From assembly GCA_030428385.1 (NCBI GenBank), contig JAUIDY010000023.1:1-59937 (forward strand): a stretch of DNA of 59,937 nucleotides, in the 5' to 3' direction. The position numbers and the translations under genes were made by a program. The notes below the pieces were generated by a model. That model was not told where the DNA came from. It did not search any database and worked only from the letters and a program-made list of their open reading frames with translations. This DNA is from Rhodothermia bacterium (lineage in GTDB: Bacteria; Bacteroidota; Rhodothermia; Rhodothermales; JAAAOL01). Positions 1 through 59,937 of the stretch are shown here, piece by piece; positions within the stretch are counted from its first letter, which is position 1; each line of letters opens with the position of its first letter.

Positions 1-513
1 CGAGATCATCATGATGAGCACCGCAATCACCACGGCGATGATCATCACCTGAATATGATCAGCCATGCCCACAGCGGTAATCACCGAATCAAGCGAGAAC
101 ACGAGGTCAAGCAGCAGGATCTGGAAGATGACGCTGCCGAACGTGGCCACTTTTTTTGCCGTGCCGTCCTCGCCGTGCTCCCCCTCTAGCTTGTTGTGGA
201 TCTCGTGCGTGCTTTTCCCAATCAGAAACAACCCCCCGAGCAGCAAGATGAGGTCACGCCCGGAGATGTCTTCGGCGAGCACCGTGAAAAGCGGCTCCGT
301 AAGGCGCATGATCCACGAGAGCGACAGCAGCAGCGCCACGCGCCCAAACATCGCCAGCCCCAACCCGATCATGCGGGCCTTAGCCTTTTGCGCCTCGGGC
401 AGCTTGCCGGAGAGGATGGAGATAAAAACGATGTTGTCGATGCCCAGCACGATCTCCAGCACCGTCAGGGTGCCCAGCGCGATCCATGCCTGGGGGTCAG
501 TGATCCATTCCAC
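1..513 (-). CDS. TerC-family integral membrane protein (partial, C-terminus beyond left edge)
   Basis: The minus-strand frame stays open to the window edge and reads VEWITDPQAWIALGTLTVL, then EIVLGIDNIVFISIL, the typical first helix of TerC/YgdQ-type membrane proteins. A second LDLVFSLDSVITAVGM segment follows around residues 140-155. Both the LGIDN and SLDSV motifs carry the acidic residue conserved in intramembrane segments of this family, which is linked to metal-ion export or metal homeostasis. At least four membrane segments are visible in 171 codons. No ATG lies in frame near the beginning, so GTG at 513 is chosen; no good ribosome binding site precedes it. The substrate cannot be told from sequence. 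Confidence 0.85.
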   Translation of the reverse strand, partial: MEWITDPQAWIALGTLTVLEIVLGIDNIVFISILSGKLPEAQKAKARMIGLGLAMFGRVALLLSLSWIMRLTEPLFTVLAEDISGRDLILLLGGLFLIGKSTHEIHNKLEGEHGEDGTAKKVATFGSVIFQILLLDLVFSLDSVITAVGMADHIQVMIIAVVIAVLIMMIS

Positions 514-638
514 TGTTGCGTCAGGGTTGCGTACGGAAAAAGACGACGTGGGGAATATAGGGTGGGGAAGGCAGATGTGGGAAGCGACACAGGGTTTTTT
601 AAATAATGGCGATACGGAGGGCACATCGCCACCCGTAG

Positions 639-660
639 GGGTCACTCCCTGTGGTGACCC
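639..660. other. Small hairpin in the TerC-aroE divergent spacer
   Basis: The arms GGGTCAC and GTGACCC are perfectly complementary around an 8-base loop. The hairpin lies in the 262-base gap between divergent terC-like and aroE genes. No T-run follows it, so it is not an obvious intrinsic terminator; it could be a 5' leader structure of aroE or an operator. I see no other gene or site in 514-775. Confidence 0.35.
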
Positions 661-775
661 TGGTCTGGAATGCCACTTTCCATTCCTCCCCACCAACCCG
701 CAAAAAGACCTTATCATCCCATCCCTTCCTGCCGATAACCGAAGCAATAGCCATCCTGAAAATCTCCGCCACCTC

Positions 776-1621
776 ATGCCTATCGACGGACACACGAAGC
801 TGATTGTTTTGCTCGGAAATCCGGTGGCGCACTCGCGGTCACCTCAGATGCACAACGCTGCGTTTGCCGCACAGAAGCTGAACTACGTGTATGTGGCGCT
901 TCCGGTGGAGCCTGCCCACATTTCCAAGGCAATGGCGGGCCTGCGGGCACTGAACATCGCCGGGGCCAATGTCACCATTCCGCACAAACAGGCGGTCATC
1001 CCGTTTCTCGACGAACTCACCGAACGGGCAAAAGCGGTGGGCGCGGTCAACACCATCGTCCGCGACGGCGACCAACTGCGGGGCGACAACACCGACATCG
1101 CGGGCTTTTTGCAGCCGCTGGAGCCGTACGCCGACCGCCTCCGGGGCTCCAACCTCGTCGTTTTCGGCGCGGGCGGCTCGGCACGGGCGGTCGTTTATGC
1201 GCTGCTGACAACGTTTTCGCCTCGCCAGCTTGTCATCGTGGCAAGGCGGCTCTCTCAGGCTGAGGAATTGGCGCAGGCGTTTGCCCGGTACGACAAACAC
1301 CACGCCCTGCGCACCGCCACCTTCGCTGAGGCCATGCCCGCTGTCCGCAGCAGCCGCCTGCTTGTCAACACGACGCCGCTGGGGATGCATCCCCACACCG
1401 ACGCCACGCCGTGGCCGCGCACCTACGATTTCTCCAGTGGGCAGATCGCCTACGACCTCGTGTATGCGCCGCCGCAAACTCGCTTTTTGTCCGACGCCGC
1501 GCTGCAAGGCGCCATCCCCATTGGCGGGTTCGGGATGCTGCTGGGACAAGCCGCCGTAGCGTATGAGCTATGGACGGGACAAGCGATGCCGCGTGCCGTG
1601 GTGCAAGCAACCGTGGGGTGA
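776..1621 (+). CDS. aroE: Shikimate dehydrogenase
   Basis: This 281-aa protein has the full AroE layout. The N-terminal substrate domain carries LLGNPVAHSRSPQMHN, NVTIPHK with the catalytic lysine, and GDNTDIAGF with the catalytic aspartate. The NADP-binding Rossmann domain carries VVFGAGGSARAVVYAL and VNTTPLGMHPH. It ends with the usual GGFGMLLGQA segment. It reduces 3-dehydroshikimate to shikimate in the cytoplasm for aromatic amino acid synthesis. The same frame is open far upstream of 776, but that part is the antisense of terC and has no family similarity; the ATG at 776 fits the usual start (MPIDGHTKLIVLLGNP). Length is normal for the family. Confidence 0.95.
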   Translation: MPIDGHTKLIVLLGNPVAHSRSPQMHNAAFAAQKLNYVYVALPVEPAHISKAMAGLRALNIAGANVTIPHKQAVIPFLDELTERAKAVGAVNTIVRDGDQLRGDNTDIAGFLQPLEPYADRLRGSNLVVFGAGGSARAVVYALLTTFSPRQLVIVARRLSQAEELAQAFARYDKHHALRTATFAEAMPAVRSSRLLVNTTPLGMHPHTDATPWPRTYDFSSGQIAYDLVYAPPQTRFLSDAALQGAIPIGGFGMLLGQAAVAYELWTGQAMPRAVVQATVG

Positions 1622-1780
1622 GCAGGTTTGGGGGTATGGGCGTGTGAGCGTTTGGGAGTATGGGCATTGGGGAGTCGTGTGGAGCAAGCCAAATTTTCCA
1701 TCGCTTCACACAAATCCTCCCCTACTCAACCCCTCCCACACACCCAAACCCCAAAAATCCCGGATCTCGCTGTAACGTGT
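1622..1780. repeat. G-rich then C-rich intergenic tract
   Basis: After aroE the plus strand carries several runs of the form TTTGGG(A/G)GTATGGGC, then about 60 bases later C-rich runs (CCTCCCACACACCCAAACCCC) that could pair with them. The same TATGGG/TTTGGG wording recurs at 16257-16300, and in C-rich/G-rich form at 7915-8000. It may form a long imperfect stem or a G-quadruplex. No coding potential was recognised. Confidence 0.45.
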
Positions 1781-1789
1781 TGCGTTGGT

Positions 1790-2257
1790 GTGTATCCAAT
1801 ACACACGTTCTCTATTTTATCCGCACGCCCCTTGTCTACTTTGTCTACGCCTGTTCCGCTCAACACGGGTTTCTGGGACCGCGCCGGGATCTGGCTGTCG
1901 AGCCTCTGCGCCCTGCACTGCGTCGTCATGCCTATCCTGCTGGCCATGCTGCCGCTGTGGTCCAATCTTGATGTGGCGCATGACTGGCTGCATCCGGTCT
2001 TTGCCGTGCTGCTTATCCCCGTGACGCTTTTTGCGTTGTGGGGCGCGCAGCGGGCCCAGCGTCCCCGGTTTATTGCGCTGTTGCTCGGCGCGGGACTGGT
2101 GCTCGTCCTCGGCGCGTTGTTTTTGCCCCATGAGGCAGGCAGCCTCGCCGAAACTGCCACCACCCTCGTGGGCAGCAGCCTGCTGATTGCGGGGCATGTC
2201 TCCAACTGGCGGGCGTCCCACCAACATGCCCCGGCCCTGGCATCCACCGAACCGTAA
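1790..2257 (+). CDS. MerC-domain membrane protein
   Basis: The protein (155 aa from GTG 1790) matches the MerC family: FWDRAGIWLSSLCALHC at the first membrane segment, with the Cys-x-x-His-Cys arrangement, followed by three more hydrophobic helices and a His-containing tail (ASHQHAPAL). MerC proteins move Hg(II) or other soft metals across the inner membrane; the many MerC-domain proteins outside mer operons have unknown substrates. There is no ATG in a sensible place, so GTG 1790 or a TTG near 1831 is likely. A ribbon-helix-helix gene with two CxxC motifs begins 9 bases downstream, which suggests a metal-related pair. No merA or merR is present. Confidence 0.75.
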   Translation: MYPIHTFSILSARPLSTLSTPVPLNTGFWDRAGIWLSSLCALHCVVMPILLAMLPLWSNLDVAHDWLHPVFAVLLIPVTLFALWGAQRAQRPRFIALLLGAGLVLVLGALFLPHEAGSLAETATTLVGSSLLIAGHVSNWRASHQHAPALASTEP

Positions 2258-2266
2258 CGATATTCT

Positions 2267-2605
2267 ATGCGACGTCTCAACTTTACCCTCGACCTCGACA
2301 CCATCGCACTGCTCGAAAAGCTGTCGACGCAGTATTACGCGGGCAACAAGTCGCAGACCGTGCGCGCCGCACTCGAAAGCCTCGCGGCGCACATCGGGCA
2401 CGACGGCTGGGTGATCACCGGCTACACACCCATGCAGCTCGACACGAAGGCCGCCTGCCATTCGTGCGGCACCGACCATCCGGAAGGCGACGTGCTGTTC
2501 CGGCCCGTCTTCGAGCGCGGCGCAAGCCCCGAAGCCCTGCCCCACATCCCCGCCGAGGTGTGGCTCGATTGTTCGGGCTGTGTGGAAGAGCGCCTGATGG
2601 CCTAA
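2267..2605 (+). CDS. Ribbon-helix-helix protein with C-terminal paired CxxC motifs
   Basis: The first ~45 residues (RRLNFTLDLDTIALLEKL, then NKSQTVRAALESLAAH) look like a CopG/Arc-type ribbon-helix-helix DNA-binding unit: one beta strand and two helices. The remaining ~65 residues hold C64-HS-C67 and C102-SG-C105, a spacing that could make a zinc-ribbon-like or soft-metal site. The total is 112 aa. The gene lies 9 bases after the MerC-like gene and is probably co-transcribed, so a metal-responsive repressor is a reasonable inference. The ~25 bases at its 3' end were copied together with the next gene (see 2978-3014). No family name is claimed. Confidence 0.6.
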   Translation: MRRLNFTLDLDTIALLEKLSTQYYAGNKSQTVRAALESLAAHIGHDGWVITGYTPMQLDTKAACHSCGTDHPEGDVLFRPVFERGASPEALPHIPAEVWLDCSGCVEERLMA

Positions 2606-2617
2606 ACCACACGTATC

Positions 2618-2920
2618 ATGAAAGCCGCGCTTATCATTATTGTCGTGCTCTGGGCCATGCTCGGTTGGCTGCGCGATCAAGGACAACACGACCTGAGAGA
2701 GCGAGAACGGGTAGCGTGGCAAGCCTATGCCGAGACACAGGCCGACACCTCCAATTCCTCGCCAACAATGATTGTGGGTACTGCCCCTGCTCCTCGTACG
2801 GCTGCCGCTGCCATCAAACAAGTCGTCGCTGTGGGGCTAGCATTGATTCCGGCAGTATGGTTTCATAGCGTACTTGTCGGCCTCACCCTATTGATCGCGT
2901 GGCGGGCCTTTCAGGCATAG
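2618..2920 (+). CDS. Small two-helix membrane protein, copy 1 of a tandem pair
   Basis: This 100-aa protein has an N-terminal hydrophobic helix (AALIIIVVLWAMLGWL), a charged middle (RERERVAWQAYAE) and a C-terminal hydrophobic helix ending SVLVGLTLLIAWRAFQA. It is clearly paralogous to the 102-aa product at 3015-3323: the ends are nearly identical and the middle has diverged. I do not recognise a family. It starts 12 bases after the RHH gene and is probably in the same transcript. The pair arose by a local duplication whose borders are still visible. Confidence 0.6.
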   Translation: MKAALIIIVVLWAMLGWLRDQGQHDLRERERVAWQAYAETQADTSNSSPTMIVGTAPAPRTAAAAIKQVVAVGLALIPAVWFHSVLVGLTLLIAWRAFQA

Positions 2921-3014
2921 AAACTTCTGAAACGCTCCCTCTGGATCATTGCGCTGGTGCTGCTGGCGATTCTGCGCTGTGGAAGAACACCTGATGGCTT
3001 AACCTCTATATAGC
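2921..3014 (+). pseudogene. Duplication scar: 5' fragment of the downstream hydrolase gene joined to the RHH gene tail
   Basis: Bases ~2930-2974 (CTGAAACGC..CTCTGGATCATT..GCGATTCTG) match the first ~15 codons of the hydrolase gene that really starts at 3500. They are followed at once by TGTGGAAGA..CTGATGGCTTAA, which matches the last codons and stop of the RHH gene at 2581-2605. The join at about 2975-2978 is therefore the recombination point of a tandem duplication of [RHH tail - small gene - hydrolase start]. The fragment carries no intact function. Confidence 0.8.
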
Positions 3015-3323
3015 ATGAAAGCCGCGCTTGTTATTGTCGTTTTGCTCTGGGCCATCCTTGGTTGGATGCGTGATCAGAGCCAACAGCACCAGCGTTTGAG
3101 AGAACGAGAAGCGTGGCAGGCCTATGGCGAGGCGCAGGCCGATTCATCCGCTACCTTGCCGAAAATCATTCTTCAGGTCGAAGAGGTTCCGGCATCGGGT
3201 TCTATTTTTCCTACGTTCAAGCGCCTCGCAACCGACATCTTGGCATTGATTCCGGCGGTGTGGTTTCATAGCGTGTTGGCAGGTCTTACGTTACTGATCG
3301 CGTGGCGCGCCTTTCAGGCATAA
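3015..3323 (+). CDS. Small two-helix membrane protein, copy 2 of a tandem pair
   Basis: This 102-aa product keeps the same layout as copy 1: MKAALVIVVLLWAILGWM at the N-terminus, a charged RLREREAWQAYGEAQAD segment, a variable linker, and SVLAGLTLLIAWRAFQA at the C-terminus. That both copies remain open, with changes concentrated in the linker, suggests that both may be expressed. The function is unknown. It is followed by a short inverted-repeat element and then the hydrolase gene. Confidence 0.6.
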   Translation: MKAALVIVVLLWAILGWMRDQSQQHQRLREREAWQAYGEAQADSSATLPKIILQVEEVPASGSIFPTFKRLATDILALIPAVWFHSVLAGLTLLIAWRAFQA

Positions 3324-3331
3324 GGGATATG

Positions 3332-3501
3332 ATACCATCTCTCCGAAAAGGCAGTGCATGCAGAAAGTGTCATACTGAACTTGTTTCAGCATCTCTGTCT
3401 CCAGCGTCGAGATCCCGACACGAGCGAAGCGACTGACGAAGTAAACAAGTTCGGGATGACAGATCCTTCCGCTTTGCATCCCAATTTTTCAGAACTGGAA
3501 T
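3332..3501. mobile_element. ~170-bp inverted-repeat element (MITE-like), copy 1
   Basis: Left end ATACCATCTCTCCGAAAA and right end (reverse complement) ATTCCAGTTCTGAAAAA form imperfect terminal inverted repeats. The inside holds GTCATACTGAACTTGTTTC..CATCTC and GTAAACAAGTTCGGGATGACA, a palindromic motif. A second copy lies in the opposite orientation at 58909-59075 and matches over the ends and most of the middle. It encodes no protein. Its right end touches the ATG of the hydrolase gene. The duplicated unit upstream lacks it (2921-2932), so that junction may be an empty site. Confidence 0.7.
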
Positions 3502-4345
3502 GAAACGCATCCTCTGGATCATCGGGCTGTTGCTGTTGGCGATTCTGCTGCTGGGCGCGGTAGGCGCAACGGTGGTGCTCAACGGCTGGCACATTAAGAA
3601 GCACACCCCGGCGGAGCTGGCGCTGGTGGTGGTGCCTTATTTCGAAACCGTGACGCCCGAAGGCGACGGGCCGTTTCCCACCGTGGTGGCCTTTCATGGC
3701 TGCGGCGGCGTGGTAGAGGCCAACTTCATGTGGGCCGACTCGCTGGCCGCACAGGGGTATGCCACGGTGCTGGTGGACAGCTTCACGGGGCGCGACCAGC
3801 AGCGCGACCCGGTGTGCAACGGCTATGCGTTCTGGGGCTCAGAGCGGGCGGGCGATGTGGCGATTGCGCTGGAGGCGGTGCGCCGTCTGCCGTTTGTGCA
3901 AGCAGACCAACTGGCGCTGATGGGCTGGTCGCACGGCGCATGGGCCATCATGGACTTTCTGGCGATGGTGCCCGACGAACGCCCCACCAACCTAAAAGCC
4001 CTGCCCGACGACCCGCTGGCAGGCATTCAGGCCACGGTGCTGTTTTATCCCTACTGCGCCTTCCCGGCCCGCACGGACGCCGACGGCTGGAACAAGAACG
4101 TGCCCACGCTCATGCTCTTGGCAGGCGGCGACACCTACGTGCCCACCGACGCCTGCCTCGAAGCTGCCGCCTATCTGGAAGCCACGGGCGTGCCCCTCCA
4201 AATGCACACGTATCCCGACGCCAACCACGCCTTCGACGAGTCCGACGACGTGCTCGCCCCGCCCCTTCGCCACCACCCCGCCGCCACTGCCGACGCCCAC
4301 CAACGTATCGGGGTTTTTCTAGGCGACATCTTCGGCACACGCTAA
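3500..4345 (+). CDS. Dienelactone-hydrolase-family alpha/beta hydrolase, membrane anchored
   Basis: The 281-aa protein starts with KRILWIIGLLLLAILLLGAV, one uncleaved-looking membrane anchor, so the catalytic part probably faces the periplasm. It continues with an alpha/beta hydrolase fold: oxyanion-side VVAFHGCGGV, the nucleophile elbow GWSHGAW, an acidic residue in LLAGGDTYVP, and the histidine in DANHAFDES. This order fits the dienelactone hydrolase family, which usually has Cys as nucleophile; Ser is used here, as in many relatives. The substrate is unknown. The first 15 codons are also present as a fossil at ~2930-2974. The chorismate-mutase-like gene follows after 5 bases. Confidence 0.8.
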   Translation: MKRILWIIGLLLLAILLLGAVGATVVLNGWHIKKHTPAELALVVVPYFETVTPEGDGPFPTVVAFHGCGGVVEANFMWADSLAAQGYATVLVDSFTGRDQQRDPVCNGYAFWGSERAGDVAIALEAVRRLPFVQADQLALMGWSHGAWAIMDFLAMVPDERPTNLKALPDDPLAGIQATVLFYPYCAFPARTDADGWNKNVPTLMLLAGGDTYVPTDACLEAAAYLEATGVPLQMHTYPDANHAFDESDDVLAPPLRHHPAATADAHQRIGVFLGDIFGTR

Positions 4346-4350
4346 CCTTT

Positions 4351-4665
4351 ATGGTCATCGAAAACAAAAAGGCCCCGGACGACTGCGCCGACATGGCCGA
4401 CATCCGCGCCGAAATCGACCATCTCGACGAAGCCATCATCGCGCTGATCGGGCGGCGAGCCGCGTATGTGCAAGCAGCGGCGGCGTTCAAAACCAGCGCC
4501 ACCGCCGTACAAGCGCCGGAGCGATTCCGCGCCATGCTTCAGCAACGCCGCGTCTGGGCCGAGGAACACAGACTCAACCCCGATGTCATCGAGCAACTCT
4601 ACCGCGACCTGGTGCAGCACTTCATTCAGGAAGAGATGCAGCGCTGGAAACAGCACCATACATGA
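4351..4665 (+). CDS. Chorismate mutase type II / isochorismate pyruvate-lyase (PchB-like)
   Basis: The 104-aa protein is an all-helical AroQ-type chorismate mutase. Helix 1 holds ADIRAEIDHLDEAIIALIGRR with the conserved Arg, then AYVQAAAAFK with the active-site Lys region, VQAPERFRAML, and the C-terminal helix LYRDLVQHFIQEEM. The wording (V-Q-A-P-E-R, F-I-x-E-E) is closest to PchB, which splits isochorismate to salicylate and has weak mutase activity. No pchA or isochorismate synthase is nearby, so ordinary chorismate mutase activity is equally possible. It starts 5 bases after the hydrolase stop, suggesting co-transcription. Confidence 0.8.
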   Translation: MVIENKKAPDDCADMADIRAEIDHLDEAIIALIGRRAAYVQAAAAFKTSATAVQAPERFRAMLQQRRVWAEEHRLNPDVIEQLYRDLVQHFIQEEMQRWKQHHT

Positions 4666-4734
4666 GGCGTCCTTCGGTCCTGCTTCGTAGATTCTATTCT
4701 TCCAAGCCAGTGCTTAGCGGGATTGACAGCGCGG

Positions 4735-6813
4735 ATGATGCCGGAAACCACCACCACACCCCTCACGCCCCTTGCCGCTGACGACGTGGCCGTCGACCAG
4801 TTCGATGTGTCCGTCGTCATCGTCAACTACAACGTGTGCGAATTCCTGGAACAGGCGCTGCGGTCAGTGGAGCGCGCCAGCGAAGGGTTAAGCGTAGAGG
4901 TGTTCGTCGTTGACAACAACTCGGTGGACGACTCGGTGGAAATGGTGGAGGAATGTTTTCCCGAGGTGCGGGTCATCGCCAACGGCGACAACGTGGGGTT
5001 TAGCGTGGCCAACAACCAGGCCATCCGGCAGGCGCGCGGCGCGTATCTGCTGATTCTCAACCCCGACACCATCATCCGCGAGGACACGCTCACCACCGCT
5101 GTCGATTTCTTCGAGGCACATCCCGAGGCCGGGGCGCTGGGTTGCAAAATCCTCAATCCTGATGGCACCTTCGCCCGCGAGAGCCGCCGGGCCTTTCCCA
5201 CGCCGTCGGTTGCGTTCTATCGCATCAGCGGCCTGAGCCGGTTGTTTCCGAAAAGCCCGCGCTTTGGCCGGTACAACATGAGCTACCTGCCGCTCGATGA
5301 AGTCGCCGAGGTGGATGCACTGAGCGGTTCGTGTATGTTCGTGCGGCGGGCGGCGGTGTATGATGATGGGAAAGGGAGAGAGGGAGAGAAAGGGGGTGGC
5401 GCGGGGTTGTTTGACGAAGACTTTTTTATGTACGGCGAGGATTTGGACTGGTGCTACCGGATTCAGCAGGCCGGGTGGAAGATTTATTACACGCCCGAGA
5501 CGGAGATCATCCACTACAAAGGCGAAAGCACCAAAAAGGGTGAGTTGCGGTATGTGCGGCTGTTCTACGGCGCGATGATCCGCTTCGCCGAGAAGCATTT
5601 CCACGGGCGGTATTCGGGGTTATTTGTCACGTTTTTGCGCGTCGGAGTCGTGGCGCGGGCTGCGCTCAGCGTGATGGCGAACACCTTCCGGCAGTATTGG
5701 CTGGCGCTAGTGGAGTTGGTGCTGGTGATGGGCGTGGTGGCGGGATTGGGTGGGCTGCGCTCCCTGCAGACAGGCGTGGCGTTTTCCTCGCTTTTCTATG
5801 CATTGGTGGCCCCGGCGTATGCGCTCAGCACCGTGCTGGGCATCGCACTTGCAGGCGGCTATTCCCGGCGCGGGCAACTGCGACGGCGCACCGTATGGCT
5901 TGGCACAGGCGTAGCCTTTTTGCTGATTGCCACGCTGTCCTTTTTTGTCAAAGACCTCGGGTTTTCCCGAATTGTGGTGCTGGCAGCCTTTCCAGTAAGC
6001 GCCTTGCTTTTGATGGCGGTACGGACGGTGCTGCGGCGCCCACCACCGGGGCCACGCCGCGCTGTGGTGATCGGCACACAGGCTGAGGCAGAACGGCTGC
6101 ATCAAATGCTTGCCGACAATGTGCACCCCCCGTTTGAGTTGGCGGGCTATGTGACGGCCAAAGGCAAGCGCCGCAGCAAAGGCTCGAAACAGGACGAGGC
6201 CCTGCGGCATCTGGGCTCGCTGCGGCAGGTGCGCGACATCGTCCGGCTCAGCACCATCAGCGACGTGGTGTTTGCGGCCAACAGCCTGTCTAACCACACC
6301 GTTTTTCGCCTCATCAACCAGTTGCGCGACCTGCCGGTGCAGTTTCGTATCCTCGCCGAAGGACGCTCCCACGTCATCGGCAAGGCCAGCATCGACGACC
6401 TAGCAACACCCACGCTGCTCGAAGCCGATGAAACGTTGGTGAAACACCGCAGCGCGGCCGCCCACCGGTTGTTCGACCTCAGCGTGGCGTCGCTGGGGTT
6501 GCTTTGCTGGCCGGTAATTGCGTTGTTGAGTCTTCCGTTTGGCTCAAAATCAAAGCTTCGCCGCCTTGCCAAGCGCCTGTACCTGCTTACGTCCGTGTGG
6601 GCGGGTCGCCGTGCCGTGGTTGGTTACGCACCCGACGGCCCCCTTCCGCCGGAGGAAACCGAGCTTCCCCTCGGCGTGTTCAGCATCACCGAGGCAATAA
6701 CAACCCCACATCCGACGCCCGCACAGACCAACCAGGCCTTCTGGTTCTATGTCGGAAATCAGTCGGCTTCCTTAGATTGGAGCATTATCCTCCGCGCGAT
6801 ACGTTCCCTCTGA
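4735..6813 (+). CDS. GT2 glycosyltransferase fused to a degenerate polyprenyl-phosphate sugar transferase
   Basis: Residues ~25-300 (692-aa numbering from ATG 4735) are a family 2 glycosyltransferase of the rhamnosyl/WbbL type: VSVVIVNYN, VDNNSVDDSVE, NPDTIIRE, DALSGSCMFVRR and FFMYGEDLDWCYR. About five membrane helices follow (~310-430). A Rossmann-like domain comes next (RRAVVIGTQAEAERL to ~residue 570), like the cytoplasmic domain of WcaJ/PglC-type initiating transferases. The tail has only HRLFDLSVASLGLL and RRAVVGY remnants; the catalytic core with its basic and acidic motifs is absent. A purine-rich insert (5366-5400) adds about 12 low-complexity residues to the GT2 domain. A role in surface polysaccharide synthesis is inferred. 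TTG 4723 is an alternative start. Confidence 0.75.
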   Translation: MMPETTTTPLTPLAADDVAVDQFDVSVVIVNYNVCEFLEQALRSVERASEGLSVEVFVVDNNSVDDSVEMVEECFPEVRVIANGDNVGFSVANNQAIRQARGAYLLILNPDTIIREDTLTTAVDFFEAHPEAGALGCKILNPDGTFARESRRAFPTPSVAFYRISGLSRLFPKSPRFGRYNMSYLPLDEVAEVDALSGSCMFVRRAAVYDDGKGREGEKGGGAGLFDEDFFMYGEDLDWCYRIQQAGWKIYYTPETEIIHYKGESTKKGELRYVRLFYGAMIRFAEKHFHGRYSGLFVTFLRVGVVARAALSVMANTFRQYWLALVELVLVMGVVAGLGGLRSLQTGVAFSSLFYALVAPAYALSTVLGIALAGGYSRRGQLRRRTVWLGTGVAFLLIATLSFFVKDLGFSRIVVLAAFPVSALLLMAVRTVLRRPPPGPRRAVVIGTQAEAERLHQMLADNVHPPFELAGYVTAKGKRRSKGSKQDEALRHLGSLRQVRDIVRLSTISDVVFAANSLSNHTVFRLINQLRDLPVQFRILAEGRSHVIGKASIDDLATPTLLEADETLVKHRSAAAHRLFDLSVASLGLLCWPVIALLSLPFGSKSKLRRLAKRLYLLTSVWAGRRAVVGYAPDGPLPPEETELPLGVFSITEAITTPHPTPAQTNQAFWFYVGNQSASLDWSIILRAIRSL

Positions 6814-6863
6814 GTCGCGCGTGAGCACATGCCGCACACCGACAACCCACCGGTGTGCCCTTC

Positions 6864-6873
6864 AGGATTTTTT
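6864..6873 (+). promoter_or_regulatory. Ribosome binding site that fixes the accA start
   Basis: AGGA at 6864-6867 sits 6 bases before ATG 6874. This supports 6874 over the in-frame ATG at 6829, whose product would begin with 15 residues unlike AccA. Confidence 0.6.
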
Positions 6874-7911
6874 ATGGCTACTTCCTCTCAATATTTGCTC
6901 GATTTCGAGAAACCGCTCGTGGACCTGGAGCAAAAGCTCAACGAGATGCGGGCGTTTGATAAAAGCAAGCTCGACATCGACTTGTCCGAGGACATCGCCG
7001 AGCTGGAAAAGAAAGTCGAACTCCTCCGCTCGTCGATTTACCAAAACCTGACCCGCTGGCAGCGCGTCCAGATCGCCCGCCACCCCTTGCGGCCCTACAC
7101 GCTCGACTACATCGATGCGCTGACCGAAGGCTTCATGGAGTTTCGCGGCGACCGTCTGTTCGCCGACGATCCTGCGCTCGTGGGTGGCTTTGCCACATTC
7201 CTCGGCGATCGTTACGGTTACCGCGACCGCACCGTGTGCATCCTCGGGCACCAGAAAGGCCGTGACACCAAAAGCCGCAAATACCGCCGCTTCGGGATGC
7301 CCAACCCCGAAGGCTACCGCAAGGCGCTGCGTCTGATGAAGATGGCCGCCAAGTTTGGCAAACCCATCGTGACGTTGCTCGACACGACGGGTGCCTACCC
7401 CGGCATGGAAGCCGAAGAGCGCGGACAGGCCGAAGCCATCGCCCGCAACCTGCTCGAAATGTCCCAACTTCCCGTGCCCATCGTCGTGGTGGTCATTGGC
7501 GAAGGTGCGTCGGGTGGGGCCATCGGGATTGGCCTGGGCGATCAGATTCTGATGCTCGAAAACGCGTGGTACTCGGTGATTTCGCCCGAAAGCTGCTCGC
7601 AGATCTTGTGGCGCTCGTGGGATTATAAAGAAGATGCCGCCCGCGCGCTTAAACTCACCGCCACCGATCTCATCAAGTTTGGTGTCATCGACCAGATCGT
7701 GCCCGAGCCGGTCGGTGGTGCCCACCGCGATCCACAGGCCACCTTCCGTACCACCGGCAAGGCCATCGCCACCGCGCTGCAAGCCCTCGAAACCCTCTCA
7801 CCCAAAGAACTCCTCACCACCCGCCTCGACAAGTTCGACCGCATGGGCGTCGTCGACGAGCCAACCCCGCAGCCCGTCGAGGAACCGGTCGTCGAAGTGG
7901 AAAAGGCGTAG
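6874..7911 (+). CDS. accA: Acetyl-CoA carboxylase carboxyltransferase subunit alpha
   Basis: The 345-aa protein opens with the helical AccA N-terminus ([17 protein letters not shown]) and has the carboxyltransferase core: [54 protein letters not shown] and [29 protein letters not shown] then leads into the C-terminal domain. With AccD it transfers carboxyl from biotin to acetyl-CoA, the first step of fatty acid synthesis. The last ~25 residues are a Pro/Glu/Val-rich tail slightly longer than in E. coli. No accD is nearby, which is common. Confidence 0.97.
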
Positions 7912-7914
7912 TCC

Positions 7915-8000
7915 GGGTGGCGGCGTATGGGTGGCTACGCATGCGGAAGTAATAATTCCTCCCATACCCCCTTTCTCACAAACCCCCACACCATTTCTGT
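7915..8000. repeat. C-rich/G-rich intergenic repeat tract
   Basis: This 130-base gap between accA and the thioesterase gene contains GGCGTATGGGTGG on one side and CCTCCCATACCCCCTTTC..AAACCCCCACACC on the other. The wording is the reverse complement of the runs at 1622-1780 and 16257-16300, so these belong to one family of intergenic tracts. Confidence 0.4.
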
Positions 8001-8045
8001 ATCTCCATCACAGGAAAAGATGCAGGATTATTGCTTCCGTTACCC

Positions 8046-8462
8046 ATGATCTCCCACGTCTACCACCACCGCGTGCGGTACCGCGAATGTGACCCGATGG
8101 GCGTGGTGTACCACGGGCACTACCTCGACTTTTTCGAATACGCCCGCACGGAGGCGCTGCGCGAGATGGGACTGCCTTACAAGGCCATGGAAGACCGCGG
8201 CATCATCCTGCCCGTCATCGACCTCGCCGTCCAGTACAAACGCCCGGCCTTCTACGACGACCTGCTCGCCATCACCACCCACTTCGACGGCGTGCCCCGC
8301 GTGCGTATCCGCCTCGACTATGAAGTCCGGCGCAACGGCGAAGACCGGGTGCTCACCACCGGCCATGTCACCCTCTGCTTCGTCGATGCCGCTACCAATC
8401 GCCCCACGCCTGCCCCCCCAGAGGTGATAGCAGTGTTTGAAAAAGCACGGACGCAGGACTGA
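8046..8462 (+). CDS. Acyl-CoA thioesterase, YbgC/4HBT hotdog family
   Basis: This 138-aa hotdog-fold protein has RYRECDPMGVVYHGHYLDFFEYARTE near the start. The Asp of the D-x-M-G-V-V-Y motif is the expected catalytic residue of the 4-hydroxybenzoyl-CoA thioesterase/YbgC group. Typical strands follow (VQYKRPAFYDD, RIRLDYEV, TGHVTLCFVD). It is predicted to hydrolyse short or branched acyl-CoA in the cytosol. ATG 8046 fits the family start (MISHVYHHRVRY). It lies downstream of accA, but the 134-base repeat-bearing gap leaves co-transcription uncertain. Confidence 0.85.
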   Translation: MISHVYHHRVRYRECDPMGVVYHGHYLDFFEYARTEALREMGLPYKAMEDRGIILPVIDLAVQYKRPAFYDDLLAITTHFDGVPRVRIRLDYEVRRNGEDRVLTTGHVTLCFVDAATNRPTPAPPEVIAVFEKARTQD

Positions 8463-8549
8463 TTTTTTATTTTTGCGCGACATTTAAACGTTTCAATCCT
8501 ATATTTCAACATCGACAACCCACCTGTACCATTCCTTCGAAACTGGCCT

Positions 8550-10097
8550 ATGACTCCCACCCGCACGTTTGGCACCTTCATGGTGTGCCTGTTCCTCACC
8601 TTGAGCTTTCAGACACCCCTTCAGGCACAGTCGGTGCAGATGATTGTTAACGCCGACCAGGGCGAACACACCATCAGCCGCCACATCTACGGCCACTTCG
8701 CCGAACACTTGGGGCGCGGCATCTACGACGGGTTGTGGACCAAAAACGGCACCGGCGAATGGCACATCCGGCAGGACGTGCTAGAAGCGCTCAAAGTCAT
8801 CAAGGTGCCCAACCTGCGCTGGCCCGGCGGCTGCTTTGCTGACTACTACCACTGGAAAGACGGCATCGGGCCGTGGGAAGACCGCCCGACCATTGTCAAC
8901 ACCCTATGGGGCGGCGTGACGGAGGACAACAGCTTCGGCACGCACGAGTTTATGGAGTTGGTGAAGCAGCTCGGCACCGAACCCATCGTGGTGGGTAACG
9001 TGGGCAGCGGAACCGTCGAGGAGATGGCCGACTGGTGGGAATACATGAACCACCCTGGCGAAAGCCCGATGGCGGACCTGCGCCGCGAAAACGGTCAGGA
9101 TGAGCCGTGGAACGTGAAGTACTGGGGCGTGGGCAACGAAAGCTGGGGATGTGGCGGCAACATGACGCCGGAATACTATGCCAACCAGTACAAGCGCTTT
9201 GCCACCTTCTTGCACAACTACGGCGACGTGCGCCCCTTCCGTATTGCCACCGGCCCCCACGGCGGCCTGAACGAATGGACCGAGGTGATGATGCGCGAAG
9301 CCGGGCATATGATCGACGGCATCGACATCCATCATTACACGGTGGTGCACAACTGGACCGTCAAAGGCTCAGCCACCGACTTCAACGAGGAAGAATGGAT
9401 GCTGGCGATGCAGCAGGCGTTGAGGATGGACGACATCGTCCGCCACAACACCGCCGTCATGGACCGCTACGACCCCGAAAAACGCGTGGCGCTCATTGTG
9501 GGCGAGTGGGGCATGTGGCACGATCCGGCGCCCGGCAGTACGCCCGGCTTCCTGTACCAGCAAAACACCTTGCGTGATGCCGTCGTGGCATCGCTGTCGT
9601 TCGACATCTTCAATGCCCACGCCGACCGCGTGCGGATGGCAAACATCGCGCAAACCGTAAATGTGCTGCAAGCGATGATTCTGACCGAGGGCGAACAGAT
9701 GCTCCTCACGCCCACGTACCACGTCTTCGAGTTCTACACCGTCCACCACGACGCCACGCTGCTACCGCTGACCATCAGCGATGCGAACTACACGCTGGGC
9801 GATGCCGAAGTGCCCGCCCTCAGCGCCACCGCGTCGCGTGCGAGTGATGGCAAGATCCACCTGACGGTGACCAACCTGGACCCCAACAACAGCCACACCC
9901 TCGCTACCGCTCTGCGCGGGGCTGAGGTATCCGAGGTATCCGGGCGCATCCTTACCGCATCGGCGATGAATGCCCACAACACGTTCGACAACCCCGAGGC
10001 GGTAAAACCGACTACGTTCAACGGTGCACGTCTATCGGGCGACACGCTCACCATCGAGATGCCGCCGAAGTCCATCGTCGTGCTCACACTGGAATAA
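8550..10097 (+). CDS. Secreted alpha-L-arabinofuranosidase, GH51
   Basis: The 515-aa protein begins with a signal peptide (FMVCLFLTLSFQTPLQAQ, cleavage near 27). It then follows the GH51 plan: YGHFAEHLGRGIYDGLW, NLRWPGGCFADYYHW, and the catalytic acid/base Glu197 in GVGNESWGCGG. The DIHHYT segment comes next, then the nucleophile Glu319 in LIVGEWG and the C-terminal beta-sandwich ending in PKSIVVLTL. It should release terminal arabinose from arabinan or arabinoxylan outside the cytoplasm. Many GH51 enzymes are cytoplasmic, so the clear signal peptide points to polymer use at the cell surface. No other plant-polysaccharide genes are nearby. It converges on infA. Confidence 0.93.
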   Translation: MTPTRTFGTFMVCLFLTLSFQTPLQAQSVQMIVNADQGEHTISRHIYGHFAEHLGRGIYDGLWTKNGTGEWHIRQDVLEALKVIKVPNLRWPGGCFADYYHWKDGIGPWEDRPTIVNTLWGGVTEDNSFGTHEFMELVKQLGTEPIVVGNVGSGTVEEMADWWEYMNHPGESPMADLRRENGQDEPWNVKYWGVGNESWGCGGNMTPEYYANQYKRFATFLHNYGDVRPFRIATGPHGGLNEWTEVMMREAGHMIDGIDIHHYTVVHNWTVKGSATDFNEEEWMLAMQQALRMDDIVRHNTAVMDRYDPEKRVALIVGEWGMWHDPAPGSTPGFLYQQNTLRDAVVASLSFDIFNAHADRVRMANIAQTVNVLQAMILTEGEQMLLTPTYHVFEFYTVHHDATLLPLTISDANYTLGDAEVPALSATASRASDGKIHLTVTNLDPNNSHTLATALRGAEVSEVSGRILTASAMNAHNTFDNPEAVKPTTFNGARLSGDTLTIEMPPKSIVVLTLE

Positions 10098-10102
10098 GCG
10101 TG

Positions 10103-10324
10103 TTATCCTTTGTAGCGGTAGACGATACGGCCTTTGCTTAAGTCGTAGGGAGACATCTCAACATCCACGCGGTCGCCCGGCAGGATTTTGATAAAAAACT
10201 TCCGCATCTTGCCGGAAAGGAAACCGAGGATTTCGTGTCCATTGTCCAGTTCGATACGGAATTGGGCGTTGGGGAGCGCGTCTGTAACGACTCCTGTTTG
10301 CTTGATGTGTTCTTGTTTGGCCAT
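10103..10324 (-). CDS. infA: Translation initiation factor IF-1
   Basis: The 73-aa product has the S1/OB-fold signature of IF-1: [40 protein letters not shown] and [14 protein letters not shown]. It occupies the ribosomal A site during initiation. The gene stands alone, not in the ribosomal-protein/secY cluster, between a glycosidase and a DinB gene. The F-F-I-K variant replaces the more usual N-Y/H-I-R after MRK. A second infA elsewhere in the genome cannot be excluded. Confidence 0.95.
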
Positions 10325-10450
10325 GTAGGGTGCGCCGCAAGCGCATTGGTTCGGAAAAAAGCGTCTGGCAAAGAATCATGCCAGCACAGACATTCTATAC
10401 GGCACGAATACTTCCCAAGGTTCCGGTTCACTCAAAACCCGCCGATCCTG

Positions 10451-10981
10451 ATGCCTGATCGCACCCTGGAAGTGTGGCTGCGCGGTCCGCTTCCTCACAT
10501 CCCCGTCTTGCTCCAACCCGTAGCACATGCCTTGCTGCAAGCGCAGGAAGAAGTGCATGCCCTGCTCGATGGCTTTCCCGAACCATTACTCTGGAGCCGC
10601 CCCGCCGGTGTGGCGTCGGTAGGTTTCCATGTGCAGCACCTCGCGGGCGTGCTGGATCGGCTGTTCACCTATGCCCGAGGCGAAGCCCTCACGCCACAGC
10701 AGTTGAAGGCGTTAGCGCAAGAAGGAACGACGCCCACACCTGAAACCACCCTGGCACATCTGCTTGCACAGTTTGACACGCAGGTTGAGGAGGCCCTGGC
10801 CCAACTACGCACCACCAATCCTAACACCCTCTCCGAAACGCGCGGCGTGGGCCGAAAACAAATCCCATCCACGGTACAAGGGTTGCTGTTCCACGCTGCC
10901 GAACACACCCAGCGGCACTTGGGGCAGCTTTTGGTCACCGCGCGGATTCTGCTCGCCCCATCGGCCTCCGCTTCGCAATAA
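10451..10981 (+). CDS. DinB-family four-helix protein
   Basis: This 176-aa protein looks like a DinB/YfiT-like four-helix bundle. Histidines that could bind metal lie in VGFHVQHLAGVLDR and in the C-terminal FHAAEHTQRHLGQLLVTAR, the usual three-His arrangement. These proteins are often thiol-dependent transferases with bacillithiol or similar cofactors. The long loop TTPTPETTLAHLL is typical. ATG 10451 is chosen because residues encoded upstream are not family-like. It is transcribed away from infA with a 126-base gap. Confidence 0.75.
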   Translation: MPDRTLEVWLRGPLPHIPVLLQPVAHALLQAQEEVHALLDGFPEPLLWSRPAGVASVGFHVQHLAGVLDRLFTYARGEALTPQQLKALAQEGTTPTPETTLAHLLAQFDTQVEEALAQLRTTNPNTLSETRGVGRKQIPSTVQGLLFHAAEHTQRHLGQLLVTARILLAPSASASQ

Positions 10982-11063
10982 AGCAGCGCATACCGTTTTG
11001 CCTTGAGCACAGACACCGGGGTGTTATCTTTCGGGAAGAGCAATTCCAAACACGAGGTGTTGT

Positions 11064-11537
11064 ATGAAACGGTTCGTTTGGTGCGTGGCGGTTGGGCTGG
11101 CGCTGGTAACCAGCGGCTGCGAAGTCGTGGGTGGTGATGCCCTCGATACCGAGAGCGCGTGGGCACGGTGGCAAGCGGCTCACCTCACCGACTACGAAGT
11201 GGAGCAGCGGCGCGTGTTCGTCTGCAACCTGTGTGACGGCGAGGACCAAGAGGCATTTGCCCGCGTCGTCGTACGGGATGGCGCCGTGGCCGAAGTCTAT
11301 GACGCCGACGGCGCACTTATCATTTTGGCAGAAACATCGCCCGACATCCCCATCGAGGACTACGCACTAACTGTCGAAGACATCTTTGAACAGATCCGCC
11401 TTGCCGAAGAACGCCTCACGGACGAGCTAGCGGTTGAGTTCGACGGCGCGTTGGGGTATCCACGCCGGTTCTACGTCGTGTCTGACAATGGCGAGGTGCG
11501 CGAGGAGATTTTACTGCGCAGCCTGAAGCCGCTCTAG
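11064..11537 (+). CDS. Lipoprotein with DUF6174-like domain
   Basis: The 157-aa product starts MKRFVWCVAVGLALVTSGC, a lipoprotein signal with the lipobox ending at Cys19. The mature part has a short Trp-containing helix (ARWQAAHLTDYEVEQRR), a CNLCDG pair, a strand-rich VVVRDGAVAEVYDADG segment, and a VEDIFEQIRLAEE helix followed by YPRRFYVV. That order agrees with the DUF6174 family of small periplasmic lipoproteins, whose function is unknown. It precedes and converges on the alkylation-repair-like gene. Confidence 0.65.
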   Translation: MKRFVWCVAVGLALVTSGCEVVGGDALDTESAWARWQAAHLTDYEVEQRRVFVCNLCDGEDQEAFARVVVRDGAVAEVYDADGALIILAETSPDIPIEDYALTVEDIFEQIRLAEERLTDELAVEFDGALGYPRRFYVVSDNGEVREEILLRSLKPL

Positions 11538-11544
11538 CCTGTTC

Positions 11545-12216
11545 TCAACCTTTCTTCCGCGCCCATACCTTTTCGATGTACGGTGCCGCCAGGGGCGTTT
11601 TGCATCCCGTTTCGCCGTGGTCAACCTCCACGGCCCCTATGGCATCGGCGGCGGATAGCGCTTGTGCCTTCAAGGTCGTGCTGCGGGAGCCAATGGCGAT
11701 CAGGGCGTTGTTCATGGCATACCGCACGCGGTTCTTTTGGGTGTGGATCTCGCGCTCGATGACGCCCAGCAGCGGCTCGAAGTAATCGTTGGGCAACGCC
11801 TGATCCTTCAGGGCAAGATGGGCGATGAGGTTCCACCCGGCCTGCTCCGTCCATTCGTTGTCGGCCTGGATCCACACTTCAGCCTTGGCTTGTGCCAGTG
11901 ACGTTTTGCCCACAAACGTGCTGAAGGCATCGGTAATCACATAGTTGTCCAAGTCTTGCACCCACGCGTCCAGCAACGCCTCGTCGGCCTGTTTCGGGTC
12001 GGCGATCATGGTGGCGAAGACGCGGGCGTCGTGGTTGCCGCTCTGCCACAGTTCCAGCGCCAGCGCGTGGTTCTTTTTGATCTGCTTCTTCAGCGTGTTC
12101 AGGTTGCCAAAGCTGACGCCAAATTGCGGGCGGTCCACGCCGTGACGGGCATATACTTTGCGGTTCTGCGCAGTGCCAAGGGCTTCGAGTTCTGCAAGGG
12201 CGGATTCGGTAGTCAT
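11545..12216 (-). CDS. DNA alkylation repair (AlkD-like) HEAT-repeat protein
   Basis: The 223-aa protein is made of helical pairs as in the AlkD/AlkC DNA glycosylase superfamily: FGVSFGNLNTLKKQIKKNHALALELWQSG, HDARVFATMIADPKQ, ELLDAWVQDLDNYVITDAF-like segments, and WNLIAHLALKD. The W-V-Q-D-L-D-N-Y region corresponds to the repeat that carries the conserved Asp/Trp residues in AlkD. AlkD removes bulky or cationic N7/N3-alkylpurines without base flipping; many relatives are not tested. Converges on the lipoprotein gene with a 7-base gap. Confidence 0.75.
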   Translation of the reverse strand: MTTESALAELEALGTAQNRKVYARHGVDRPQFGVSFGNLNTLKKQIKKNHALALELWQSGNHDARVFATMIADPKQADEALLDAWVQDLDNYVITDAFSTFVGKTSLAQAKAEVWIQADNEWTEQAGWNLIAHLALKDQALPNDYFEPLLGVIEREIHTQKNRVRYAMNNALIAIGSRSTTLKAQALSAADAIGAVEVDHGETGCKTPLAAPYIEKVWARKKG

Positions 12217-12378
12217 CGTAAGAGGTGGGTTGGTTTCTTAGAGGAACGATGCCAAGTTACAAGTAAGGGGTGACTTCTTTGTGTCATAGCCCATGTGACA
12301 TGCTTCAACTTTTTTTAATCATAGCAATACACGCGGTTTTGACGTACGTTTTTTTCTCTGCTGACACCGCTCCTTGTT

Positions 12379-13386
12379 ATGCCATCATCTACAAAGATTC
12401 CCGGCACGGTGAAATTCTTCCTGGTGGTGATGCTGCTGTTCAACGGCGTCATTGGAGCGATGGTCTACCAGCAACTCCGCGTCGCTCGGTTTCCCACTAC
12501 CGTAGGCATGCTCGACAACGTCGGCACCACGCTTCGGGAAAGCACCACGTCCTCACAGAACGAGCATGTGTTGACATGCCCGGCCGTGGTATTCAGCTAC
12601 ACGGTCGATGGGCAAACCTACCAGTCCGACACGTTGCGCAAGGGAGGGTTCTGTTCGTCGGAGCACGCCGATGTGCAACATATCCTCGGTGCATTGGAGG
12701 CAGGAAATGAGGTGACGGTCTATTACAACCCCGCTAACCTGTCCGAAGCCTATCTGATGGCGGGCCTTTCTACCATCGACCATCTGGCGTTGTTGTTTTT
12801 CTTCCCGTTTAACCTGTTTGCCCTGGGCTGGGTGCTGGAGATCGCCTCGCTGAAAATCCGGGGCCACAAGCTGGAGCCCGATGTGATGCGCTTCGGGGAA
12901 AACGGCGATACAACATGGGCGCGGTTTCCCCGCCTCGGCCCGGTCAAATTTGCGATGGGCGTGCTGCTGGTCGTAGGTTTTCTATTGGTGTTTGGTGGCA
13001 TGTTTTGGTTTAGCACGTTGACCGTCGCGGCCTTCCATACCCTCTGGCAGGTACTCGGCAGCTTGACCCTGCTGTTGCTAGTGGGCAAGGCGATTTGGAA
13101 CCGGGTGCGGCCTTCTACGGCCACCTACCACACCGCCACCCAGCAGTTCACGGTACCCGGCAAGCCCTCGGTGCATCGGTCGCAGATCATCACGTGGGAG
13201 GTAGAAGAAATCCTGGGCAAAGCCTCGAAACGTCCGATCTACTTTCGCCCGCAGCTTGAGATACAAATGGCTTCAGGAGACACCGAAACATTGGCGTTCC
13301 CTACGCTTCCGTCCCGCGAAGAAGCGTATCGGTTTTGCGACTGGTTGGTGGCAGAGGTTGGCCTCCCCGACGGCCCTAGCGCATAA
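12379..13386 (+). CDS. DUF3592 membrane protein
   Basis: The 335-aa product has an N-terminal membrane helix (FFLVVMLLFNGVIGAMV), then a strand-rich external domain with CPAVVFSYTVDGQTYQSD and VTVYYNPANLSEAYL, the typical DUF3592 pattern. Three further membrane helices follow (LALLFFFPFNLFAL, FAMGVLLVVGFLLVF, LGSLTLLLLVGKAIW). A C-terminal PH-like strand segment comes last (YHTATQQFTVPG, IITWEVEEI). The function is unknown. It stands alone between a divergent repair gene and a Uma2 gene. Confidence 0.7.
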   Translation: MPSSTKIPGTVKFFLVVMLLFNGVIGAMVYQQLRVARFPTTVGMLDNVGTTLRESTTSSQNEHVLTCPAVVFSYTVDGQTYQSDTLRKGGFCSSEHADVQHILGALEAGNEVTVYYNPANLSEAYLMAGLSTIDHLALLFFFPFNLFALGWVLEIASLKIRGHKLEPDVMRFGENGDTTWARFPRLGPVKFAMGVLLVVGFLLVFGGMFWFSTLTVAAFHTLWQVLGSLTLLLLVGKAIWNRVRPSTATYHTATQQFTVPGKPSVHRSQIITWEVEEILGKASKRPIYFRPQLEIQMASGDTETLAFPTLPSREEAYRFCDWLVAEVGLPDGPSA

Positions 13387-13444
13387 GGGCACTTTCTGCA
13401 AAGCTCTACGTTTTTTCTTTCCTTCTCGTTTATCGCGTAATGCC

Positions 13445-14017
13445 ATGCAGCCGCGTACCCGCGCCACCCTTCAACAGTATCTGGTCCTTGATGCCGAGGC
13501 CGAATACAAACATGAGTATTGGGATGGCGAGGTGGAAGCGATGGCTGGGGCCGAGCCCGAACACAACCAAATTGCACTCAACCTGGCCCTGGAGCTAGGG
13601 CAGCGGCTCCGCCCAAAAGGATGCCGAGGCGCCGTAGGCGACCAGCGGGTTCAGGTAGGCACCCGGTATGTCTACCCCGATGTCGTGTTTGTGTGTGGAG
13701 AGCCCGACTACGCCGACACGACCCCTCGGACCTTGCGCAATCCGAACCTGCTCATCGAAGTGCTTTCGCCTTCTACCATCGAGCGCGACCTCGAAGACAA
13801 ATTACTGGCCTATACCCAACTCCCAAGCCTGCAAGAGTATTGGATCGTTTCATCATCTCAGCCCTTGGTGATGCAATATGTGCGACGCGACGACATGTGG
13901 GTCCTGCAAGGCATCATGGGACTAGACGCCGCCATAACCAGCAGCCATTTTGAATTAGAGATCGCGATGCAGCACATTTATGCGCTTGTGTTTGAGGCTG
14001 ACCAAGGAAACGGATAG
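13445..14017 (+). CDS. Uma2-family (DUF820) putative restriction endonuclease-like protein
   Basis: This 190-aa protein carries the Uma2 pattern: YKHEYWDGEVEAMAGAEPEHNQI, then YVYPDVVFVCGEP and NPNLLIEVLSPSTIERDLEDKLLAYTQLPSLQEYWIV. The PD..IEVLSPST..D...K layout matches a PD-(D/E)XK nuclease core, with the Asp in YPDVV, the Glu in LIEVLS and the downstream Lys. Uma2 proteins are very abundant in cyanobacteria and Chloroflexi and their role is unknown. ATG 13445 gives normal length. Confidence 0.8.
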   Translation: MQPRTRATLQQYLVLDAEAEYKHEYWDGEVEAMAGAEPEHNQIALNLALELGQRLRPKGCRGAVGDQRVQVGTRYVYPDVVFVCGEPDYADTTPRTLRNPNLLIEVLSPSTIERDLEDKLLAYTQLPSLQEYWIVSSSQPLVMQYVRRDDMWVLQGIMGLDAAITSSHFELEIAMQHIYALVFEADQGNG

Positions 14018-14225
14018 GCGGTCGAGCGGTGCCATCGTAGCGACGCCCAAATACGGCAAGATGAACGCGCAAAAGCAGGCCATGCCCGTTCATTTTTCAC
14101 AGCGCGTCGATGGGGAGAATGGTACTTTCAAAACCTGCTGCGCTGCCGATACAAGGCCCCTGAACCAGAGCCATGGGACAGCGTTTCGCGACTGCCTCTT
14201 CTGACCGACCTGAACACACACCTTT
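14018..14225. other. Gap before glyA with no recognised feature
   Basis: I see no gene, riboswitch-like fold or clear terminator here. In particular no tandem glycine-aptamer or tetrahydrofolate-aptamer motif was found upstream of glyA by eye. Confidence 0.4.
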
Positions 14226-15533
14226 ATGCCGGACCTGCCGAGCCACGACCCCGAGCTTTACGCCGCCATCCAACAAGAAGTCGAGCGCCAGAACGACGGC
14301 CTCGAACTCATCGCCTCTGAAAACTTCGTCTCCAAAGCCGTGCTCGAAGCCATGGGCACTGCGCTGACGAACAAATACGCCGAGGGCTTACCCGGCAAGC
14401 GGTATTATGGCGGTTGCCAGTTTGTGGACGTCGCTGAAAACATCGCCCGCGATCGGGCCAAAAAGCTCTTCGACGCCGACTGGGTGAATGTACAGCCGCA
14501 CTCCGGCGCGTCGGCTAACGCCGCCATCTACCTGACCCTGATGAACCCGGGCGACACGTTTCTGGGGCTGGACCTCGCGCATGGCGGGCACCTGACCCAC
14601 GGCAGCCCGGTCAACTTCTCCGGCCTGCTCTACAACGCCACCTACTATGGCGTGGAGCGCGAGGGACCGATGGCGGGGCGTATCGACATGGACCGGGTGC
14701 GCGACAAAGCACGCGAAGTGAATCCCAAAATGATCTCAATCGGGGCCAGCGCCTATCCGCGCGACTTTGATTATGCCGCATTTCGGGACATCGCCGACGA
14801 AGTGGGGGCGTTTTTGTGGATGGATATGGCGCATCCGGCGGGCCTAATCGCCGCCGATGTGCTGAATGACCCCCTTCCGCACGCACATGTAGTAACAACG
14901 ACCACACATAAGACCCTGCGCGGCCCTCGGGGTGGCATGATCCTTGTCGGCAATGATTTTGAAAACACGTTAGGCAAGGTCGCGCCGAAGAGTGGGCGCG
15001 TAAAGATGATGAGCGAGCTGTTCGACAGCGCCGTTTTCCCCGGCACCCAGGGCGGCCCGCTCATGCACGTCATCGCGGCGAAGGCGGTCGCCTTTGGCGA
15101 GGCGCTGAAGCCGGAGTTTACGACGTACGCCCAGCAGATCGTGAAAAACGCCAAAGCGATGGCGGCGGCGTTTGTTGAGCGCGGCTTTGATCTCGTTTCG
15201 GGCGGCACCGACAATCACCTGATGCTCATCGACCTGCGCAACAAAGGCGTCACCGGCAAGGATGCCGAAGCGCTGCTGCAAGCTGCCGAAATCACCGTCA
15301 ACAAAAACATGGTTCCCTTCGACGACCAGAGCCCCTTTGTCACCAGCGGCATCCGCGTAGGAACGCCTGCCATGACGACGCGCGGCTTCGACGAAGACGC
15401 CTTCCGGCAGGTGGTGGACCTCATGGACCGCGTGCTGAGCAAGCCCGGCGACGAGACGGTGTTGCAGCAGGTGCGCGGCGAAGTGCATGCCCTCTGCGAA
15501 CGCTTTCCGCTCTACGACTTTGTGATTGCCTGA
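14226..15533 (+). CDS. glyA: Serine hydroxymethyltransferase
   Basis: The 435-aa enzyme has all landmarks of [60 protein letters not shown] and [14 protein letters not shown] with PLP-binding Lys229. The [20 protein letters not shown] and [14 protein letters not shown] segments follow. It interconverts serine and glycine, making 5,10-methylene-tetrahydrofolate. Length is normal for bacteria. Confidence 0.98.
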
Positions 15534-15657
15534 CCTGCTCCCTCAACCCTGAAAAAAATGGCGCATCAAATGTCCTTAGCCTGCGAACCCGCTTTGTGCT
15601 CCTGACGTTGGAGCGGGGATCTGCGGCGTTGCCTGCGCATGAGCCATACGCTTTTGT

Positions 15658-16257
15658 ATGAACGATTCGTCGAACATGACCTCAACCTATGCCGACCTGG
15701 TGGAACTGGGGCGGCGGTTGTATGAACGGTCGCTGGTGCGCCGCGAGCAGGAATACATCACCGACCCGCGGGGGCAACCCATCGGCTGGCTGCTTGATAC
15801 GCGCATGCCGATGTTGAGCGGCGACATGTTTCTTGAAGTGGGAACGGTGCTGGCCGAGCGCCTGCGAAGCAAGGACGTGTACCAGGTGGCCGGGTTTGGG
15901 TTTGGGGCCTTTTCGATGGTATGCGCCGTGCTGGCCGTTGAGAACAAACCCCTGTTTCGGGGCGGCTTTATCCGCGAAGCCCGTAAACCCCATGGCCGCC
16001 GCCGCCTTGTGGAAGGACCCATCGAAAAAACGAAGCCGCTGGTGTTGGTGGATGATATCCTGAACAGCGGACGCAGCGCCATGCGGGCCGTCTCGCTCCT
16101 GCGCAACGATGGCTACCATGTGGCCGGGGTGATGACGCTGTTTAACTTCACGTGGAGCGCCGGGCGCGCCCGCCTCGAAGCTGAAGGGCTGTGGGTAGAC
16201 TCGCTCCTGGACCTGAACCTCCGCGAAAGTGGGCGCAGTTCCTCCGACTCGGCGTGA
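15658..16257 (+). CDS. Phosphoribosyltransferase, orotate PRTase-like
   Basis: The 199-aa protein contains the PRPP-binding loop KPLVLVDDILNSGRSAMRAV (two acidic residues then NSGRS) and an OPRT-like N-terminal half (GWLLDTRMPMLSGDMFLEVGTVLAERL). The K-x-x-x-G-R-R-R-L-V-E-G loop lies before the PRPP motif. It could be PyrE or an OPRT-fold relative that uses another base; conserved OPRT Lys residues near the loop are partly present (REARKPHGRR). ATG 15676 is a possible alternative start. It is not next to other pyrimidine genes. Confidence 0.65.
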   Translation: MNDSSNMTSTYADLVELGRRLYERSLVRREQEYITDPRGQPIGWLLDTRMPMLSGDMFLEVGTVLAERLRSKDVYQVAGFGFGAFSMVCAVLAVENKPLFRGGFIREARKPHGRRRLVEGPIEKTKPLVLVDDILNSGRSAMRAVSLLRNDGYHVAGVMTLFNFTWSAGRARLEAEGLWVDSLLDLNLRESGRSSSDSA

Positions 16258-16507
16258 GGTTGAGGATGGGCGTTTGGGAGTGTGGATGTATGGGAGTCTT
16301 GCGGTTTTGAAACTCTCCCGGATGGCGCATGGCGCAACCATCTCCCGGCAAACGCCCATTAATTTCGCCCATCGTTGCTAGACATGGATTTTTTTCGAAC
16401 CGTGGTCGTTAAGGGACGCAACCCGTACGTTGCATCACCGTTACCCACCGCTTGCTGCTCCCCTTGCTGGCATGGAATGAGCACCTCCGTCGTACCGTTC
16501 AGACGCC
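16257..16507. other. Intergenic region with G-rich tract before tatC
   Basis: Bases 16262-16306 repeat the wording seen at 1622-1700 (GGGCGTTTGGGAGT then TATGGGAGTC). The remaining ~200 bases before tatC show no gene or clear site to me. Confidence 0.4.
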
Positions 16508-17452
16508 ATGAAGCTGCTGCGCACCCTTTCCACCCTTTCTAAAACAGCATCCCAGCTTGGGCTGGAAGGCGATGGAGCACCCGGCTCCGCGATGGGCTAT
16601 GGCCTCGAAGGCGGCGAAATGCCGTTCCTCGATCACCTGGAAGAATTGCGGTGGAGCCTGATCAAAGGCATCGGCGGCGTTATCGTGGCCGCCATCGTGG
16701 CCGCCTTTTTCAGCGATTGGATCATCAACGAGCTGCTGCTGGGACCGAAGAAGGCCGACTTCTTCATGTACCCCATCCTCGGCATCGAGCCGACCGAGTT
16801 CACGCTGCAAAACCGAACGCTGCCGGGCCAGTTCTTCGTTCACATCGGCTCGGTGCTGGTAGCCGGATTGGTGATGGGATCGCCGATTTTTGTGTACTTC
16901 ATGTGGCGGTTCATCGAGCCGGGGCTGTATGCCCACGAACGCAAAGGGCTGCGCTTCTCCACGGTCTTCGCCACGCTCTTTTTTATGCTGGGCATCGCGT
17001 TTGGGTATTGCATCATCACCCCGCTCGCCGTGCAGTTTTTCGCCGGATATCAGATCTCGCCCGACATCCGCAACGACTTCGACATCACCAAATATTTCAG
17101 CATGGTGACGTGGTGGAGCTTCGGGACGGGCATTCTCTTCGAACTCCCGGTGGTGATCTATTTCCTCGCGAAGATGGGCCTCGCCACACCGGCCCGGCTG
17201 CGGGCCTCGCGCAAGTGGGCCCTCATCGTGGTGCTCATCCTGGGCGCGTTCTTTACCCCGCCCGACCCGCTTTCGCAACTTTTGGTGGCAATGCCGCTCA
17301 TGCTGCTCTACGAAGCCTCCATCTTCATTGCGGTATATGTGGAGCGCAAACATAACCGGCGGCTCCGTAAAGAAGCCGAGCGCGACGCCCGCCTCAAGGC
17401 CGAGCAGGAACAACGGGCGCAACAAGAACGGGATTCGGAGGCAAATTCATAG
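16508..17452 (+). CDS. tatC: Sec-independent (twin-arginine) translocase subunit TatC
   Basis: The 314-aa membrane protein has the TatC hallmarks: MPFLDHLEELRWSLIKG with the conserved glutamate, six hydrophobic segments, FIEPGLYAHERKGL, the FGYCIITPLAVQFF segment, and FGTGILFELPVVIYFLAKMGL. It then carries RASRKWALIVVLILGAFFTPPDPLSQLLVAMPL. It docks RR-type signal peptides. An N-terminal extension of ~35 residues and a charged coiled tail (RLRKEAERDARLKAEQEQ) exceed the family core. tatA/B are not in the window; one likely Tat substrate is the RRRF-bearing hydrolase at 34028. Confidence 0.96.
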   Translation: MKLLRTLSTLSKTASQLGLEGDGAPGSAMGYGLEGGEMPFLDHLEELRWSLIKGIGGVIVAAIVAAFFSDWIINELLLGPKKADFFMYPILGIEPTEFTLQNRTLPGQFFVHIGSVLVAGLVMGSPIFVYFMWRFIEPGLYAHERKGLRFSTVFATLFFMLGIAFGYCIITPLAVQFFAGYQISPDIRNDFDITKYFSMVTWWSFGTGILFELPVVIYFLAKMGLATPARLRASRKWALIVVLILGAFFTPPDPLSQLLVAMPLMLLYEASIFIAVYVERKHNRRLRKEAERDARLKAEQEQRAQQERDSEANS

Positions 17453-17589
17453 TTAAGGGTTCTTAAAAATGCCGCCGCTTTTTCGATATATTTAGTCACA
17501 CGCTGAGCCTGAGGTACTGATCAAAGAGACAAGGCCTCGTTAACGGGCTTGGCCCCTATTTCCTGTTCATTTCAAGTGCGCGTATTGCG

Positions 17590-19260
17590 ATGACACCAAA
17601 ACCCCCACGCTCTGTTCGTTGGTATTCGGCTGTCTTGTTTCTTGTGACCCTGATCGTGGGCGTAACGGTGGGTTTCTGGATGCCCCGCGATGATGAGTTT
17701 TTCGCCATCCGCAAGAATTTCCAAATCTTTGGCGCGCTCTACGAAGAATTGGTGACCAACTATGTGGATGCGCTTAACCCGGAGCAGGTGATGCGCACCG
17801 GCATCGAGTCGATGCTGGAAGACCTGGACCCGTACACGGTGTTCATCGACGAAGCCAACAACATCGACATCGACATCCTGACACGCGGACGCTATGGGGG
17901 CATTGGGCTCAACATTGGCATCCGCAACGGACAAGTGACCGTCTCATCGCCCATCGAGAATACGGGCGGCTATGAACAGGGCGTTCGGGCCGGTGACATT
18001 ATCACCACCATCGCCGGACAATCGACCGAAGGCATGGCGCTGACGGACGTAAACGCGTTGTTGCGGGGTGAACCGGGCACGGCAGTGGAGATGACCATTG
18101 TGCGCGAGGGTGAACCCGAGCCGCTGCCTTTTTTGCTGACGCGGGAAGAGGTGGAACTGCACAACGTGAGTTACAGCGGCTTCCTCAAAGACGATCCGGC
18201 GGCAGGCATGGCCTATGTCAAGCTTGAGCGCTTTGGCCGCAACGCCGCCGATGAAGTGAAGCACGCCCTGGATATCTTACAAGCCACCGCTCCCATTCAG
18301 GGGGTAGTGCTGGACCTGCGCGACAACCTCGGCGGGTTGCTCGATGAGGCGGTGTCACTGACGCAGTTCTTTGTGCCGCATGGCTCCACCATCGTTTCGA
18401 CACGCGGGCGGCTCTCGAACACCGAGCGCGTGTACCGCAGCACCATGCAGCCGCTCTATCCGGAGATCCCCGTGGCGGTGTTGGTGAACGAATACAGCGC
18501 CTCTGCCAGCGAGATTGTGGCGGGTGCCATACAGGACCTGGATCGGGGCGTTATTGTCGGTGTGTCCTCGTTTGGGAAAGGACTCGTGCAGATCGTGCGC
18601 CCGCTTCCGTACAACACCTCCATCAAGATTACCACGGCCAAGTATTACACCCCCAGCGGGCGCTCCATTCAGGCGATCGACTATGGCCGCCACGATGGTA
18701 GTTCCGAGGCCATTCCCGATTCGCTACGCCGCACCTTTACGACCCTTGGCGGCCGCGAGGTGAAAGACGGACGCGGCATTGAACCTGATGTCCTCGTTTC
18801 CTTTGGCGAAGAAAGTGAACTCGAAGAAGCGCTGCGCCGACGGGCGGCCTTCTTCTTCTATGCCAACCACTACGCTGCCACCCATTCCCAAATCGAGCCC
18901 AACTTCGTGGTTTCCAACGCGATTTACGACGACTTCCGGGCTTGGCTTAACCGGGAAGGATTTACCTACAGTACCTCGATGGAATATGCGATGGGCGACC
19001 TCTCGGAGCAGCTGGAAGCGAATGGTTATTCGTCCACCGGAGATGAAATCGCGGCGCTGAACCGGGCGCTGGCCCAAGAAAAAGCCATGGACTTCAACCG
19101 CCACGAACCCCGCCTCAAAGAGCGGCTGCGGGCCGAAATCCTTTCGCGTTATTTGGACCGTGACAAGCAGGTGCGCGCCTCCTTGGCCAACGACGGCCAG
19201 GTGCTCCGTGCCGAACGCATCTTGCAAGACACCCGTGAATACACCTCCATCTTGGACTAA
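17590..19260 (+). CDS. S41-family C-terminal processing protease with PDZ domain
   Basis: The 556-aa protein has an N-terminal membrane anchor (residues ~10-30), the LEDLDPYTVFID segment, a PDZ domain (~100-180: YGGIGLNIGIRNGQ, VRAGDIITTIAGQS), and the S41 core. The core contains VLDLRDNLGGLLDEAV, EYSASASEIVAGAIQD with the likely nucleophile Ser305, and SSFGKG with the general base Lys330. It should cleave periplasmic or misfolded proteins near their C-termini. The ~170-residue helical C-terminal extension is longer than in minimal CtpA and common in Bacteroidota homologues. Confidence 0.93.
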   Translation: MTPKPPRSVRWYSAVLFLVTLIVGVTVGFWMPRDDEFFAIRKNFQIFGALYEELVTNYVDALNPEQVMRTGIESMLEDLDPYTVFIDEANNIDIDILTRGRYGGIGLNIGIRNGQVTVSSPIENTGGYEQGVRAGDIITTIAGQSTEGMALTDVNALLRGEPGTAVEMTIVREGEPEPLPFLLTREEVELHNVSYSGFLKDDPAAGMAYVKLERFGRNAADEVKHALDILQATAPIQGVVLDLRDNLGGLLDEAVSLTQFFVPHGSTIVSTRGRLSNTERVYRSTMQPLYPEIPVAVLVNEYSASASEIVAGAIQDLDRGVIVGVSSFGKGLVQIVRPLPYNTSIKITTAKYYTPSGRSIQAIDYGRHDGSSEAIPDSLRRTFTTLGGREVKDGRGIEPDVLVSFGEESELEEALRRRAAFFFYANHYAATHSQIEPNFVVSNAIYDDFRAWLNREGFTYSTSMEYAMGDLSEQLEANGYSSTGDEIAALNRALAQEKAMDFNRHEPRLKERLRAEILSRYLDRDKQVRASLANDGQVLRAERILQDTREYTSILD

Positions 19261-19332
19261 ACGAGCGGTGCGCGTTGGGCACGATCCGTCGCCTTTAAAC
19301 CCAACATTCTCCATCTCGCCTTCCCCCAGCCC

Positions 19333-20154
19333 ATGATGATTTCAGGCGACGTTTTGCTGCTGGTGGGGGCCGGATTGTTGGCGGGTTATGTAGCGGGTCT
19401 TGTCGGTGTGGGCGGCGGTATTATCTTCGCACCCGTGCTGCTGTTCTATTACGAGTCCATCGGCATCGCCCCGGAAGTGATCGCCTCGCTCACGATTGGG
19501 ACGAGCCTGTTTTGCACCCTCATCGCCTCGCTGTCGAGCACGTGGTCACACCATCAGCGCGACGCGGTAGACTGGCGGGTGATGCGACTGGTGGGCATCA
19601 GCAGCGTGGTGGCAATTGTGTTGATGACGCGATTCGTGACGACGCAGCCGTGGTACACCAAAGAGGTTTTTCAGGTCTTGTTCGCCGTCCTTATCCTGGC
19701 AGTAGTGACCCGCATGGTACGCCGCTCCTCCTCCTTCGACGAACCCACCGGCATCGACTGGTCGTGGACGAAACTGGGCGGCATCGGGACGGCGGCAGGC
19801 GTGGTGTCGACTGCGGCAGGCGTAGGCGGTGGCATCGTGCTGGTGCCCGCGTACCATCACCTGCTGCATGTGCCCATGCACCGCGCCGTAGGCACCTCCA
19901 GCGCCACCATCCTGATCATTGCCTCGTTCGGGGTGCTGTCGTATGCCTGGACGGGATGGACAGCGACGGTGCCTGCCACCGCAATTGGCTATGTGGATGT
20001 GGGCCGAGCGCTGTTTCTCGCCATCCCGGCTGTGTTTACGGCTCGGCTCGGCGTATGGACTGCGCACCGCATGGACACGCGGGCGCTGCGGCTGGGGTTT
20101 GCCGTGCTGGCCACCGTGTTGGCGATCCGGTTGTTGTGGCGGGCGCTGGGCTGA
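19333..20154 (+). CDS. TauE/SafE (TSUP) family anion exporter
   Basis: The 273-aa protein has eight or so hydrophobic segments and two internally similar halves, each with a glycine-rich signature. The first is LVGVGGGIIFAPVLLFYY with ASLTIGTSLFCTL; the second is TAAGVGGGIVLVPAYHHLL with HRAVGTSSATILIIASFGV. This is the TauE/SafE fold, which moves sulfite, sulfoacetate or other sulfur-containing anions across the inner membrane. The substrate cannot be told. It converges on the BtuF-like gene with a 2-base gap. Confidence 0.88.
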   Translation: MMISGDVLLLVGAGLLAGYVAGLVGVGGGIIFAPVLLFYYESIGIAPEVIASLTIGTSLFCTLIASLSSTWSHHQRDAVDWRVMRLVGISSVVAIVLMTRFVTTQPWYTKEVFQVLFAVLILAVVTRMVRRSSSFDEPTGIDWSWTKLGGIGTAAGVVSTAAGVGGGIVLVPAYHHLLHVPMHRAVGTSSATILIIASFGVLSYAWTGWTATVPATAIGYVDVGRALFLAIPAVFTARLGVWTAHRMDTRALRLGFAVLATVLAIRLLWRALG

Positions 20155-20156
20155 CC

Positions 20157-20960
20157 CTAGGCATCGAGGTTCTCGTCGATGATGCGGCAGAGTTCATCAA
20201 GCCCATCCGTCAGGCAGCCGGGGCCCGGTTGTAGAATACCCGCCGGGTCCATTTCATAAATCCGCCCGTTGCAAATCGCCGGGACTTCCTCGAAGCCGGG
20301 GCGTCCCGTCACGCTTTCCCGATCTAGGGGCTTGCCACACCAGCAGCCAATAAAAACCTCCGGCGACCGCGCAGCCACTTCTTCCACGGCCACATACCGC
20401 TCCTTCGAGGCCCGTCCGGCGGCCCGGTCGGCAAAGATATTGTCGCCGCCTGCAATCTCTATCAACTCGCTAACCCATGAGATGGCGCTGATCATCGGGT
20501 CGTCCCACTCCTCGAAATACACCCGTGGACGTCGGGTCCGCTGGCTACGTTCGGCGCGGAGGGCATCGATTCGTGCCGCATAGCTGGAAACCAGCGCCTG
20601 CGCTTTTTCCTGCTGCCCCACCACCCGGCCTAGCAGCAGCAAGGTGTCCAGTATCTCGCGGATGGTGCGTTGGTTGGTGATGAGCACCGGCAGATTTTCC
20701 CGAATCAGGTCTCGCGCCAGGTCTGCCTGCACATCCGAAAAGCCGATGACCAGATCCGGCTCCAGCGCCTTGATCTTCTTGATGCTGCCTCCGATGAACG
20801 CCGAAACGACGGGCTTTTCTTTTTTGGCACGTTCCGGGCGGCAGGTGTACGCGCTGATGCCCACGACCCGCTCTTCCTCGCCGAGCAAATACAGAAACTC
20901 GGTCGTCTCTTCGGTAAGGCAGACAATGCGTTGTGCGGGTTCGAGCAACATGCGGTTCAC
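20157..20960 (-). CDS. BtuF-like ABC-type metal-chelate/cobalamin binding protein without signal peptide
   Basis: The 267-aa product matches the helical-backbone periplasmic-binding family: RIVCLTEETTEFLYLLGEEERVVGIS, IKALEPDLVIGFSDVQADLA, WVSELIEIAGGDNIF and VAARSPEVFIGCWCG. These occur in the order seen in BtuF/FhuD-like proteins. The N-terminus (MNRMLLEPAQ) has no signal peptide or lipobox and no ABC permease or ATPase is nearby. It may act in the cytoplasm or be a diverged stand-alone relative. An alternative start at 20951 does not add a signal. No B12 riboswitch was recognised upstream. Confidence 0.75.
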   Translation of the reverse strand: MNRMLLEPAQRIVCLTEETTEFLYLLGEEERVVGISAYTCRPERAKKEKPVVSAFIGGSIKKIKALEPDLVIGFSDVQADLARDLIRENLPVLITNQRTIREILDTLLLLGRVVGQQEKAQALVSSYAARIDALRAERSQRTRRPRVYFEEWDDPMISAISWVSELIEIAGGDNIFADRAAGRASKERYVAVEEVAARSPEVFIGCWCGKPLDRESVTGRPGFEEVPAICNGRIYEMDPAGILQPGPGCLTDGLDELCRIIDENLDA

Positions 20961-21050
20961 AAACTATCGAAAATGGACGCGTGCAAGATACGCCTCCGCC
21001 CTGCTTCTCGCCGCCATGGGGTAGCCACAAAACCAGATGAAACCAATCTA

Positions 21051-21082
21051 TTGACTTTCCGTAACGGAAAGTCATAAGTTTC
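21051..21082 (+). promoter_or_regulatory. Promoter with embedded 21-bp palindromic operator
   Basis: TTGACT at 21051-21056 and TAAGTT at 21075-21080 have an 18-base spacer. Between them lies a perfect palindrome, GACTTTCCGT - A - ACGGAAAGTC (21053-21073). A half-site-like TTCC..CACGGAAAA follows at 21081-21094. A repressor bound here would block polymerase. The likely ligand is the small winged-helix protein encoded at 21565. The TAAGTTTC box also resembles the Bacteroidota -7 element. Confidence 0.7.
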
Positions 21083-21117
21083 CTACACGGAAAACGACAA
21101 CATTGCCGGAGATGAAT

Positions 21118-21561
21118 ATGACCCCGAACAAAGATAATCCCTCTCCTGCCGAGGCACAGGAAGCGTTGGCCTCCGTGGACGCCTTGACCCTGCGTGCCAG
21201 ACAGCGCAGTGCCTATTCACGGGCATTTGCCGCAGCGATGTCGCTATGGAGCGGTGTGCTGGTGGCGACTATGGGCACCGGCATCTGGCCCTTGCTTTTT
21301 GTAGGCGGGCTGGTGGCCTACATTGTCTGGCGTAAACGCACCGAGACATGGCCCCGCGAAGTCGAAAGCAAGCGCGGCCTGGGCATTGTGCTCGGCCTGG
21401 GAGCGCTGGTGGGGGCGGCGTTCATCGGCGCGTACATCGCACGGGTGTACATGGGCCAGTTTTGGCTGCCTCTGCTGCTGGGAGTGGTGGTGGCCGTGCT
21501 CCTGTTTGCCCTCTCCGAGAAAACCTACCGCGCCCTCCGCACCACCACCCCTGCCGCCTAA
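21118..21561 (+). CDS. Small membrane protein in operon with a winged-helix regulator
   Basis: The 147-aa product has a helical N-terminal part (EALASVDALTLRARQRSAYSR), then four hydrophobic segments arranged as two hairpins (AAAMSLWSGVLVATMGTG, LLFVGGLVAYIVW, LGIVLGLGALVGAAFIGAYIA, LPLLLGVVVAVLLFAL). I do not assign a family. GGAG 6 bases before ATG 21118 supports this start over the upstream in-frame ATG at 21112 and TTG at 21103. It is the first gene of a two-gene operon; the regulator starts 3 bases after its stop. Confidence 0.7.
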   Translation: MTPNKDNPSPAEAQEALASVDALTLRARQRSAYSRAFAAAMSLWSGVLVATMGTGIWPLLFVGGLVAYIVWRKRTETWPREVESKRGLGIVLGLGALVGAAFIGAYIARVYMGQFWLPLLLGVVVAVLLFALSEKTYRALRTTTPAA

Positions 21562-21564
21562 GCC

Positions 21565-21864
21565 ATGCCAACACCTGAACTTGACCCCATCATTCACGCG
21601 CCCAACCGGCTACAGATCTGCGCCTTGCTGATGCCGCTGGAGGAAGCCGCGTTTAAGGTGCTGCGCGAAGAATTGTCGGTGAGCGACTCGGTGCTGTCGA
21701 AGCACATTAGCCAACTGGTGGGTGCAGGCTATGTGGGCTTGAGCAAACGCACCCTCGACGGACGCCAGCACACCTGGGCTTATCTCACACCAGCCGGGCG
21801 ACATGCTTTTACCGCGCATGTGGCCGCCCTGCAAATCATCGTGTCCCATGCCCAAGGATCATAG
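21565..21864 (+). CDS. Winged-helix transcriptional regulator (HTH_34/ArsR-MarR-like)
   Basis: The 99-aa protein is a single winged-helix domain: IIHAPNRLQICALLMPLEEAAFKVLREELSV, then the recognition helix SDSVLSKHISQLVGAGYV and the wing SKRTLDGRQHTWAYLTPAGRHAFTAHVAAL. This is typical of the HTH_34 group of small ArsR/MarR-like regulators. No cysteine metal site is seen beyond one Cys. It lies 3 bases after the membrane protein gene, and the palindrome in the shared promoter (21053-21073) is the best candidate operator, implying autoregulation. Confidence 0.8.
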   Translation: MPTPELDPIIHAPNRLQICALLMPLEEAAFKVLREELSVSDSVLSKHISQLVGAGYVGLSKRTLDGRQHTWAYLTPAGRHAFTAHVAALQIIVSHAQGS

Positions 21865-22060
21865 CCTGATCCACTTTAGGAGCGGTCTTGCATGCTGTAC
21901 GCATGGGCGTGGCACTTTCTGAATCAGTGACTTCGTTATTCCACACGCCCGCCCATGTTTGTTGGGGTGCCGTTTGTCAAGTTAATGCAACACCTCAATT
22001 GCACGGTAAGAAGCAGCATGGGTAACTCGTGGCGGCTTGCAGCAGGAGGTACGGCATCGC

Positions 22061-23230
22061 TTAGGGTCCCGGCGACTGCCATGCCTCAAAAACCGGTGGC
22101 GTCTCCTCGCGAATAACCACCACGCCATCGAAGTACGTCGACCAGTCGAATGAGTCAAACCGACCGAAAAGCCGCGACGGCACAACACCGAGTTCGCGCA
22201 ACGATAGGGCATCCAGATATACAAACGCTCCTCCGTTTGTCACTGCCCTGGCTTCAAGCGAACCCGTTGGGGCTTCGGGGAACGGCTGGCTCGGCATGCC
22301 CGCCATGGATGAAGCTCCAGCGTACGTCGTGAAGCCGATGGCCGCAAGCTTGTCTCCCCATTCTGCAGCAAGATAAGATCCGAGCGGGCGGTCGGGGCGT
22401 GCGCCCTCCTGGCGGGCGGCGTGGACGGTTGCCGTCCAGATGATGACTTTGCTCGTATCTGAACGGCGGGCGCGATACCAGCGAAGGTTGCGATACATAA
22501 CCGTATCGCGGTCGGGCGCATTCGCTCGCTGCCGATGGTAGTAACTGGCCAAGTTGGCCAGCATCATCTGTGGTGGCGTCCGCACGGTATCTGCCGATGC
22601 GTCGTTTTCCCCTGCCGCGTTGGCGGCCTGTTGGGCACAGCGTTCGAGGAGGATCTGCGCTGCTTCGTCGAAGGCATGTTCATCGTCGTAGCGCCAGAAA
22701 AGATTCCGGTCGACGGCGGCGCTGCAGGAGGCAGCCTGCGATGGCGGGAGCGCGTCGGCTACCAAGTCCGACAACACGGAGCGGGCGTAGTCGGAGGTTA
22801 CGCTGGGCTGATCGTCCAGCCCGCCTAGAAACATGGTGCCTGCCGAGGCTTGCTCGAAGAGCCCACGTCGCCAATCGGCAAGTCCCTGCGTCCACCAGAA
22901 GCGCCCGACGGCGCGGTTGAGTTGCCAGAACGTTGCCTGTTGCTCAGCGATGGCTGCCTCGAAACCCAGAAAATCGTAGATCCCCGCCTCGAAAAGCAGC
23001 ACATCAAATCCACACTGTGCGACCAGTCCTTCCACGATCTGGGCCTTGGCCTGAAACGTATGCGCTTCGCCGTGACTGGGCAGTTCGCCCAACAGCACCA
23101 CCTTCCGGTCGCAAACATCTTCCACGACACGAGCGACGACAGACGACAGATCTTGCTGCTGGGCTTGGGCCAGCGGTACAGCTAGGCCCAAGAGGCCAAC
23201 GAGTATGCCGAAACCGATGCATCGCCTCAT
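22061..23230 (-). CDS. Erythromycin-esterase-family protein, exported
   Basis: The 389-aa product starts MRRCIGFGILVGLLGLAVP with a signal peptide ending near AQAQQ. It then carries the Ere-type sequence: VVLLGELPSHGEAHTFQAKAQIVEGLVAQCGFDVLLFEAG with the conserved His and Glu, FWWTQGLADW, YRNLRWYRARRSDTSKVIIWTATVHAAR and LGSYLAAEWGDKLAAIGF. True Ere enzymes open macrolide lactones with the first-helix His as base; many environmental homologues have unknown substrates and resistance should not be assumed. The usual HNGH-like motif is altered to ATVHAAR. Exported location is unusual for a macrolide esterase. Confidence 0.8.
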   Translation of the reverse strand: MRRCIGFGILVGLLGLAVPLAQAQQQDLSSVVARVVEDVCDRKVVLLGELPSHGEAHTFQAKAQIVEGLVAQCGFDVLLFEAGIYDFLGFEAAIAEQQATFWQLNRAVGRFWWTQGLADWRRGLFEQASAGTMFLGGLDDQPSVTSDYARSVLSDLVADALPPSQAASCSAAVDRNLFWRYDDEHAFDEAAQILLERCAQQAANAAGENDASADTVRTPPQMMLANLASYYHRQRANAPDRDTVMYRNLRWYRARRSDTSKVIIWTATVHAARQEGARPDRPLGSYLAAEWGDKLAAIGFTTYAGASSMAGMPSQPFPEAPTGSLEARAVTNGGAFVYLDALSLRELGVVPSRLFGRFDSFDWSTYFDGVVVIREETPPVFEAWQSPGP

Positions 23231-23314
23231 GTTTTGGACTTTAATCACAAATTGGTATGGAATCATCAATTAGTGCGTGAGGCTTGCGTGATATTCGAAT
23301 GGACACGCTCCTGC

Positions 23315-23647
23315 TTATTTGATCATGTAAAAACGAGGGTGGTTTAACCAAGACCTGAGGAATGCGGGATCAGCCACATGGTAAAACTGCCTTCCATCTG
23401 ATTCAACGTCAGCAATAGCGTATATCTTTCCCTCAATCTCATCAAGAGATCGCGCTATTTTTTCCTTATCCCAGGTCCCATAAAGGGACGAATCAGGCGT
23501 GATGTAACTACCAAAGTCGATCATACCACCTAGCATTTCAGCCAACCGAATCGCAATCGTACCTACCAATAAATGATCTTGCCTATTTCCACAATGTGAC
23601 CCTACCCCTAAACAGGCACGCGGCTTCCATCCAAAGTATGATACCAT
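23315..23647 (-). CDS. DUF6368-like small protein (possible orphan immunity protein), probably 5'-truncated
   Basis: The 110-aa product reads FGWKPRACLGVGSHCGNRQDH, then IAIRLAEMLGGMIDFGSYI and the C-terminal FYHVADPAFLRSWLNHPRFYMIK. This pattern resembles the DUF6368 proteins, which I recall as accompanying polymorphic toxins; that link is from memory and tentative. The N-terminus begins where the family would already be well inside its domain, so it may be truncated. Local base composition is visibly more AT-rich than neighbouring genes, which suggests recent arrival. No toxin gene is adjacent. Confidence 0.5.
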   Translation of the reverse strand: MVSYFGWKPRACLGVGSHCGNRQDHLLVGTIAIRLAEMLGGMIDFGSYITPDSSLYGTWDKEKIARSLDEIEGKIYAIADVESDGRQFYHVADPAFLRSWLNHPRFYMIK

Positions 23648-23664
23648 TCCCTCTGCCCCCCAAC

Positions 23665-23704
23665 AAAAAAGGGCGGTGCCGCCCGAAGCGGCACCGCCCT
23701 TTTA
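23665..23704. terminator. Strong intrinsic terminator after groEL
   Basis: AAAGGGCGGTGCCG and CGGCACCGCCCTTTT form a 14-bp perfect stem with a short loop (CCCGAAG). The stem is flanked by A- and T-runs, so it can act in both directions. It lies 26 bases after the groEL stop on the minus strand. Confidence 0.9.
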
Positions 23705-23730
23705 CTATGCGTTACGCGTAGGCGCTAGAC

Positions 23731-25395
<1,665 letters not shown>

Positions 25396-25454
25396 TTAAG
25401 GTTCGAATGGGGTGAATGTGGTGGGGTTGCTTGGTCATGCCAAGCAGCGTACCC

Positions 25455-25745
25455 CTACCCTTCCACAATGCCGAGGATGTCCGACTCACGCATGATGAGC
25501 AGGTCCTCGCTGCTGATGTTGATTTCGGTACCGGCGTACTTGCCGTAGAGAACCGTGTCGCCTGCTTTGACCGTCATGTCGATCTTGTTGCCATTCTCGA
25601 CGCGGCCCGGGCCGACGGAGACGACGGTGCCGCGCTGCGGCTTTTCCTTCGCGGAATCGGGGATGTACAGGCCGCTAGCGGTTTGCTCTTCAGCGGGCTC
25701 CGGTTTGACGACCACGCGGTCGCTCAACGGTTTGATGCTTGACAT
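25455..25745 (-). CDS. groES: Co-chaperonin GroES (Hsp10)
   Basis: The 96-aa protein carries the GroES landmarks: [34 protein letters not shown] including the mobile loop, [11 protein letters not shown], and [28 protein letters not shown]. It caps the GroEL ring. It is the first gene of the groES-groEL operon; a CIRCE element lies about 80 bases upstream of the start. Confidence 0.99.
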
Positions 25746-25823
25746 AGATGTAAGCCTCCAGTTTGGTGGTTACAGGTTTATATGATGCAAAAAAGGTCGG
25801 GTTTTCGCGTTTTTTGCTCGTTG

Positions 25824-25850
25824 TTAGCACTCCACAGTGGCGAGTGCCAG
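25824..25850. promoter_or_regulatory. CIRCE element (HrcA operator) upstream of groES
   Basis: TTAGCACTC - 9 bases - GAGTGCCAG matches the CIRCE consensus (TTAGCACTC-N9-GAGTGCTAA) at 16 of 18 arm positions, with the exact spacer length. It is placed about 80 bases upstream of the groES start. The HrcA repressor should bind it and release on heat shock. hrcA itself is not in this window. Confidence 0.92.
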
Positions 25851-26068
25851 CGTCGAACAAGACGTGGTCCTGCGTGTTCCGGTGTGGTTGACATTGGGTG
25901 AGGATCCGCAGGATCTTTAAACAACCTTAATGATTTTTGCTGCCGGACATGGACTGCAATAATGACTGAACAGGTGGATCCGACAGGCAGTAAACAAGCT
26001 TAACAAAAGCTGTGCCCATCCCGTAGGGCCGGGTGTGGCATGCCAGCACTTGCGTTTGGCTTGTCAGG
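25851..26068. other. Spacer upstream of the groES promoter region
   Basis: No gene was recognised. The word GGATCCG occurs twice (about 25902 and 25976), and the surrounding sequence is less GC-rich than neighbouring genes. The divergent groES and DUF2085 promoters probably lie here. Confidence 0.3.
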
Positions 26069-26623
26069 ATGACAGATTTTCCCGCTACCGCCATGCAAGA
26101 CCGTCAGACGCTATACCCCCATCCCAAAACCAAAGGGTTTATGGCGGGCTGGGTGCTGGCTATGGGCCTGATGCTTTTTGTGTTGGTGCTGGTGATGCTT
26201 CCGCCTTTTGTCCCGCCCGGCTTCCGCTCGGTGCTGATGCATGGTTTTTCGCCGCTCTGCCACCAGTTGCCCGACCGCTCTTTTCAGCACCTCGGCATTT
26301 CCTTCGCCGTCTGCCATCGGTGTTTTGGCATCTACACGGGACTGTGGCTGGCCTCGGCGGCGTTTATCGGGCTGTGGCGCTGGGAGCTCGCCTTTAGTCG
26401 CCATGCCGCCGTATTGCTTGGCCTTTCACTGGTACCCCTAGCATTTGACTGGGGTTTGCACGTCGTAGGTTGGTGGGCAAATACCCCCGCCAGCCGCCTG
26501 ATTACGGGCGGCGTGTTTGGGGTGGTGGCGGGGTGTTATTTCGCTCGCGCCATGATCCAACTCACTACTTCCAAAACGGTGGTACCGCTACCACCCACCG
26601 TTCCAGATACCCCACCATCCTGA
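26069..26623 (+). CDS. DUF2085 membrane protein
   Basis: The 184-aa protein has about four membrane helices and the DUF2085 signature: HGFSPLCHQLPDRSFQHLGISFAVCHRCFGIYTGLW. In it the paired CH..Q and C..RC motifs could bind metal or form a redox site at the membrane face. A C-terminal GGVFGVVAGCYFARAMIQ helix follows. The role is unknown. ATG 26069 is used; ATG 26093 is an alternative. It is divergent from groES. Confidence 0.75.
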   Translation: MTDFPATAMQDRQTLYPHPKTKGFMAGWVLAMGLMLFVLVLVMLPPFVPPGFRSVLMHGFSPLCHQLPDRSFQHLGISFAVCHRCFGIYTGLWLASAAFIGLWRWELAFSRHAAVLLGLSLVPLAFDWGLHVVGWWANTPASRLITGGVFGVVAGCYFARAMIQLTTSKTVVPLPPTVPDTPPS

Positions 26624-26797
26624 CTGTATGGAAGGTCTCAATCAACGCTTTCCTTTCACCCAAGGAATTGTATCTTTGGGTGTTCGTTTCCGTACGGCCA
26701 ACGAAGACTACAACTTGATGGTATTTCTTCTCATCAATTAAGTCCTGATTTTCCCACCACCGCATCGTCATCCCTCTCGTTCTATCTTTGCTTTGTT

Positions 26798-27295
26798 ATG
26801 CCCGATCAAAAACAGTCGATCTTGCTCGGCGGGCTGGTCACTGCCTTGCTTTCCACATCTTACCTTGGATTCATCAACTGCCTGTGTTGTGCGGGAGTGA
26901 TCATTGGCTCGCTGGTGACCGTGTGGCACTATACCAACACCCATGAACTGACCATCACTTCCGGTAACGGGGCACTGCTCGGCCTTTTCACCGCGCTCAT
27001 TGGAGGCGTCATCGCCATTATTCTCAACTATGTGTTGATGCAGGTGGGTTTGGGTGCCAACGAAGCCATCATGAACATGGTCCTCAACAACTTTGCAGAT
27101 CAGATGCCGCCTGAACAGGTCGAGGCGATGGAAGCACAAATGGAAGCCGCCAACACCTTTGGGGCCTACATTATGAATGCGCTCTTTGGCCTCGTCATTA
27201 CCGCCATCTTTGGCGTGATTGGCGGTGTCATTGGAGCCGCTGTCTTTAAGAAAGGCAACGGCGCTCCGGCCAACGAACTCGACATTCAGATGTAG
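26798..27295 (+). CDS. Small membrane protein (DUF4199-like)
   Basis: The 165-aa protein has four hydrophobic segments: SILLGGLVTALLSTSYLGFINCLCCAGVIIGSLV, GALLGLFTALIGGVIAIILNYVLM, and GAYIMNALFGLVITAIFGVIGGVIGAAVF after an acidic Met-rich linker (MPPEQVEAMEAQMEAAN). The glycine-zipper spacing in the last helix is marked. It resembles the DUF4199-type four-helix proteins of Bacteroidota, but the assignment is weak. It ends before a clear terminator. Confidence 0.55.
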   Translation: MPDQKQSILLGGLVTALLSTSYLGFINCLCCAGVIIGSLVTVWHYTNTHELTITSGNGALLGLFTALIGGVIAIILNYVLMQVGLGANEAIMNMVLNNFADQMPPEQVEAMEAQMEAANTFGAYIMNALFGLVITAIFGVIGGVIGAAVFKKGNGAPANELDIQM

Positions 27296-27313
27296 CCGAC
27301 GCTGCTACCTAAC

Positions 27314-27352
27314 CAAAAGGGAGCCTCCAACTGGACGGCTCCCTTTTTTCTT
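27314..27352 (+). terminator. Intrinsic terminator
   Basis: AAAAGGGAGCC and GGCTCCCTTTT form an 11-bp stem with an ~11-base loop, followed by a T-rich run. It lies just after the four-helix membrane protein gene and may also serve the converging gene at 27368. Confidence 0.88.
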
Positions 27353-27367
27353 TTTTCTTGTCGAAAC

Positions 27368-27856
27368 TTATTTCTGTCGCTTTGATAACGGCGGCCCCAG
27401 CACTTCATTCAGCACCAGGGCTTCGCGCAACGCCTTCGGGTTGAAGACCCGCTCACGAACGACGGCGCTTGTAATGCCCTCCTCCGGTGCCCGGATAGCG
27501 AACGGGTTTTTGGCATCGGCATCGGCTTGTTTGTGCGCTTCTACTTTCCGCTGACGCCGATAGGCTTGTTGAAACTCATCTTCCCGGGGCATGACTTGCC
27601 GAGGACGTGGGCGAGGCAGCGAGGGTGGCACCGGCGGCGGTGCGGGTGGACGTGGCTTGTCCTGAAACGTGTCGCGGATCTCGCGCAGGGCGTCTTCGAG
27701 CGACATTTCGGGCCCTTCATGAGAGCGCATGCGCGTTTCATCTTCCAAATCGACGGGCGGAAGCGCCTGCTGGCGTTTCTTCTTGCGGATCGCACCCAAG
27801 ACCTGTGCGCCCACCCAGACCACAAAGAATAGAAAATAAATAAAGAGTTCGTCCAT
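27368..27856 (-). CDS. Single-pass membrane protein with Pro-rich linker, Bacteroidota-type C-terminal motif
   Basis: The 162-aa protein has one N-terminal helix (LFIYFLFFVVWVGAQVLGAI), a basic patch (RKKKRQQ), an acidic helix (SLEDALREIRDTF), a Pro-rich linker (PRPPAPPPVPPSLPRPRPR) and a C-terminal LREALVLNEVLGPPLSK. That last segment resembles the A-(I/F)-x-x-x-E-(I/V)-L-x-x-P motif at the end of many small Bacteroidota membrane proteins. The function is unknown. Confidence 0.6.
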   Translation of the reverse strand: MDELFIYFLFFVVWVGAQVLGAIRKKKRQQALPPVDLEDETRMRSHEGPEMSLEDALREIRDTFQDKPRPPAPPPVPPSLPRPRPRQVMPREDEFQQAYRRQRKVEAHKQADADAKNPFAIRAPEEGITSAVVRERVFNPKALREALVLNEVLGPPLSKRQK

Positions 27857-27911
27857 CCCACCGCTCGGTTATTTAAACCAACATGTCAGGACGTACGCCC
27901 CATCTATTAAT

Positions 27912-28019
27912 CGTCATCACGAATCCCGCCCCGGCGGGATGTGGCGATCTCACCCCGACAAGAAAGAGCACCGCTGACGGGGTGAGATCGCCACGTCGCT
28001 AGCGCTCCTCGCGATGACG
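27912..28019. repeat. REP-like palindromic repeat
   Basis: GTGGCGATCTCACCCCG (27941-27957) pairs perfectly over 17 bp with 27978-27994, and outer CGTCATC..GATGACG arms enclose it. The wording (GTCATCGCGAGGAGCGCTAGCGACGTGGCGATCTC on one strand, split here) is that of a widespread bacterial interspersed palindrome family. It lies in the 328-base gap between two minus-strand genes; no gene is seen there. Confidence 0.75.
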
Positions 28020-28084
28020 AAAGGGAGCGTACTGAAATCCTGACAAATATTATACGGCCCCGGCAGGACAACGGCTAGGGGATT

Positions 28085-28184
28085 GGTCGATCAAGTCTGT
28101 CACGTCGGCAAACCGCAGGTCTCTTGTATAAATAACGGACCTGCTGACCTGTGACCTGATCGACTTGCAGACCTGCCGACCTCA
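28085..28184. repeat. GACCTG-word repeat downstream of the TonB receptor
   Basis: The tract carries GACCTGCTGACCTGTGACCTG, then CAGACCTGCCGACCTC, with the inverse word CAGGTC upstream. A similar tract follows the outer-membrane barrel gene at 37770-37852 (GACCTGTGACCTGCAGACC). It ends almost at the receptor stop codon. It may be a degenerate short repeat or a hairpin terminator region. Confidence 0.45.
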
Positions 28185-30530
28185 TCACTGAAACAGATCC
28201 CAGCTTACCCCAATCGACGGGAGCAGCGGCAGCCATTCGTCGGTGCCCCGATCCACGTGCAGGCTGCCCTGAGGGTCGAGGCTGACGTCGTAGAAATATA
28301 CACGTGGGTTGGCGCGGTCGTACAGGTTGCTCACCTCGGCAAAGACGGCGAGTCGGCTGCGGCTGAAGTCAAAGTAGCGGCTCACACGCACATCCATGCG
28401 GTGGAAAGACGGGAAACGGGCGGCGTTGTAGTCGCCGAAGAAACTCTCCACGCCCAGGCTTCCATCCGCCAACTCCACGGTGCGGAAATGGCGTTCCGTA
28501 TACGGCCAGCCCGTGTGGAACTGCCACGCGAGGCTGATGCGCCACTTCTCCGTGGGCTGATAACCTACATCGGCGAACACCGTGTGGCGCTGGTCGAACG
28601 AACGCGGGTAATCACGCCCTCCGATATGGTCTTCCACCACGGCGTAGCTGTAGCTGGCGAGCCAGTTCATCTTACCGCCGTCTTTGCGCGCAAACACTTC
28701 GATGCCTTTGGCTTCGGCATTCGACGGAGCCAGCCGGGCACGGGCGTTGTACGACTGCGCCTCGGGGAAAAAGTCGGTGTTGTCATTCTCAATCGACACA
28801 TAGCGCGGACGCACGTCGGTGAGCTTTTTCTGGTAGGCTTCCACCCGCACGTGCACATTGGGCGTGACGGCGTGCGTAATCCCCACCATCCGATGCTCGG
28901 CACGCTCCGCTCCGTAGAACCGGTCGTCGCCATCCTGCACGTCCAACTTGTGAATACCCTGCGCCTGATAAAAATGGCCCCAGCCAGCCCGCAGCGTCGT
29001 CTTTTTACTCACCGCATACGCCACATTGAGGCGTGGGCTCAGCAGGTCATCGTCGGACCATGACATGTGGTCGTAGCGCAGCCCCCACTCGACCGTCAGC
29101 GGCGGCGCGAGGCGCATACGGTGGCTCACATACGCCCCGAACTCCAACCCGTCGGGATTCAGGTCGGCGCGGGTGCTGTCGTAGGTCAGGATGGGCTGCC
29201 CCTCTTGAGTAAGAGAGACATTGATCAGGTCTTCGTTGAAATAGTCGTACGTGGCCTGCATCCCTTTTACCTCCACCCCACCTTTTAGAAAATGGTGGGT
29301 CGCCAGGTCGAAGGTCCAGTCCTGCTTTACCCCGGCGAAGGTAAAATCACGCTCGTCGTTGAGGGTGAAAAGCGCCCAGCCGTTGCGGGCGCTGTTTTCC
29401 TGCCCCTCGCGTGCCGAACTGACACGCCCCGCCGAAGCCAGCGTGCGCACAAACAGGCGCGGGCTCAACACGGCATCCCACGTTACCCAGCCATACGAAT
29501 TCCCATAACCCGATTTAAACACATCGTCGTCTTCGCTGAAGTCGAGCGCATCGTCGGCATGCAGAATATGCAGCGATAGGCTATGGTTGGGATTAAGGCG
29601 GTACTTTACCTTGCCGAGGACATCGTAATAGGTGGGGGAAAACTCGTCGTCGCCGCCTGTCAAGCGCATCACCAGATCGAGGTAGCCGCGCCGCGCCAGC
29701 AGCAGCCATTCACCATTCCCTTCGGCAAAGCGGCCTTCCGAGAGGAACCGGGCGTTCATGAAGCTGATACCGACGGAGGTTCGCTGCCGGGCCGGTGTCG
29801 CGGTAGCAATGTTGAAGACACCGCTGAGCCGGTCGCCATACTCCGCCGAATACGCCCCCGTCATCATGTCGATACCGCCGATGGCCTCGGCATCCAGCAC
29901 ACTGATGGCACCACCGCCAATGTCTTTCATGTGGAACGGCTCGTACAACTCCATCCCGTCCAGTTCCACCAGCAATTCGTCGGGCAGCCCGCCGCGTACG
30001 TTGATCTGCGACGAGTAGTCGTTGCCTGCAAGCCCCGGTAAACGCCGGGCAGCACGGTAGATGTCTTCGCCAAGCTGGGGCAGCGCCTGGATGTCGCTGC
30101 GCGACAGCGTCTGGGCGGTCACGGGCTGCGCCTGCATGACGGCAAAGCGCCCCGGTGTCACCACCACCTCGCTGAGCGGCATCACGGTTTCGGTGAGTTG
30201 CAAGGTGACGGTGGCGGTGCCGCCATCCGCAACAACAACGTTTTCCGCCATTTCGGGCTCAAAACCAATCATCATGGCTTCCACCGCATGGCTTCCGGCT
30301 TCCACATTGGCGATCACAAAGCGTCCGTCGGCGTCCGTGGCGGCTCCGCGTGTGGTACCCATGAGTCGTACGTTGGCCCCAATGAGGGGCTCCTCCGACG
30401 AAGCCTCCACCACGCGCCCTTCGATGCGCCCTTGCGCCAAGGCAGGGTGGGCACCAAGTAACAAAAACAGGCCAAACAAACCTCCAAAAATGACCGAAAC
30501 GACCGGTCTTGAAAAACGGGTACGATGCAT
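28185..30530 (-). CDS. TonB-dependent outer-membrane receptor
   Basis: The 781-aa protein has a signal peptide (~1-32) and a carboxypeptidase-regulatory-like beta domain (GRIEGRVVEASSEEPLIGANV to MMIGFEPE). A plug domain follows (SEVVVTPGRFAVMQ, then LPGLAGNDYSSQINVRGGLPDELLVELDGMELYEPFH) and then a long beta barrel ending WDLFQ with aromatic residues. It imports a large ligand using TonB energy. The ligand is unknown: no SusD partner is adjacent, so glycan uptake is not implied. A 5' hairpin lies upstream. Confidence 0.92.
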   Translation of the reverse strand: MHRTRFSRPVVSVIFGGLFGLFLLLGAHPALAQGRIEGRVVEASSEEPLIGANVRLMGTTRGAATDADGRFVIANVEAGSHAVEAMMIGFEPEMAENVVVADGGTATVTLQLTETVMPLSEVVVTPGRFAVMQAQPVTAQTLSRSDIQALPQLGEDIYRAARRLPGLAGNDYSSQINVRGGLPDELLVELDGMELYEPFHMKDIGGGAISVLDAEAIGGIDMMTGAYSAEYGDRLSGVFNIATATPARQRTSVGISFMNARFLSEGRFAEGNGEWLLLARRGYLDLVMRLTGGDDEFSPTYYDVLGKVKYRLNPNHSLSLHILHADDALDFSEDDDVFKSGYGNSYGWVTWDAVLSPRLFVRTLASAGRVSSAREGQENSARNGWALFTLNDERDFTFAGVKQDWTFDLATHHFLKGGVEVKGMQATYDYFNEDLINVSLTQEGQPILTYDSTRADLNPDGLEFGAYVSHRMRLAPPLTVEWGLRYDHMSWSDDDLLSPRLNVAYAVSKKTTLRAGWGHFYQAQGIHKLDVQDGDDRFYGAERAEHRMVGITHAVTPNVHVRVEAYQKKLTDVRPRYVSIENDNTDFFPEAQSYNARARLAPSNAEAKGIEVFARKDGGKMNWLASYSYAVVEDHIGGRDYPRSFDQRHTVFADVGYQPTEKWRISLAWQFHTGWPYTERHFRTVELADGSLGVESFFGDYNAARFPSFHRMDVRVSRYFDFSRSRLAVFAEVSNLYDRANPRVYFYDVSLDPQGSLHVDRGTDEWLPLLPSIGVSWDLFQ

Positions 30531-30563
30531 AACAAACCATCAACGGTGAGGGGAACCATATCG

Positions 30564-30596
30564 AGACGCCGCCGATGGGTGAGCGGTGCGGCGTCT
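30564..30596 (-). other. Hairpin in the TonB-receptor leader
   Basis: AGACGCCGC and GCGGCGTCT are perfect 9-bp arms around a 15-base loop, 34 bases upstream of the receptor start. No T-run follows, so attenuation by intrinsic termination is unlikely. I could not match it to a known riboswitch (B12 and TPP motifs were looked for). Confidence 0.45.
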
Positions 30597-30727
30597 GCTT
30601 GTCTAGGCGCTTCATCTTCGGAGATGGTAACACGGCCCTCGCAGGTATTTTTGAATGCCCCGTCATCTTCCAGGCCATTCCACCTTTTTTTGTGCTTCCT
30701 GAAACCTTTGGGTCATATCCTCACTCT

Positions 30728-30749
30728 AAAGAAACCGAACGGTCTTTAA
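30728..30749. promoter_or_regulatory. TetR operator, site 1
   Basis: The site has core ACCGAACGGT within AAAGAAACCGAAC and GGTCTTTAA, 16 bases before the TetR start codon. A second copy at 31360-31381 matches (in reverse complement) at 18 of 22 positions, which marks both as binding sites of the same regulator. Confidence 0.8.
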
Positions 30750-30764
30750 TCCATTCAATAAACC

Positions 30765-31364
30765 ATGCGCCGAGCCCCAACCACCCGCGCTTCCATCGTC
30801 GCCCAGGCCGCCCCCTTGTTTAACCAGCGGGGATATACGGGCGTGTCGATGTCGGACATCATGGCGGCAACCGGCTTGAAGAAAGGCGGTCTGTACAACC
30901 ACTTTGAGAGCAAAGAGCAGCTTGCGCTGGCTGCTTTCGAATATGCGATCCGGCAGGTGCGCCGCCGCTTCATCGAGGCACTGCGTACCACCCAAACGGC
31001 CACGGAGAGCCTGCTTGCCATATTAGGCGTAATGCAGCGCTATGTGGTTGATCCACCCGTTTTGGGTGGTTGCCCGGTGCTGAACACGGCTGTGGACAGC
31101 GACGACGCCCATCCGGCCCTCCGCACTCGCGCCCAGCAGGCCATGACCGAGTTGCAGGATTATATCCGTGTGACGGTGCAGCAAGGCATCGACAGCGGTG
31201 AATTCCGCGATGGCCTGGACCCCGACGCCATTGCCTCGCTGCTGCTAGCTACGCTCGACGGGGCATTGGTGCTAAGCAAGCTCTACGATGACCCTCGCCA
31301 CATGCACCGCGCTGTCGACCATTTAGCGTGGTATATCCACCACAACGTTATTTCTCCAAAATAA
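30765..31364 (+). CDS. TetR/AcrR-family transcriptional repressor
   Basis: The 199-aa protein has the TetR helix-turn-helix: RASIVAQAAPLFNQRGYTGVSMSDIMAATGLKKGGLYNHFESKEQLALAAFEYA. The ligand-binding half has AILGVMQRYVVDPPVLGGCPVLNTAVDSDD, a wording common in TetR regulators of the NemR/YcdC-like group, including a Cys in GGCPV that could sense electrophiles. Matching operators lie directly upstream and in the 31-base gap before the thioesterase gene, so it probably represses itself and that gene. Confidence 0.9.
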   Translation: MRRAPTTRASIVAQAAPLFNQRGYTGVSMSDIMAATGLKKGGLYNHFESKEQLALAAFEYAIRQVRRRFIEALRTTQTATESLLAILGVMQRYVVDPPVLGGCPVLNTAVDSDDAHPALRTRAQQAMTELQDYIRVTVQQGIDSGEFRDGLDPDAIASLLLATLDGALVLSKLYDDPRHMHRAVDHLAWYIHHNVISPK

Positions 31365-31381
31365 GACCTTTCGGTCTCTTT
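31360..31381. promoter_or_regulatory. TetR operator, site 2, overlapping the tetR stop codon
   Basis: AGACCTTTCGGTCT lies in AATAAGACCTT and TCGGTCTCTTT, the reverse complement of site 1 apart from a few changes. It overlaps the TAA of the TetR gene and sits 15 bases before the thioesterase ATG, suggesting a separate regulated promoter for the thioesterase. Confidence 0.78.
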
Positions 31382-31395
31382 AAAACATCTTCTCC

Positions 31396-31890
31396 ATGTT
31401 AGAAAAACGCCCCCGAAGCCAGGTGATGGTCCGTTTTCAAGACTGTGACCTGCTCGGCCACCTGAATAACACCAAATACATCACTTACTTCATGAACGCC
31501 CGCGAAGACCATCTGCGGACGTACTACGACTTCGACCTGTACCGCCACAGCAGCGAGTATCACAAGAACTGGGTGATCACCAACCATGAAATTGCGTACC
31601 TACGCCCCGCCCTTCCCGGCGAGCACGTGACCATTGAAACCGCCCTCATCGCGGTGGATGACAGCCGCCTTACAGTGGAAGCCGTCATGCTGGACGAAGC
31701 GGGACATACGCTCAAGGCCGTGCAGTGGACCACCTTCCGCTATATCAGCCTTTCCAATGGGCGACCGACCCGCCACGATCCCGACCTGCTGGCTTTTTTG
31801 CGTACCGTCCAGCAACCGGACGTCGTTGTGGAGTCGGTTCGGGCTCGCATCGGCGAACTGAAACAAGACCTTCGTGCCACCGCTGTATAG
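31396..31890 (+). CDS. 4HBT hotdog thioesterase under TetR control
   Basis: The 164-aa hotdog protein has VMVRFQDCDLLGHLNNTKYITYFMNARE, with the conserved Asp and Asn of the 4HBT family, and strands EIAYLRPALPGEHVTIET and LTVEAVMLDEAG. It is predicted to hydrolyse an acyl-CoA thioester. It follows the TetR gene by 31 bases, and the gap holds an operator copy. The pair may respond to a fatty or aromatic acyl compound, but the inducer is not evident. Confidence 0.85.
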   Translation: MLEKRPRSQVMVRFQDCDLLGHLNNTKYITYFMNAREDHLRTYYDFDLYRHSSEYHKNWVITNHEIAYLRPALPGEHVTIETALIAVDDSRLTVEAVMLDEAGHTLKAVQWTTFRYISLSNGRPTRHDPDLLAFLRTVQQPDVVVESVRARIGELKQDLRATAV

Positions 31891-31986
31891 CTGGGGTGCA
31901 CAGGAATCAGACATCGCTGTTCCATATGTCGTCGGGTTTTGGTAGGATAGATCCGGTTGTCTTTCCATTCTTCACCTGTACGATAC

Positions 31987-32469
31987 ATGGCTGCTCCCCG
32001 CATGCGCCCCCGCTTTGAGGCCGTGGTTCCGCGCGCGCCGAGTAATCTCTTGGCCGAGATACACCGTCGCCTGTCTGCCCCGGATTGTCCGTACAGCGGA
32101 ACCATTGCGGGGCATCATGCCCTGTTGCACATGCGCCGGGAGTTGCAGCATACGTGGTCGCCCTATCTTGATCTTGCTGTGGAGCAACATGCGCGTGGTG
32201 CCTTGCTTCGCGGTCGATTCGGCCCCCACCCCAGCCTGTGGACATTTTTTGTAGCGCTGTATGCCATCTGCGCGTTTGTTGGGCTGGCAGCTGCCATTAT
32301 GGGGTTTGCCCAGTGGAGCTTATCCTTCCCTCCAACGGCACTTTGGGGGATCCCAGTCACCGTGGCGCTGGCCCTTGTCGTCTATGCCGTTGCCCTGATT
32401 GGGCAAGGGCTGGCGCAGGAGCAGATGCACCTGCTGCGGGCCTTTCTGAATGAGTTGGCAACAGCATAG
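31987..32469 (+). CDS. Hypothetical membrane protein
   Basis: The 160-aa product has a basic N-terminal domain (PRMRPRFEAVVPRAPSNLLAEIHRRL) with a His-rich HHALLHMRREL segment. Two membrane helices follow (LWTFFVALYAICAFVGLAAAIMGF, ALWGIPVTVALALVVYAVALIGQGLA) and a short tail. The first ~85 residues would be cytoplasmic. I recognise no family. ATG 31987 fits best; upstream in-frame sequence is not convincing. Confidence 0.55.
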   Translation: MAAPRMRPRFEAVVPRAPSNLLAEIHRRLSAPDCPYSGTIAGHHALLHMRRELQHTWSPYLDLAVEQHARGALLRGRFGPHPSLWTFFVALYAICAFVGLAAAIMGFAQWSLSFPPTALWGIPVTVALALVVYAVALIGQGLAQEQMHLLRAFLNELATA

Positions 32470-32482
32470 CTTCGCTCTTTAA

Positions 32483-32557
32483 GAGGCTGTTGAGATTTGT
32501 GATCTCGGGCTGCGCAAGCGCCCTCGCTCGCTCCAAACTGAAATCCTCAATAGCCTC
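32483..32557. mobile_element. 75-bp inverted-repeat element (possible MITE or transcription end)
   Basis: GAGGCTGTTGAGATTT at the left and AAATCCTCAATAGCCTC at the right are inverted repeats with one mismatch and one extra base. The middle CTGCGCAAGCGCCCTCGCTCGC is also self-complementary in part. It encodes nothing. It lies in the 231-base gap between a membrane protein and an M23 peptidase. Confidence 0.5.
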
Positions 32558-32700
32558 CGAGGCCCCCTCTTTTTGATCTGCTCCGCTTCTTGACGTACCT
32601 TTTTGCCTGCACAAGGCGTTGCGCCAACCTCCTCGGCATCTCCCCCCATCTGGCCGCTCTTTTTTCTTTAGTCGGTGCTATTCCAACACAAGAACACGCT

Positions 32701-33339
32701 ATGCCAACCTTACCCCGAGGGGTGTTGACCGTCTTTCCCGTACAGTACCCACCTATAGCCTGGGCCGCCGGGCTCGGCGTGCTGGAAACCAATGGGCGAA
32801 CCCGCCCCGAAGGCAGCACACGCGGCCATGAAAGCCGGGCCATCGGGTTTGGCCCCCAGAGCTTCGGGCAAGACCGTCCCGGCAGTCATGCGCACCGCGC
32901 CACGGACATTTTTGCGGGGTTTGGATGTGAAGTACGCGCCAGTTGCGACGGCCACGTGGTGAAGCAGTTTTACGCGACGGACGGGGCGGTGCCGGGCAGC
33001 GGGTTTATGCCCCGATCAGCGAGTAACCGGATCACGTCGGGCAACTACGTGATGATCCGCGACGCGCGCGGGTACCATCACCTGTATGGCCATATGTTTC
33101 GCCGCCCGTCAGTGCAGCCGGGACAATTTGTGCGTGCCGGGACCCTGATCGGCACCGTGGGCGCGACCGGCTTGCCGCCGGGGCGGGTGCAACACCTGCA
33201 CTATCAGGTCACACGGCGGACGGACGAAGGGCGGGCCATCCGAGGCGAATACTACAACGCCTACGACGAACTGCGGCGTCTCGCCGAGGTGCTCGGCTGC
33301 ACGGTCTCTCCGGGGGGCTATGTACAGCTTCGGTTATAA
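32701..33339 (+). CDS. M23 (LytM-type) peptidase without visible signal peptide
   Basis: The 212-aa protein has the LytM zinc site: His65 and Asp69 in SHAHRATDIF, then YHHLYGHMF, and His167 in the HLHYQV motif. The barrel-sandwich strands VRASCDGHVVK and VRAGTLIGTVGATG are present. M23 enzymes cut peptidoglycan cross-bridges. From ATG 32701 no signal peptide is seen. The longer in-frame start upstream (32590) gives a hydrophobic LFSLVGAI stretch that could be a weak signal, but it reads through the inverted-repeat region and is less convincing. Confidence 0.82.
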   Translation: MPTLPRGVLTVFPVQYPPIAWAAGLGVLETNGRTRPEGSTRGHESRAIGFGPQSFGQDRPGSHAHRATDIFAGFGCEVRASCDGHVVKQFYATDGAVPGSGFMPRSASNRITSGNYVMIRDARGYHHLYGHMFRRPSVQPGQFVRAGTLIGTVGATGLPPGRVQHLHYQVTRRTDEGRAIRGEYYNAYDELRRLAEVLGCTVSPGGYVQLRL

Positions 33340-33360
33340 ATCCTGTTCTGAAGCGAAGCG

Positions 33361-33996
33361 TCATTCGCCATACCATTCCACACGCAAATCGAGGTTGCGC
33401 TGCACCAGCTTGTCGCCCCGGTCTTTTAAAACCGGAATGGCTTCGGCCACCAGGTTCTCGTTGAGGGCAAGGTAATACAGGTCCTGCTGGCTGCCCTCGC
33501 GGGCGATAATGAGTTGCAGGTCGGCGGGCAGGTTGGGGTTGTAGGTGAAGCTAGTCCACCCGGCGGCCTCGTCTTCAAACAGTTCGCGCAGCGCATCCAG
33601 CGGAAACGACGGGTTGGACGCCAGGGCTCCGTTGATAAAGTGATACCGGCTGCGGCGCAGCGACACCAACAGCGCAGGTGGTGCCGATGGGTTGGACGCC
33701 ACGCCCGAAACCACTTCCTCGTGTTCATGGCGCGCCAGTTGTTCGAGCCGTTCTACGGGCGTGCCCGGATTCGCGCCCACCAGATGCAGCACCGCCACAG
33801 CGTCGATCTCCGCCAGTTGGTCTACTTCGGCCTCGGTGAGCGCCTCCCGTTCGGTCAGCTTATCGATGATGGCGGAGGCAATTCCTTCCGCCTGCAAAAT
33901 CTCTTCGGCGTGGGATTCATACAGCGGGGGCTCGTTGCATCCAAGGAGCAAAACGAGAACGAGCAGCAAGCCTGGTGATAGCCCCTTTTTTCGCAT
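33361..33996 (-). CDS. Lipoprotein with leucine-rich-variant/HEAT-like repeats
   Basis: The 211-aa product begins MRKKGLSPGLLLVLVLLLGC, a lipoprotein signal (lipobox LLGC). Repeats of ~22 residues follow with the pattern NP-x-x-P-x-x-x-L-x-x-L (LVGANPGTPVERLEQLARH, GVASNPSAPPALLVSL, ALASNPSFPLDALRELF, FTYNPNLPADLQLI). This is the leucine-rich-variant type of helical repeat, which usually mediates protein contacts. It lies 31 bases downstream of the asparaginase-like gene on the same strand. Confidence 0.75.
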   Translation of the reverse strand: MRKKGLSPGLLLVLVLLLGCNEPPLYESHAEEILQAEGIASAIIDKLTEREALTEAEVDQLAEIDAVAVLHLVGANPGTPVERLEQLARHEHEEVVSGVASNPSAPPALLVSLRRSRYHFINGALASNPSFPLDALRELFEDEAAGWTSFTYNPNLPADLQLIIAREGSQQDLYYLALNENLVAEAIPVLKDRGDKLVQRNLDLRVEWYGE

Positions 33997-34027
33997 CGGT
34001 GACCGGGATGAGCATGAACGATTCTGC

Positions 34028-35098
34028 TTACCGCATCGACTCCGGACGCTCGGCATACGTGTAGCGATGCGCCAGCGGCTCCAACCGGGCGCCGTCGGCA
34101 TTGGCCACGGCAAAACGATCGTGATTGTCCGCCTTCCCTTCTTCCGATGGTTCATACAGCGATGCTCCCCCGAAGGCACCGTCTTTGCTCAAGGCATAGA
34201 ACGAAAGACCAAAAAGCGGGCGACCGTTGGAATCCAGCAACCGATCCTCGGTCATTTCGACTACCCGTGCCAGCGTTTGCAGGCACGCTTCCTGCGGGCT
34301 GTGCCCCATCCGCATAAACTCGACGGTAAGGAAGGCCCCACATACTTTGATGTTGGCTTCGCCGCGCCCGGTGGAACCCGCCGCGCCCACGCTGTTGTCG
34401 CAGTATTGCCCGGCCCCAATGATGGGGCTGTCGCCCACGCGCCCCGGCACCTTCCACGACAACCCACTCGTGGTGGTCACTGACCCCAAATTACCCGAGC
34501 TATCCAGCGCACACATATTAATGGTGCCGTGGGTCCAGTTGATCTTCACATCGTCGTCGTGGCCCAACCATGAGTCGGTGGGGTTGAGGCGGGCCTTCCA
34601 GCGCAACCAATCCTGACGGCTTTCCTCGGTCAGCAGATTCTGCTCCTCAAAGCCCATCGCCAGGGCAAACTGCTTCGCGCCTTCGCCTACCAGCATGATA
34701 TGGTCGGTATAATCCATAACCGCTTTCGCCACCAGCGACGGCGTGGCGATGCCCTCAAGCGCACCCACCGCCCCCGCTCGCCGCGTCGCGCCGTGCATGC
34801 AGGAGGCATCGAGTTGAACCACTCCGTGTTCGTTCGGGAGTCCGCCCAGCCCCACGCTTTGGTCCGCCGGGTCGAGTTCCTGAATGTTCACCCCGGCGAT
34901 GGCCGCATCGAGCGGATCGGCTTCTTCCTCGACCATCAGCGCATACGCCCGCGCAACGCCACGCAGTCCATTAGCAGAGGCAACCACACAGGGACCGCCC
35001 GCTGGTTGCGATTCCGATGGGGATATCCAGGGAGAGCCCGCCGTGGCCGTGGCGGCTGCCGTGGACAGTTTGATAAACCGACGACGGGAAACCCTCAT
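34028..35098 (-). CDS. Glycosylasparaginase-family Ntn hydrolase with Tat signal
   Basis: The 356-aa protein starts VSRRRFIKLSTAAATATA, a twin-arginine signal. It then follows the N4-(beta-N-acetylglucosaminyl)-L-asparaginase plan: DAAIAGVNIQELDPADQSVGLGGLPNEHGVVQLDASCMHG and the self-cleavage/nucleophile site THGTINMCALDSSGNLGSVTTTSG with Thr192. IIGAGQYCDNSVGAAGSTGRGE comes after it. The precursor should cut itself before Thr192 and hydrolyse N-linked glycan-asparagine or related amides in the periplasm. It fits with tatC in the same window. Confidence 0.92.
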   Translation of the reverse strand: MRVSRRRFIKLSTAAATATAGSPWISPSESQPAGGPCVVASANGLRGVARAYALMVEEEADPLDAAIAGVNIQELDPADQSVGLGGLPNEHGVVQLDASCMHGATRRAGAVGALEGIATPSLVAKAVMDYTDHIMLVGEGAKQFALAMGFEEQNLLTEESRQDWLRWKARLNPTDSWLGHDDDVKINWTHGTINMCALDSSGNLGSVTTTSGLSWKVPGRVGDSPIIGAGQYCDNSVGAAGSTGRGEANIKVCGAFLTVEFMRMGHSPQEACLQTLARVVEMTEDRLLDSNGRPLFGLSFYALSKDGAFGGASLYEPSEEGKADNHDRFAVANADGARLEPLAHRYTYAERPESMR

Positions 35099-35183
35099 CC
35101 TTCACCTCGTTGCATTTGATTGGGATTTTAGCATTTCGCGGGGGACGGGCACCAAAGTAGGGCCATCAAACACCTGCCGCAAC

Positions 35184-37709
35184 TTATCCCTCCTCTTTTT
35201 CACTTGGACGCGAAGTGGGTGCGTCACCCTCTAGCCATTGCAACAGCGCGGGCAAAAACAGCAGCGCCGCCAGCAACGTGGTGGCAATACCCACCACCGC
35301 CAGTAGCCCCATGCTTTCGAGGCCGGGATGAAAACTGAGCAGCAGGCCGCCGAAGCCAAGCATGGTGGTGAGCGCGCCCATCGTGACATGTTCGCCCGTA
35401 GACCGCAGTACCCGCCAGATAGAGCCGGGGCCTTCTTCGCGGTAGCGGTGCACCAGATGTGCCCCGGCGTCGTTGCCAATCCCTAAGATGGCGGGCAAGA
35501 CCACGAGGTTGTAGAAGTTGAGTTTGAAGTCTCCAAGCTCCATCGCCAGCAACATCCACAGCACCCCTACCACCAGCGGCAACACCGCCAGCGCCGCCCA
35601 GCGCACCGATCCAAAGTTGAGCCCCATCAACAGCATCACCATGATAAACGTGGCGATAATCATCCACGGGGCTTCCCGCTGTAAGAGCCGGATCATGTCG
35701 GCTCCGATGAGCGACGTGGAACCTGCGTGATACACCGTCCCGTCCGCCGTGGTGACGGTGCCCACTTCTTCGGAAAAGGCGATGGAGTTGCGCACGTCGG
35801 ACAGCGTACGGTCGGGATCAGGGTAGATGATGATGAAGCTACCGATCTCGCCGTCTTTCGACGTGAAGCGGCGCTTGAGGTAATCGGGCACCTCGGCTTG
35901 GTCGATGGCAGCGCTGGTTTGTGCCGCGCGGCGCAGCTTGTCGAGTTCTTCGGATTCCTCGGCTTCGAGAAACGGATCCGCCAGAATGGCCCGGATGTCG
36001 GCGATGCGGTCCAGCTTCTGCTGCTGGCCTTCAGGGGTGGTGGGGAAGCGGTCTTGCAAACTCTCCACATATTCGATCATCTGCGTGGAGTCGGGCTCGG
36101 CTTCCATCGTGGCCCGCAGCGCATCCACCACCGCAGGCACTTCATCGGGCGTATCCAGCACGATGTAGGCCGGGTTGCGGCGGTTCTGGGTGTTAAAGAC
36201 CTGTTGCACGACCGCGTTACGGGCATCCCAGGCGGGATAGTCGGGCTCCAGCTTGCCAAACTCGTACTCAAAACGAATGCGGGGGACAAAAACGAGCGCG
36301 GCCACCACCAACGCTAAGCTCGCCGCCACCAACCCGCGTGCCAGCGGGAAACGGCGCGGGGATTTCTGCTGCACCTCGGCCGACTCGCCCGCTTCGAAGT
36401 TGAGCAGCCGTCCCCGCTCGAACACGGCCAGCAGCGCAGGCATCACCACAATCATTGCGATGAGGGCAAACAGGATGCCGTTGCCTGCGATAAAACCAAA
36501 CTCGCTAAAGCCTTTAAAATCGGCGAACATCAGCACGTACAGCGCCGCCGCCGTCGTGAGCGCCCCCACGGTGATGGCCTGCCCCGTGCTGGCAAACGTC
36601 TCCTCGGCTGCATCAATGATGGAGCGGCCCCGGGCGCGTTCTTCGGTGTAGCGGGCATAAAAGTGGATGCCGTAGTCGATGCCGAGCCCAAACAGCACCA
36701 GCCCGAGCGTGGCCGTCATCAGGTTCAGGTCTTCGTAGGCCAGATACGCCACCCCAAACGTCCACGCCAAGCTCATCAAAAGCGGTAGCCCGATGACGAG
36801 GGCAAGCAGTGGCGTGCGCAGCAGTTGCGTCAGCACCACGCGCCCGGTCAGACCGCCACCGGCCCGCGCCCGCACGGCTTTGTAGAAGAAGTACAGCACC
36901 ACAAACAGTAGCACCGCACCTACCCCCGCCCCAAACGAGTCGAGCACGTCGTTCTGGATGGCCCGGATCTCGGTGAGTTGCCGGTACAGCCGCCCTGACA
37001 GCGTGATCTGCATGTCGGCGTGGTAGCCTGCGGGGTTCAGCGCGGCAGTGGTGGTTTCCAGCCTTGCGTACAGGTCTTCGATAAAACCCAGATTGGTCTG
37101 CGAGCCCGTGGGAAAAAACTGCACCACCAGCACGGTGCTGTCTGGCGAGACCATGTATTCACTGCCAACGATGTCGTTGTACGAAGCCAACAACCCTTCT
37201 CCGGCATCTTCCTCTTCTTCTTCCTCGTCATCCAGGTCGAAGAAAAATGGGTTGGCCTCTAGCTTGGCATCCTCGATGCGCGTGTTGAGGTAGGTTTCGA
37301 GGCTGTCGAGTTCGGCCCACGTGGCGAAATACAGGGCGTTGTCTTTTAAAAACTCGGTCTCGCGGGTGTATTCGTAGCGTGAGAAATACGGTTCGTCCGC
37401 CGCGCCATTTTGCATCGCCATCGCTTGCGGAATCAGCGCCTCGGCAAAGGCTTTGTTGGCGGCAAACGACGGACTCTGGATGGCAACATCGACGGTGGTG
37501 GCGCTGCCGACGGTGGCACGGAGCTTTTCGAGCGCCTGCACGCTGGGGTATTCTTGCGGGATCAGGTTGGCAAAGTCCGTATCGATGCGCAGGTTCAGGG
37601 CCAGCGAAAACCCGCCTGCCGAAAGCAGCAGCGCGATAACCAGTACCCAACCCGCCCGCCGAACGACGGCGCGGATAAACGGGCGCAGTGCTTGAAAAAG
37701 TCGATGCAT
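35184..37709 (-). CDS. MMPL/RND-superfamily exporter (HAE3-like)
   Basis: The 841-aa protein has two repeats, each with one membrane helix, a large periplasmic loop and five clustered helices. The first five-helix block is GVGAVLLFVVLYFFYKA to MLFADFKGFSEFGFIAGNGILFALIAMIVVMPALL; the second is IIATFIMVMLLMGLNFGSVRW to LLAALLFLPALLQWLEG. GLGIDYGIHFYARYTEER and GIGNDAGAHLVHRYREE are the conserved acidic motifs of the proton-relay helix. An acidic stretch (DDEEEEEEDAGEG) marks the first loop. The cargo is probably a lipid or hydrophobe, as in HpnN/MmpL relatives; this is inferred. Confidence 0.85.
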   Translation of the reverse strand: MHRLFQALRPFIRAVVRRAGWVLVIALLLSAGGFSLALNLRIDTDFANLIPQEYPSVQALEKLRATVGSATTVDVAIQSPSFAANKAFAEALIPQAMAMQNGAADEPYFSRYEYTRETEFLKDNALYFATWAELDSLETYLNTRIEDAKLEANPFFFDLDDEEEEEEDAGEGLLASYNDIVGSEYMVSPDSTVLVVQFFPTGSQTNLGFIEDLYARLETTTAALNPAGYHADMQITLSGRLYRQLTEIRAIQNDVLDSFGAGVGAVLLFVVLYFFYKAVRARAGGGLTGRVVLTQLLRTPLLALVIGLPLLMSLAWTFGVAYLAYEDLNLMTATLGLVLFGLGIDYGIHFYARYTEERARGRSIIDAAEETFASTGQAITVGALTTAAALYVLMFADFKGFSEFGFIAGNGILFALIAMIVVMPALLAVFERGRLLNFEAGESAEVQQKSPRRFPLARGLVAASLALVVAALVFVPRIRFEYEFGKLEPDYPAWDARNAVVQQVFNTQNRRNPAYIVLDTPDEVPAVVDALRATMEAEPDSTQMIEYVESLQDRFPTTPEGQQQKLDRIADIRAILADPFLEAEESEELDKLRRAAQTSAAIDQAEVPDYLKRRFTSKDGEIGSFIIIYPDPDRTLSDVRNSIAFSEEVGTVTTADGTVYHAGSTSLIGADMIRLLQREAPWMIIATFIMVMLLMGLNFGSVRWAALAVLPLVVGVLWMLLAMELGDFKLNFYNLVVLPAILGIGNDAGAHLVHRYREEGPGSIWRVLRSTGEHVTMGALTTMLGFGGLLLSFHPGLESMGLLAVVGIATTLLAALLFLPALLQWLEGDAPTSRPSEKEEG

Positions 37710-37769
37710 AAAGACGTTGGCTTGTCGGAGAGGGGTGCTTCAACGGCAGCGCCGGGCTCAGGCTCCGGG

Positions 37770-37852
37770 GATTATTGGTCGGCAGGTCGCCGGTCAGGAG
37801 AGAGTACACGTTTGCCTAGAAGAGACCTGTGACCTGCAGACCGGAAAGACCC
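37770..37852. repeat. GACCTG-word repeat downstream of the barrel gene
   Basis: GGTCGGCAGGTCGCCGGTCAGG, then GACCTGTGACCTGCAGACC, resembles the tract at 28085-28184. It lies between the MMPL exporter start and the barrel gene stop. No gene is seen. Confidence 0.4.
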
Positions 37853-37855
37853 ACC

Positions 37856-39880
37856 TCAATTCAAAATCGGCCAGTAGACGCCAAATAGAAAGCGCCCAGC
37901 GGGCAACGGGTAGGTCGGAACAAGCAGGTTACCCACAACGAGTTGGGTGCCGCTCAGCATGTTTTCGTAGGCAAGGAAAAGCGTAGCGGTACGAACACCG
38001 CCTTCCACCACCAGATCGAGCGTGCCCGATGCTTCGACGGGGCGCGCATCGGCAGCGGGCAGGACGAGCAAGCCCGTCGGCGCGTGCAGCGTACGGCTGA
38101 GGAAGCCCATCCAGTACCGGGCCCGCAGCGATACGTCGAGGTCGAGGTCGCCAGTAAACAGCAGATACCGCGCCCCCACCCGTGCGTTGAGCCAGAGGTC
38201 GGGCAGACTCCCGGCAAGGCGGTTGTGCTCCGGCGATGCGGTTGGGTTTTGCAGTTGCTGCACCGTGGGCTGCGCCGTGGCATAGAACCCCCGTGCTGCT
38301 GTCCGCCGCCAGCCTACATCCACCCCTGCCCCAACGCGCTCAACCGCCGTGCTGCTCACCTGCGCCTCCACCACGTCTTCCTCGTCAGCGAGGTAAAGAT
38401 CAAGCGCCTGTGTCGTCCGGTGGGCAAAACCAAACAGCGTGATATCAAACGGCCCTGCGGCCATGGTCACACCTGCTCGGCCAAACATAACACGCGGCAA
38501 GGCGGCTGTAGCCAGCGGTTGCAGAAAACGCCCATAGCCATACACATCTGTCCACGCGACGGGCTGCGCCGTGTGCTGCCCCTCGGCAAAAAGATGCAAC
38601 GGCCCGGCCTGCCACGCACCCTGCACCGCACCGCTCACAAATGTCTCGTCGCCTGCGTTGAGCGAGGCATGGGCATCCAGCAAAAAACCGCCTAGCTGTA
38701 CGGAGTCGCGCACGGTGGCGAAAAAGCGGGTGCGGGAGAGACCGATGGAGTCGGGTAGTGCATCGCTGGCAATCAAGCCGTCGTGCCATCCTTCCACCGT
38801 CAGGCGCAGGTGTTGGTTGCCCACCATGAGGGGCTGCTGTAACCGCCCGCCGAAGCGATGCACCCGCGTCGCCAGCGTGTCGAAGCCTGGATTGCGGTAC
38901 CGCCCAACCTGCGACGTCCAGTACGCCGAGGCAACCAGGGGTGGTTGCTCGGAAAACATCGTCCGCCACAGCGTCGCCGAGAGGTCGTTGCGGATTGTCT
39001 GCCGCTCGGCACCGGGGTTCTGTACGTTGGGCGAGAAGCGGTTGTAGATCGTCTCAAACAAGGTACCATCGGGAATCACGCCGCCCTGTGCGCCCAAATG
39101 CCGCCGCGTGTGCAGGTTGCGAATCTCCATCGACCAGCCCGGCTGGGTGTAGCGCAGCCGCCCCGTCAGTTGACGCATCCGGCGCAGGCGGCTGCCCGGA
39201 TATTCGTTGTCGGCAGCTTGTCCGCTATACCCAAACAAGACAGAAAGCACCCCGGGCCTCCCGAACAGAGCCCGCGTGCGCTGCTGTTGGTGCATCGCCG
39301 CGATGCTTTGCCACCCGTCGCGGCTGGCCCGGTAGCGCAGTTCTGTCAGCGGGCGTGGCTCATCGAACGCCCGCACCGTGGCTGCTACCCCGAGCGGTGC
39401 GCCGAGGAGTGCCGGTTGCAGATGCAGCGGCTCCAGCAGCGCCATCGGCAGCAGATCGTAGCGCGGACGGCCCGTCACCAGATCCTCGAACGGGCGTCCA
39501 TCCAGCGTCAGCGCGAGGCGCTGCGAATCGAGACCGTAGGGGCTCCATCCATCGGGCCATCCCACCGCACCAAAGTCATAGAGAAAACTTCCGGGCACGC
39601 CTGCCAGCAGATCCGTCGCGCCCACTTCGGCCACATCGGCGAGGGGCTTGTTGCCAAGACGGGTTCCTTCGCTGGTTGCGGGAAATCCCAGCGGCGGCCC
39701 CAAAACTCGGCGGGTGGTGTCGGGCATGGCGCGGCCTGTGTCCGGGAGAACCACCACGGTAGAATCCGAGACCAGCGTTGCGGTGGAATCAGGCGTTTGG
39801 GCAACCGCTGGGAGTACAAAAAACAAAAGCACCGCCTGCCAGAGCAGCATCTGCTTGCCGAGGGGCGGCGGGGTTGTCAT
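37856..39880 (-). CDS. Outer-membrane beta-barrel protein with plug-like N-terminal region
   Basis: The 674-aa product has a signal peptide (LLWQAVLLFFVLPAVAQ) and a linker rich in Thr/Asp. Its plug-like region, with DLLAGVPGSFLYDFGAVGWPDGWSPYGLDSQRLALTLDGRPFEDL, looks like a TonB-receptor plug without a TonB box. Many alternating hydrophobic strands follow, ending in FLFGVYWPILN. It resembles the porin-like plug-barrel proteins of Bacteroidota. The substrate is unknown. It is directly downstream of the deoxynucleoside kinase gene on the same strand (45-base gap). Confidence 0.7.
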   Translation of the reverse strand: MTTPPPLGKQMLLWQAVLLFFVLPAVAQTPDSTATLVSDSTVVVLPDTGRAMPDTTRRVLGPPLGFPATSEGTRLGNKPLADVAEVGATDLLAGVPGSFLYDFGAVGWPDGWSPYGLDSQRLALTLDGRPFEDLVTGRPRYDLLPMALLEPLHLQPALLGAPLGVAATVRAFDEPRPLTELRYRASRDGWQSIAAMHQQQRTRALFGRPGVLSVLFGYSGQAADNEYPGSRLRRMRQLTGRLRYTQPGWSMEIRNLHTRRHLGAQGGVIPDGTLFETIYNRFSPNVQNPGAERQTIRNDLSATLWRTMFSEQPPLVASAYWTSQVGRYRNPGFDTLATRVHRFGGRLQQPLMVGNQHLRLTVEGWHDGLIASDALPDSIGLSRTRFFATVRDSVQLGGFLLDAHASLNAGDETFVSGAVQGAWQAGPLHLFAEGQHTAQPVAWTDVYGYGRFLQPLATAALPRVMFGRAGVTMAAGPFDITLFGFAHRTTQALDLYLADEEDVVEAQVSSTAVERVGAGVDVGWRRTAARGFYATAQPTVQQLQNPTASPEHNRLAGSLPDLWLNARVGARYLLFTGDLDLDVSLRARYWMGFLSRTLHAPTGLLVLPAADARPVEASGTLDLVVEGGVRTATLFLAYENMLSGTQLVVGNLLVPTYPLPAGRFLFGVYWPILN

Positions 39881-39925
39881 GCCTGTTTCTGGCTTAGGTC
39901 CAAGGCGGCAGCGAATCGAGGCGGC

Positions 39926-40582
39926 TTATTCGTCTGGAAACAGCCCGAACAGACGGCTTTCGATGCGGGAAATAATTTCGCTGCGGTCGGTGTCGCTGTT
40001 AACAAAGTCGAGTTCGTCCACGTCCACAATCAGCTTCGGGCCAATGTCGTAGCGGTCGATCCAGTCTTCGTAGTGTCCATTGAGGCGTTCCAGGTAATCG
40101 ATACGGATGGTCGATTCGTAGTCGCGCCCGCGCTGCTGGATGTGCCCGACCAGCGTGGGCACCTTCGCCCGCAGGTAAATGAGCAGGTGCGGCGGGCGAA
40201 GGTACGAGGTCATGATCGAAAACAGGTCGCAGTAGTTTTCGTAGTCCCGCGACGTCATCAGCGCCATCTCGTGCAGGTTGCGCGCAAAAATCTCAGCGTC
40301 CTCGTAAATCGAGCGGTCTTGCACGACCGAATACGGCAACTCCTCGATCTCGCGCTGGTGCTTAAACCGGCTCGACAGGAAAAACACCTGGAGGTTAAAC
40401 GACCACCGGCGCATATCTCCATAAAAATCAGAGAGATAGGGATTGTCGTCTACGCGCTCGTAGAAGGCTTTCCACTTAAAATAGTCGCTAAGCACCTTTG
40501 TCAGCGAACTTTTTCCGGCTCCAATGTTTCCGGCAATGGCAACATACTTCTTGTTGGACGACAGATCGGGCGTGGTGGGCAT
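39926..40582 (-). CDS. Deoxynucleoside kinase (dNK/dGK family)
   Basis: The 218-aa protein has the P-loop YVAIAGNIGAGKSSLTKVL, the ERVDDNPYL motif, SFNLQVFFLSSRF, the DRSIYEDAEIFA motif and the lid region IQQRGRDYESTI. Together they define the deoxyadenosine/deoxyguanosine kinase family in the dNK superfamily. It phosphorylates deoxynucleosides for salvage. ATG 40582 gives normal length (upstream in-frame codons overlap the divergent lipoprotein and are not family-like). Confidence 0.92.
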   Translation of the reverse strand: MPTTPDLSSNKKYVAIAGNIGAGKSSLTKVLSDYFKWKAFYERVDDNPYLSDFYGDMRRWSFNLQVFFLSSRFKHQREIEELPYSVVQDRSIYEDAEIFARNLHEMALMTSRDYENYCDLFSIMTSYLRPPHLLIYLRAKVPTLVGHIQQRGRDYESTIRIDYLERLNGHYEDWIDRYDIGPKLIVDVDELDFVNSDTDRSEIISRIESRLFGLFPDE

Positions 40583-40733
40583 ACGAGCAAAACAAACGGT
40601 GAACACAAGCCCGCGCAAGATAGGGGCTACATCACAAAGGCCACATGGCAATTCTGCGAAAAAGTTAAGCCGAAACGTCTGGGATGCGATATTATGGACA
40701 GCTATCATCTCCCTCGGTGCTTCGCGTGACGCC

Positions 40734-41579
40734 ATGACACGCTTTCCCTTCCATATGGTCTTGTTGGTGCTCGTCTTTGCAGCCTGCGACACAGGCGCGG
40801 GGCTTCCGGAAGAGACGACCGAAGAAGCCACCCTCGGCGCGGTGCTCATCGAGCGGGCGGTGCAGGGCAGCCTGCGGGCTACCACCTTGCGTCTGAACAA
40901 CTACGGCACGGAAGACGAAGAACAACGCGAAAGCTGGCTGCGCTCCAACGACGCCGTCCTTCAGTTTGGCGAGACCGAGATCCGGTTCTCGCTGCCCGAA
41001 GTGCGCGAAAAACAAGGGCCGTTCGCATTTTTGTATTACGTGCAGGACCTCAACGCCCGCCCCGACGCCATCACCGTCACCTCGCAATCCGATTCCAGCG
41101 GCCTGCGCTTCCTGGTCGAAATCCCTTTTGAAGAGGATGGGGCCGAGTTTAAGGGGCATTGTGTGAGCAGTGGTTGGGTGGGCAGCAACTGCCTCACCGG
41201 GCGCGACCGCGCCGCGCCGGATGTGCAATGGGACGCGGTGCACCTCACGTTGGTGCTGGAGCCGGTGGTCTTTGAGCAGGGCCTCAGCATGGCGGTGACG
41301 TCGGTCGCGCTGGGCGGGACGGTGCAGGCCGGCGGCGTATGCAACCTCGGCCTCGGCGGCGTCCGATTTGATGTCTGCCACCTCTTGACCGATTATAAAG
41401 ACGTGCTCCAACCCACCATCGAAAATCTGGTCTACGAAGAACTGCACCGCGAAGCCATTCAGCGAATGGTGGCCCACGAAGTGCGCCCTTTGCTCAACGC
41501 CCTGCATATCGGCGACGTGGTGGCGCTTCGCACGGAAGGTGACGTGCTTTTCCTTACGCACCGCCCACCCGTAGTGTAA
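40734..41579 (+). CDS. Hypothetical lipoprotein
   Basis: The 281-aa product starts MTRFPFHMVLLVLVFAACD, a lipoprotein signal with Cys18. The mature part is strand-rich with YYVQDLNARPDAITV, a Cys pair around GHCVSSGWVGSNC, a VHLTLVLEPVVFEQGLSMAV segment and a C-terminal helical region (EELHREAIQRMVAHEVRPLL). I recognise no family. It is followed after 18 bases by the M19 dipeptidase, so they may be co-transcribed. Confidence 0.65.
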   Translation: MTRFPFHMVLLVLVFAACDTGAGLPEETTEEATLGAVLIERAVQGSLRATTLRLNNYGTEDEEQRESWLRSNDAVLQFGETEIRFSLPEVREKQGPFAFLYYVQDLNARPDAITVTSQSDSSGLRFLVEIPFEEDGAEFKGHCVSSGWVGSNCLTGRDRAAPDVQWDAVHLTLVLEPVVFEQGLSMAVTSVALGGTVQAGGVCNLGLGGVRFDVCHLLTDYKDVLQPTIENLVYEELHREAIQRMVAHEVRPLLNALHIGDVVALRTEGDVLFLTHRPPVV

Positions 41580-41597
41580 CTCCAACCCTCACGCGTC

Positions 41598-42758
41598 ATG
41601 CGGCCTTATCTCATTTTCTTTTCCATCGTGGTCTTGGCTCTGGCGGGATTCTTTATTGTCGCCCCGCCCATTGCCGATGGCCAGTTCAACCCCGTTTCCA
41701 AAAACATCGAGTTTCGCCCTGCGCCATATGCTCAGCAAGTCCACAACCATCTCTTTGTGGCCGACATGCACTCGGACTTCCTGTTGTGGCAACGCGACCT
41801 CAACAAACGCCACGAACGCGGCCACGTCGACCTGCCCCGCCTTCAGGAAGGCAACGTGGCCTTGCAGGTGTTCTCGGTCGTGACCAAGTCGCCGTGGGGC
41901 CAGAACTATGTGGAGAACGCCAGCAATTCCGACCGGATCACGCTCCTCGCCATCGCCCAGCGCTGGCCCGTCGAGTCGTGGATCAGCCTGATGGACCGCG
42001 CGCTGTATCAGGCCAACCGCCTCTACAAGGCCAAAGACGCCTCGCGGGGCAAGCTGCACATCATCCAGAACAAACGCGACCTTGACCGCTTCATCGAGCG
42101 CCGTGCGGACGACCGAGAACTAGTGGCTGGCGTCCTCGCCATCGAGGGGCTCCATGCCTTGGAAGGCGACATCGACAACGTGGATGTGCTGTATGCGGCA
42201 GGCTACCGCATGATGGCCCCCGTGCATCTGTTCGACAACGAGTTGGGTGGCTCGGCTGCGGGGCTGGAAAAGGGGGGCCTCACGGACTTCGGGCGGCAGG
42301 TGATTCGTCGTATGGAACAGCGCCGCATCCTGATCGACCTTGCCCACGCTTCGCCCGACCTCATCGACGACATTTTGCTGGCGGCGCACACACCGTTGGT
42401 GGTGTCGCACACGGGCGTGCAGGGCACCTGCCCCGGCCCGCGCAACCTCAGCGACGACCATGTGCGCGGCGTCGCGGCATCGGGCGGCCTGATTGGCATT
42501 GGCTTCTGGGAAGGCGCGGTCTGCGACACCGGCCTCGACGGCATTGTGGCGGCGATGCGGTACGTCAAACGGCTCGTCGGCGTGCAATACATCGCCCTTG
42601 GCTCCGACTTCGACGGCTCGGTGCGGACGCCGTTCGACGCAGCGGGCCTGCCGCAACTGACTGATGCCCTGCTCGCTGCTGGTTTCTCGGAGTATGAGGT
42701 AGGGCAAATCATGGGCGGCAACCTGCGGCGGGTGCTGCGGGCCTCCTTACCGGATTGA
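41598..42758 (+). CDS. Membrane dipeptidase, peptidase family M19
   Basis: The 386-aa protein has an N-terminal membrane anchor (FFSIVVLALAGFFIVAPP) and the M19 zinc site: ADMHSDFLLW, the bridging Glu in LAIEGLHALEG, LIDLAHASPDLID, LVVSHTGVQG, and YIALGSDFDGSVRTP. GGNLRRVL ends the core. It should cleave dipeptides, including D-amino acid ones, on the periplasmic side. It is followed by a cupin gene 4 bases on, indicating an operon. Confidence 0.93.
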   Translation: MRPYLIFFSIVVLALAGFFIVAPPIADGQFNPVSKNIEFRPAPYAQQVHNHLFVADMHSDFLLWQRDLNKRHERGHVDLPRLQEGNVALQVFSVVTKSPWGQNYVENASNSDRITLLAIAQRWPVESWISLMDRALYQANRLYKAKDASRGKLHIIQNKRDLDRFIERRADDRELVAGVLAIEGLHALEGDIDNVDVLYAAGYRMMAPVHLFDNELGGSAAGLEKGGLTDFGRQVIRRMEQRRILIDLAHASPDLIDDILLAAHTPLVVSHTGVQGTCPGPRNLSDDHVRGVAASGGLIGIGFWEGAVCDTGLDGIVAAMRYVKRLVGVQYIALGSDFDGSVRTPFDAAGLPQLTDALLAAGFSEYEVGQIMGGNLRRVLRASLPD

Positions 42759-42762
42759 TGTC

Positions 42763-43122
42763 ATGGACACCGTCAACCTCGCTGAAAAACTCGCCCTCGT
42801 CAATGCGCCGTGGCAACCGCACATCGTCGGCGCACTGAACGGGCAGCACGTTAAGCTGGCGAAGCTGGAAGGCACGTTTGTGTGGCACCACCACGCGCAG
42901 GAAGACGAGTTGTTTCTCGTGCTTAGCGGGCACCTCGACATGGAGTTTCGCGACCGCACCGTGCCCGTTGCCGCCGGCGAGTTTATCATCGTGCCACGCG
43001 GCGTGGAGCACCGCCCCGTTGCCGCTCCCGGCACCGAAGTTTTGCTGTTCGAGCCCATCGGCACCCTGAACACCGGCAACGTGGAAAACGAGCGCACCGT
43101 CCGCAATCTGGAAACCTTGTAA
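42763..43122 (+). CDS. Small cupin-domain protein
   Basis: The 119-aa protein contains both cupin motifs: FVWHHHAQEDELFLVLSGHLDMEF (two His and one Glu for metal) and GEFIIVPRGVEHRPVA (second His). It is a typical single-domain cupin of unknown reaction. It starts 4 bases after the dipeptidase stop and is likely in the same transcript. Confidence 0.88.
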   Translation: MDTVNLAEKLALVNAPWQPHIVGALNGQHVKLAKLEGTFVWHHHAQEDELFLVLSGHLDMEFRDRTVPVAAGEFIIVPRGVEHRPVAAPGTEVLLFEPIGTLNTGNVENERTVRNLETL

Positions 43123-43198
43123 GGGCGGAATGACATAGGGTCGTCACTGCATGGCGCGACCTTGCCTGCCTTTTCCCGTTCACCCACGCAGGCAACCC

Positions 43199-44059
43199 AT
43201 GCAGTCGTTACACGGAAAAGTCGCCCTTGTCACCGGAGCCAGCCGGGGTGCCGGACGCGGCATCGCACTGGCACTCGGTGCCGCGGGCGCAACGGTGTAT
43301 GTCACCGGGCGTAGCGTCGACGCCGATACGGCTACCGAGGGGCTTCCCGGCACCATCCACGGCACTGCCGCTGCCGTCACCGAACGCGGCGGCACGGGCA
43401 TCGCGGTCGCGTGTGACCACACCGATCTTAACCAGATCGACGCCCTTTTTAAACGCATCACGGAAGACCAAAACCGCCTCGATGTGCTGGTCAACAACGT
43501 GTGGGGCGGCTATGAGGATTACGATGGCGGGGCCTTCAGTGCCCCGTTCTGGGAACAGCCGCTTGATGCGCGCTGGCGGGGCATGTTCGAAGCGGGCGTC
43601 CGGGCACATCTCCGCGCGAGCCAGTTAGCCACTCCGCTGATGATCGCGCAGCAGGCCGGGCTTATCGTCAACACGACAGCGTGGGACCACAACAAATACC
43701 TCGGCAACGCACTCTACGATGTCGCTAAAGCCACGGTCAACCGCATGGCCTTTGCGATGGCGCAAGACCTCAAGCCGCATGGCGTAGCCGTCCTTGCCGT
43801 GGCACCGGGTTTTATGCGCACCGAGCGCGTGATGGCGGTCTTCGAAGCGCACCCCGAAATGGCAGAAGCCGAGGGGGCTATCTTGCCCAACGAATCACCC
43901 GAATACGTGGGCCGGGGCATCGTGGCGCTAGCCTCCGACCCGGCGATTATGGAGCGCACCGGCCATACCTACCGCGTGGGTGAGTTGGCAGCGATCTATG
44001 GATTTAGCGATACGGATGGAAGCCAACCCCCGCCGTTTACGTTGCCTGAGACGCCTTAA
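43199..44059 (+). CDS. Short-chain dehydrogenase/reductase
   Basis: The 286-aa protein has the SDR cofactor motif VALVTGASRGAGRGIALAL, the acidic CDHTDLNQIDALF, a NNVWG segment and the active-site YDVAK around residue 185. The family normally has NNAG; here it is LVNNVWGG, as in the group of long SDRs related to human DHRS1. The reaction is NAD(P)-dependent oxidation/reduction of an unknown substrate. The start at 43199 removes an extension encoding residues unlike SDR. Confidence 0.88.
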   Translation: MQSLHGKVALVTGASRGAGRGIALALGAAGATVYVTGRSVDADTATEGLPGTIHGTAAAVTERGGTGIAVACDHTDLNQIDALFKRITEDQNRLDVLVNNVWGGYEDYDGGAFSAPFWEQPLDARWRGMFEAGVRAHLRASQLATPLMIAQQAGLIVNTTAWDHNKYLGNALYDVAKATVNRMAFAMAQDLKPHGVAVLAVAPGFMRTERVMAVFEAHPEMAEAEGAILPNESPEYVGRGIVALASDPAIMERTGHTYRVGELAAIYGFSDTDGSQPPPFTLPETP

Positions 44060-44090
44060 CCGTTGATGCCCACCTGGCCTGCCGTTGTCT

Positions 44091-44209
44091 CTCCCCCTCT
44101 TTACGAAGTAAGGAGGGGGCCAGGGGGAGGATTCACTTGGCAGCGCTAAAGTAATCCGTTTTCGGAGGATTCGACCTCCCCTCGATCCCCTCCTGCCTCC
44201 CAGGAGGGG
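44091..44209. repeat. Two G/C-rich hairpins of an interspersed repeat
   Basis: CTCCCCCTC pairs with GAGGGGG/GGGGGAG at 44091-44130, and CCCCTCCTG with CAGGAGGGG (9 bp perfect, 5-base loop) at 44187-44209, followed by AAGAAAAAAC. The wording is like repeats often seen scattered in environmental genomes. The 309-base gap between the SDR and the efflux pump holds only repeats. Confidence 0.6.
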
Positions 44210-44234
44210 AAGAAAAAACGGCGAGCAACACAGC

Positions 44235-44362
44235 AGGACTTGCGCAGAAAATAATCCCCTTGAGGGGCTGTCGCGCAGCGACTGGGGGGAGTACAAGCGT
44301 CTTACACCCTCCGACCCTTCGGGCCACGCCCCTCCCTCAAGGGACGCGTTTGCGTAAGTCCT
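44235..44362. mobile_element. 128-bp MITE-like element with AGGACTTRCGCA ends
   Basis: AGGACTTGCGCA (44235-44246) and TGCGTAAGTCCT (44351-44362) are terminal inverted repeats with one mismatch. A second inner pair, CCCCTTGAGGGG near the left and CCCTCAAGGGA near the right, strengthens the structure. It carries no ORF. It lies 6 bases from the stop codon of the RND pump gene and could shape the end of that transcript. Confidence 0.7.
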
Positions 44363-44368
44363 GACAGC

Positions 44369-47300
44369 TTAAACGCGCGCCGCTTCGGGCGTTAGCAAGG
44401 CGTACAGCACCGGCACCACCACCAGCGTAAGCAGCGTCGAGCCGACGAGCCCACCGATGATCACTACCCCCAGCGGACTCCACAGCGACGAACCGGTGAG
44501 TGTCAGCGGCAGAAGGCCGCCAATCGTCGTCAGCGTCGTGAGGATGATCGGGATAAAGCGGGTTTCGCCCGCCTGTTGCACGGCGTCGCGGACGCTCTGC
44601 CCGGCGGTGCGGAGGTGATTGGCGTAATCGACGAGGATGATGGAGTTGTTGACCACAATCCCAACGAGGCTCGTCAGGCCGATAAAGGCCGTGAAGCTAA
44701 ACGTGTAGCCCGTGAACAACAGCCCTAGCACCGCGCCCACCAGCGCCAGCGGGATCGCGACGAAGATGATAACCGACTGCCGAAACGAGCGAAACTGAAG
44801 CACCAGCACACTCAAGATGCCGAAAATCGCGATCACCAGCGCCTGCCCGAGGCTGCCGAAGCTTTCTTCCTGCGCCTCCAGCTTGCCACCCACAAAATAG
44901 CGGTAGCCCGACGGCCACGCATAGGCTTCCAACTGCGCCAGCACATCCGCCGTCACGTCGAACTCGGAGTAGCCGGGCGCAACATCAGAGGTAACAGTGG
45001 CGGCGCGCTCCAGCCCAAAGTGGTCGATGCGGGGCAGCACGCGCTCCAGTTCCACCGTGGCGACCTGCCGCAGCGGGATCGGTGTGCCACGCATCGACGC
45101 CACCTCGATGCGGTCGAAGTCGGTCATCGTCGGGCGGTCGGTCAGCGGGAGGCGCACCACGATGTTGAGGTCTTCGCCTTCGGAGTCGCGGTAGGTTGCC
45201 ACGGGCAGCCCCGCCATACCGGCTCGCACGGTGCGGTCGATATCCACCAGCGGCACGCCCAGCAGCCCCGCTTTCTCGCGGTTGATGTTGACGCGCAGGT
45301 CGGTCTTGGGCATCCGAATGGGGTTGTCCACATTGAGCGTCCCCTCCGTGGTCTGGATCATGTGCTCTACTTCGCTCGAAAGCTCCGCCAGCACGTCGAG
45401 GTTTGGGCCGATGACTTTAATGGCGATGGGCGCTTCGACAGGCGGACCGTTTTCAAACTCAATGAACGAGAACTCGGCACCGGGATACTGATCAAGGGCT
45501 GCTTGTAGTTCAGGAATAGCCGTTTCGGCGTCGGCGTAGCGGTTCAGTTCTACCATCACCTGCCCCACCGTGCTCTGTTCGCGGCGCGGGATGATGTTAT
45601 AGTAAATGCGCGGGTTGTCGCGGCCCACGTTCGAGGCGAAGTGCCGCACGTCGTCACGCCCGTGCAACAGCGACTCGACGTAGCGCACGGCTTCGTCGGT
45701 CCGGTCGAGGCTGGATCCACCGGGCGTCTCCACGTTGATCAAAAACTGGGGCTTTTCGGCTTTGGGAAACAGCGACACGCCCACCAGCGGAAACAAGGCG
45801 AGGCTACCGAGAAAGACGGCTCCGGCCGTTGCCAGCACCACCCACGGACGCCGCAGCGCAAACGCCATCGTGGCGCGGTACGGCCCCACCACCAGCCGCC
45901 CCAGCCACCGCTGCAAAATCGGCACGCGGGCCGATGGCGCTGCTTCTTTTTCCGATCCTCGTTTCTCCAAAAACCGACTCGCCAGCATCGGCGTGAGCGT
46001 CAGCGAGACGAGCAGCGAGGCAGCGAGGGCATAAATCACGGTCACGGGCAGGCTGCGGATAAAGTCGCCGCTGCCGCTCTGCACCAGCACCATCGGCAAA
46101 AACGCCAGCACGCTGGTCACCGTTGCCGACACCACCGGCCAGCCCACTTCCGCCGTCCCTTTGATGGCCGCTTCGATGAGCGAAAGCCCCTGCTTGCGGT
46201 AGCGCGTCACGTTTTCGGTGACCACAATGGCGTTGTCGACCAGCAGCCCCAGCGCAATTACGAGCCCGACGATAGAGATCTGCTGCAGGCCGTAATCCGA
46301 CAAATCGACCCAGTTGATGGCGATGAGAATAGACGTGGGAATCGCGAGCATCACGATGACAGCGGCACGCACGCCGAGGGCAAACAGCACCACGAGGCCC
46401 ACCAGCACGATGCCTTGCAGCAGGTTACCAAAAAACCCGTTCACGCGGCGGTCCACGCTTTCGGCTTGATCAAAGGCCGTCACCAGCCGCACGTCTTCGG
46501 GCAGCGCCGTCTCGAACGCCGCCAACCCCGGCTGCATCGCCTCGGTGATGTCGAAGATGTTGGTACCTGTGCGCTGCGCCACCGTCACAAAAACGGCGCG
46601 TTCGCCGTCCAGCCGCGCCCGGTGCGTCTCATCGGCATAATCGAGCGCCACATCGGCCACGTCTTGCAGATACACCAATCGGTCCGCACGGGCCGCCACA
46701 ATGGTGCGCCCGATGTCGTCCACGGAGCCGTAGTCGCCGCTCGTCTGGATGTTAAACCGCCGGTCGCCGAGGTCCACGTTGCCGCCGGGGATGTTCTGGG
46801 CGTTGGCCTGAATCGCCCCGATGACCTGCGTGAGCGGAATGTTCAGTTTGCCCAGTTGTTCGAGGTCCACGCCCACCCGCACCTCCTGATCGGGAAAGGC
46901 CCATACGTCGGCGCGTTTTACACCGGGCGAGCGTTCCAGCAGTTTCTCCAGCCGCTCGGCCTCGCGTTGCAGCGTGCGGTAGCTGGCCTCTTCCGAGACC
47001 AGCGCCAGTTGCAGAATGTTGGTGTCGGTCGGCGACGTCTCGAAGGTTTCGACCGCCAGCACGTCAGGCGGAAGGACGCTGCGGGCGGTGTTGACGGCCT
47101 GCACCACTTCATCGTAGGAGTCGTTGGGATCAGTGCCGGAGAGGAACTCGATGGCTAGCACCGCCACGCCGTCTTCAATCGTAGTTTCGAGCTTTTTGAT
47201 ATCCTGCACTTCGTTGATCTGTGCTTCCAGCGGGTCCACAACGAGGCTTTCGATGTCTTCGGCGGTGGCCCCCGGATAGATCACTACCACGCGGGTGACG

Positions 47301-47428
47301 GCGATGTCGAACTGGGGGTCTTCCGAACGGGGCATGGTGAAAAAGCTCACCACGCCGAGGAGCGTCAGCAGCACCACCAGCACGATGGTGAACGGGACGT
47401 TTTCTATGGCTAAGCGGGGTAATTTCAT
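44369..47428 (-). CDS. RND efflux pump inner-membrane subunit (AcrB-like)
   Basis: The 1019-aa protein has the HAE1/CusA-type plan: an N-terminal helix (PFTIVLVVLLTLLGVVSFF), porter domain with YPGATAEDIESLVVDPLEAQI, then helices 2-6 including LGLLVDNAIVVTENVTRYRK with the charged proton-relay residues. A second porter domain follows, then helices 7-12 (LVGIVVNNSIILVDYANHLR, LWSPLGVVIIGGLVGSTLLTL). With the adaptor and TolC-like genes upstream it forms a complete tripartite exporter. The substrate may be a drug, lipid or metal; none is evident. Confidence 0.94.
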   Translation of the reverse strand: MKLPRLAIENVPFTIVLVVLLTLLGVVSFFTMPRSEDPQFDIAVTRVVVIYPGATAEDIESLVVDPLEAQINEVQDIKKLETTIEDGVAVLAIEFLSGTDPNDSYDEVVQAVNTARSVLPPDVLAVETFETSPTDTNILQLALVSEEASYRTLQREAERLEKLLERSPGVKRADVWAFPDQEVRVGVDLEQLGKLNIPLTQVIGAIQANAQNIPGGNVDLGDRRFNIQTSGDYGSVDDIGRTIVAARADRLVYLQDVADVALDYADETHRARLDGERAVFVTVAQRTGTNIFDITEAMQPGLAAFETALPEDVRLVTAFDQAESVDRRVNGFFGNLLQGIVLVGLVVLFALGVRAAVIVMLAIPTSILIAINWVDLSDYGLQQISIVGLVIALGLLVDNAIVVTENVTRYRKQGLSLIEAAIKGTAEVGWPVVSATVTSVLAFLPMVLVQSGSGDFIRSLPVTVIYALAASLLVSLTLTPMLASRFLEKRGSEKEAAPSARVPILQRWLGRLVVGPYRATMAFALRRPWVVLATAGAVFLGSLALFPLVGVSLFPKAEKPQFLINVETPGGSSLDRTDEAVRYVESLLHGRDDVRHFASNVGRDNPRIYYNIIPRREQSTVGQVMVELNRYADAETAIPELQAALDQYPGAEFSFIEFENGPPVEAPIAIKVIGPNLDVLAELSSEVEHMIQTTEGTLNVDNPIRMPKTDLRVNINREKAGLLGVPLVDIDRTVRAGMAGLPVATYRDSEGEDLNIVVRLPLTDRPTMTDFDRIEVASMRGTPIPLRQVATVELERVLPRIDHFGLERAATVTSDVAPGYSEFDVTADVLAQLEAYAWPSGYRYFVGGKLEAQEESFGSLGQALVIAIFGILSVLVLQFRSFRQSVIIFVAIPLALVGAVLGLLFTGYTFSFTAFIGLTSLVGIVVNNSIILVDYANHLRTAGQSVRDAVQQAGETRFIPIILTTLTTIGGLLPLTLTGSSLWSPLGVVIIGGLVGSTLLTLVVVPVLYALLTPEAARV

Positions 47429-47471
47429 GGCCGTTCCAGGTGTTGAAAGGCGATAGGTTGAGCGACGGGAG

Positions 47472-48527
47472 CTATTCGGCGATTCGTACAGGCGTCTCGT
47501 CGGTGAGGTACGGCGCGCCGTCAGTCACGACTTCGGCGATGCCGTCCAGCCCTTCAGCAACGACCACTTCGGTGTCGAGCAGGCGGGCGATGCGGACGGG
47601 CGTGCGGTGGGCATGGCCGTCGGCCTCGGAGATGGCGTAAACGACACCCTCATAGCCATTTCCCTCCACCAGCGCCTCAATGGGAATGCGGTGGTAGGTG
47701 GCCTGACTCGACGGGTACAGGTCGGCGGTGGCGATGAAGCCGGATTTCAACAAGCCATCGGGGTCTTCCACGGCGAGTTCCACCTCAAACGTCCCGCTCG
47801 CGGCATCGGCAGCGTCGGCGATTTCGGTGACGGACGCGACGAAAGTGTGGGCTGGGTAGGCGTCAAACACCACCTCGGCGCGGTCGCCGGGGTGGAGTTG
47901 CACCACGTCGCGGTCCGACAGCCCCACGCGCAGCACCCAGCCGCTACGAGCGACGCCCATCGTTATAACAGCCTTGCCGGGAGTGACGAGTTCGCTGGTT
48001 TCGATCCAGCGCTTGAGGATGCGGCCCGACTCTGGCGCGACGATCTCCGCGTAGCGGCGGTTGAACTGGGCGATGTCGAGTTGGGCCTGGGCAATGTCGA
48101 CGGCGGTGCGGGCATCCTGCGCCTGCGTCCGCGTGACAACCGAGTCGCGCAGCAGCCGCTCGGCGCGGTCGAGGTCGCGGCTCGCTTTGTCGAAGCCGCT
48201 CTGAGCCTGCATCACCTGCGCATCGATCTCGGCGAGGTTAAGGCGAGCGAGGCGCTGGCCTTTTTGCACACGCTGGCCTTCTTCCACCAGCACCTGCTCA
48301 ACGATGCCACCGATTTTAAACGACAGCGTCATCTCGGCCTTCGAGGCGAGGCGTCCGCTGACCCGCAGTGGCAACGCTTCGGCATCAGCGACGACGGGGG
48401 CGGTGCGCACGGGCACGCGAGTATCAGGGGCGGGTTGGTCGGCTTCGGCGTTGCTGCATCCAAGGGCAAGCACGGGCAGAAGGAGCAGCACAGCAACAAG
48501 GGAAAGGGTGTATGGGCGAGTTAGCAT
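47472..48527 (-). CDS. RND efflux periplasmic adaptor (membrane fusion) lipoprotein
   Basis: The 351-aa protein begins MLTRPYTLSLVAVLLLLPVLALGC, a lipoprotein signal. It then shows the adaptor layout: RVSGRLASKAEMTLSFKIGGIVEQVLVEEGQRVQKGQRLARL (lipoyl half), a coiled hairpin (~100-160), APESGRILKRWIETSELVTPGKAVI, and the beta-barrel DRAEVVFDAYPAHTFVASVTEI. It links the RND pump to TolC. Start at 48527 is favoured by the signal peptide; it would begin 36 bases inside the TolC gene's coding end if the longer form were used. Confidence 0.92.
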   Translation of the reverse strand: MLTRPYTLSLVAVLLLLPVLALGCSNAEADQPAPDTRVPVRTAPVVADAEALPLRVSGRLASKAEMTLSFKIGGIVEQVLVEEGQRVQKGQRLARLNLAEIDAQVMQAQSGFDKASRDLDRAERLLRDSVVTRTQAQDARTAVDIAQAQLDIAQFNRRYAEIVAPESGRILKRWIETSELVTPGKAVITMGVARSGWVLRVGLSDRDVVQLHPGDRAEVVFDAYPAHTFVASVTEIADAADAASGTFEVELAVEDPDGLLKSGFIATADLYPSSQATYHRIPIEALVEGNGYEGVVYAISEADGHAHRTPVRIARLLDTEVVVAEGLDGIAEVVTDGAPYLTDETPVRIAE

Positions 48528-48562
48528 GGGATCGGGTGTTTGGGCGATGGATGGGGGAAGCC

Positions 48563-50011
48563 TCACTGCACGGCGACAGCGGCGGTGTTGAGCGGATACA
48601 GCGCAGCGGCGTATTCCAACTCTGCGAGGCGGGTGAGTAGGTCGTAGCGGGTGACGGCGAGGTTTAGTTCGGCGCGGGTGAGGGTCGTCTGGCCGTCGAG
48701 GTAGGTTACCTGATTCGCCATGCCCTCTTCGTAGCGCCGGTGCGTCAGCCGGAAGGCAACTCGGGCGGCGTCGGCGCGCTCGTTGGCCGTTTGTAAGGCG
48801 CGGCGTGCTACGTGCACGGCGCCGTAGGCTTCCTGCACCTGCAACTCGATCTGCCGCACCAGTTCAGTCTGCTGCGTGCGCAGCATGTCGGTTTGTAGGC
48901 GCGCCTGCTGCACGCGGGCGCGGGTTTGGCCGCCGTTAAACAAATTCCACTGCAGCACCACCGACGCGAGGTAATAGGGCTGGTCTTTGCCAAAGCCGTA
49001 GCTGCTGCCTTGCGTGCCCAGATCCAGCGCCAGCGCCACACCGGGACGGTACGCGCTCTGCGCCAGCAGCACCGACCGATCCGAGGCGTTGATGGCGGCA
49101 TCTACCTGGGCTAGCTCCGCGCGGCGCTGCACGGCCACCGACTGCAATTCGGGCAAGGGATCGTCCGTGCTGAGCGCCGCCAGCATCAGCGCCACCGGTT
49201 CGTCGGCCACCGCCACCGCATCCAGCGACGCCTCGGCGGCGATGGGCGTATCCAGCGGGCGGTTCAGCAGGAAGTTGAAATAGGCCCGGGCGAGGTCGCG
49301 GTCTTTCTCGGCGGCGGCGTGCTGCTGCTCAATGTCGAAGACCTCCGCACGGGCGCGGAAGACGATGTCCTGCGTGACTTCGTCAGCCGACAACAGCCGT
49401 TCGTTGGTGCGCAGGTTTTCCCGGACAAGTGCGTCGGTGGCGGCATAAATGGCGACGGCTTGCTCGGCCTGGAGGTAGCCGTAATACGCCGCCTTCACAT
49501 CGCGGATGAGGGTGCTTCGATAGGCTTGCACCGCCGCCTCTTGCGAGGTGACCAGATGCTGCTGGATGTGATAGCCATGCCGGATCTGGGGCTGGTAGAG
49601 CGGCTGCACAATCCGCAGGCGGGTGTCTTGCTCGCGGGTGCGCAGGAAGCTGATCTGCTCGTTTTGCAGCGTCGGAAACACGGGCTCCTGTCCCTGCGCG
49701 GTCAGCAAGTCATTCAGCGTCCCATACGCCGGGTTGAGCAGGTCGCCCAGCGGCAGATCGATGGTACGACCGCCGTCTGCGCGGGTGTAGCGGGCCTCCA
49801 GGTCGACGGTCGGAAAAAAGCGCCCGCGTGCTTCCTGCAACAAATGCAGCGAGCGGTTGAGGTCGAGCGTCTGCTGCTGCAACGCGAGGTTGTTCGCCAG
49901 CGCTTCGGCGACGTAGGCCTCCAGCGTGGGCGTTTGCGCCCTCGCGAGGCCCGGCACCAACAGCAGGAGCCACAGCAGGCGGTAAATGGGGGGGGATTGA
50001 CGGCTTTTCAT
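48563..50011 (-). CDS. TolC-like outer-membrane efflux protein
   Basis: The 482-aa product has a signal peptide (RLLWLLLLVPGLARA) and two helical repeats with alternating outer-membrane strands. Marker segments are VAEALANNLALQQQTLDLNRSLHLLQEARGRFFPTV, a FNFLLNRPLDTPI linker, AQSAYRPGVALALDLGTQG and a final LTRAELNLAVTRYDLLTRLAELEYA. This is the outer channel of the efflux system. It is the first gene of the operon, with an operator copy 22 bases before its start. Confidence 0.93.
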   Translation of the reverse strand: MKSRQSPPIYRLLWLLLLVPGLARAQTPTLEAYVAEALANNLALQQQTLDLNRSLHLLQEARGRFFPTVDLEARYTRADGGRTIDLPLGDLLNPAYGTLNDLLTAQGQEPVFPTLQNEQISFLRTREQDTRLRIVQPLYQPQIRHGYHIQQHLVTSQEAAVQAYRSTLIRDVKAAYYGYLQAEQAVAIYAATDALVRENLRTNERLLSADEVTQDIVFRARAEVFDIEQQHAAAEKDRDLARAYFNFLLNRPLDTPIAAEASLDAVAVADEPVALMLAALSTDDPLPELQSVAVQRRAELAQVDAAINASDRSVLLAQSAYRPGVALALDLGTQGSSYGFGKDQPYYLASVVLQWNLFNGGQTRARVQQARLQTDMLRTQQTELVRQIELQVQEAYGAVHVARRALQTANERADAARVAFRLTHRRYEEGMANQVTYLDGQTTLTRAELNLAVTRYDLLTRLAELEYAAALYPLNTAAVAVQ

Positions 50012-50032
50012 TTGTTGACGCTATTTCAGTTG

Positions 50033-50047
50033 TTGACAGAGTGTCAA
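50033..50047. promoter_or_regulatory. Operator before the efflux operon
   Basis: The palindrome TTGACA-GAG-TGTCAA lies 22 bases before the TolC-like start. It is accompanied on its upstream-numbered side by a TTGACGCT half-site (50015-50022). The same pair of words, in the same order and with similar spacing, occurs before the tetR gene at 50749-50781. Confidence 0.85.
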
Positions 50048-50073
50048 TGCGAGGGTAAAAAAAAGAGCGCCCG

Positions 50074-50748
50074 TCAGGACGTGTTTTGCTGACGGGCCGC
50101 TTCGGTCATGATCGACACCCCCATCAGGTCGAGGGCGTAGGTCACAAAAGGGTCGTGGTGTACATCAAAATAGGTGGCGAGCATACTGCCCTTTTTGGCG
50201 AGCAGTTGGATGATACCATGGATAAAGCCCCACAGGCTAATGGCCGTTTGCACGGGATCGACATCCTCACGAATCGAGCCATCTTCGATGCCCAGCCGCA
50301 ACACATCGGCCATGTGATGGATGATGCGGGTGCCTTCACCGAGGCAGCCGGTTTCGTTCGAATCGGCAGCTTCGGGATCCACCTCGCGGCCTTCAAACCG
50401 CGCCATCATGTCGAAGTGGAGCGGGTGGGTTTGGGAAAAACGTACGTACGCCTCTCCTATCGCCCGGATTTTTTCGCAGCCGTACTGGTGCTGCGCGGTG
50501 ACCTGCTCAAACGTCTCGCGGAGCGCCTGAAATCCGCGACGGGTAATGGCGAGCGACAGGTCGTCTTTGTCGTTGAAATACACATACAGCAGCCCCCGGC
50601 TCAGGCGTGCTTCCTTCGCGATGTCGCCCATCGTGGCAGCATCTACGCCTTTGCGGGCGAACACGGCCTCGGCGGCGTGGATGATGTCCTGGCGACGTTG
50701 CTCTTTTTCTTCCTGGCGACGTTCAGCGGTGAGTGATGAGGAAGCCAT
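50074..50748 (-). CDS. TetR-family repressor of the RND efflux operon
   Basis: The 224-aa protein has EEKEQRRQDIIHAAEAVFARKGVDAATMGDIAKEARLSRGLLYVYFNDKDDLSLAI as its TetR DNA-binding domain. Its all-helical sensor domain has HPLHFDMMARFEG and ISLWGFIHGIIQLLAKKG. It is transcribed in the same direction as, and just upstream of, the efflux genes. Operators with the wording TTGACA..TGTCAA precede both tetR and the pump operon, so it most likely represses both and is released by a pump substrate. Confidence 0.9.
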   Translation of the reverse strand: MASSSLTAERRQEEKEQRRQDIIHAAEAVFARKGVDAATMGDIAKEARLSRGLLYVYFNDKDDLSLAITRRGFQALRETFEQVTAQHQYGCEKIRAIGEAYVRFSQTHPLHFDMMARFEGREVDPEAADSNETGCLGEGTRIIHHMADVLRLGIEDGSIREDVDPVQTAISLWGFIHGIIQLLAKKGSMLATYFDVHHDPFVTYALDLMGVSIMTEAARQQNTS

Positions 50749-50766
50749 TTGACGCTGCGTTATTCG

Positions 50767-50781
50767 TTGACACTGTGTCAA
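50767..50781. promoter_or_regulatory. Operator before tetR
   Basis: TTGACAC-T-GTGTCAA is a perfect 15-bp palindrome 19 bases before the TetR start, with a second TTGACGCT-like half-site nearer the gene (50749-50757). It matches the operator at 50033-50047 at 13 of 15 positions. Confidence 0.85.
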
Positions 50782-50966
50782 TAAACACGAGACGCTAAAC
50801 GAAAGGTTTCACGGCCTGCGAAAAAAAGTTGGGGGAGAGCAATCATCGCCCCTAAAAGTGTCGCGGTTTGGCAAGAAGGAAGGTCATTGAATACAACAAG
50901 ACCTTGTAATACATTGATTTCAATCGCCTTCTGAAAAAAGTCGGGTGCTATTACAAGCCCTTCGTC

Positions 50967-53033
50967 ATGCCACGAGGCCCCTCCTTTGCAAAGAACATCA
51001 AAGTTGCACTTGGTGTGGTTGTAGCGGCAGCGCTCGGGTTTGCAACAAACCTCATCAAGCTGGAACACCTTCCTGTCGGTGTACAAGGTTTTGTAGAATC
51101 CAGTCCTGTCTTAACGTTCTTTCTACTCCTTGTTTTTGCCGTGCTCCTCACCGTGGCCACACACGTGCTTCCAGACACGAATCGGGGAGAAACGGAAACA
51201 ACCATTGAATTCACTTCGCCATTACGGACTGACCTTCTCCGTGTGCTAAGAAGCCGTTACGCGCACCGACTTGGAGATTCCCTAGAGCATGAAGTGCGGC
51301 TTCAGCTTGGATTAAAGGATTCACCTGGCGTATTGGCGTATGATCCCAACCTGCGCCTCATCGGAAATCAGGAAGACCGCCCGGTGCCACCTAGCACGTC
51401 TATCCATCGCCTTTTTGAGGAAGCCGGAGGACGACTACTCATTCTAGGAGCGCCCGGGGCGGGAAAGACGACGATGGCCTTAGAGTTAGCAAAGGTCCTT
51501 GTTGAGAAGGCTATAGCAAATGATCAAGAGCCGGTGCCTGTGGTCGTCAACCTCGCATCGTGGGCAGAGCACGCTGGGCCTCTGCGAGCGTGGCTCGTAG
51601 AAGCCTTGCAAGAGGATGCAAACGTGAATGTAGATCTGGCGCGAACACTCGCTCAAGGTAACCGACTTTTGCTCTTGTTGGACGGTTTGGACGAAATCGA
51701 GGCTTCCAAACGGGCTCCGTGCATTGATGCGATTAATGCGTTTTTGAAAGAGCGGGCAGAGCAAATTGTGGTGACCTGTCGCACGAAAGAGTATCAAGCG
51801 TGCGAAAAAAAGCTCGCGCTGGCCAAGGCTATTCAAATTGCCCCCCTTGCACCGAAACAAGTCTTCCGTGCACTCAAGAGGGTGCCGGGTTCGAGTGGAC
51901 TTCAGAAAATGCTTCGCGAAGATGCTTTACTGGGCGAACTGGCAACAACACCGCTCATGTTAAGCGTCATGCTCTTGACCTATAAGGGAGAAACGGCCGT
52001 CAGGGTGCAAGCAGAAACTGTGGAGGTGCGCCGCCAAGCTTTATGGGACGACTATGTCACGCGCATGATCACCCGTCGCCCAACAGCGTACGCACCAAAA
52101 AATATCTTGAAGTGGTTGCATTGGCTGGCAAAGAACATGCGCCAAGATGACATGACGCTTTTTGTACCAGATCGTATGCAGCCAACATGGTTAACCCGAC
52201 AAAATGTATACAAATGGATGATTCCCATTTGCGTTGCATTGATCTATGGGCTGGTCTTTGGGCTGATCATGTCGCTGATCGGCAAGTTTGTCTTTGGACT
52301 CGTTAGTGGGCTGGTCTTTGGTTTTATCTATGGGAATGCGAAAGACAGCTCGTCCATTCATTTGGAAGAAGAAGTAATCTGGTCCTGGCGATTCTCGACG
52401 GTCCAGTGGAAGAAAAAAATACGCTTCGGGCTTTTCGCCGGTATAGTCACCGGGCTGGTCTTTGGAGTAAGCTGGGGGCTAGGTTCCGGGCTGATCTATG
52501 GAAAGATCCTTGGGGTCAGCTTCGGTATTTCTATCGGCCTGCTCTATGGGTTAATCTTTCCTCTCATAGAGGCAAGCAGGACTACGGCAAAGGTCGATAA
52601 AACACGAACCCTCGGCGAACGTCTGAAAGCATCACACCAGAATGGTTGGGTCTATGCACAGATTGTCGGTTGGAGCAGTGCGCTGATCTTTGGGTTGATG
52701 GGTTGGACCGTTTTTAATGATATAGGCTTCGTGCTGAGCGCGGGGCTTATGTGGGGCTTGTTCTGGGGGCTAACCAGTGGGCTATCAGAAAAGGGAGGAG
52801 GAGAAGCGTTAAAATTTGATGTCCTACGGTGGCTTCTTGTCCGTGAAGGTGCTATACCCTGGCACTATTTCCGTTTCCTTCGCACCGTTTCAGATCTATT
52901 GATGCTACATCAGGTCGGCGGCGCTGTACAATTCCGCCATTTGCTCCTCCGGGACTATTTCGCTGATTTGACTCCAGCGCACATTGATGAACTTGCCGTT
53001 CGTATACCCCAAGCATCCCGCAACAAACTCTGA
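50967..53033 (+). CDS. Membrane NACHT-family STAND ATPase
   Basis: The 688-aa protein has two N-terminal membrane helices (~12-27, ~48-66), then a NACHT-type ATPase. Walker A is GAPGAGKTT at 161-169 and the extended Walker B is LLLLLDGLDEIE at 234-245 with the acidic DE characteristic of NACHT. The VVTCRTKEY sensor comes next, followed by a winged-helix-like LATTPLMLSVMLL segment. From ~410 on it has repeats of glycine-spaced membrane helices (YGLVFGLIMSLIGKFVFGLVSGLVFGFIYG and similar), and the tail has VQFRHLLLRDYFADL. Base composition is lower in GC than the neighbours. Bacterial NACHT proteins include anti-phage systems; a membrane-damaging or signalling role here is only inferred. Confidence 0.85.
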   Translation: MPRGPSFAKNIKVALGVVVAAALGFATNLIKLEHLPVGVQGFVESSPVLTFFLLLVFAVLLTVATHVLPDTNRGETETTIEFTSPLRTDLLRVLRSRYAHRLGDSLEHEVRLQLGLKDSPGVLAYDPNLRLIGNQEDRPVPPSTSIHRLFEEAGGRLLILGAPGAGKTTMALELAKVLVEKAIANDQEPVPVVVNLASWAEHAGPLRAWLVEALQEDANVNVDLARTLAQGNRLLLLLDGLDEIEASKRAPCIDAINAFLKERAEQIVVTCRTKEYQACEKKLALAKAIQIAPLAPKQVFRALKRVPGSSGLQKMLREDALLGELATTPLMLSVMLLTYKGETAVRVQAETVEVRRQALWDDYVTRMITRRPTAYAPKNILKWLHWLAKNMRQDDMTLFVPDRMQPTWLTRQNVYKWMIPICVALIYGLVFGLIMSLIGKFVFGLVSGLVFGFIYGNAKDSSSIHLEEEVIWSWRFSTVQWKKKIRFGLFAGIVTGLVFGVSWGLGSGLIYGKILGVSFGISIGLLYGLIFPLIEASRTTAKVDKTRTLGERLKASHQNGWVYAQIVGWSSALIFGLMGWTVFNDIGFVLSAGLMWGLFWGLTSGLSEKGGGEALKFDVLRWLLVREGAIPWHYFRFLRTVSDLLMLHQVGGAVQFRHLLLRDYFADLTPAHIDELAVRIPQASRNKL

Positions 53034-53428
53034 CTGCGGAAGCAACACCTCTTAGATTAAGCCCTCCTTCCGATAGTCTCCAAAGCGATTGCAGGTTTTA
53101 CGATCTCCGAAAAAAGGGCCGGGATTCGTGATCCACCCCGTCGTTTTTCGCTTTCTCCTGCTGGTCTTGTCTCTTCAGATTGCGTCTTGTGATCACCCGC
53201 GACTTCCTCATGCGCCAGATTTACCAGATGGCGCAGGCATTGGCAAAGATCCTGTTCAGAGAACGGGCCTCGCCGACGTAAGCCCGCTGCTCATGTTTAA
53301 GCTTTGATATTTCTTTACCCTGAGTCGGCATTTTCCCCACACACAAACCGCGTATTACATGTCACCGATTATCAGGCAACACAGCGTTCTTTCAGATGGC
53401 AGCTTCTCATCAAAAAAGAGGCAACGCT
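53034..53428. other. 395-base gap containing a truncated DUF6483 gene copy
   Basis: Apart from the fossil fragment at 53189-53281, no gene or clear terminator is seen between the NACHT gene and the FN3-like gene. An open frame at 53089-53307 reads a lipoprotein-like start but runs into the fossil in another frame and is not accepted. Confidence 0.5.
53189..53281 (+). pseudogene. Truncated duplicate of the DUF6483 gene 5' end
   Basis: In frame from GTG 53189 it reads ITRDFLMRQIYQMAQALAKILF and then RERASPT stop. The first 22 residues after the start are identical to those of the intact gene at 54371. At the DNA level about 77 bases (53187-53264) match 54368-54446 with only a few substitutions. 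It breaks off into unrelated sequence, so it is a recent partial copy, unlikely to make a functional product. Confidence 0.85.
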
Positions 53429-54268
53429 ATGAACGCGCAAGACCTAAGGCTTCCGCCGGTACCCCACCTCCTTTTTCCCCGTGACGAAGCCGTTTTGAAT
53501 GGGGCCGACGTGACCTTTTCGTGGGAATCACTCCCGGATGTAGAAACCTACCGCCTCGAAGTGGCCCGCGATCCGGGCTTCGAAACCTGTCTGTTTTACC
53601 AAACCCTTATGGATGGAACGTCGGTTCGGGTGATCGACACGTTCCCGACTGATGGTACCACGCTGTACTGGCGCGTCATCGTCGAAAAGGGAGCCGGACG
53701 CTGGGGTGAGGACACCATCGAAAGCTTCCTCGCCGGAGCCGCAGCAGATGTCGGTCAGCACGCCCTGCGCCCCAACCACTACGAACGACTGGGACCACTC
53801 GCCGAGCTTATGACCGGTGGCGCCGATGATGTCATGTATCTTCATAGCCATGACCCACATCCCCCCGAACACCTCCTCGGCGAAGGCATCACGAATCCAG
53901 AAACGTTTTACACCGCCGAAGATGAAGTGGGTGTCGCTCACGAAAGGGTCGAGTTTCGGCAGGTATTAAAAGTCGTCTTCAGCATCGTCGGTGCGCTGGC
54001 CCTTGCAATCGCGGTCGTCTTTGTACGGTTTCAGGTACGCCTGCACGACGAGCAGTTGCAAAAGGTAGATGCGGCCAACTATGTGGAACTGCGTGAGGTG
54101 GAAGCAGCTGCCGCTGCTAAACTCAACCATTACGCTGTCCTCGATGCCGAACAACAGATCTACCAGATTCCCATTGAACGTGCCATGGAGCTCGTTGTCA
54201 AAGACGCGCATGCTGCTGATACACCCTCCTTAGAGCACGGACCTGCCCCCTTGCCGATACCAGAGTGA
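53429..54268 (+). CDS. FN3-like domain membrane protein with ACIII/oxidase-type C-terminal motif
   Basis: The 279-aa protein has an N-terminal fibronectin-III-like beta domain (LFPRDEAVLNGADVTFSWESLPDVETYRLEVARD to DGTTLYWRVIVEKGAGRWG, ~15-105). A linker with HSHDPHPPEH comes next, then one membrane helix (VLKVVFSIVGALALAIAVVFV, ~185-205) and a tail reading LNHYAVLDAEQQIYQIPIERAMELV. The tail pattern (L-x-x-Y-x-x-x-D-x-x-x-x-x-x-I-P-I-x-R-A-M) resembles small proteins found with alternative complex III or oxidase clusters, recalled from memory. GAGG 7 bases before ATG 53429 supports this start. Confidence 0.6.
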   Translation: MNAQDLRLPPVPHLLFPRDEAVLNGADVTFSWESLPDVETYRLEVARDPGFETCLFYQTLMDGTSVRVIDTFPTDGTTLYWRVIVEKGAGRWGEDTIESFLAGAAADVGQHALRPNHYERLGPLAELMTGGADDVMYLHSHDPHPPEHLLGEGITNPETFYTAEDEVGVAHERVEFRQVLKVVFSIVGALALAIAVVFVRFQVRLHDEQLQKVDAANYVELREVEAAAAAKLNHYAVLDAEQQIYQIPIERAMELVVKDAHAADTPSLEHGPAPLPIPE

Positions 54269-54370
54269 GCGCATCATCACGGCTCGATCTCGCCAGATGG
54301 ATCTCGATACACCGCGCTTCGTTTCTTCGGCCCCGTGCGTGTTGTATCTCCTAGCAACGACCAGTCTTGT

Positions 54371-54784
54371 ATGATCACCCGCGATTTCCTCATGCGCCAG
54401 ATTTACCAGATGGCGCAGGCGTTGGCAAAGATCCTGTTCAAGAAACAGACGCAGCAGTACGACGCCGTGCAAGACCTGCTGGAGAAAACGTTTACGGACG
54501 TCACTGGCTTCACCCTCGACGAGATCCGCCGCCTGAGCCAGGCTGAACTGCTGGACTTGTGCGACTGGAACGGTGGCATCCACAGCGAAAAAGCCCTTGC
54601 CCTCGCCGACTTGCTGATTGAAGACGCCGAGATGCAGGATCATTTGCAGCACGAAGAAGCCGCCTACGCCAGCCGCGAGCGGGCGCTGTGGCTGTACGAA
54701 GCCGCATTTGCGTCGGGCGGGACGGTGCCACTGGACATCCACGTTCGCCTCACCAACCTCCGGGCCTTACTCACCGCTTCCTGA
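54371..54784 (+). CDS. DUF6483-family small helical protein
   Basis: The 137-aa product begins MITRDFLMRQIYQMAQALAK and continues with helices rich in charged residues (YDAVQDLLEKTFTDVTGF, LDEIRRLSQAELLDLC, ALALADLLIEDAEMQ, LWLYEAAF). It resembles the DUF6483 group of short Bacteroidota/Firmicutes proteins whose role is unknown. The 5' end exists as a second, truncated copy at 53189. It overlaps none of its neighbours, and the cupin gene starts 1 base after its stop, so they are co-transcribed. Confidence 0.65.
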   Translation: MITRDFLMRQIYQMAQALAKILFKKQTQQYDAVQDLLEKTFTDVTGFTLDEIRRLSQAELLDLCDWNGGIHSEKALALADLLIEDAEMQDHLQHEEAAYASRERALWLYEAAFASGGTVPLDIHVRLTNLRALLTAS

Positions 54785-54785
54785 C

Positions 54786-55271
54786 ATGCACCCCCGCGCC
54801 GCCCAGCTTATCGCGCAGCTTGATCTGCAACCGCATCCCGAAGGCGGCTACTACCGCGAAGAGTATCGCTCAGAAAACACCGTGCAGCCTGCCGACGAGC
54901 GTCCCGAGCGGTCGGCACTCACCACCATCTATTTCCTCCTCACCGAAGGCACCTACAGTTGCTGGCATCAGCTTCGCTCGGACGAGGTGTGGCATTTCTA
55001 CGAAGGCGACCCGCTGCACTTGCTCTGCCTCGCCGCCGATTTTGGCAACGCCCGAACGGTAGTACTCGGCCCAGTAGCAAGCGACCAGCAACCCGTCGCC
55101 GTCATTCCTGCCACCTGCTGGCAAGCAGCCCATTCCACGGGCGCGTACACACTCGTCGGGTGCAGCATGGGACCCGGCTTTGACTTCGCCGACTTCCGGA
55201 TGCTGCGGGAGGACAAGCCGTTGGCGGCAACATTTCAGCATCGCTATCCCGACTGGAGCCAGTGGCTCTGA
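54786..55271 (+). CDS. DUF985 cupin (cupin_5) protein
   Basis: The 161-aa protein has the DUF985 pattern: LDLQPHPEGGYYREEYRSE, ALTTIYFLLTEGTYSCWHQLRSDEVWHFYEGDPL, VIPATCWQAAHSTGAYTLVGCSMGPGFDFADFRML. The two His and Glu positions of the cupin core are present. The reaction is unknown. The TGAC overlap region with the DUF6483 gene suggests translational coupling. Confidence 0.85.
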   Translation: MHPRAAQLIAQLDLQPHPEGGYYREEYRSENTVQPADERPERSALTTIYFLLTEGTYSCWHQLRSDEVWHFYEGDPLHLLCLAADFGNARTVVLGPVASDQQPVAVIPATCWQAAHSTGAYTLVGCSMGPGFDFADFRMLREDKPLAATFQHRYPDWSQWL

Positions 55272-55277
55272 CCCCAA

Positions 55278-55727
55278 TCAGTGCCAGAAAATATTATACA
55301 CACGCTTCGCCATGATGCAATCCACGACAAGCTCCCTGGCAAAGCGACGCATGGCAGCCTTGGCTTTTCGGGCGGTGACATACCGCCCCAGCACCAGCGC
55401 GCCGGGGCGTTCATCACTACGATCGCGGATCACAAAAAAGGCATCCTCCGGGTCTTCCTCAATAGACCATGGCAGCGCAGGCAGCGGTTTGTCTACCGGC
55501 CATGACGGCGCGGCCGTGAAGGCACAGCGTTCAAAAACCAGCAGGCTGGTGTAGCCCATCGTGAAGCCCGTGGCATTGTACCAAATATCGTATTCCGGGC
55601 GGGGCGTGAACAGGTACGACCACTGCCCCCGGTTGCGCGACCAGATGAAATACAGCCCATCGCCTTCGGGATCAAACGGCGTGCGGGGCGCGGGATCGTC
55701 GCGGTCGAAGGCGATGTAGGGGAGCAT
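55278..55727 (-). CDS. Hypothetical protein downstream of UbiB
   Basis: The 149-aa product is rich in Trp, Phe, Tyr and Pro: DGLYFIWSRNRGQWSYLFTPRPEYDIWYNATGFTMGYTSLLVFERCAF. A basic tail follows (KAKAAMRRFARELVVDCIMAKRVYNIFWH). No signal or membrane segment is seen. I recognise no family. It follows the UbiB-like gene by 8 bases on the same strand, which suggests co-expression. Confidence 0.55.
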   Translation of the reverse strand: MLPYIAFDRDDPAPRTPFDPEGDGLYFIWSRNRGQWSYLFTPRPEYDIWYNATGFTMGYTSLLVFERCAFTAAPSWPVDKPLPALPWSIEEDPEDAFFVIRDRSDERPGALVLGRYVTARKAKAAMRRFARELVVDCIMAKRVYNIFWH

Positions 55728-55735
55728 AACCGGCT

Positions 55736-57571
55736 TTATTTCCCGCCAAACACCGACCAGATGCCACCCGCCACAAACAGCAGGATCCACAGCCAGATCG
55801 GGCCACCCTGCACGATGGTCAGCACGCCGCCGATCAGGCACGCACTGGCGAGGATGGCGCTGCGCAAGCCTGCCAGCGGATTCGGGCGTTTGGTGATATT
55901 GAGTTGTTCATCCAAGACCTTGGCTCCTCGCGACAGCAGTTGCGGCAATTGCACCAGCAAGTCGGCCATTTCCGGGGCGCTGCGCAGCAGTTCCTGGCTG
56001 AGCGCTTGCGGGTTGAAGTTGCGCTGAAACAGCTTGGTGATGTGTTTTTCTGAGACGGTCGTCACGTCCAGCGACGGATCGAGTGTGCGCCCTACGCCTT
56101 CGTACGTCACCAGCGCCTTCACCATCAGCGTCATTTCGACCGGGAAGAAGATGCGGTACCGCGCACCGAGCCCGACGGACTCCAGAATGAGCGCAGCAAT
56201 GGACAGATGCCCCGTGCGGCTGTGCATCACAAAACGCCGCGCCAGGTCGGTAACGGCCCGCCGGAAGCCTTCCGGGTCGCCGCCTTCGGCTACGCGCGCC
56301 ATCGCCACGAGGTAGCGGGCGGCGCTTTCCACATCGCCGGTGACGAGCGCGTAGAAATAGTATAACATCCGCCGCTGCGTTTTCCGCTCGAAGCGTCCCA
56401 CCATGCCCAGGTCGATGAAGCCCAGCTTGACGGGCGTCTCCGGCGTGGGACCGGGAAGAATCATCAGGTTGCCCGCGTGCAGGTCGGCGTGGAAAAAGCC
56501 ATCCTGATAAAGCATCTGGATAATGGCCTTCGCGCCGAGGTCGATGACACGGTGGCGGTTCTCCGGCGTGAGTTCCTGCATCCGCTCGGCGCTCGGCTTA
56601 AAGCCGTCGAAAAACTCCATCGTGAGGACGTTTTCCGAACTGAGGTCGCGGTGGATCTTCGGGAAAACAATGCCCGGCTCGGCGTCGAAGTTGACGTTGA
56701 AGATCTCGGCGTGGTCGGCCTCGTAGGTGTAATCGACCTCGCGGATGGTGTAGCTGGCGAACTCGTCGGCGACCTGCTTGGGCTGGTAACGCGGGATGAT
56801 CCATTCGAGCAGCCGCGCGAAGAAGTCGAGCAGCGTCAGGTCGGAGACAATGACGTCGCGGATGCCGGGTTTGATGACCTTCACGACCACCTTTTCGCCA
56901 TCGGGCAGCGTGGCGAGGTGCGCCTGTGCGATGGACGCCGAGCCAAGGGGCTCTTGCTCCACGTCGGCAAAGACCCGCTCCAGCGGGCGCTTCAGGTCAC
57001 GCTCAATGATGCGCCGCACTTCGGAGAAGGGCACTTCCGGCACACGGTCGAACAGGTTGCGCAACTCCGACGTGACCGAATCCGGAAGCAGGTCTTCGCG
57101 GATGGCGAGGATTTGGCCCAGTTTCACAAACGTCGGCCCTAGGATTTCGAGCCGCCGCCGCAGTTGGACGGGAAACGGGAGCCGCCGCAGTTCGCCCTTC
57201 ACAAACGGCGTCAGGAAAAGCGCCGCGCTCCGCACGCCGAAGGACCGCAGCCCCCGCTTATGTTCGGGCGGCAGCGCCCGCACGTACGCGATGAGCCCAC
57301 CCATCAACAGCCCCGCCACATGGCGGTACACCGTAAAGAACCGGCGAAACGCGCCTTTATACGGGGCCAGCGGATCGAAGATAAACGGACGGGGCGACTC
57401 CGTTTTTTTAACGGCCTCCGTCACGGTGGTTTCTTCGTCCGCCACGGTTTGTGCATCTGCCATGACTTCTTCCACCAGCACAGGCACTGCGCCATCACCC
57501 GATGCCTCGGCGGCATCGGCTACTTCTTCCACCTCGGGTGGCGGTGCAGGACGGGTGCGTTCGTCAGGCAT
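55736..57571 (-). CDS. UbiB/ABC1 (AarF) atypical kinase
   Basis: The 611-aa protein shows the ABC1/UbiB fold: LGPTFVKLGQILAIREDLLPDSVTSELRNLFDRVPEVPF (the KxGQ motif), PLGSASIAQAHLATLPDGEKVVVKV with an alanine-loop variant, FFHADLHAGNLMI (catalytic loop) and FIDLGMVGRF. It ends with two C-terminal membrane helices (LASACLIGGVLTIVQGG, LWILLFVAGGIWSVF). It acts in quinone/isoprenoid lipid handling at the membrane. An acidic Ala/Glu-rich N-terminal extension (~80 residues) is unusual. The 149-aa gene follows closely. Confidence 0.92.
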   Translation of the reverse strand: MPDERTRPAPPPEVEEVADAAEASGDGAVPVLVEEVMADAQTVADEETTVTEAVKKTESPRPFIFDPLAPYKGAFRRFFTVYRHVAGLLMGGLIAYVRALPPEHKRGLRSFGVRSAALFLTPFVKGELRRLPFPVQLRRRLEILGPTFVKLGQILAIREDLLPDSVTSELRNLFDRVPEVPFSEVRRIIERDLKRPLERVFADVEQEPLGSASIAQAHLATLPDGEKVVVKVIKPGIRDVIVSDLTLLDFFARLLEWIIPRYQPKQVADEFASYTIREVDYTYEADHAEIFNVNFDAEPGIVFPKIHRDLSSENVLTMEFFDGFKPSAERMQELTPENRHRVIDLGAKAIIQMLYQDGFFHADLHAGNLMILPGPTPETPVKLGFIDLGMVGRFERKTQRRMLYYFYALVTGDVESAARYLVAMARVAEGGDPEGFRRAVTDLARRFVMHSRTGHLSIAALILESVGLGARYRIFFPVEMTLMVKALVTYEGVGRTLDPSLDVTTVSEKHITKLFQRNFNPQALSQELLRSAPEMADLLVQLPQLLSRGAKVLDEQLNITKRPNPLAGLRSAILASACLIGGVLTIVQGGPIWLWILLFVAGGIWSVFGGK

Positions 57572-57605
57572 GAAGCGTGAAAACAGGCCTTAGGTATTGT
57601 TCAAG

Positions 57606-57767
57606 TGTCATCCCGGACTTGATCCGGGATCTCTCGGTTTGGCAATGCTGCTTCATGGCACCGTTTGATACGCACGACTGCTACAGCGTTTACTGAACCG
57701 AGTCTGCCAGGCTGTGAGATCCCGGCTTCCCGCATCAAGTGCAGGACAAGCTCAGGCCGGGATGACA
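57606..57767. repeat. Interspersed palindrome (GTCATCCCGG..CCGGGATGACA)
   Basis: TGTCATCCCGG at the left and GGCCGGGATGACA at the right enclose a second pair GGGATCTC/GAGATCCC. The wording matches common bacterial REP-like repeats. It fills the gap between the UbiB start and the DUF1330 stop and might form a terminator-like fold for the minus-strand genes. No coding sequence is seen. Confidence 0.7.
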
Positions 57768-57786
57768 AAACGAAGGCGCGGCTGAA

Positions 57787-58101
57787 CTAGTTTTCCTCGT
57801 AAACCAACGCCTTGCCACGCAGGAAGATCGCTTGGGCCACCGACGCCTCGCGGAGTGAGGCGGCCTGCTGCACCACGGGGTCTTGGCGGTAGGCAGCAAA
57901 CCCGGCTTCGTCGGCGAAGGAAAGCACGTGGATTTCGTCCGGCAACTCGAAGCCGTCGGTCACGTGATCCGGCGTGAACATACACTCGACACGCCCACCG
58001 TACTTTGCGAGTCGCGGCATGGCCTGTGCTTCATAGGCGCGAAAGGTGGCTTCCTCGCCGGGCATGAGGTAAATCAGGATGTTGAAGTAGACACGGGACA
58101 T
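57787..58101 (-). CDS. DUF1330-like small ferredoxin-fold protein
   Basis: The 104-aa protein reads VYFNILIYLMPGEEATFRAYEAQAMPRLAKYGGRVECMF and HVLSFADEAGFAAYRQDPVVQQAASLREASVAQAIFLRG. The Y-E-x-x-A-x-P-x-x-x-x-Y-G-G and F-x-x-Y pattern matches DUF1330/NIPSNAP-like dimeric alpha-beta-barrel proteins. The function is unknown. It starts within 6 bases of the LprI-gene stop, suggesting the two are co-transcribed. Confidence 0.75.
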   Translation of the reverse strand: MSRVYFNILIYLMPGEEATFRAYEAQAMPRLAKYGGRVECMFTPDHVTDGFELPDEIHVLSFADEAGFAAYRQDPVVQQAASLREASVAQAIFLRGKALVYEEN

Positions 58102-58106
58102 CGGCT

Positions 58107-58922
58107 TCACCCGGCAGGCACCACCGCCTCAATGCCGCCGTTCATGCGCGCCCGCCAGAACATCGTATACGGCAGCGCCTCGCCATCATCCATCAGCACG
58201 AAGCCCCGGATCGTGAGCAGGTGGGCGTCATTGTACACGGCGTCGGTGATGGCAAACTCGGCGATGCGGTTGAGGCGGGTGCTGAAGGATTCGTTATCGG
58301 GCAGGGCATACTCAAAACCCATCGATTCAGCCAAAATCTGCGCATCGCTGAGCCCAAAGCTATCGCGCTGGTCGATGTAGCCAACTTCGTCGAACATGGA
58401 CCGCACCTCTTCCCAGTCGTGCCGCTCCACCGCCGCACCAAACCGTTCGAGGATGCGCCGTTCGAGCGGGTCGAGGTCTTCGGTCTGGATCATCTCGACA
58501 TAGTTGCCCGTGGCGGAGACGCGGTAGTGTGCCGACAGTTCGGCGGCACGGGCGTCGGTGAGGCGGATGCGGCAGGTCATGACGGCATCGTCGCGGTCCC
58601 ACAGCGTCCAGTTTTCGTGCGGCGCGACGCCGTCGCATTCGGCGTCTTTAAAGGCGATCCACGCCCGCTGCGCGTCGCGGAGCGCCGTGCGCCACGCGGC
58701 GGGCTGCGCCTCGGCCTCGTGCGGCGTGCCTTCATGCAGGCGAATGGCCCGCATCGCTTCCTGATAGATGGCGTTGAGCGCCTCGTCGGCCTGCTTAAAC
58801 CGCAGGTTCATGCACGCGACATGCGCTTCCTCCGAAGCGCTGTCGAGGCAGTATTCCTGGGCGTGAGCGGGGGCGACACAGCAGGCGCTGGCGAGGACAA
58901 GAAAAGTAATACCAGTTCTCAA
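58107..58922 (-). CDS. LprI/DUF1311-domain exported protein with start fused to a repeat element
   Basis: From TTG 58922 the product is 271 aa. It reads LRTGITFLVLASACCVAPAHAQ, a signal peptide, then the LprI-type domain: EYCLDSASEEAHVACMNLRFKQADEALNAIYQEAMRAI, AWRTALRDAQRAWIAFKDAEC and MTCRIRLTDARAAEL with paired Cys. A second domain (LERRILERFGAAVERHDWEEV to GGIEAVVPAG) looks like a SnoaL/NTF2-type fold. The frame runs open upstream to 59090 only because it crosses an inverted-repeat element (58909-59075). No ATG lies between, so the true start is uncertain. Confidence 0.65.
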   Translation of the reverse strand: MRTGITFLVLASACCVAPAHAQEYCLDSASEEAHVACMNLRFKQADEALNAIYQEAMRAIRLHEGTPHEAEAQPAAWRTALRDAQRAWIAFKDAECDGVAPHENWTLWDRDDAVMTCRIRLTDARAAELSAHYRVSATGNYVEMIQTEDLDPLERRILERFGAAVERHDWEEVRSMFDEVGYIDQRDSFGLSDAQILAESMGFEYALPDNESFSTRLNRIAEFAITDAVYNDAHLLTIRGFVLMDDGEALPYTMFWRARMNGGIEAVVPAG

Positions 58923-59075
58923 AAACTGGGGTGCAAAGTTTAAGTTAATGTCATCCCGAACTTGTTTACTGGCGTGAATCTGCGATTTCGGGATCTCGAC
59001 GATGGCGGGAAGAGATGCTGAAACAAGTTCAGCATGACACTTTTCCCCTCCATCCGCTTTTCTCGGCAATGGTAT
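58909..59075. mobile_element. ~167-bp inverted-repeat element (MITE-like), copy 2
   Basis: ATACCAGTTCTCAAAAACTGG and, at the other end, ATACCATTGCCGAGAAAA (reverse complement) form the terminal repeats. The middle has GTCATCCCGAACTTGTTTAC and GCTGAAACAAGTTCAGCATGACA. It is the opposite-strand homologue of 3332-3501. One end provides the first ~14 bases read as the signal-peptide start of the LprI-domain gene. Confidence 0.7.
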
Positions 59076-59219
59076 AAGTTGGTGGTTCATCCGTGGTCTG
59101 GTTTTCCTGATGGAGGCGTGTCAACCTGCTGCTGATTCTTCTTGTAGAAAAAGACCAACGCCCGGCCTTTTTCGTATACGTTATTCTTGACGGCAGCGGG
59201 ACACACGCGTAGGATTCTC
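59076..59219. other. Gap between the repeat element and HMG-CoA reductase gene
   Basis: No gene, terminator or known motif recognised. The stop of the HMG-CoA reductase gene is at its right side. Confidence 0.3.

Positions 59220-59937
<718 letters not shown>

Follow-up and report, generated by a model that had tools for sequence, protein, structure and literature searches.

Within the window (the whole stretch of DNA analysed, 59,937 nucleotides from a Rhodothermia bacterium), a single gene encodes a NACHT-type ATPase whose winged-helix domain (WHD) is, in all probability, split by a membrane insert of about 200 residues. The contiguous WHD expected of an NLR-like NBD-HD1-WHD core is absent from this protein, hereafter the window protein, the insert lying between its two predicted halves. 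By its motifs and Pfam score the protein is a member of the NACHT clade of STAND NTPases, and it is very likely to act as an NLR-type nucleotide switch. The same build is common to dozens of proteins in three phyla and is therefore not peculiar to the window.

The NACHT core and the predicted split of the winged-helix domain

The Pfam NACHT model matched the window protein with 47.6 bits (E=2.2e-12) against a curated cut-off of 26.7, and the Walker A residues, sensor-1 R272, HD1 P329 and H658 are invariant across all 40 aligned homologues (Table 1). The complete NACHT ATPase core reported in the first-pass annotation was thereby upheld, as was the view that this is a NACHT/STAND switch of the bacterial-immunity kind. 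PADLOC returned weak P-loop matches only, from a database that gives no curated cut-off, and matches to NCBIfam models, again to the P-loop only, fell far below cut-off. Hydrophobic sequence of low complexity can mislead such searches, and this point, which carries no weight, is all that speaks for an ordinary membrane protein matching an ATPase by chance. We give that reading practically no probability, as motif invariance in 40 sequences rules it out, and the Pfam score, profile matches to PDB entries, fold match to NLRC4 and colinear profile alignment described below all speak against it.

In animal NLRs the WHD contains the motif FxHxxxQEhxA, whose histidine contacts ADP, and replacement of NLRC4 His443 by leucine results in constitutive activation (PMC7583971). 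The window protein carries F656-R-H658-LLL-RD-Y-F-A666, and nearly all full relatives end in a motif resembling xLLxxVGGxYxFxHRxLLEYFA. Just 22 residues (667-688) follow it, and a Pfam search of the window protein found no repeat domain of the C-terminal sensor type (LRR, TPR, WD40) beyond the WHD.

Assignment of the last ~60 residues to the second half of the WHD is based on a tail alignment, spacing, profile colinearity and model superposition. When a profile of 40 relatives was searched against the PDB, NLRC4 was the top match, and the tail of the profile aligned with NLRC4 residues 437-453, including His443, a match that is weak by itself; the window protein searched as a single sequence gave no PDB match. 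In clear cases of ordinary NACHT proteins FxH follows the HD1 proline after 121-129 residues (104 in one), as against 261-574 residues (median 337.5, n=34) in the split-WHD family, where 3-10 hydrophobic segments lie between the two; a value of 59 for locus L087 was a false pattern match and was set aside. Profile-profile alignment with ordinary NACHT proteins was broken in two at the membrane block (score 257.5) and became one colinear alignment (score 283) once the block was removed. Finally, residues 82-675 of the AlphaFold monomer model (pLDDT 83.9, pTM 0.78) matched ADP-bound NLRC4 (4kxf, chain residues 93-460) with Z 15.9 and rmsd 5.5 over 331 residues, and a model of a TIR-bearing relative (pLDDT 79.9, pTM 0.73) gave Z 16.0. 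Both models superpose on ADP-bound NLRC4/NOD2 from the pre-NACHT helices through the whole WHD (Z about 15-17, ~320-330 residues), with the membrane helices forming an excursion outside the matched core. The first-pass annotation had described a C-terminal membrane field and a protein with membrane at both ends; both descriptions need correction, given that ~60 residues completing the WHD come after the field and that the large membrane part sits inside the switch domain.

Avs proteins are much larger and possess a C-terminal TPR sensor. They have the STAND ATPase architecture in common with the window protein (fold match to Avs4, 8dgf_B, Z 11.6, NTPase region only), which, unlike them, ends at the WHD and has no part corresponding to the TPR domain. 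NLRC4, NLRP3 and NOD2 share with it the NBD-HD1-WHD order, the predicted fold and the WHD histidine motif (PMC7583971); unlike these animal NLRs it lacks both LRR and HD2 beyond the WHD, its WHD is interrupted, and identity is 12-16%. The anti-phage proteins bNACHT25/32 are likewise single bacterial proteins with a central NACHT domain, flanked by an N-terminal nuclease and a C-terminal NCH1 domain (PMC12169576), whereas the window protein has no Pfam C-terminal domain and has a membrane insert inside the WHD.

Table 1. Coordinates in the window, strand and supporting evidence for the NACHT gene and the features of its product
Feature	Residues	Position	Strand	Evidence
NACHT/STAND membrane ATPase gene	688 aa	50967..53033	+	ORF call, Pfam
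Two-helix membrane hairpin, proposed output module	5-66	50979..51164	+	Hydrophobicity, AlphaFold (pLDDT 50-67)
Pre-NACHT helices, common to family	84-109	51216..51293	+	Alignment, AlphaFold
NACHT domain	157-303	51435..51875	+	Pfam, motif invariance
Walker A, GAPGAGKT	161-168	51447-51470	+	Conserved among 40 homologues
Walker B, LLLDGLDE	236-243	within 51435..51875	+	Conserved among 40 homologues
Sensor 1	R272	51780-51782	+	Invariant in 40/40
HD1 proline	P329	51951..51953	+	Invariant in 40/40
Predicted WHD, first part	377-411	52095..52199	+	AlphaFold, fold match, profile alignment
Predicted membrane insert interrupting WHD; six helices as three hairpins, GLxxGL spacing	412-607	52200..52787	+	AlphaFold, glycine statistics, profile alignment, loop charges
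Predicted WHD, second part; wing hairpin and FxHxxxRDYFA motif	608-666	52788..52964	+	Alignment, PDB profile match, AlphaFold, fold match
Histidine of WHD motif	His658	52938-52940	+	Invariant in 40/40

The membrane insert and the N-terminal modules

The insert contains four over-threshold hydrophobic stretches between residues 421 and 590, and both AlphaFold models (window protein and TIR-bearing relative) resolve it into six long helices arranged as three hairpins. Two cytosol-side loops of the window protein contain 6 K/R each and three short turns contain 0-1 each; this charge pattern, together with the even number of crossings, places the NACHT domain in the cytosol, an arrangement required for the two WHD halves to meet. 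The direct membrane coupling of a NACHT switch proposed in the first-pass annotation agrees with this layout. The glycine-spaced GLxxGL pattern it had pointed out is also above chance: across residues 412-626, 17 pairs of glycines are spaced at lag 4 where 4.6 would be expected (z=6.8), further excess occurs at lags 8 (z=6.3) and 12 (z=3.6), and lags that are not multiples of four lie at or below expectation. A second family member in the source genome (L008:7339-9345, minus strand, at the end of contig C90) has a far longer GLxxGL array, in which 75 of 323 residues are glycine (lag-4 z=11.5); the contig ends inside this gene, perhaps because of the repeats.

At the N-terminus of the window protein, the two hydrophobic helices (11-29 and 47-65) agree with the membrane helices expected there, and AlphaFold places helices at 5-31 and 37-66 with low confidence. 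Among relatives this end of the protein is exchanged: it is a TIR domain in L028, L036 and L058, a CHAT domain in L016, L033 and L037, a protein kinase in L022, BTAD in L053, HTH in L094, several membrane helices in L032, L035, L051 and L052, a two-helix hairpin resembling that of the window protein in, for example, L025, L029, L042, L044, L046, L054 and L103, and next to nothing in some, such as L026, L027 and L102. With classes assigned by hand, at least 23 changes of N-terminal class are needed on the NACHT tree. A same-order relative (L133:8267-11263, minus strand) has an apparent Ser/Thr kinase (HRDIKPANIM motif) ahead of NACHT and insert.

In STAND proteins the N-terminal slot usually holds the output. 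Given this, and as the N-termini are swapped while the insert stays, we regard the N-terminus by analogy as probably the output module and the insert as probably the shared input or anchor; any membrane-damaging part of the window protein is then likely to be the N-terminal hairpin rather than the insert. ATP-driven opening of the membrane, as first suggested, survives as one reading only, for the swapped N-termini and constant insert point to the latter as input or anchor. The insert could instead be the effector: its glycine-zipper hairpins would rearrange or oligomerise to form a pore, with sensors, regulators or adaptors in the N-terminal position. Glycine at every fourth residue does resemble the glycine zippers of membrane-depolarising proteins, the G-x3-G spacing of glycine-zipper membrane-disrupting proteins being present in these helices; the insert is also big, its length varies greatly, and relatives nearly devoid of an N-terminal module (L026, L027, L102) would otherwise have no output. 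We nonetheless consider an effector insert unlikely, as STAND outputs are usually N-terminal and TIR, CHAT or kinase domains in that position would be superfluous.

Distribution, transfer and genomic context

Scanning the genome collection with the window protein as the only query sequence returned no relatives, and an alignment was therefore used as query. This yielded at least 80 loci, the best of which are full-length relatives; among the matches listed, hosts were mostly Cyanobacteria, Chloroflexota and Actinomycetota. Full-length relatives occur on plasmids of Nostoc, Tolypothrix and Acaryochloris, and weaker ones in Streptomyces. One cyanobacterial plasmid product annotated as a NACHT domain-containing protein (WP_104902303.1) is a full-length homologue with about 32% identity and the same split-WHD layout, its N-terminus being a short soluble stretch where the window protein has a membrane hairpin. 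A tblastn search of the phage collection found no match to the window protein; viral contigs contained 14 loci with relatives, two of them full-length. On one such contig (L103:5644-7668) the relative has a distal-tail/tail-protein pair on one side and a central tail fibre J gene on the other, and on another (L102) a tail-fibre-like gene is close by.

Within the source phylum, split-WHD members were found in 7 of 394 genomes, or 6 of 393 when the source genome is left aside (profile, E<=1e-30), which is far from universal conservation at one locus. A NACHT domain of any kind was present in 4 of 21 genomes searched, the source genome included. On the NACHT-domain tree, where 32 of 62 forks are open and which was used solely for this purpose, members from the source phylum are scattered, save three of one family. 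GC content across the gene is 0.50-0.53, compared with about 0.60-0.66 for most flanking kilobases and about 0.55-0.66 for most of the window, the lower value having been noticed at first pass. Low GC, rarity and scatter in the tree fit horizontal transfer, and the patchy occurrence and tree placement suggest, in line with the initial proposal, that the gene was horizontally acquired.

The gene is solitary, with a divergent TetR/efflux operon on its upstream side and unrelated genes on the other. No defence island surrounds it, the sole recognised match in the window being to the candidate model PDC-S03. Just downstream, a 69-bp direct repeat (53190-53258 and 54372-54440, 97% identical) duplicates the start of a DUF6483 gene and is likely the scar of a recent rearrangement, by insertion or recombination. 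At 53396-54268 lies a gene for an unknown 290-residue protein with one hydrophobic segment and no Pfam match, relatives of which occur in about half of near genomes.

Most relatives are also solitary, and their neighbourhoods yielded no conserved partner gene. On Nostoc and Tolypothrix plasmids a pentapeptide-repeat gene, possibly a partner, lies 9-46 bp upstream (L012:2520-4775, L017:5424-7724, L021:2421-4769), and in L019 the relative sits between EAD1 genes. Both arrangements would suit an insert that is a mere anchor, the trigger being soluble or a partner protein such as these pentapeptide-repeat proteins. We rate such a role as rather improbable: solitary members predominate, six helices far exceed what tethering needs, and a tether would oddly be spliced into the nucleotide-sensing lid instead of being placed at an end.

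Elsewhere, a CHAT-NACHT-membrane fusion on a Nostoc plasmid (L016:1125-4755) lies directly downstream of a trypco2-family gene, and in genome G018 two NACHT genes, one split-WHD and one other, stand ~7 kb apart on contig C14 (93 kb and 100 kb; L010), possibly forming a defence locus. The 71 proteins flanking relatives include AbiEi, AriA-like, MADS-like and others; this set has no matched control, and enrichment of defence neighbours is thus not claimed. CHAT, TIR, EAD1, trypco2 and host range are shared with the EAD/CHAT/TIR conflict systems of multicellular bacteria (PMC7159879, PMC8195603), and the portions of these two reports covered here describe no membrane bundle inside a NACHT WHD.

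A role of the family in phage defence is, in our judgement, somewhat favoured. The members could alternatively be membrane-stress or developmental regulators of bacteria with a complex life style, acting through DNA-binding, kinase or protease outputs; many hosts are indeed filamentous or complex, and the BTAD, HTH and kinase N-termini are of this type, DNA-binding N-termini being as suitable for a regulator as for a killer. The patchy distribution, carriage on plasmids and phages, and TIR and CHAT modules better fit conflict systems, which leaves the regulator reading with a rather low probability.

Proposed mechanism and significance

The trigger, oligomerisation, membrane damage and anti-phage role that we infer for the window protein would combine as follows. 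The resting protein would be in a closed state, its ADP held by the WHD residue His658, and the WHD itself would be joined directly to a bundle in which glycines pack three transmembrane hairpins together. Should the membrane change, as when phage DNA enters, a holin or pore forms or depolarisation sets in, or should a ligand bind the bundle, the WHD would move and ADP would be released. NACHT cores would then take up ATP and assemble within the membrane plane, bringing their N-terminal modules together. In the window protein the gathered two-helix hairpins would make the membrane leaky or depolarise it; in relatives the gathered output would be a TIR, CHAT, kinase or DNA-binding domain, and the biological role would be defence of the abortive-infection type. 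In its general form, a membrane-embedded NLR-like switch, we hold this explanation to be about evenly balanced between right and wrong, and every step exactly as written is less likely; that the insert senses membrane state has roughly an even chance. The broadest version, a class of bacterial NLRs that senses membrane state directly via a WHD built around a glycine-zipper bundle and couples one core to exchangeable anti-phage outputs (TIR, CHAT, kinase, transcription, membrane hairpin), is offered tentatively and is more likely wrong than right.

The window gene is not new in itself, since databases already list such sequences as NACHT domain-containing proteins. It is one member of a split-WHD family that appears undescribed in the literature searched, where no account of a NACHT WHD enclosing a membrane bundle was found; the bNACHT clade survey and older STAND surveys were outside its scope, and priority is not established. 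NLR switches are usually pictured as soluble, with a sensor hung after the WHD, and here the sensor slot is apparently spliced into the lid and in the membrane. If true, this would link NLR activation directly and physically to membrane disturbance, a question debated for animal inflammasomes too, and the family would offer a simple test system in one protein with one point mutation (His658), its outputs exchangeable and its input constant.
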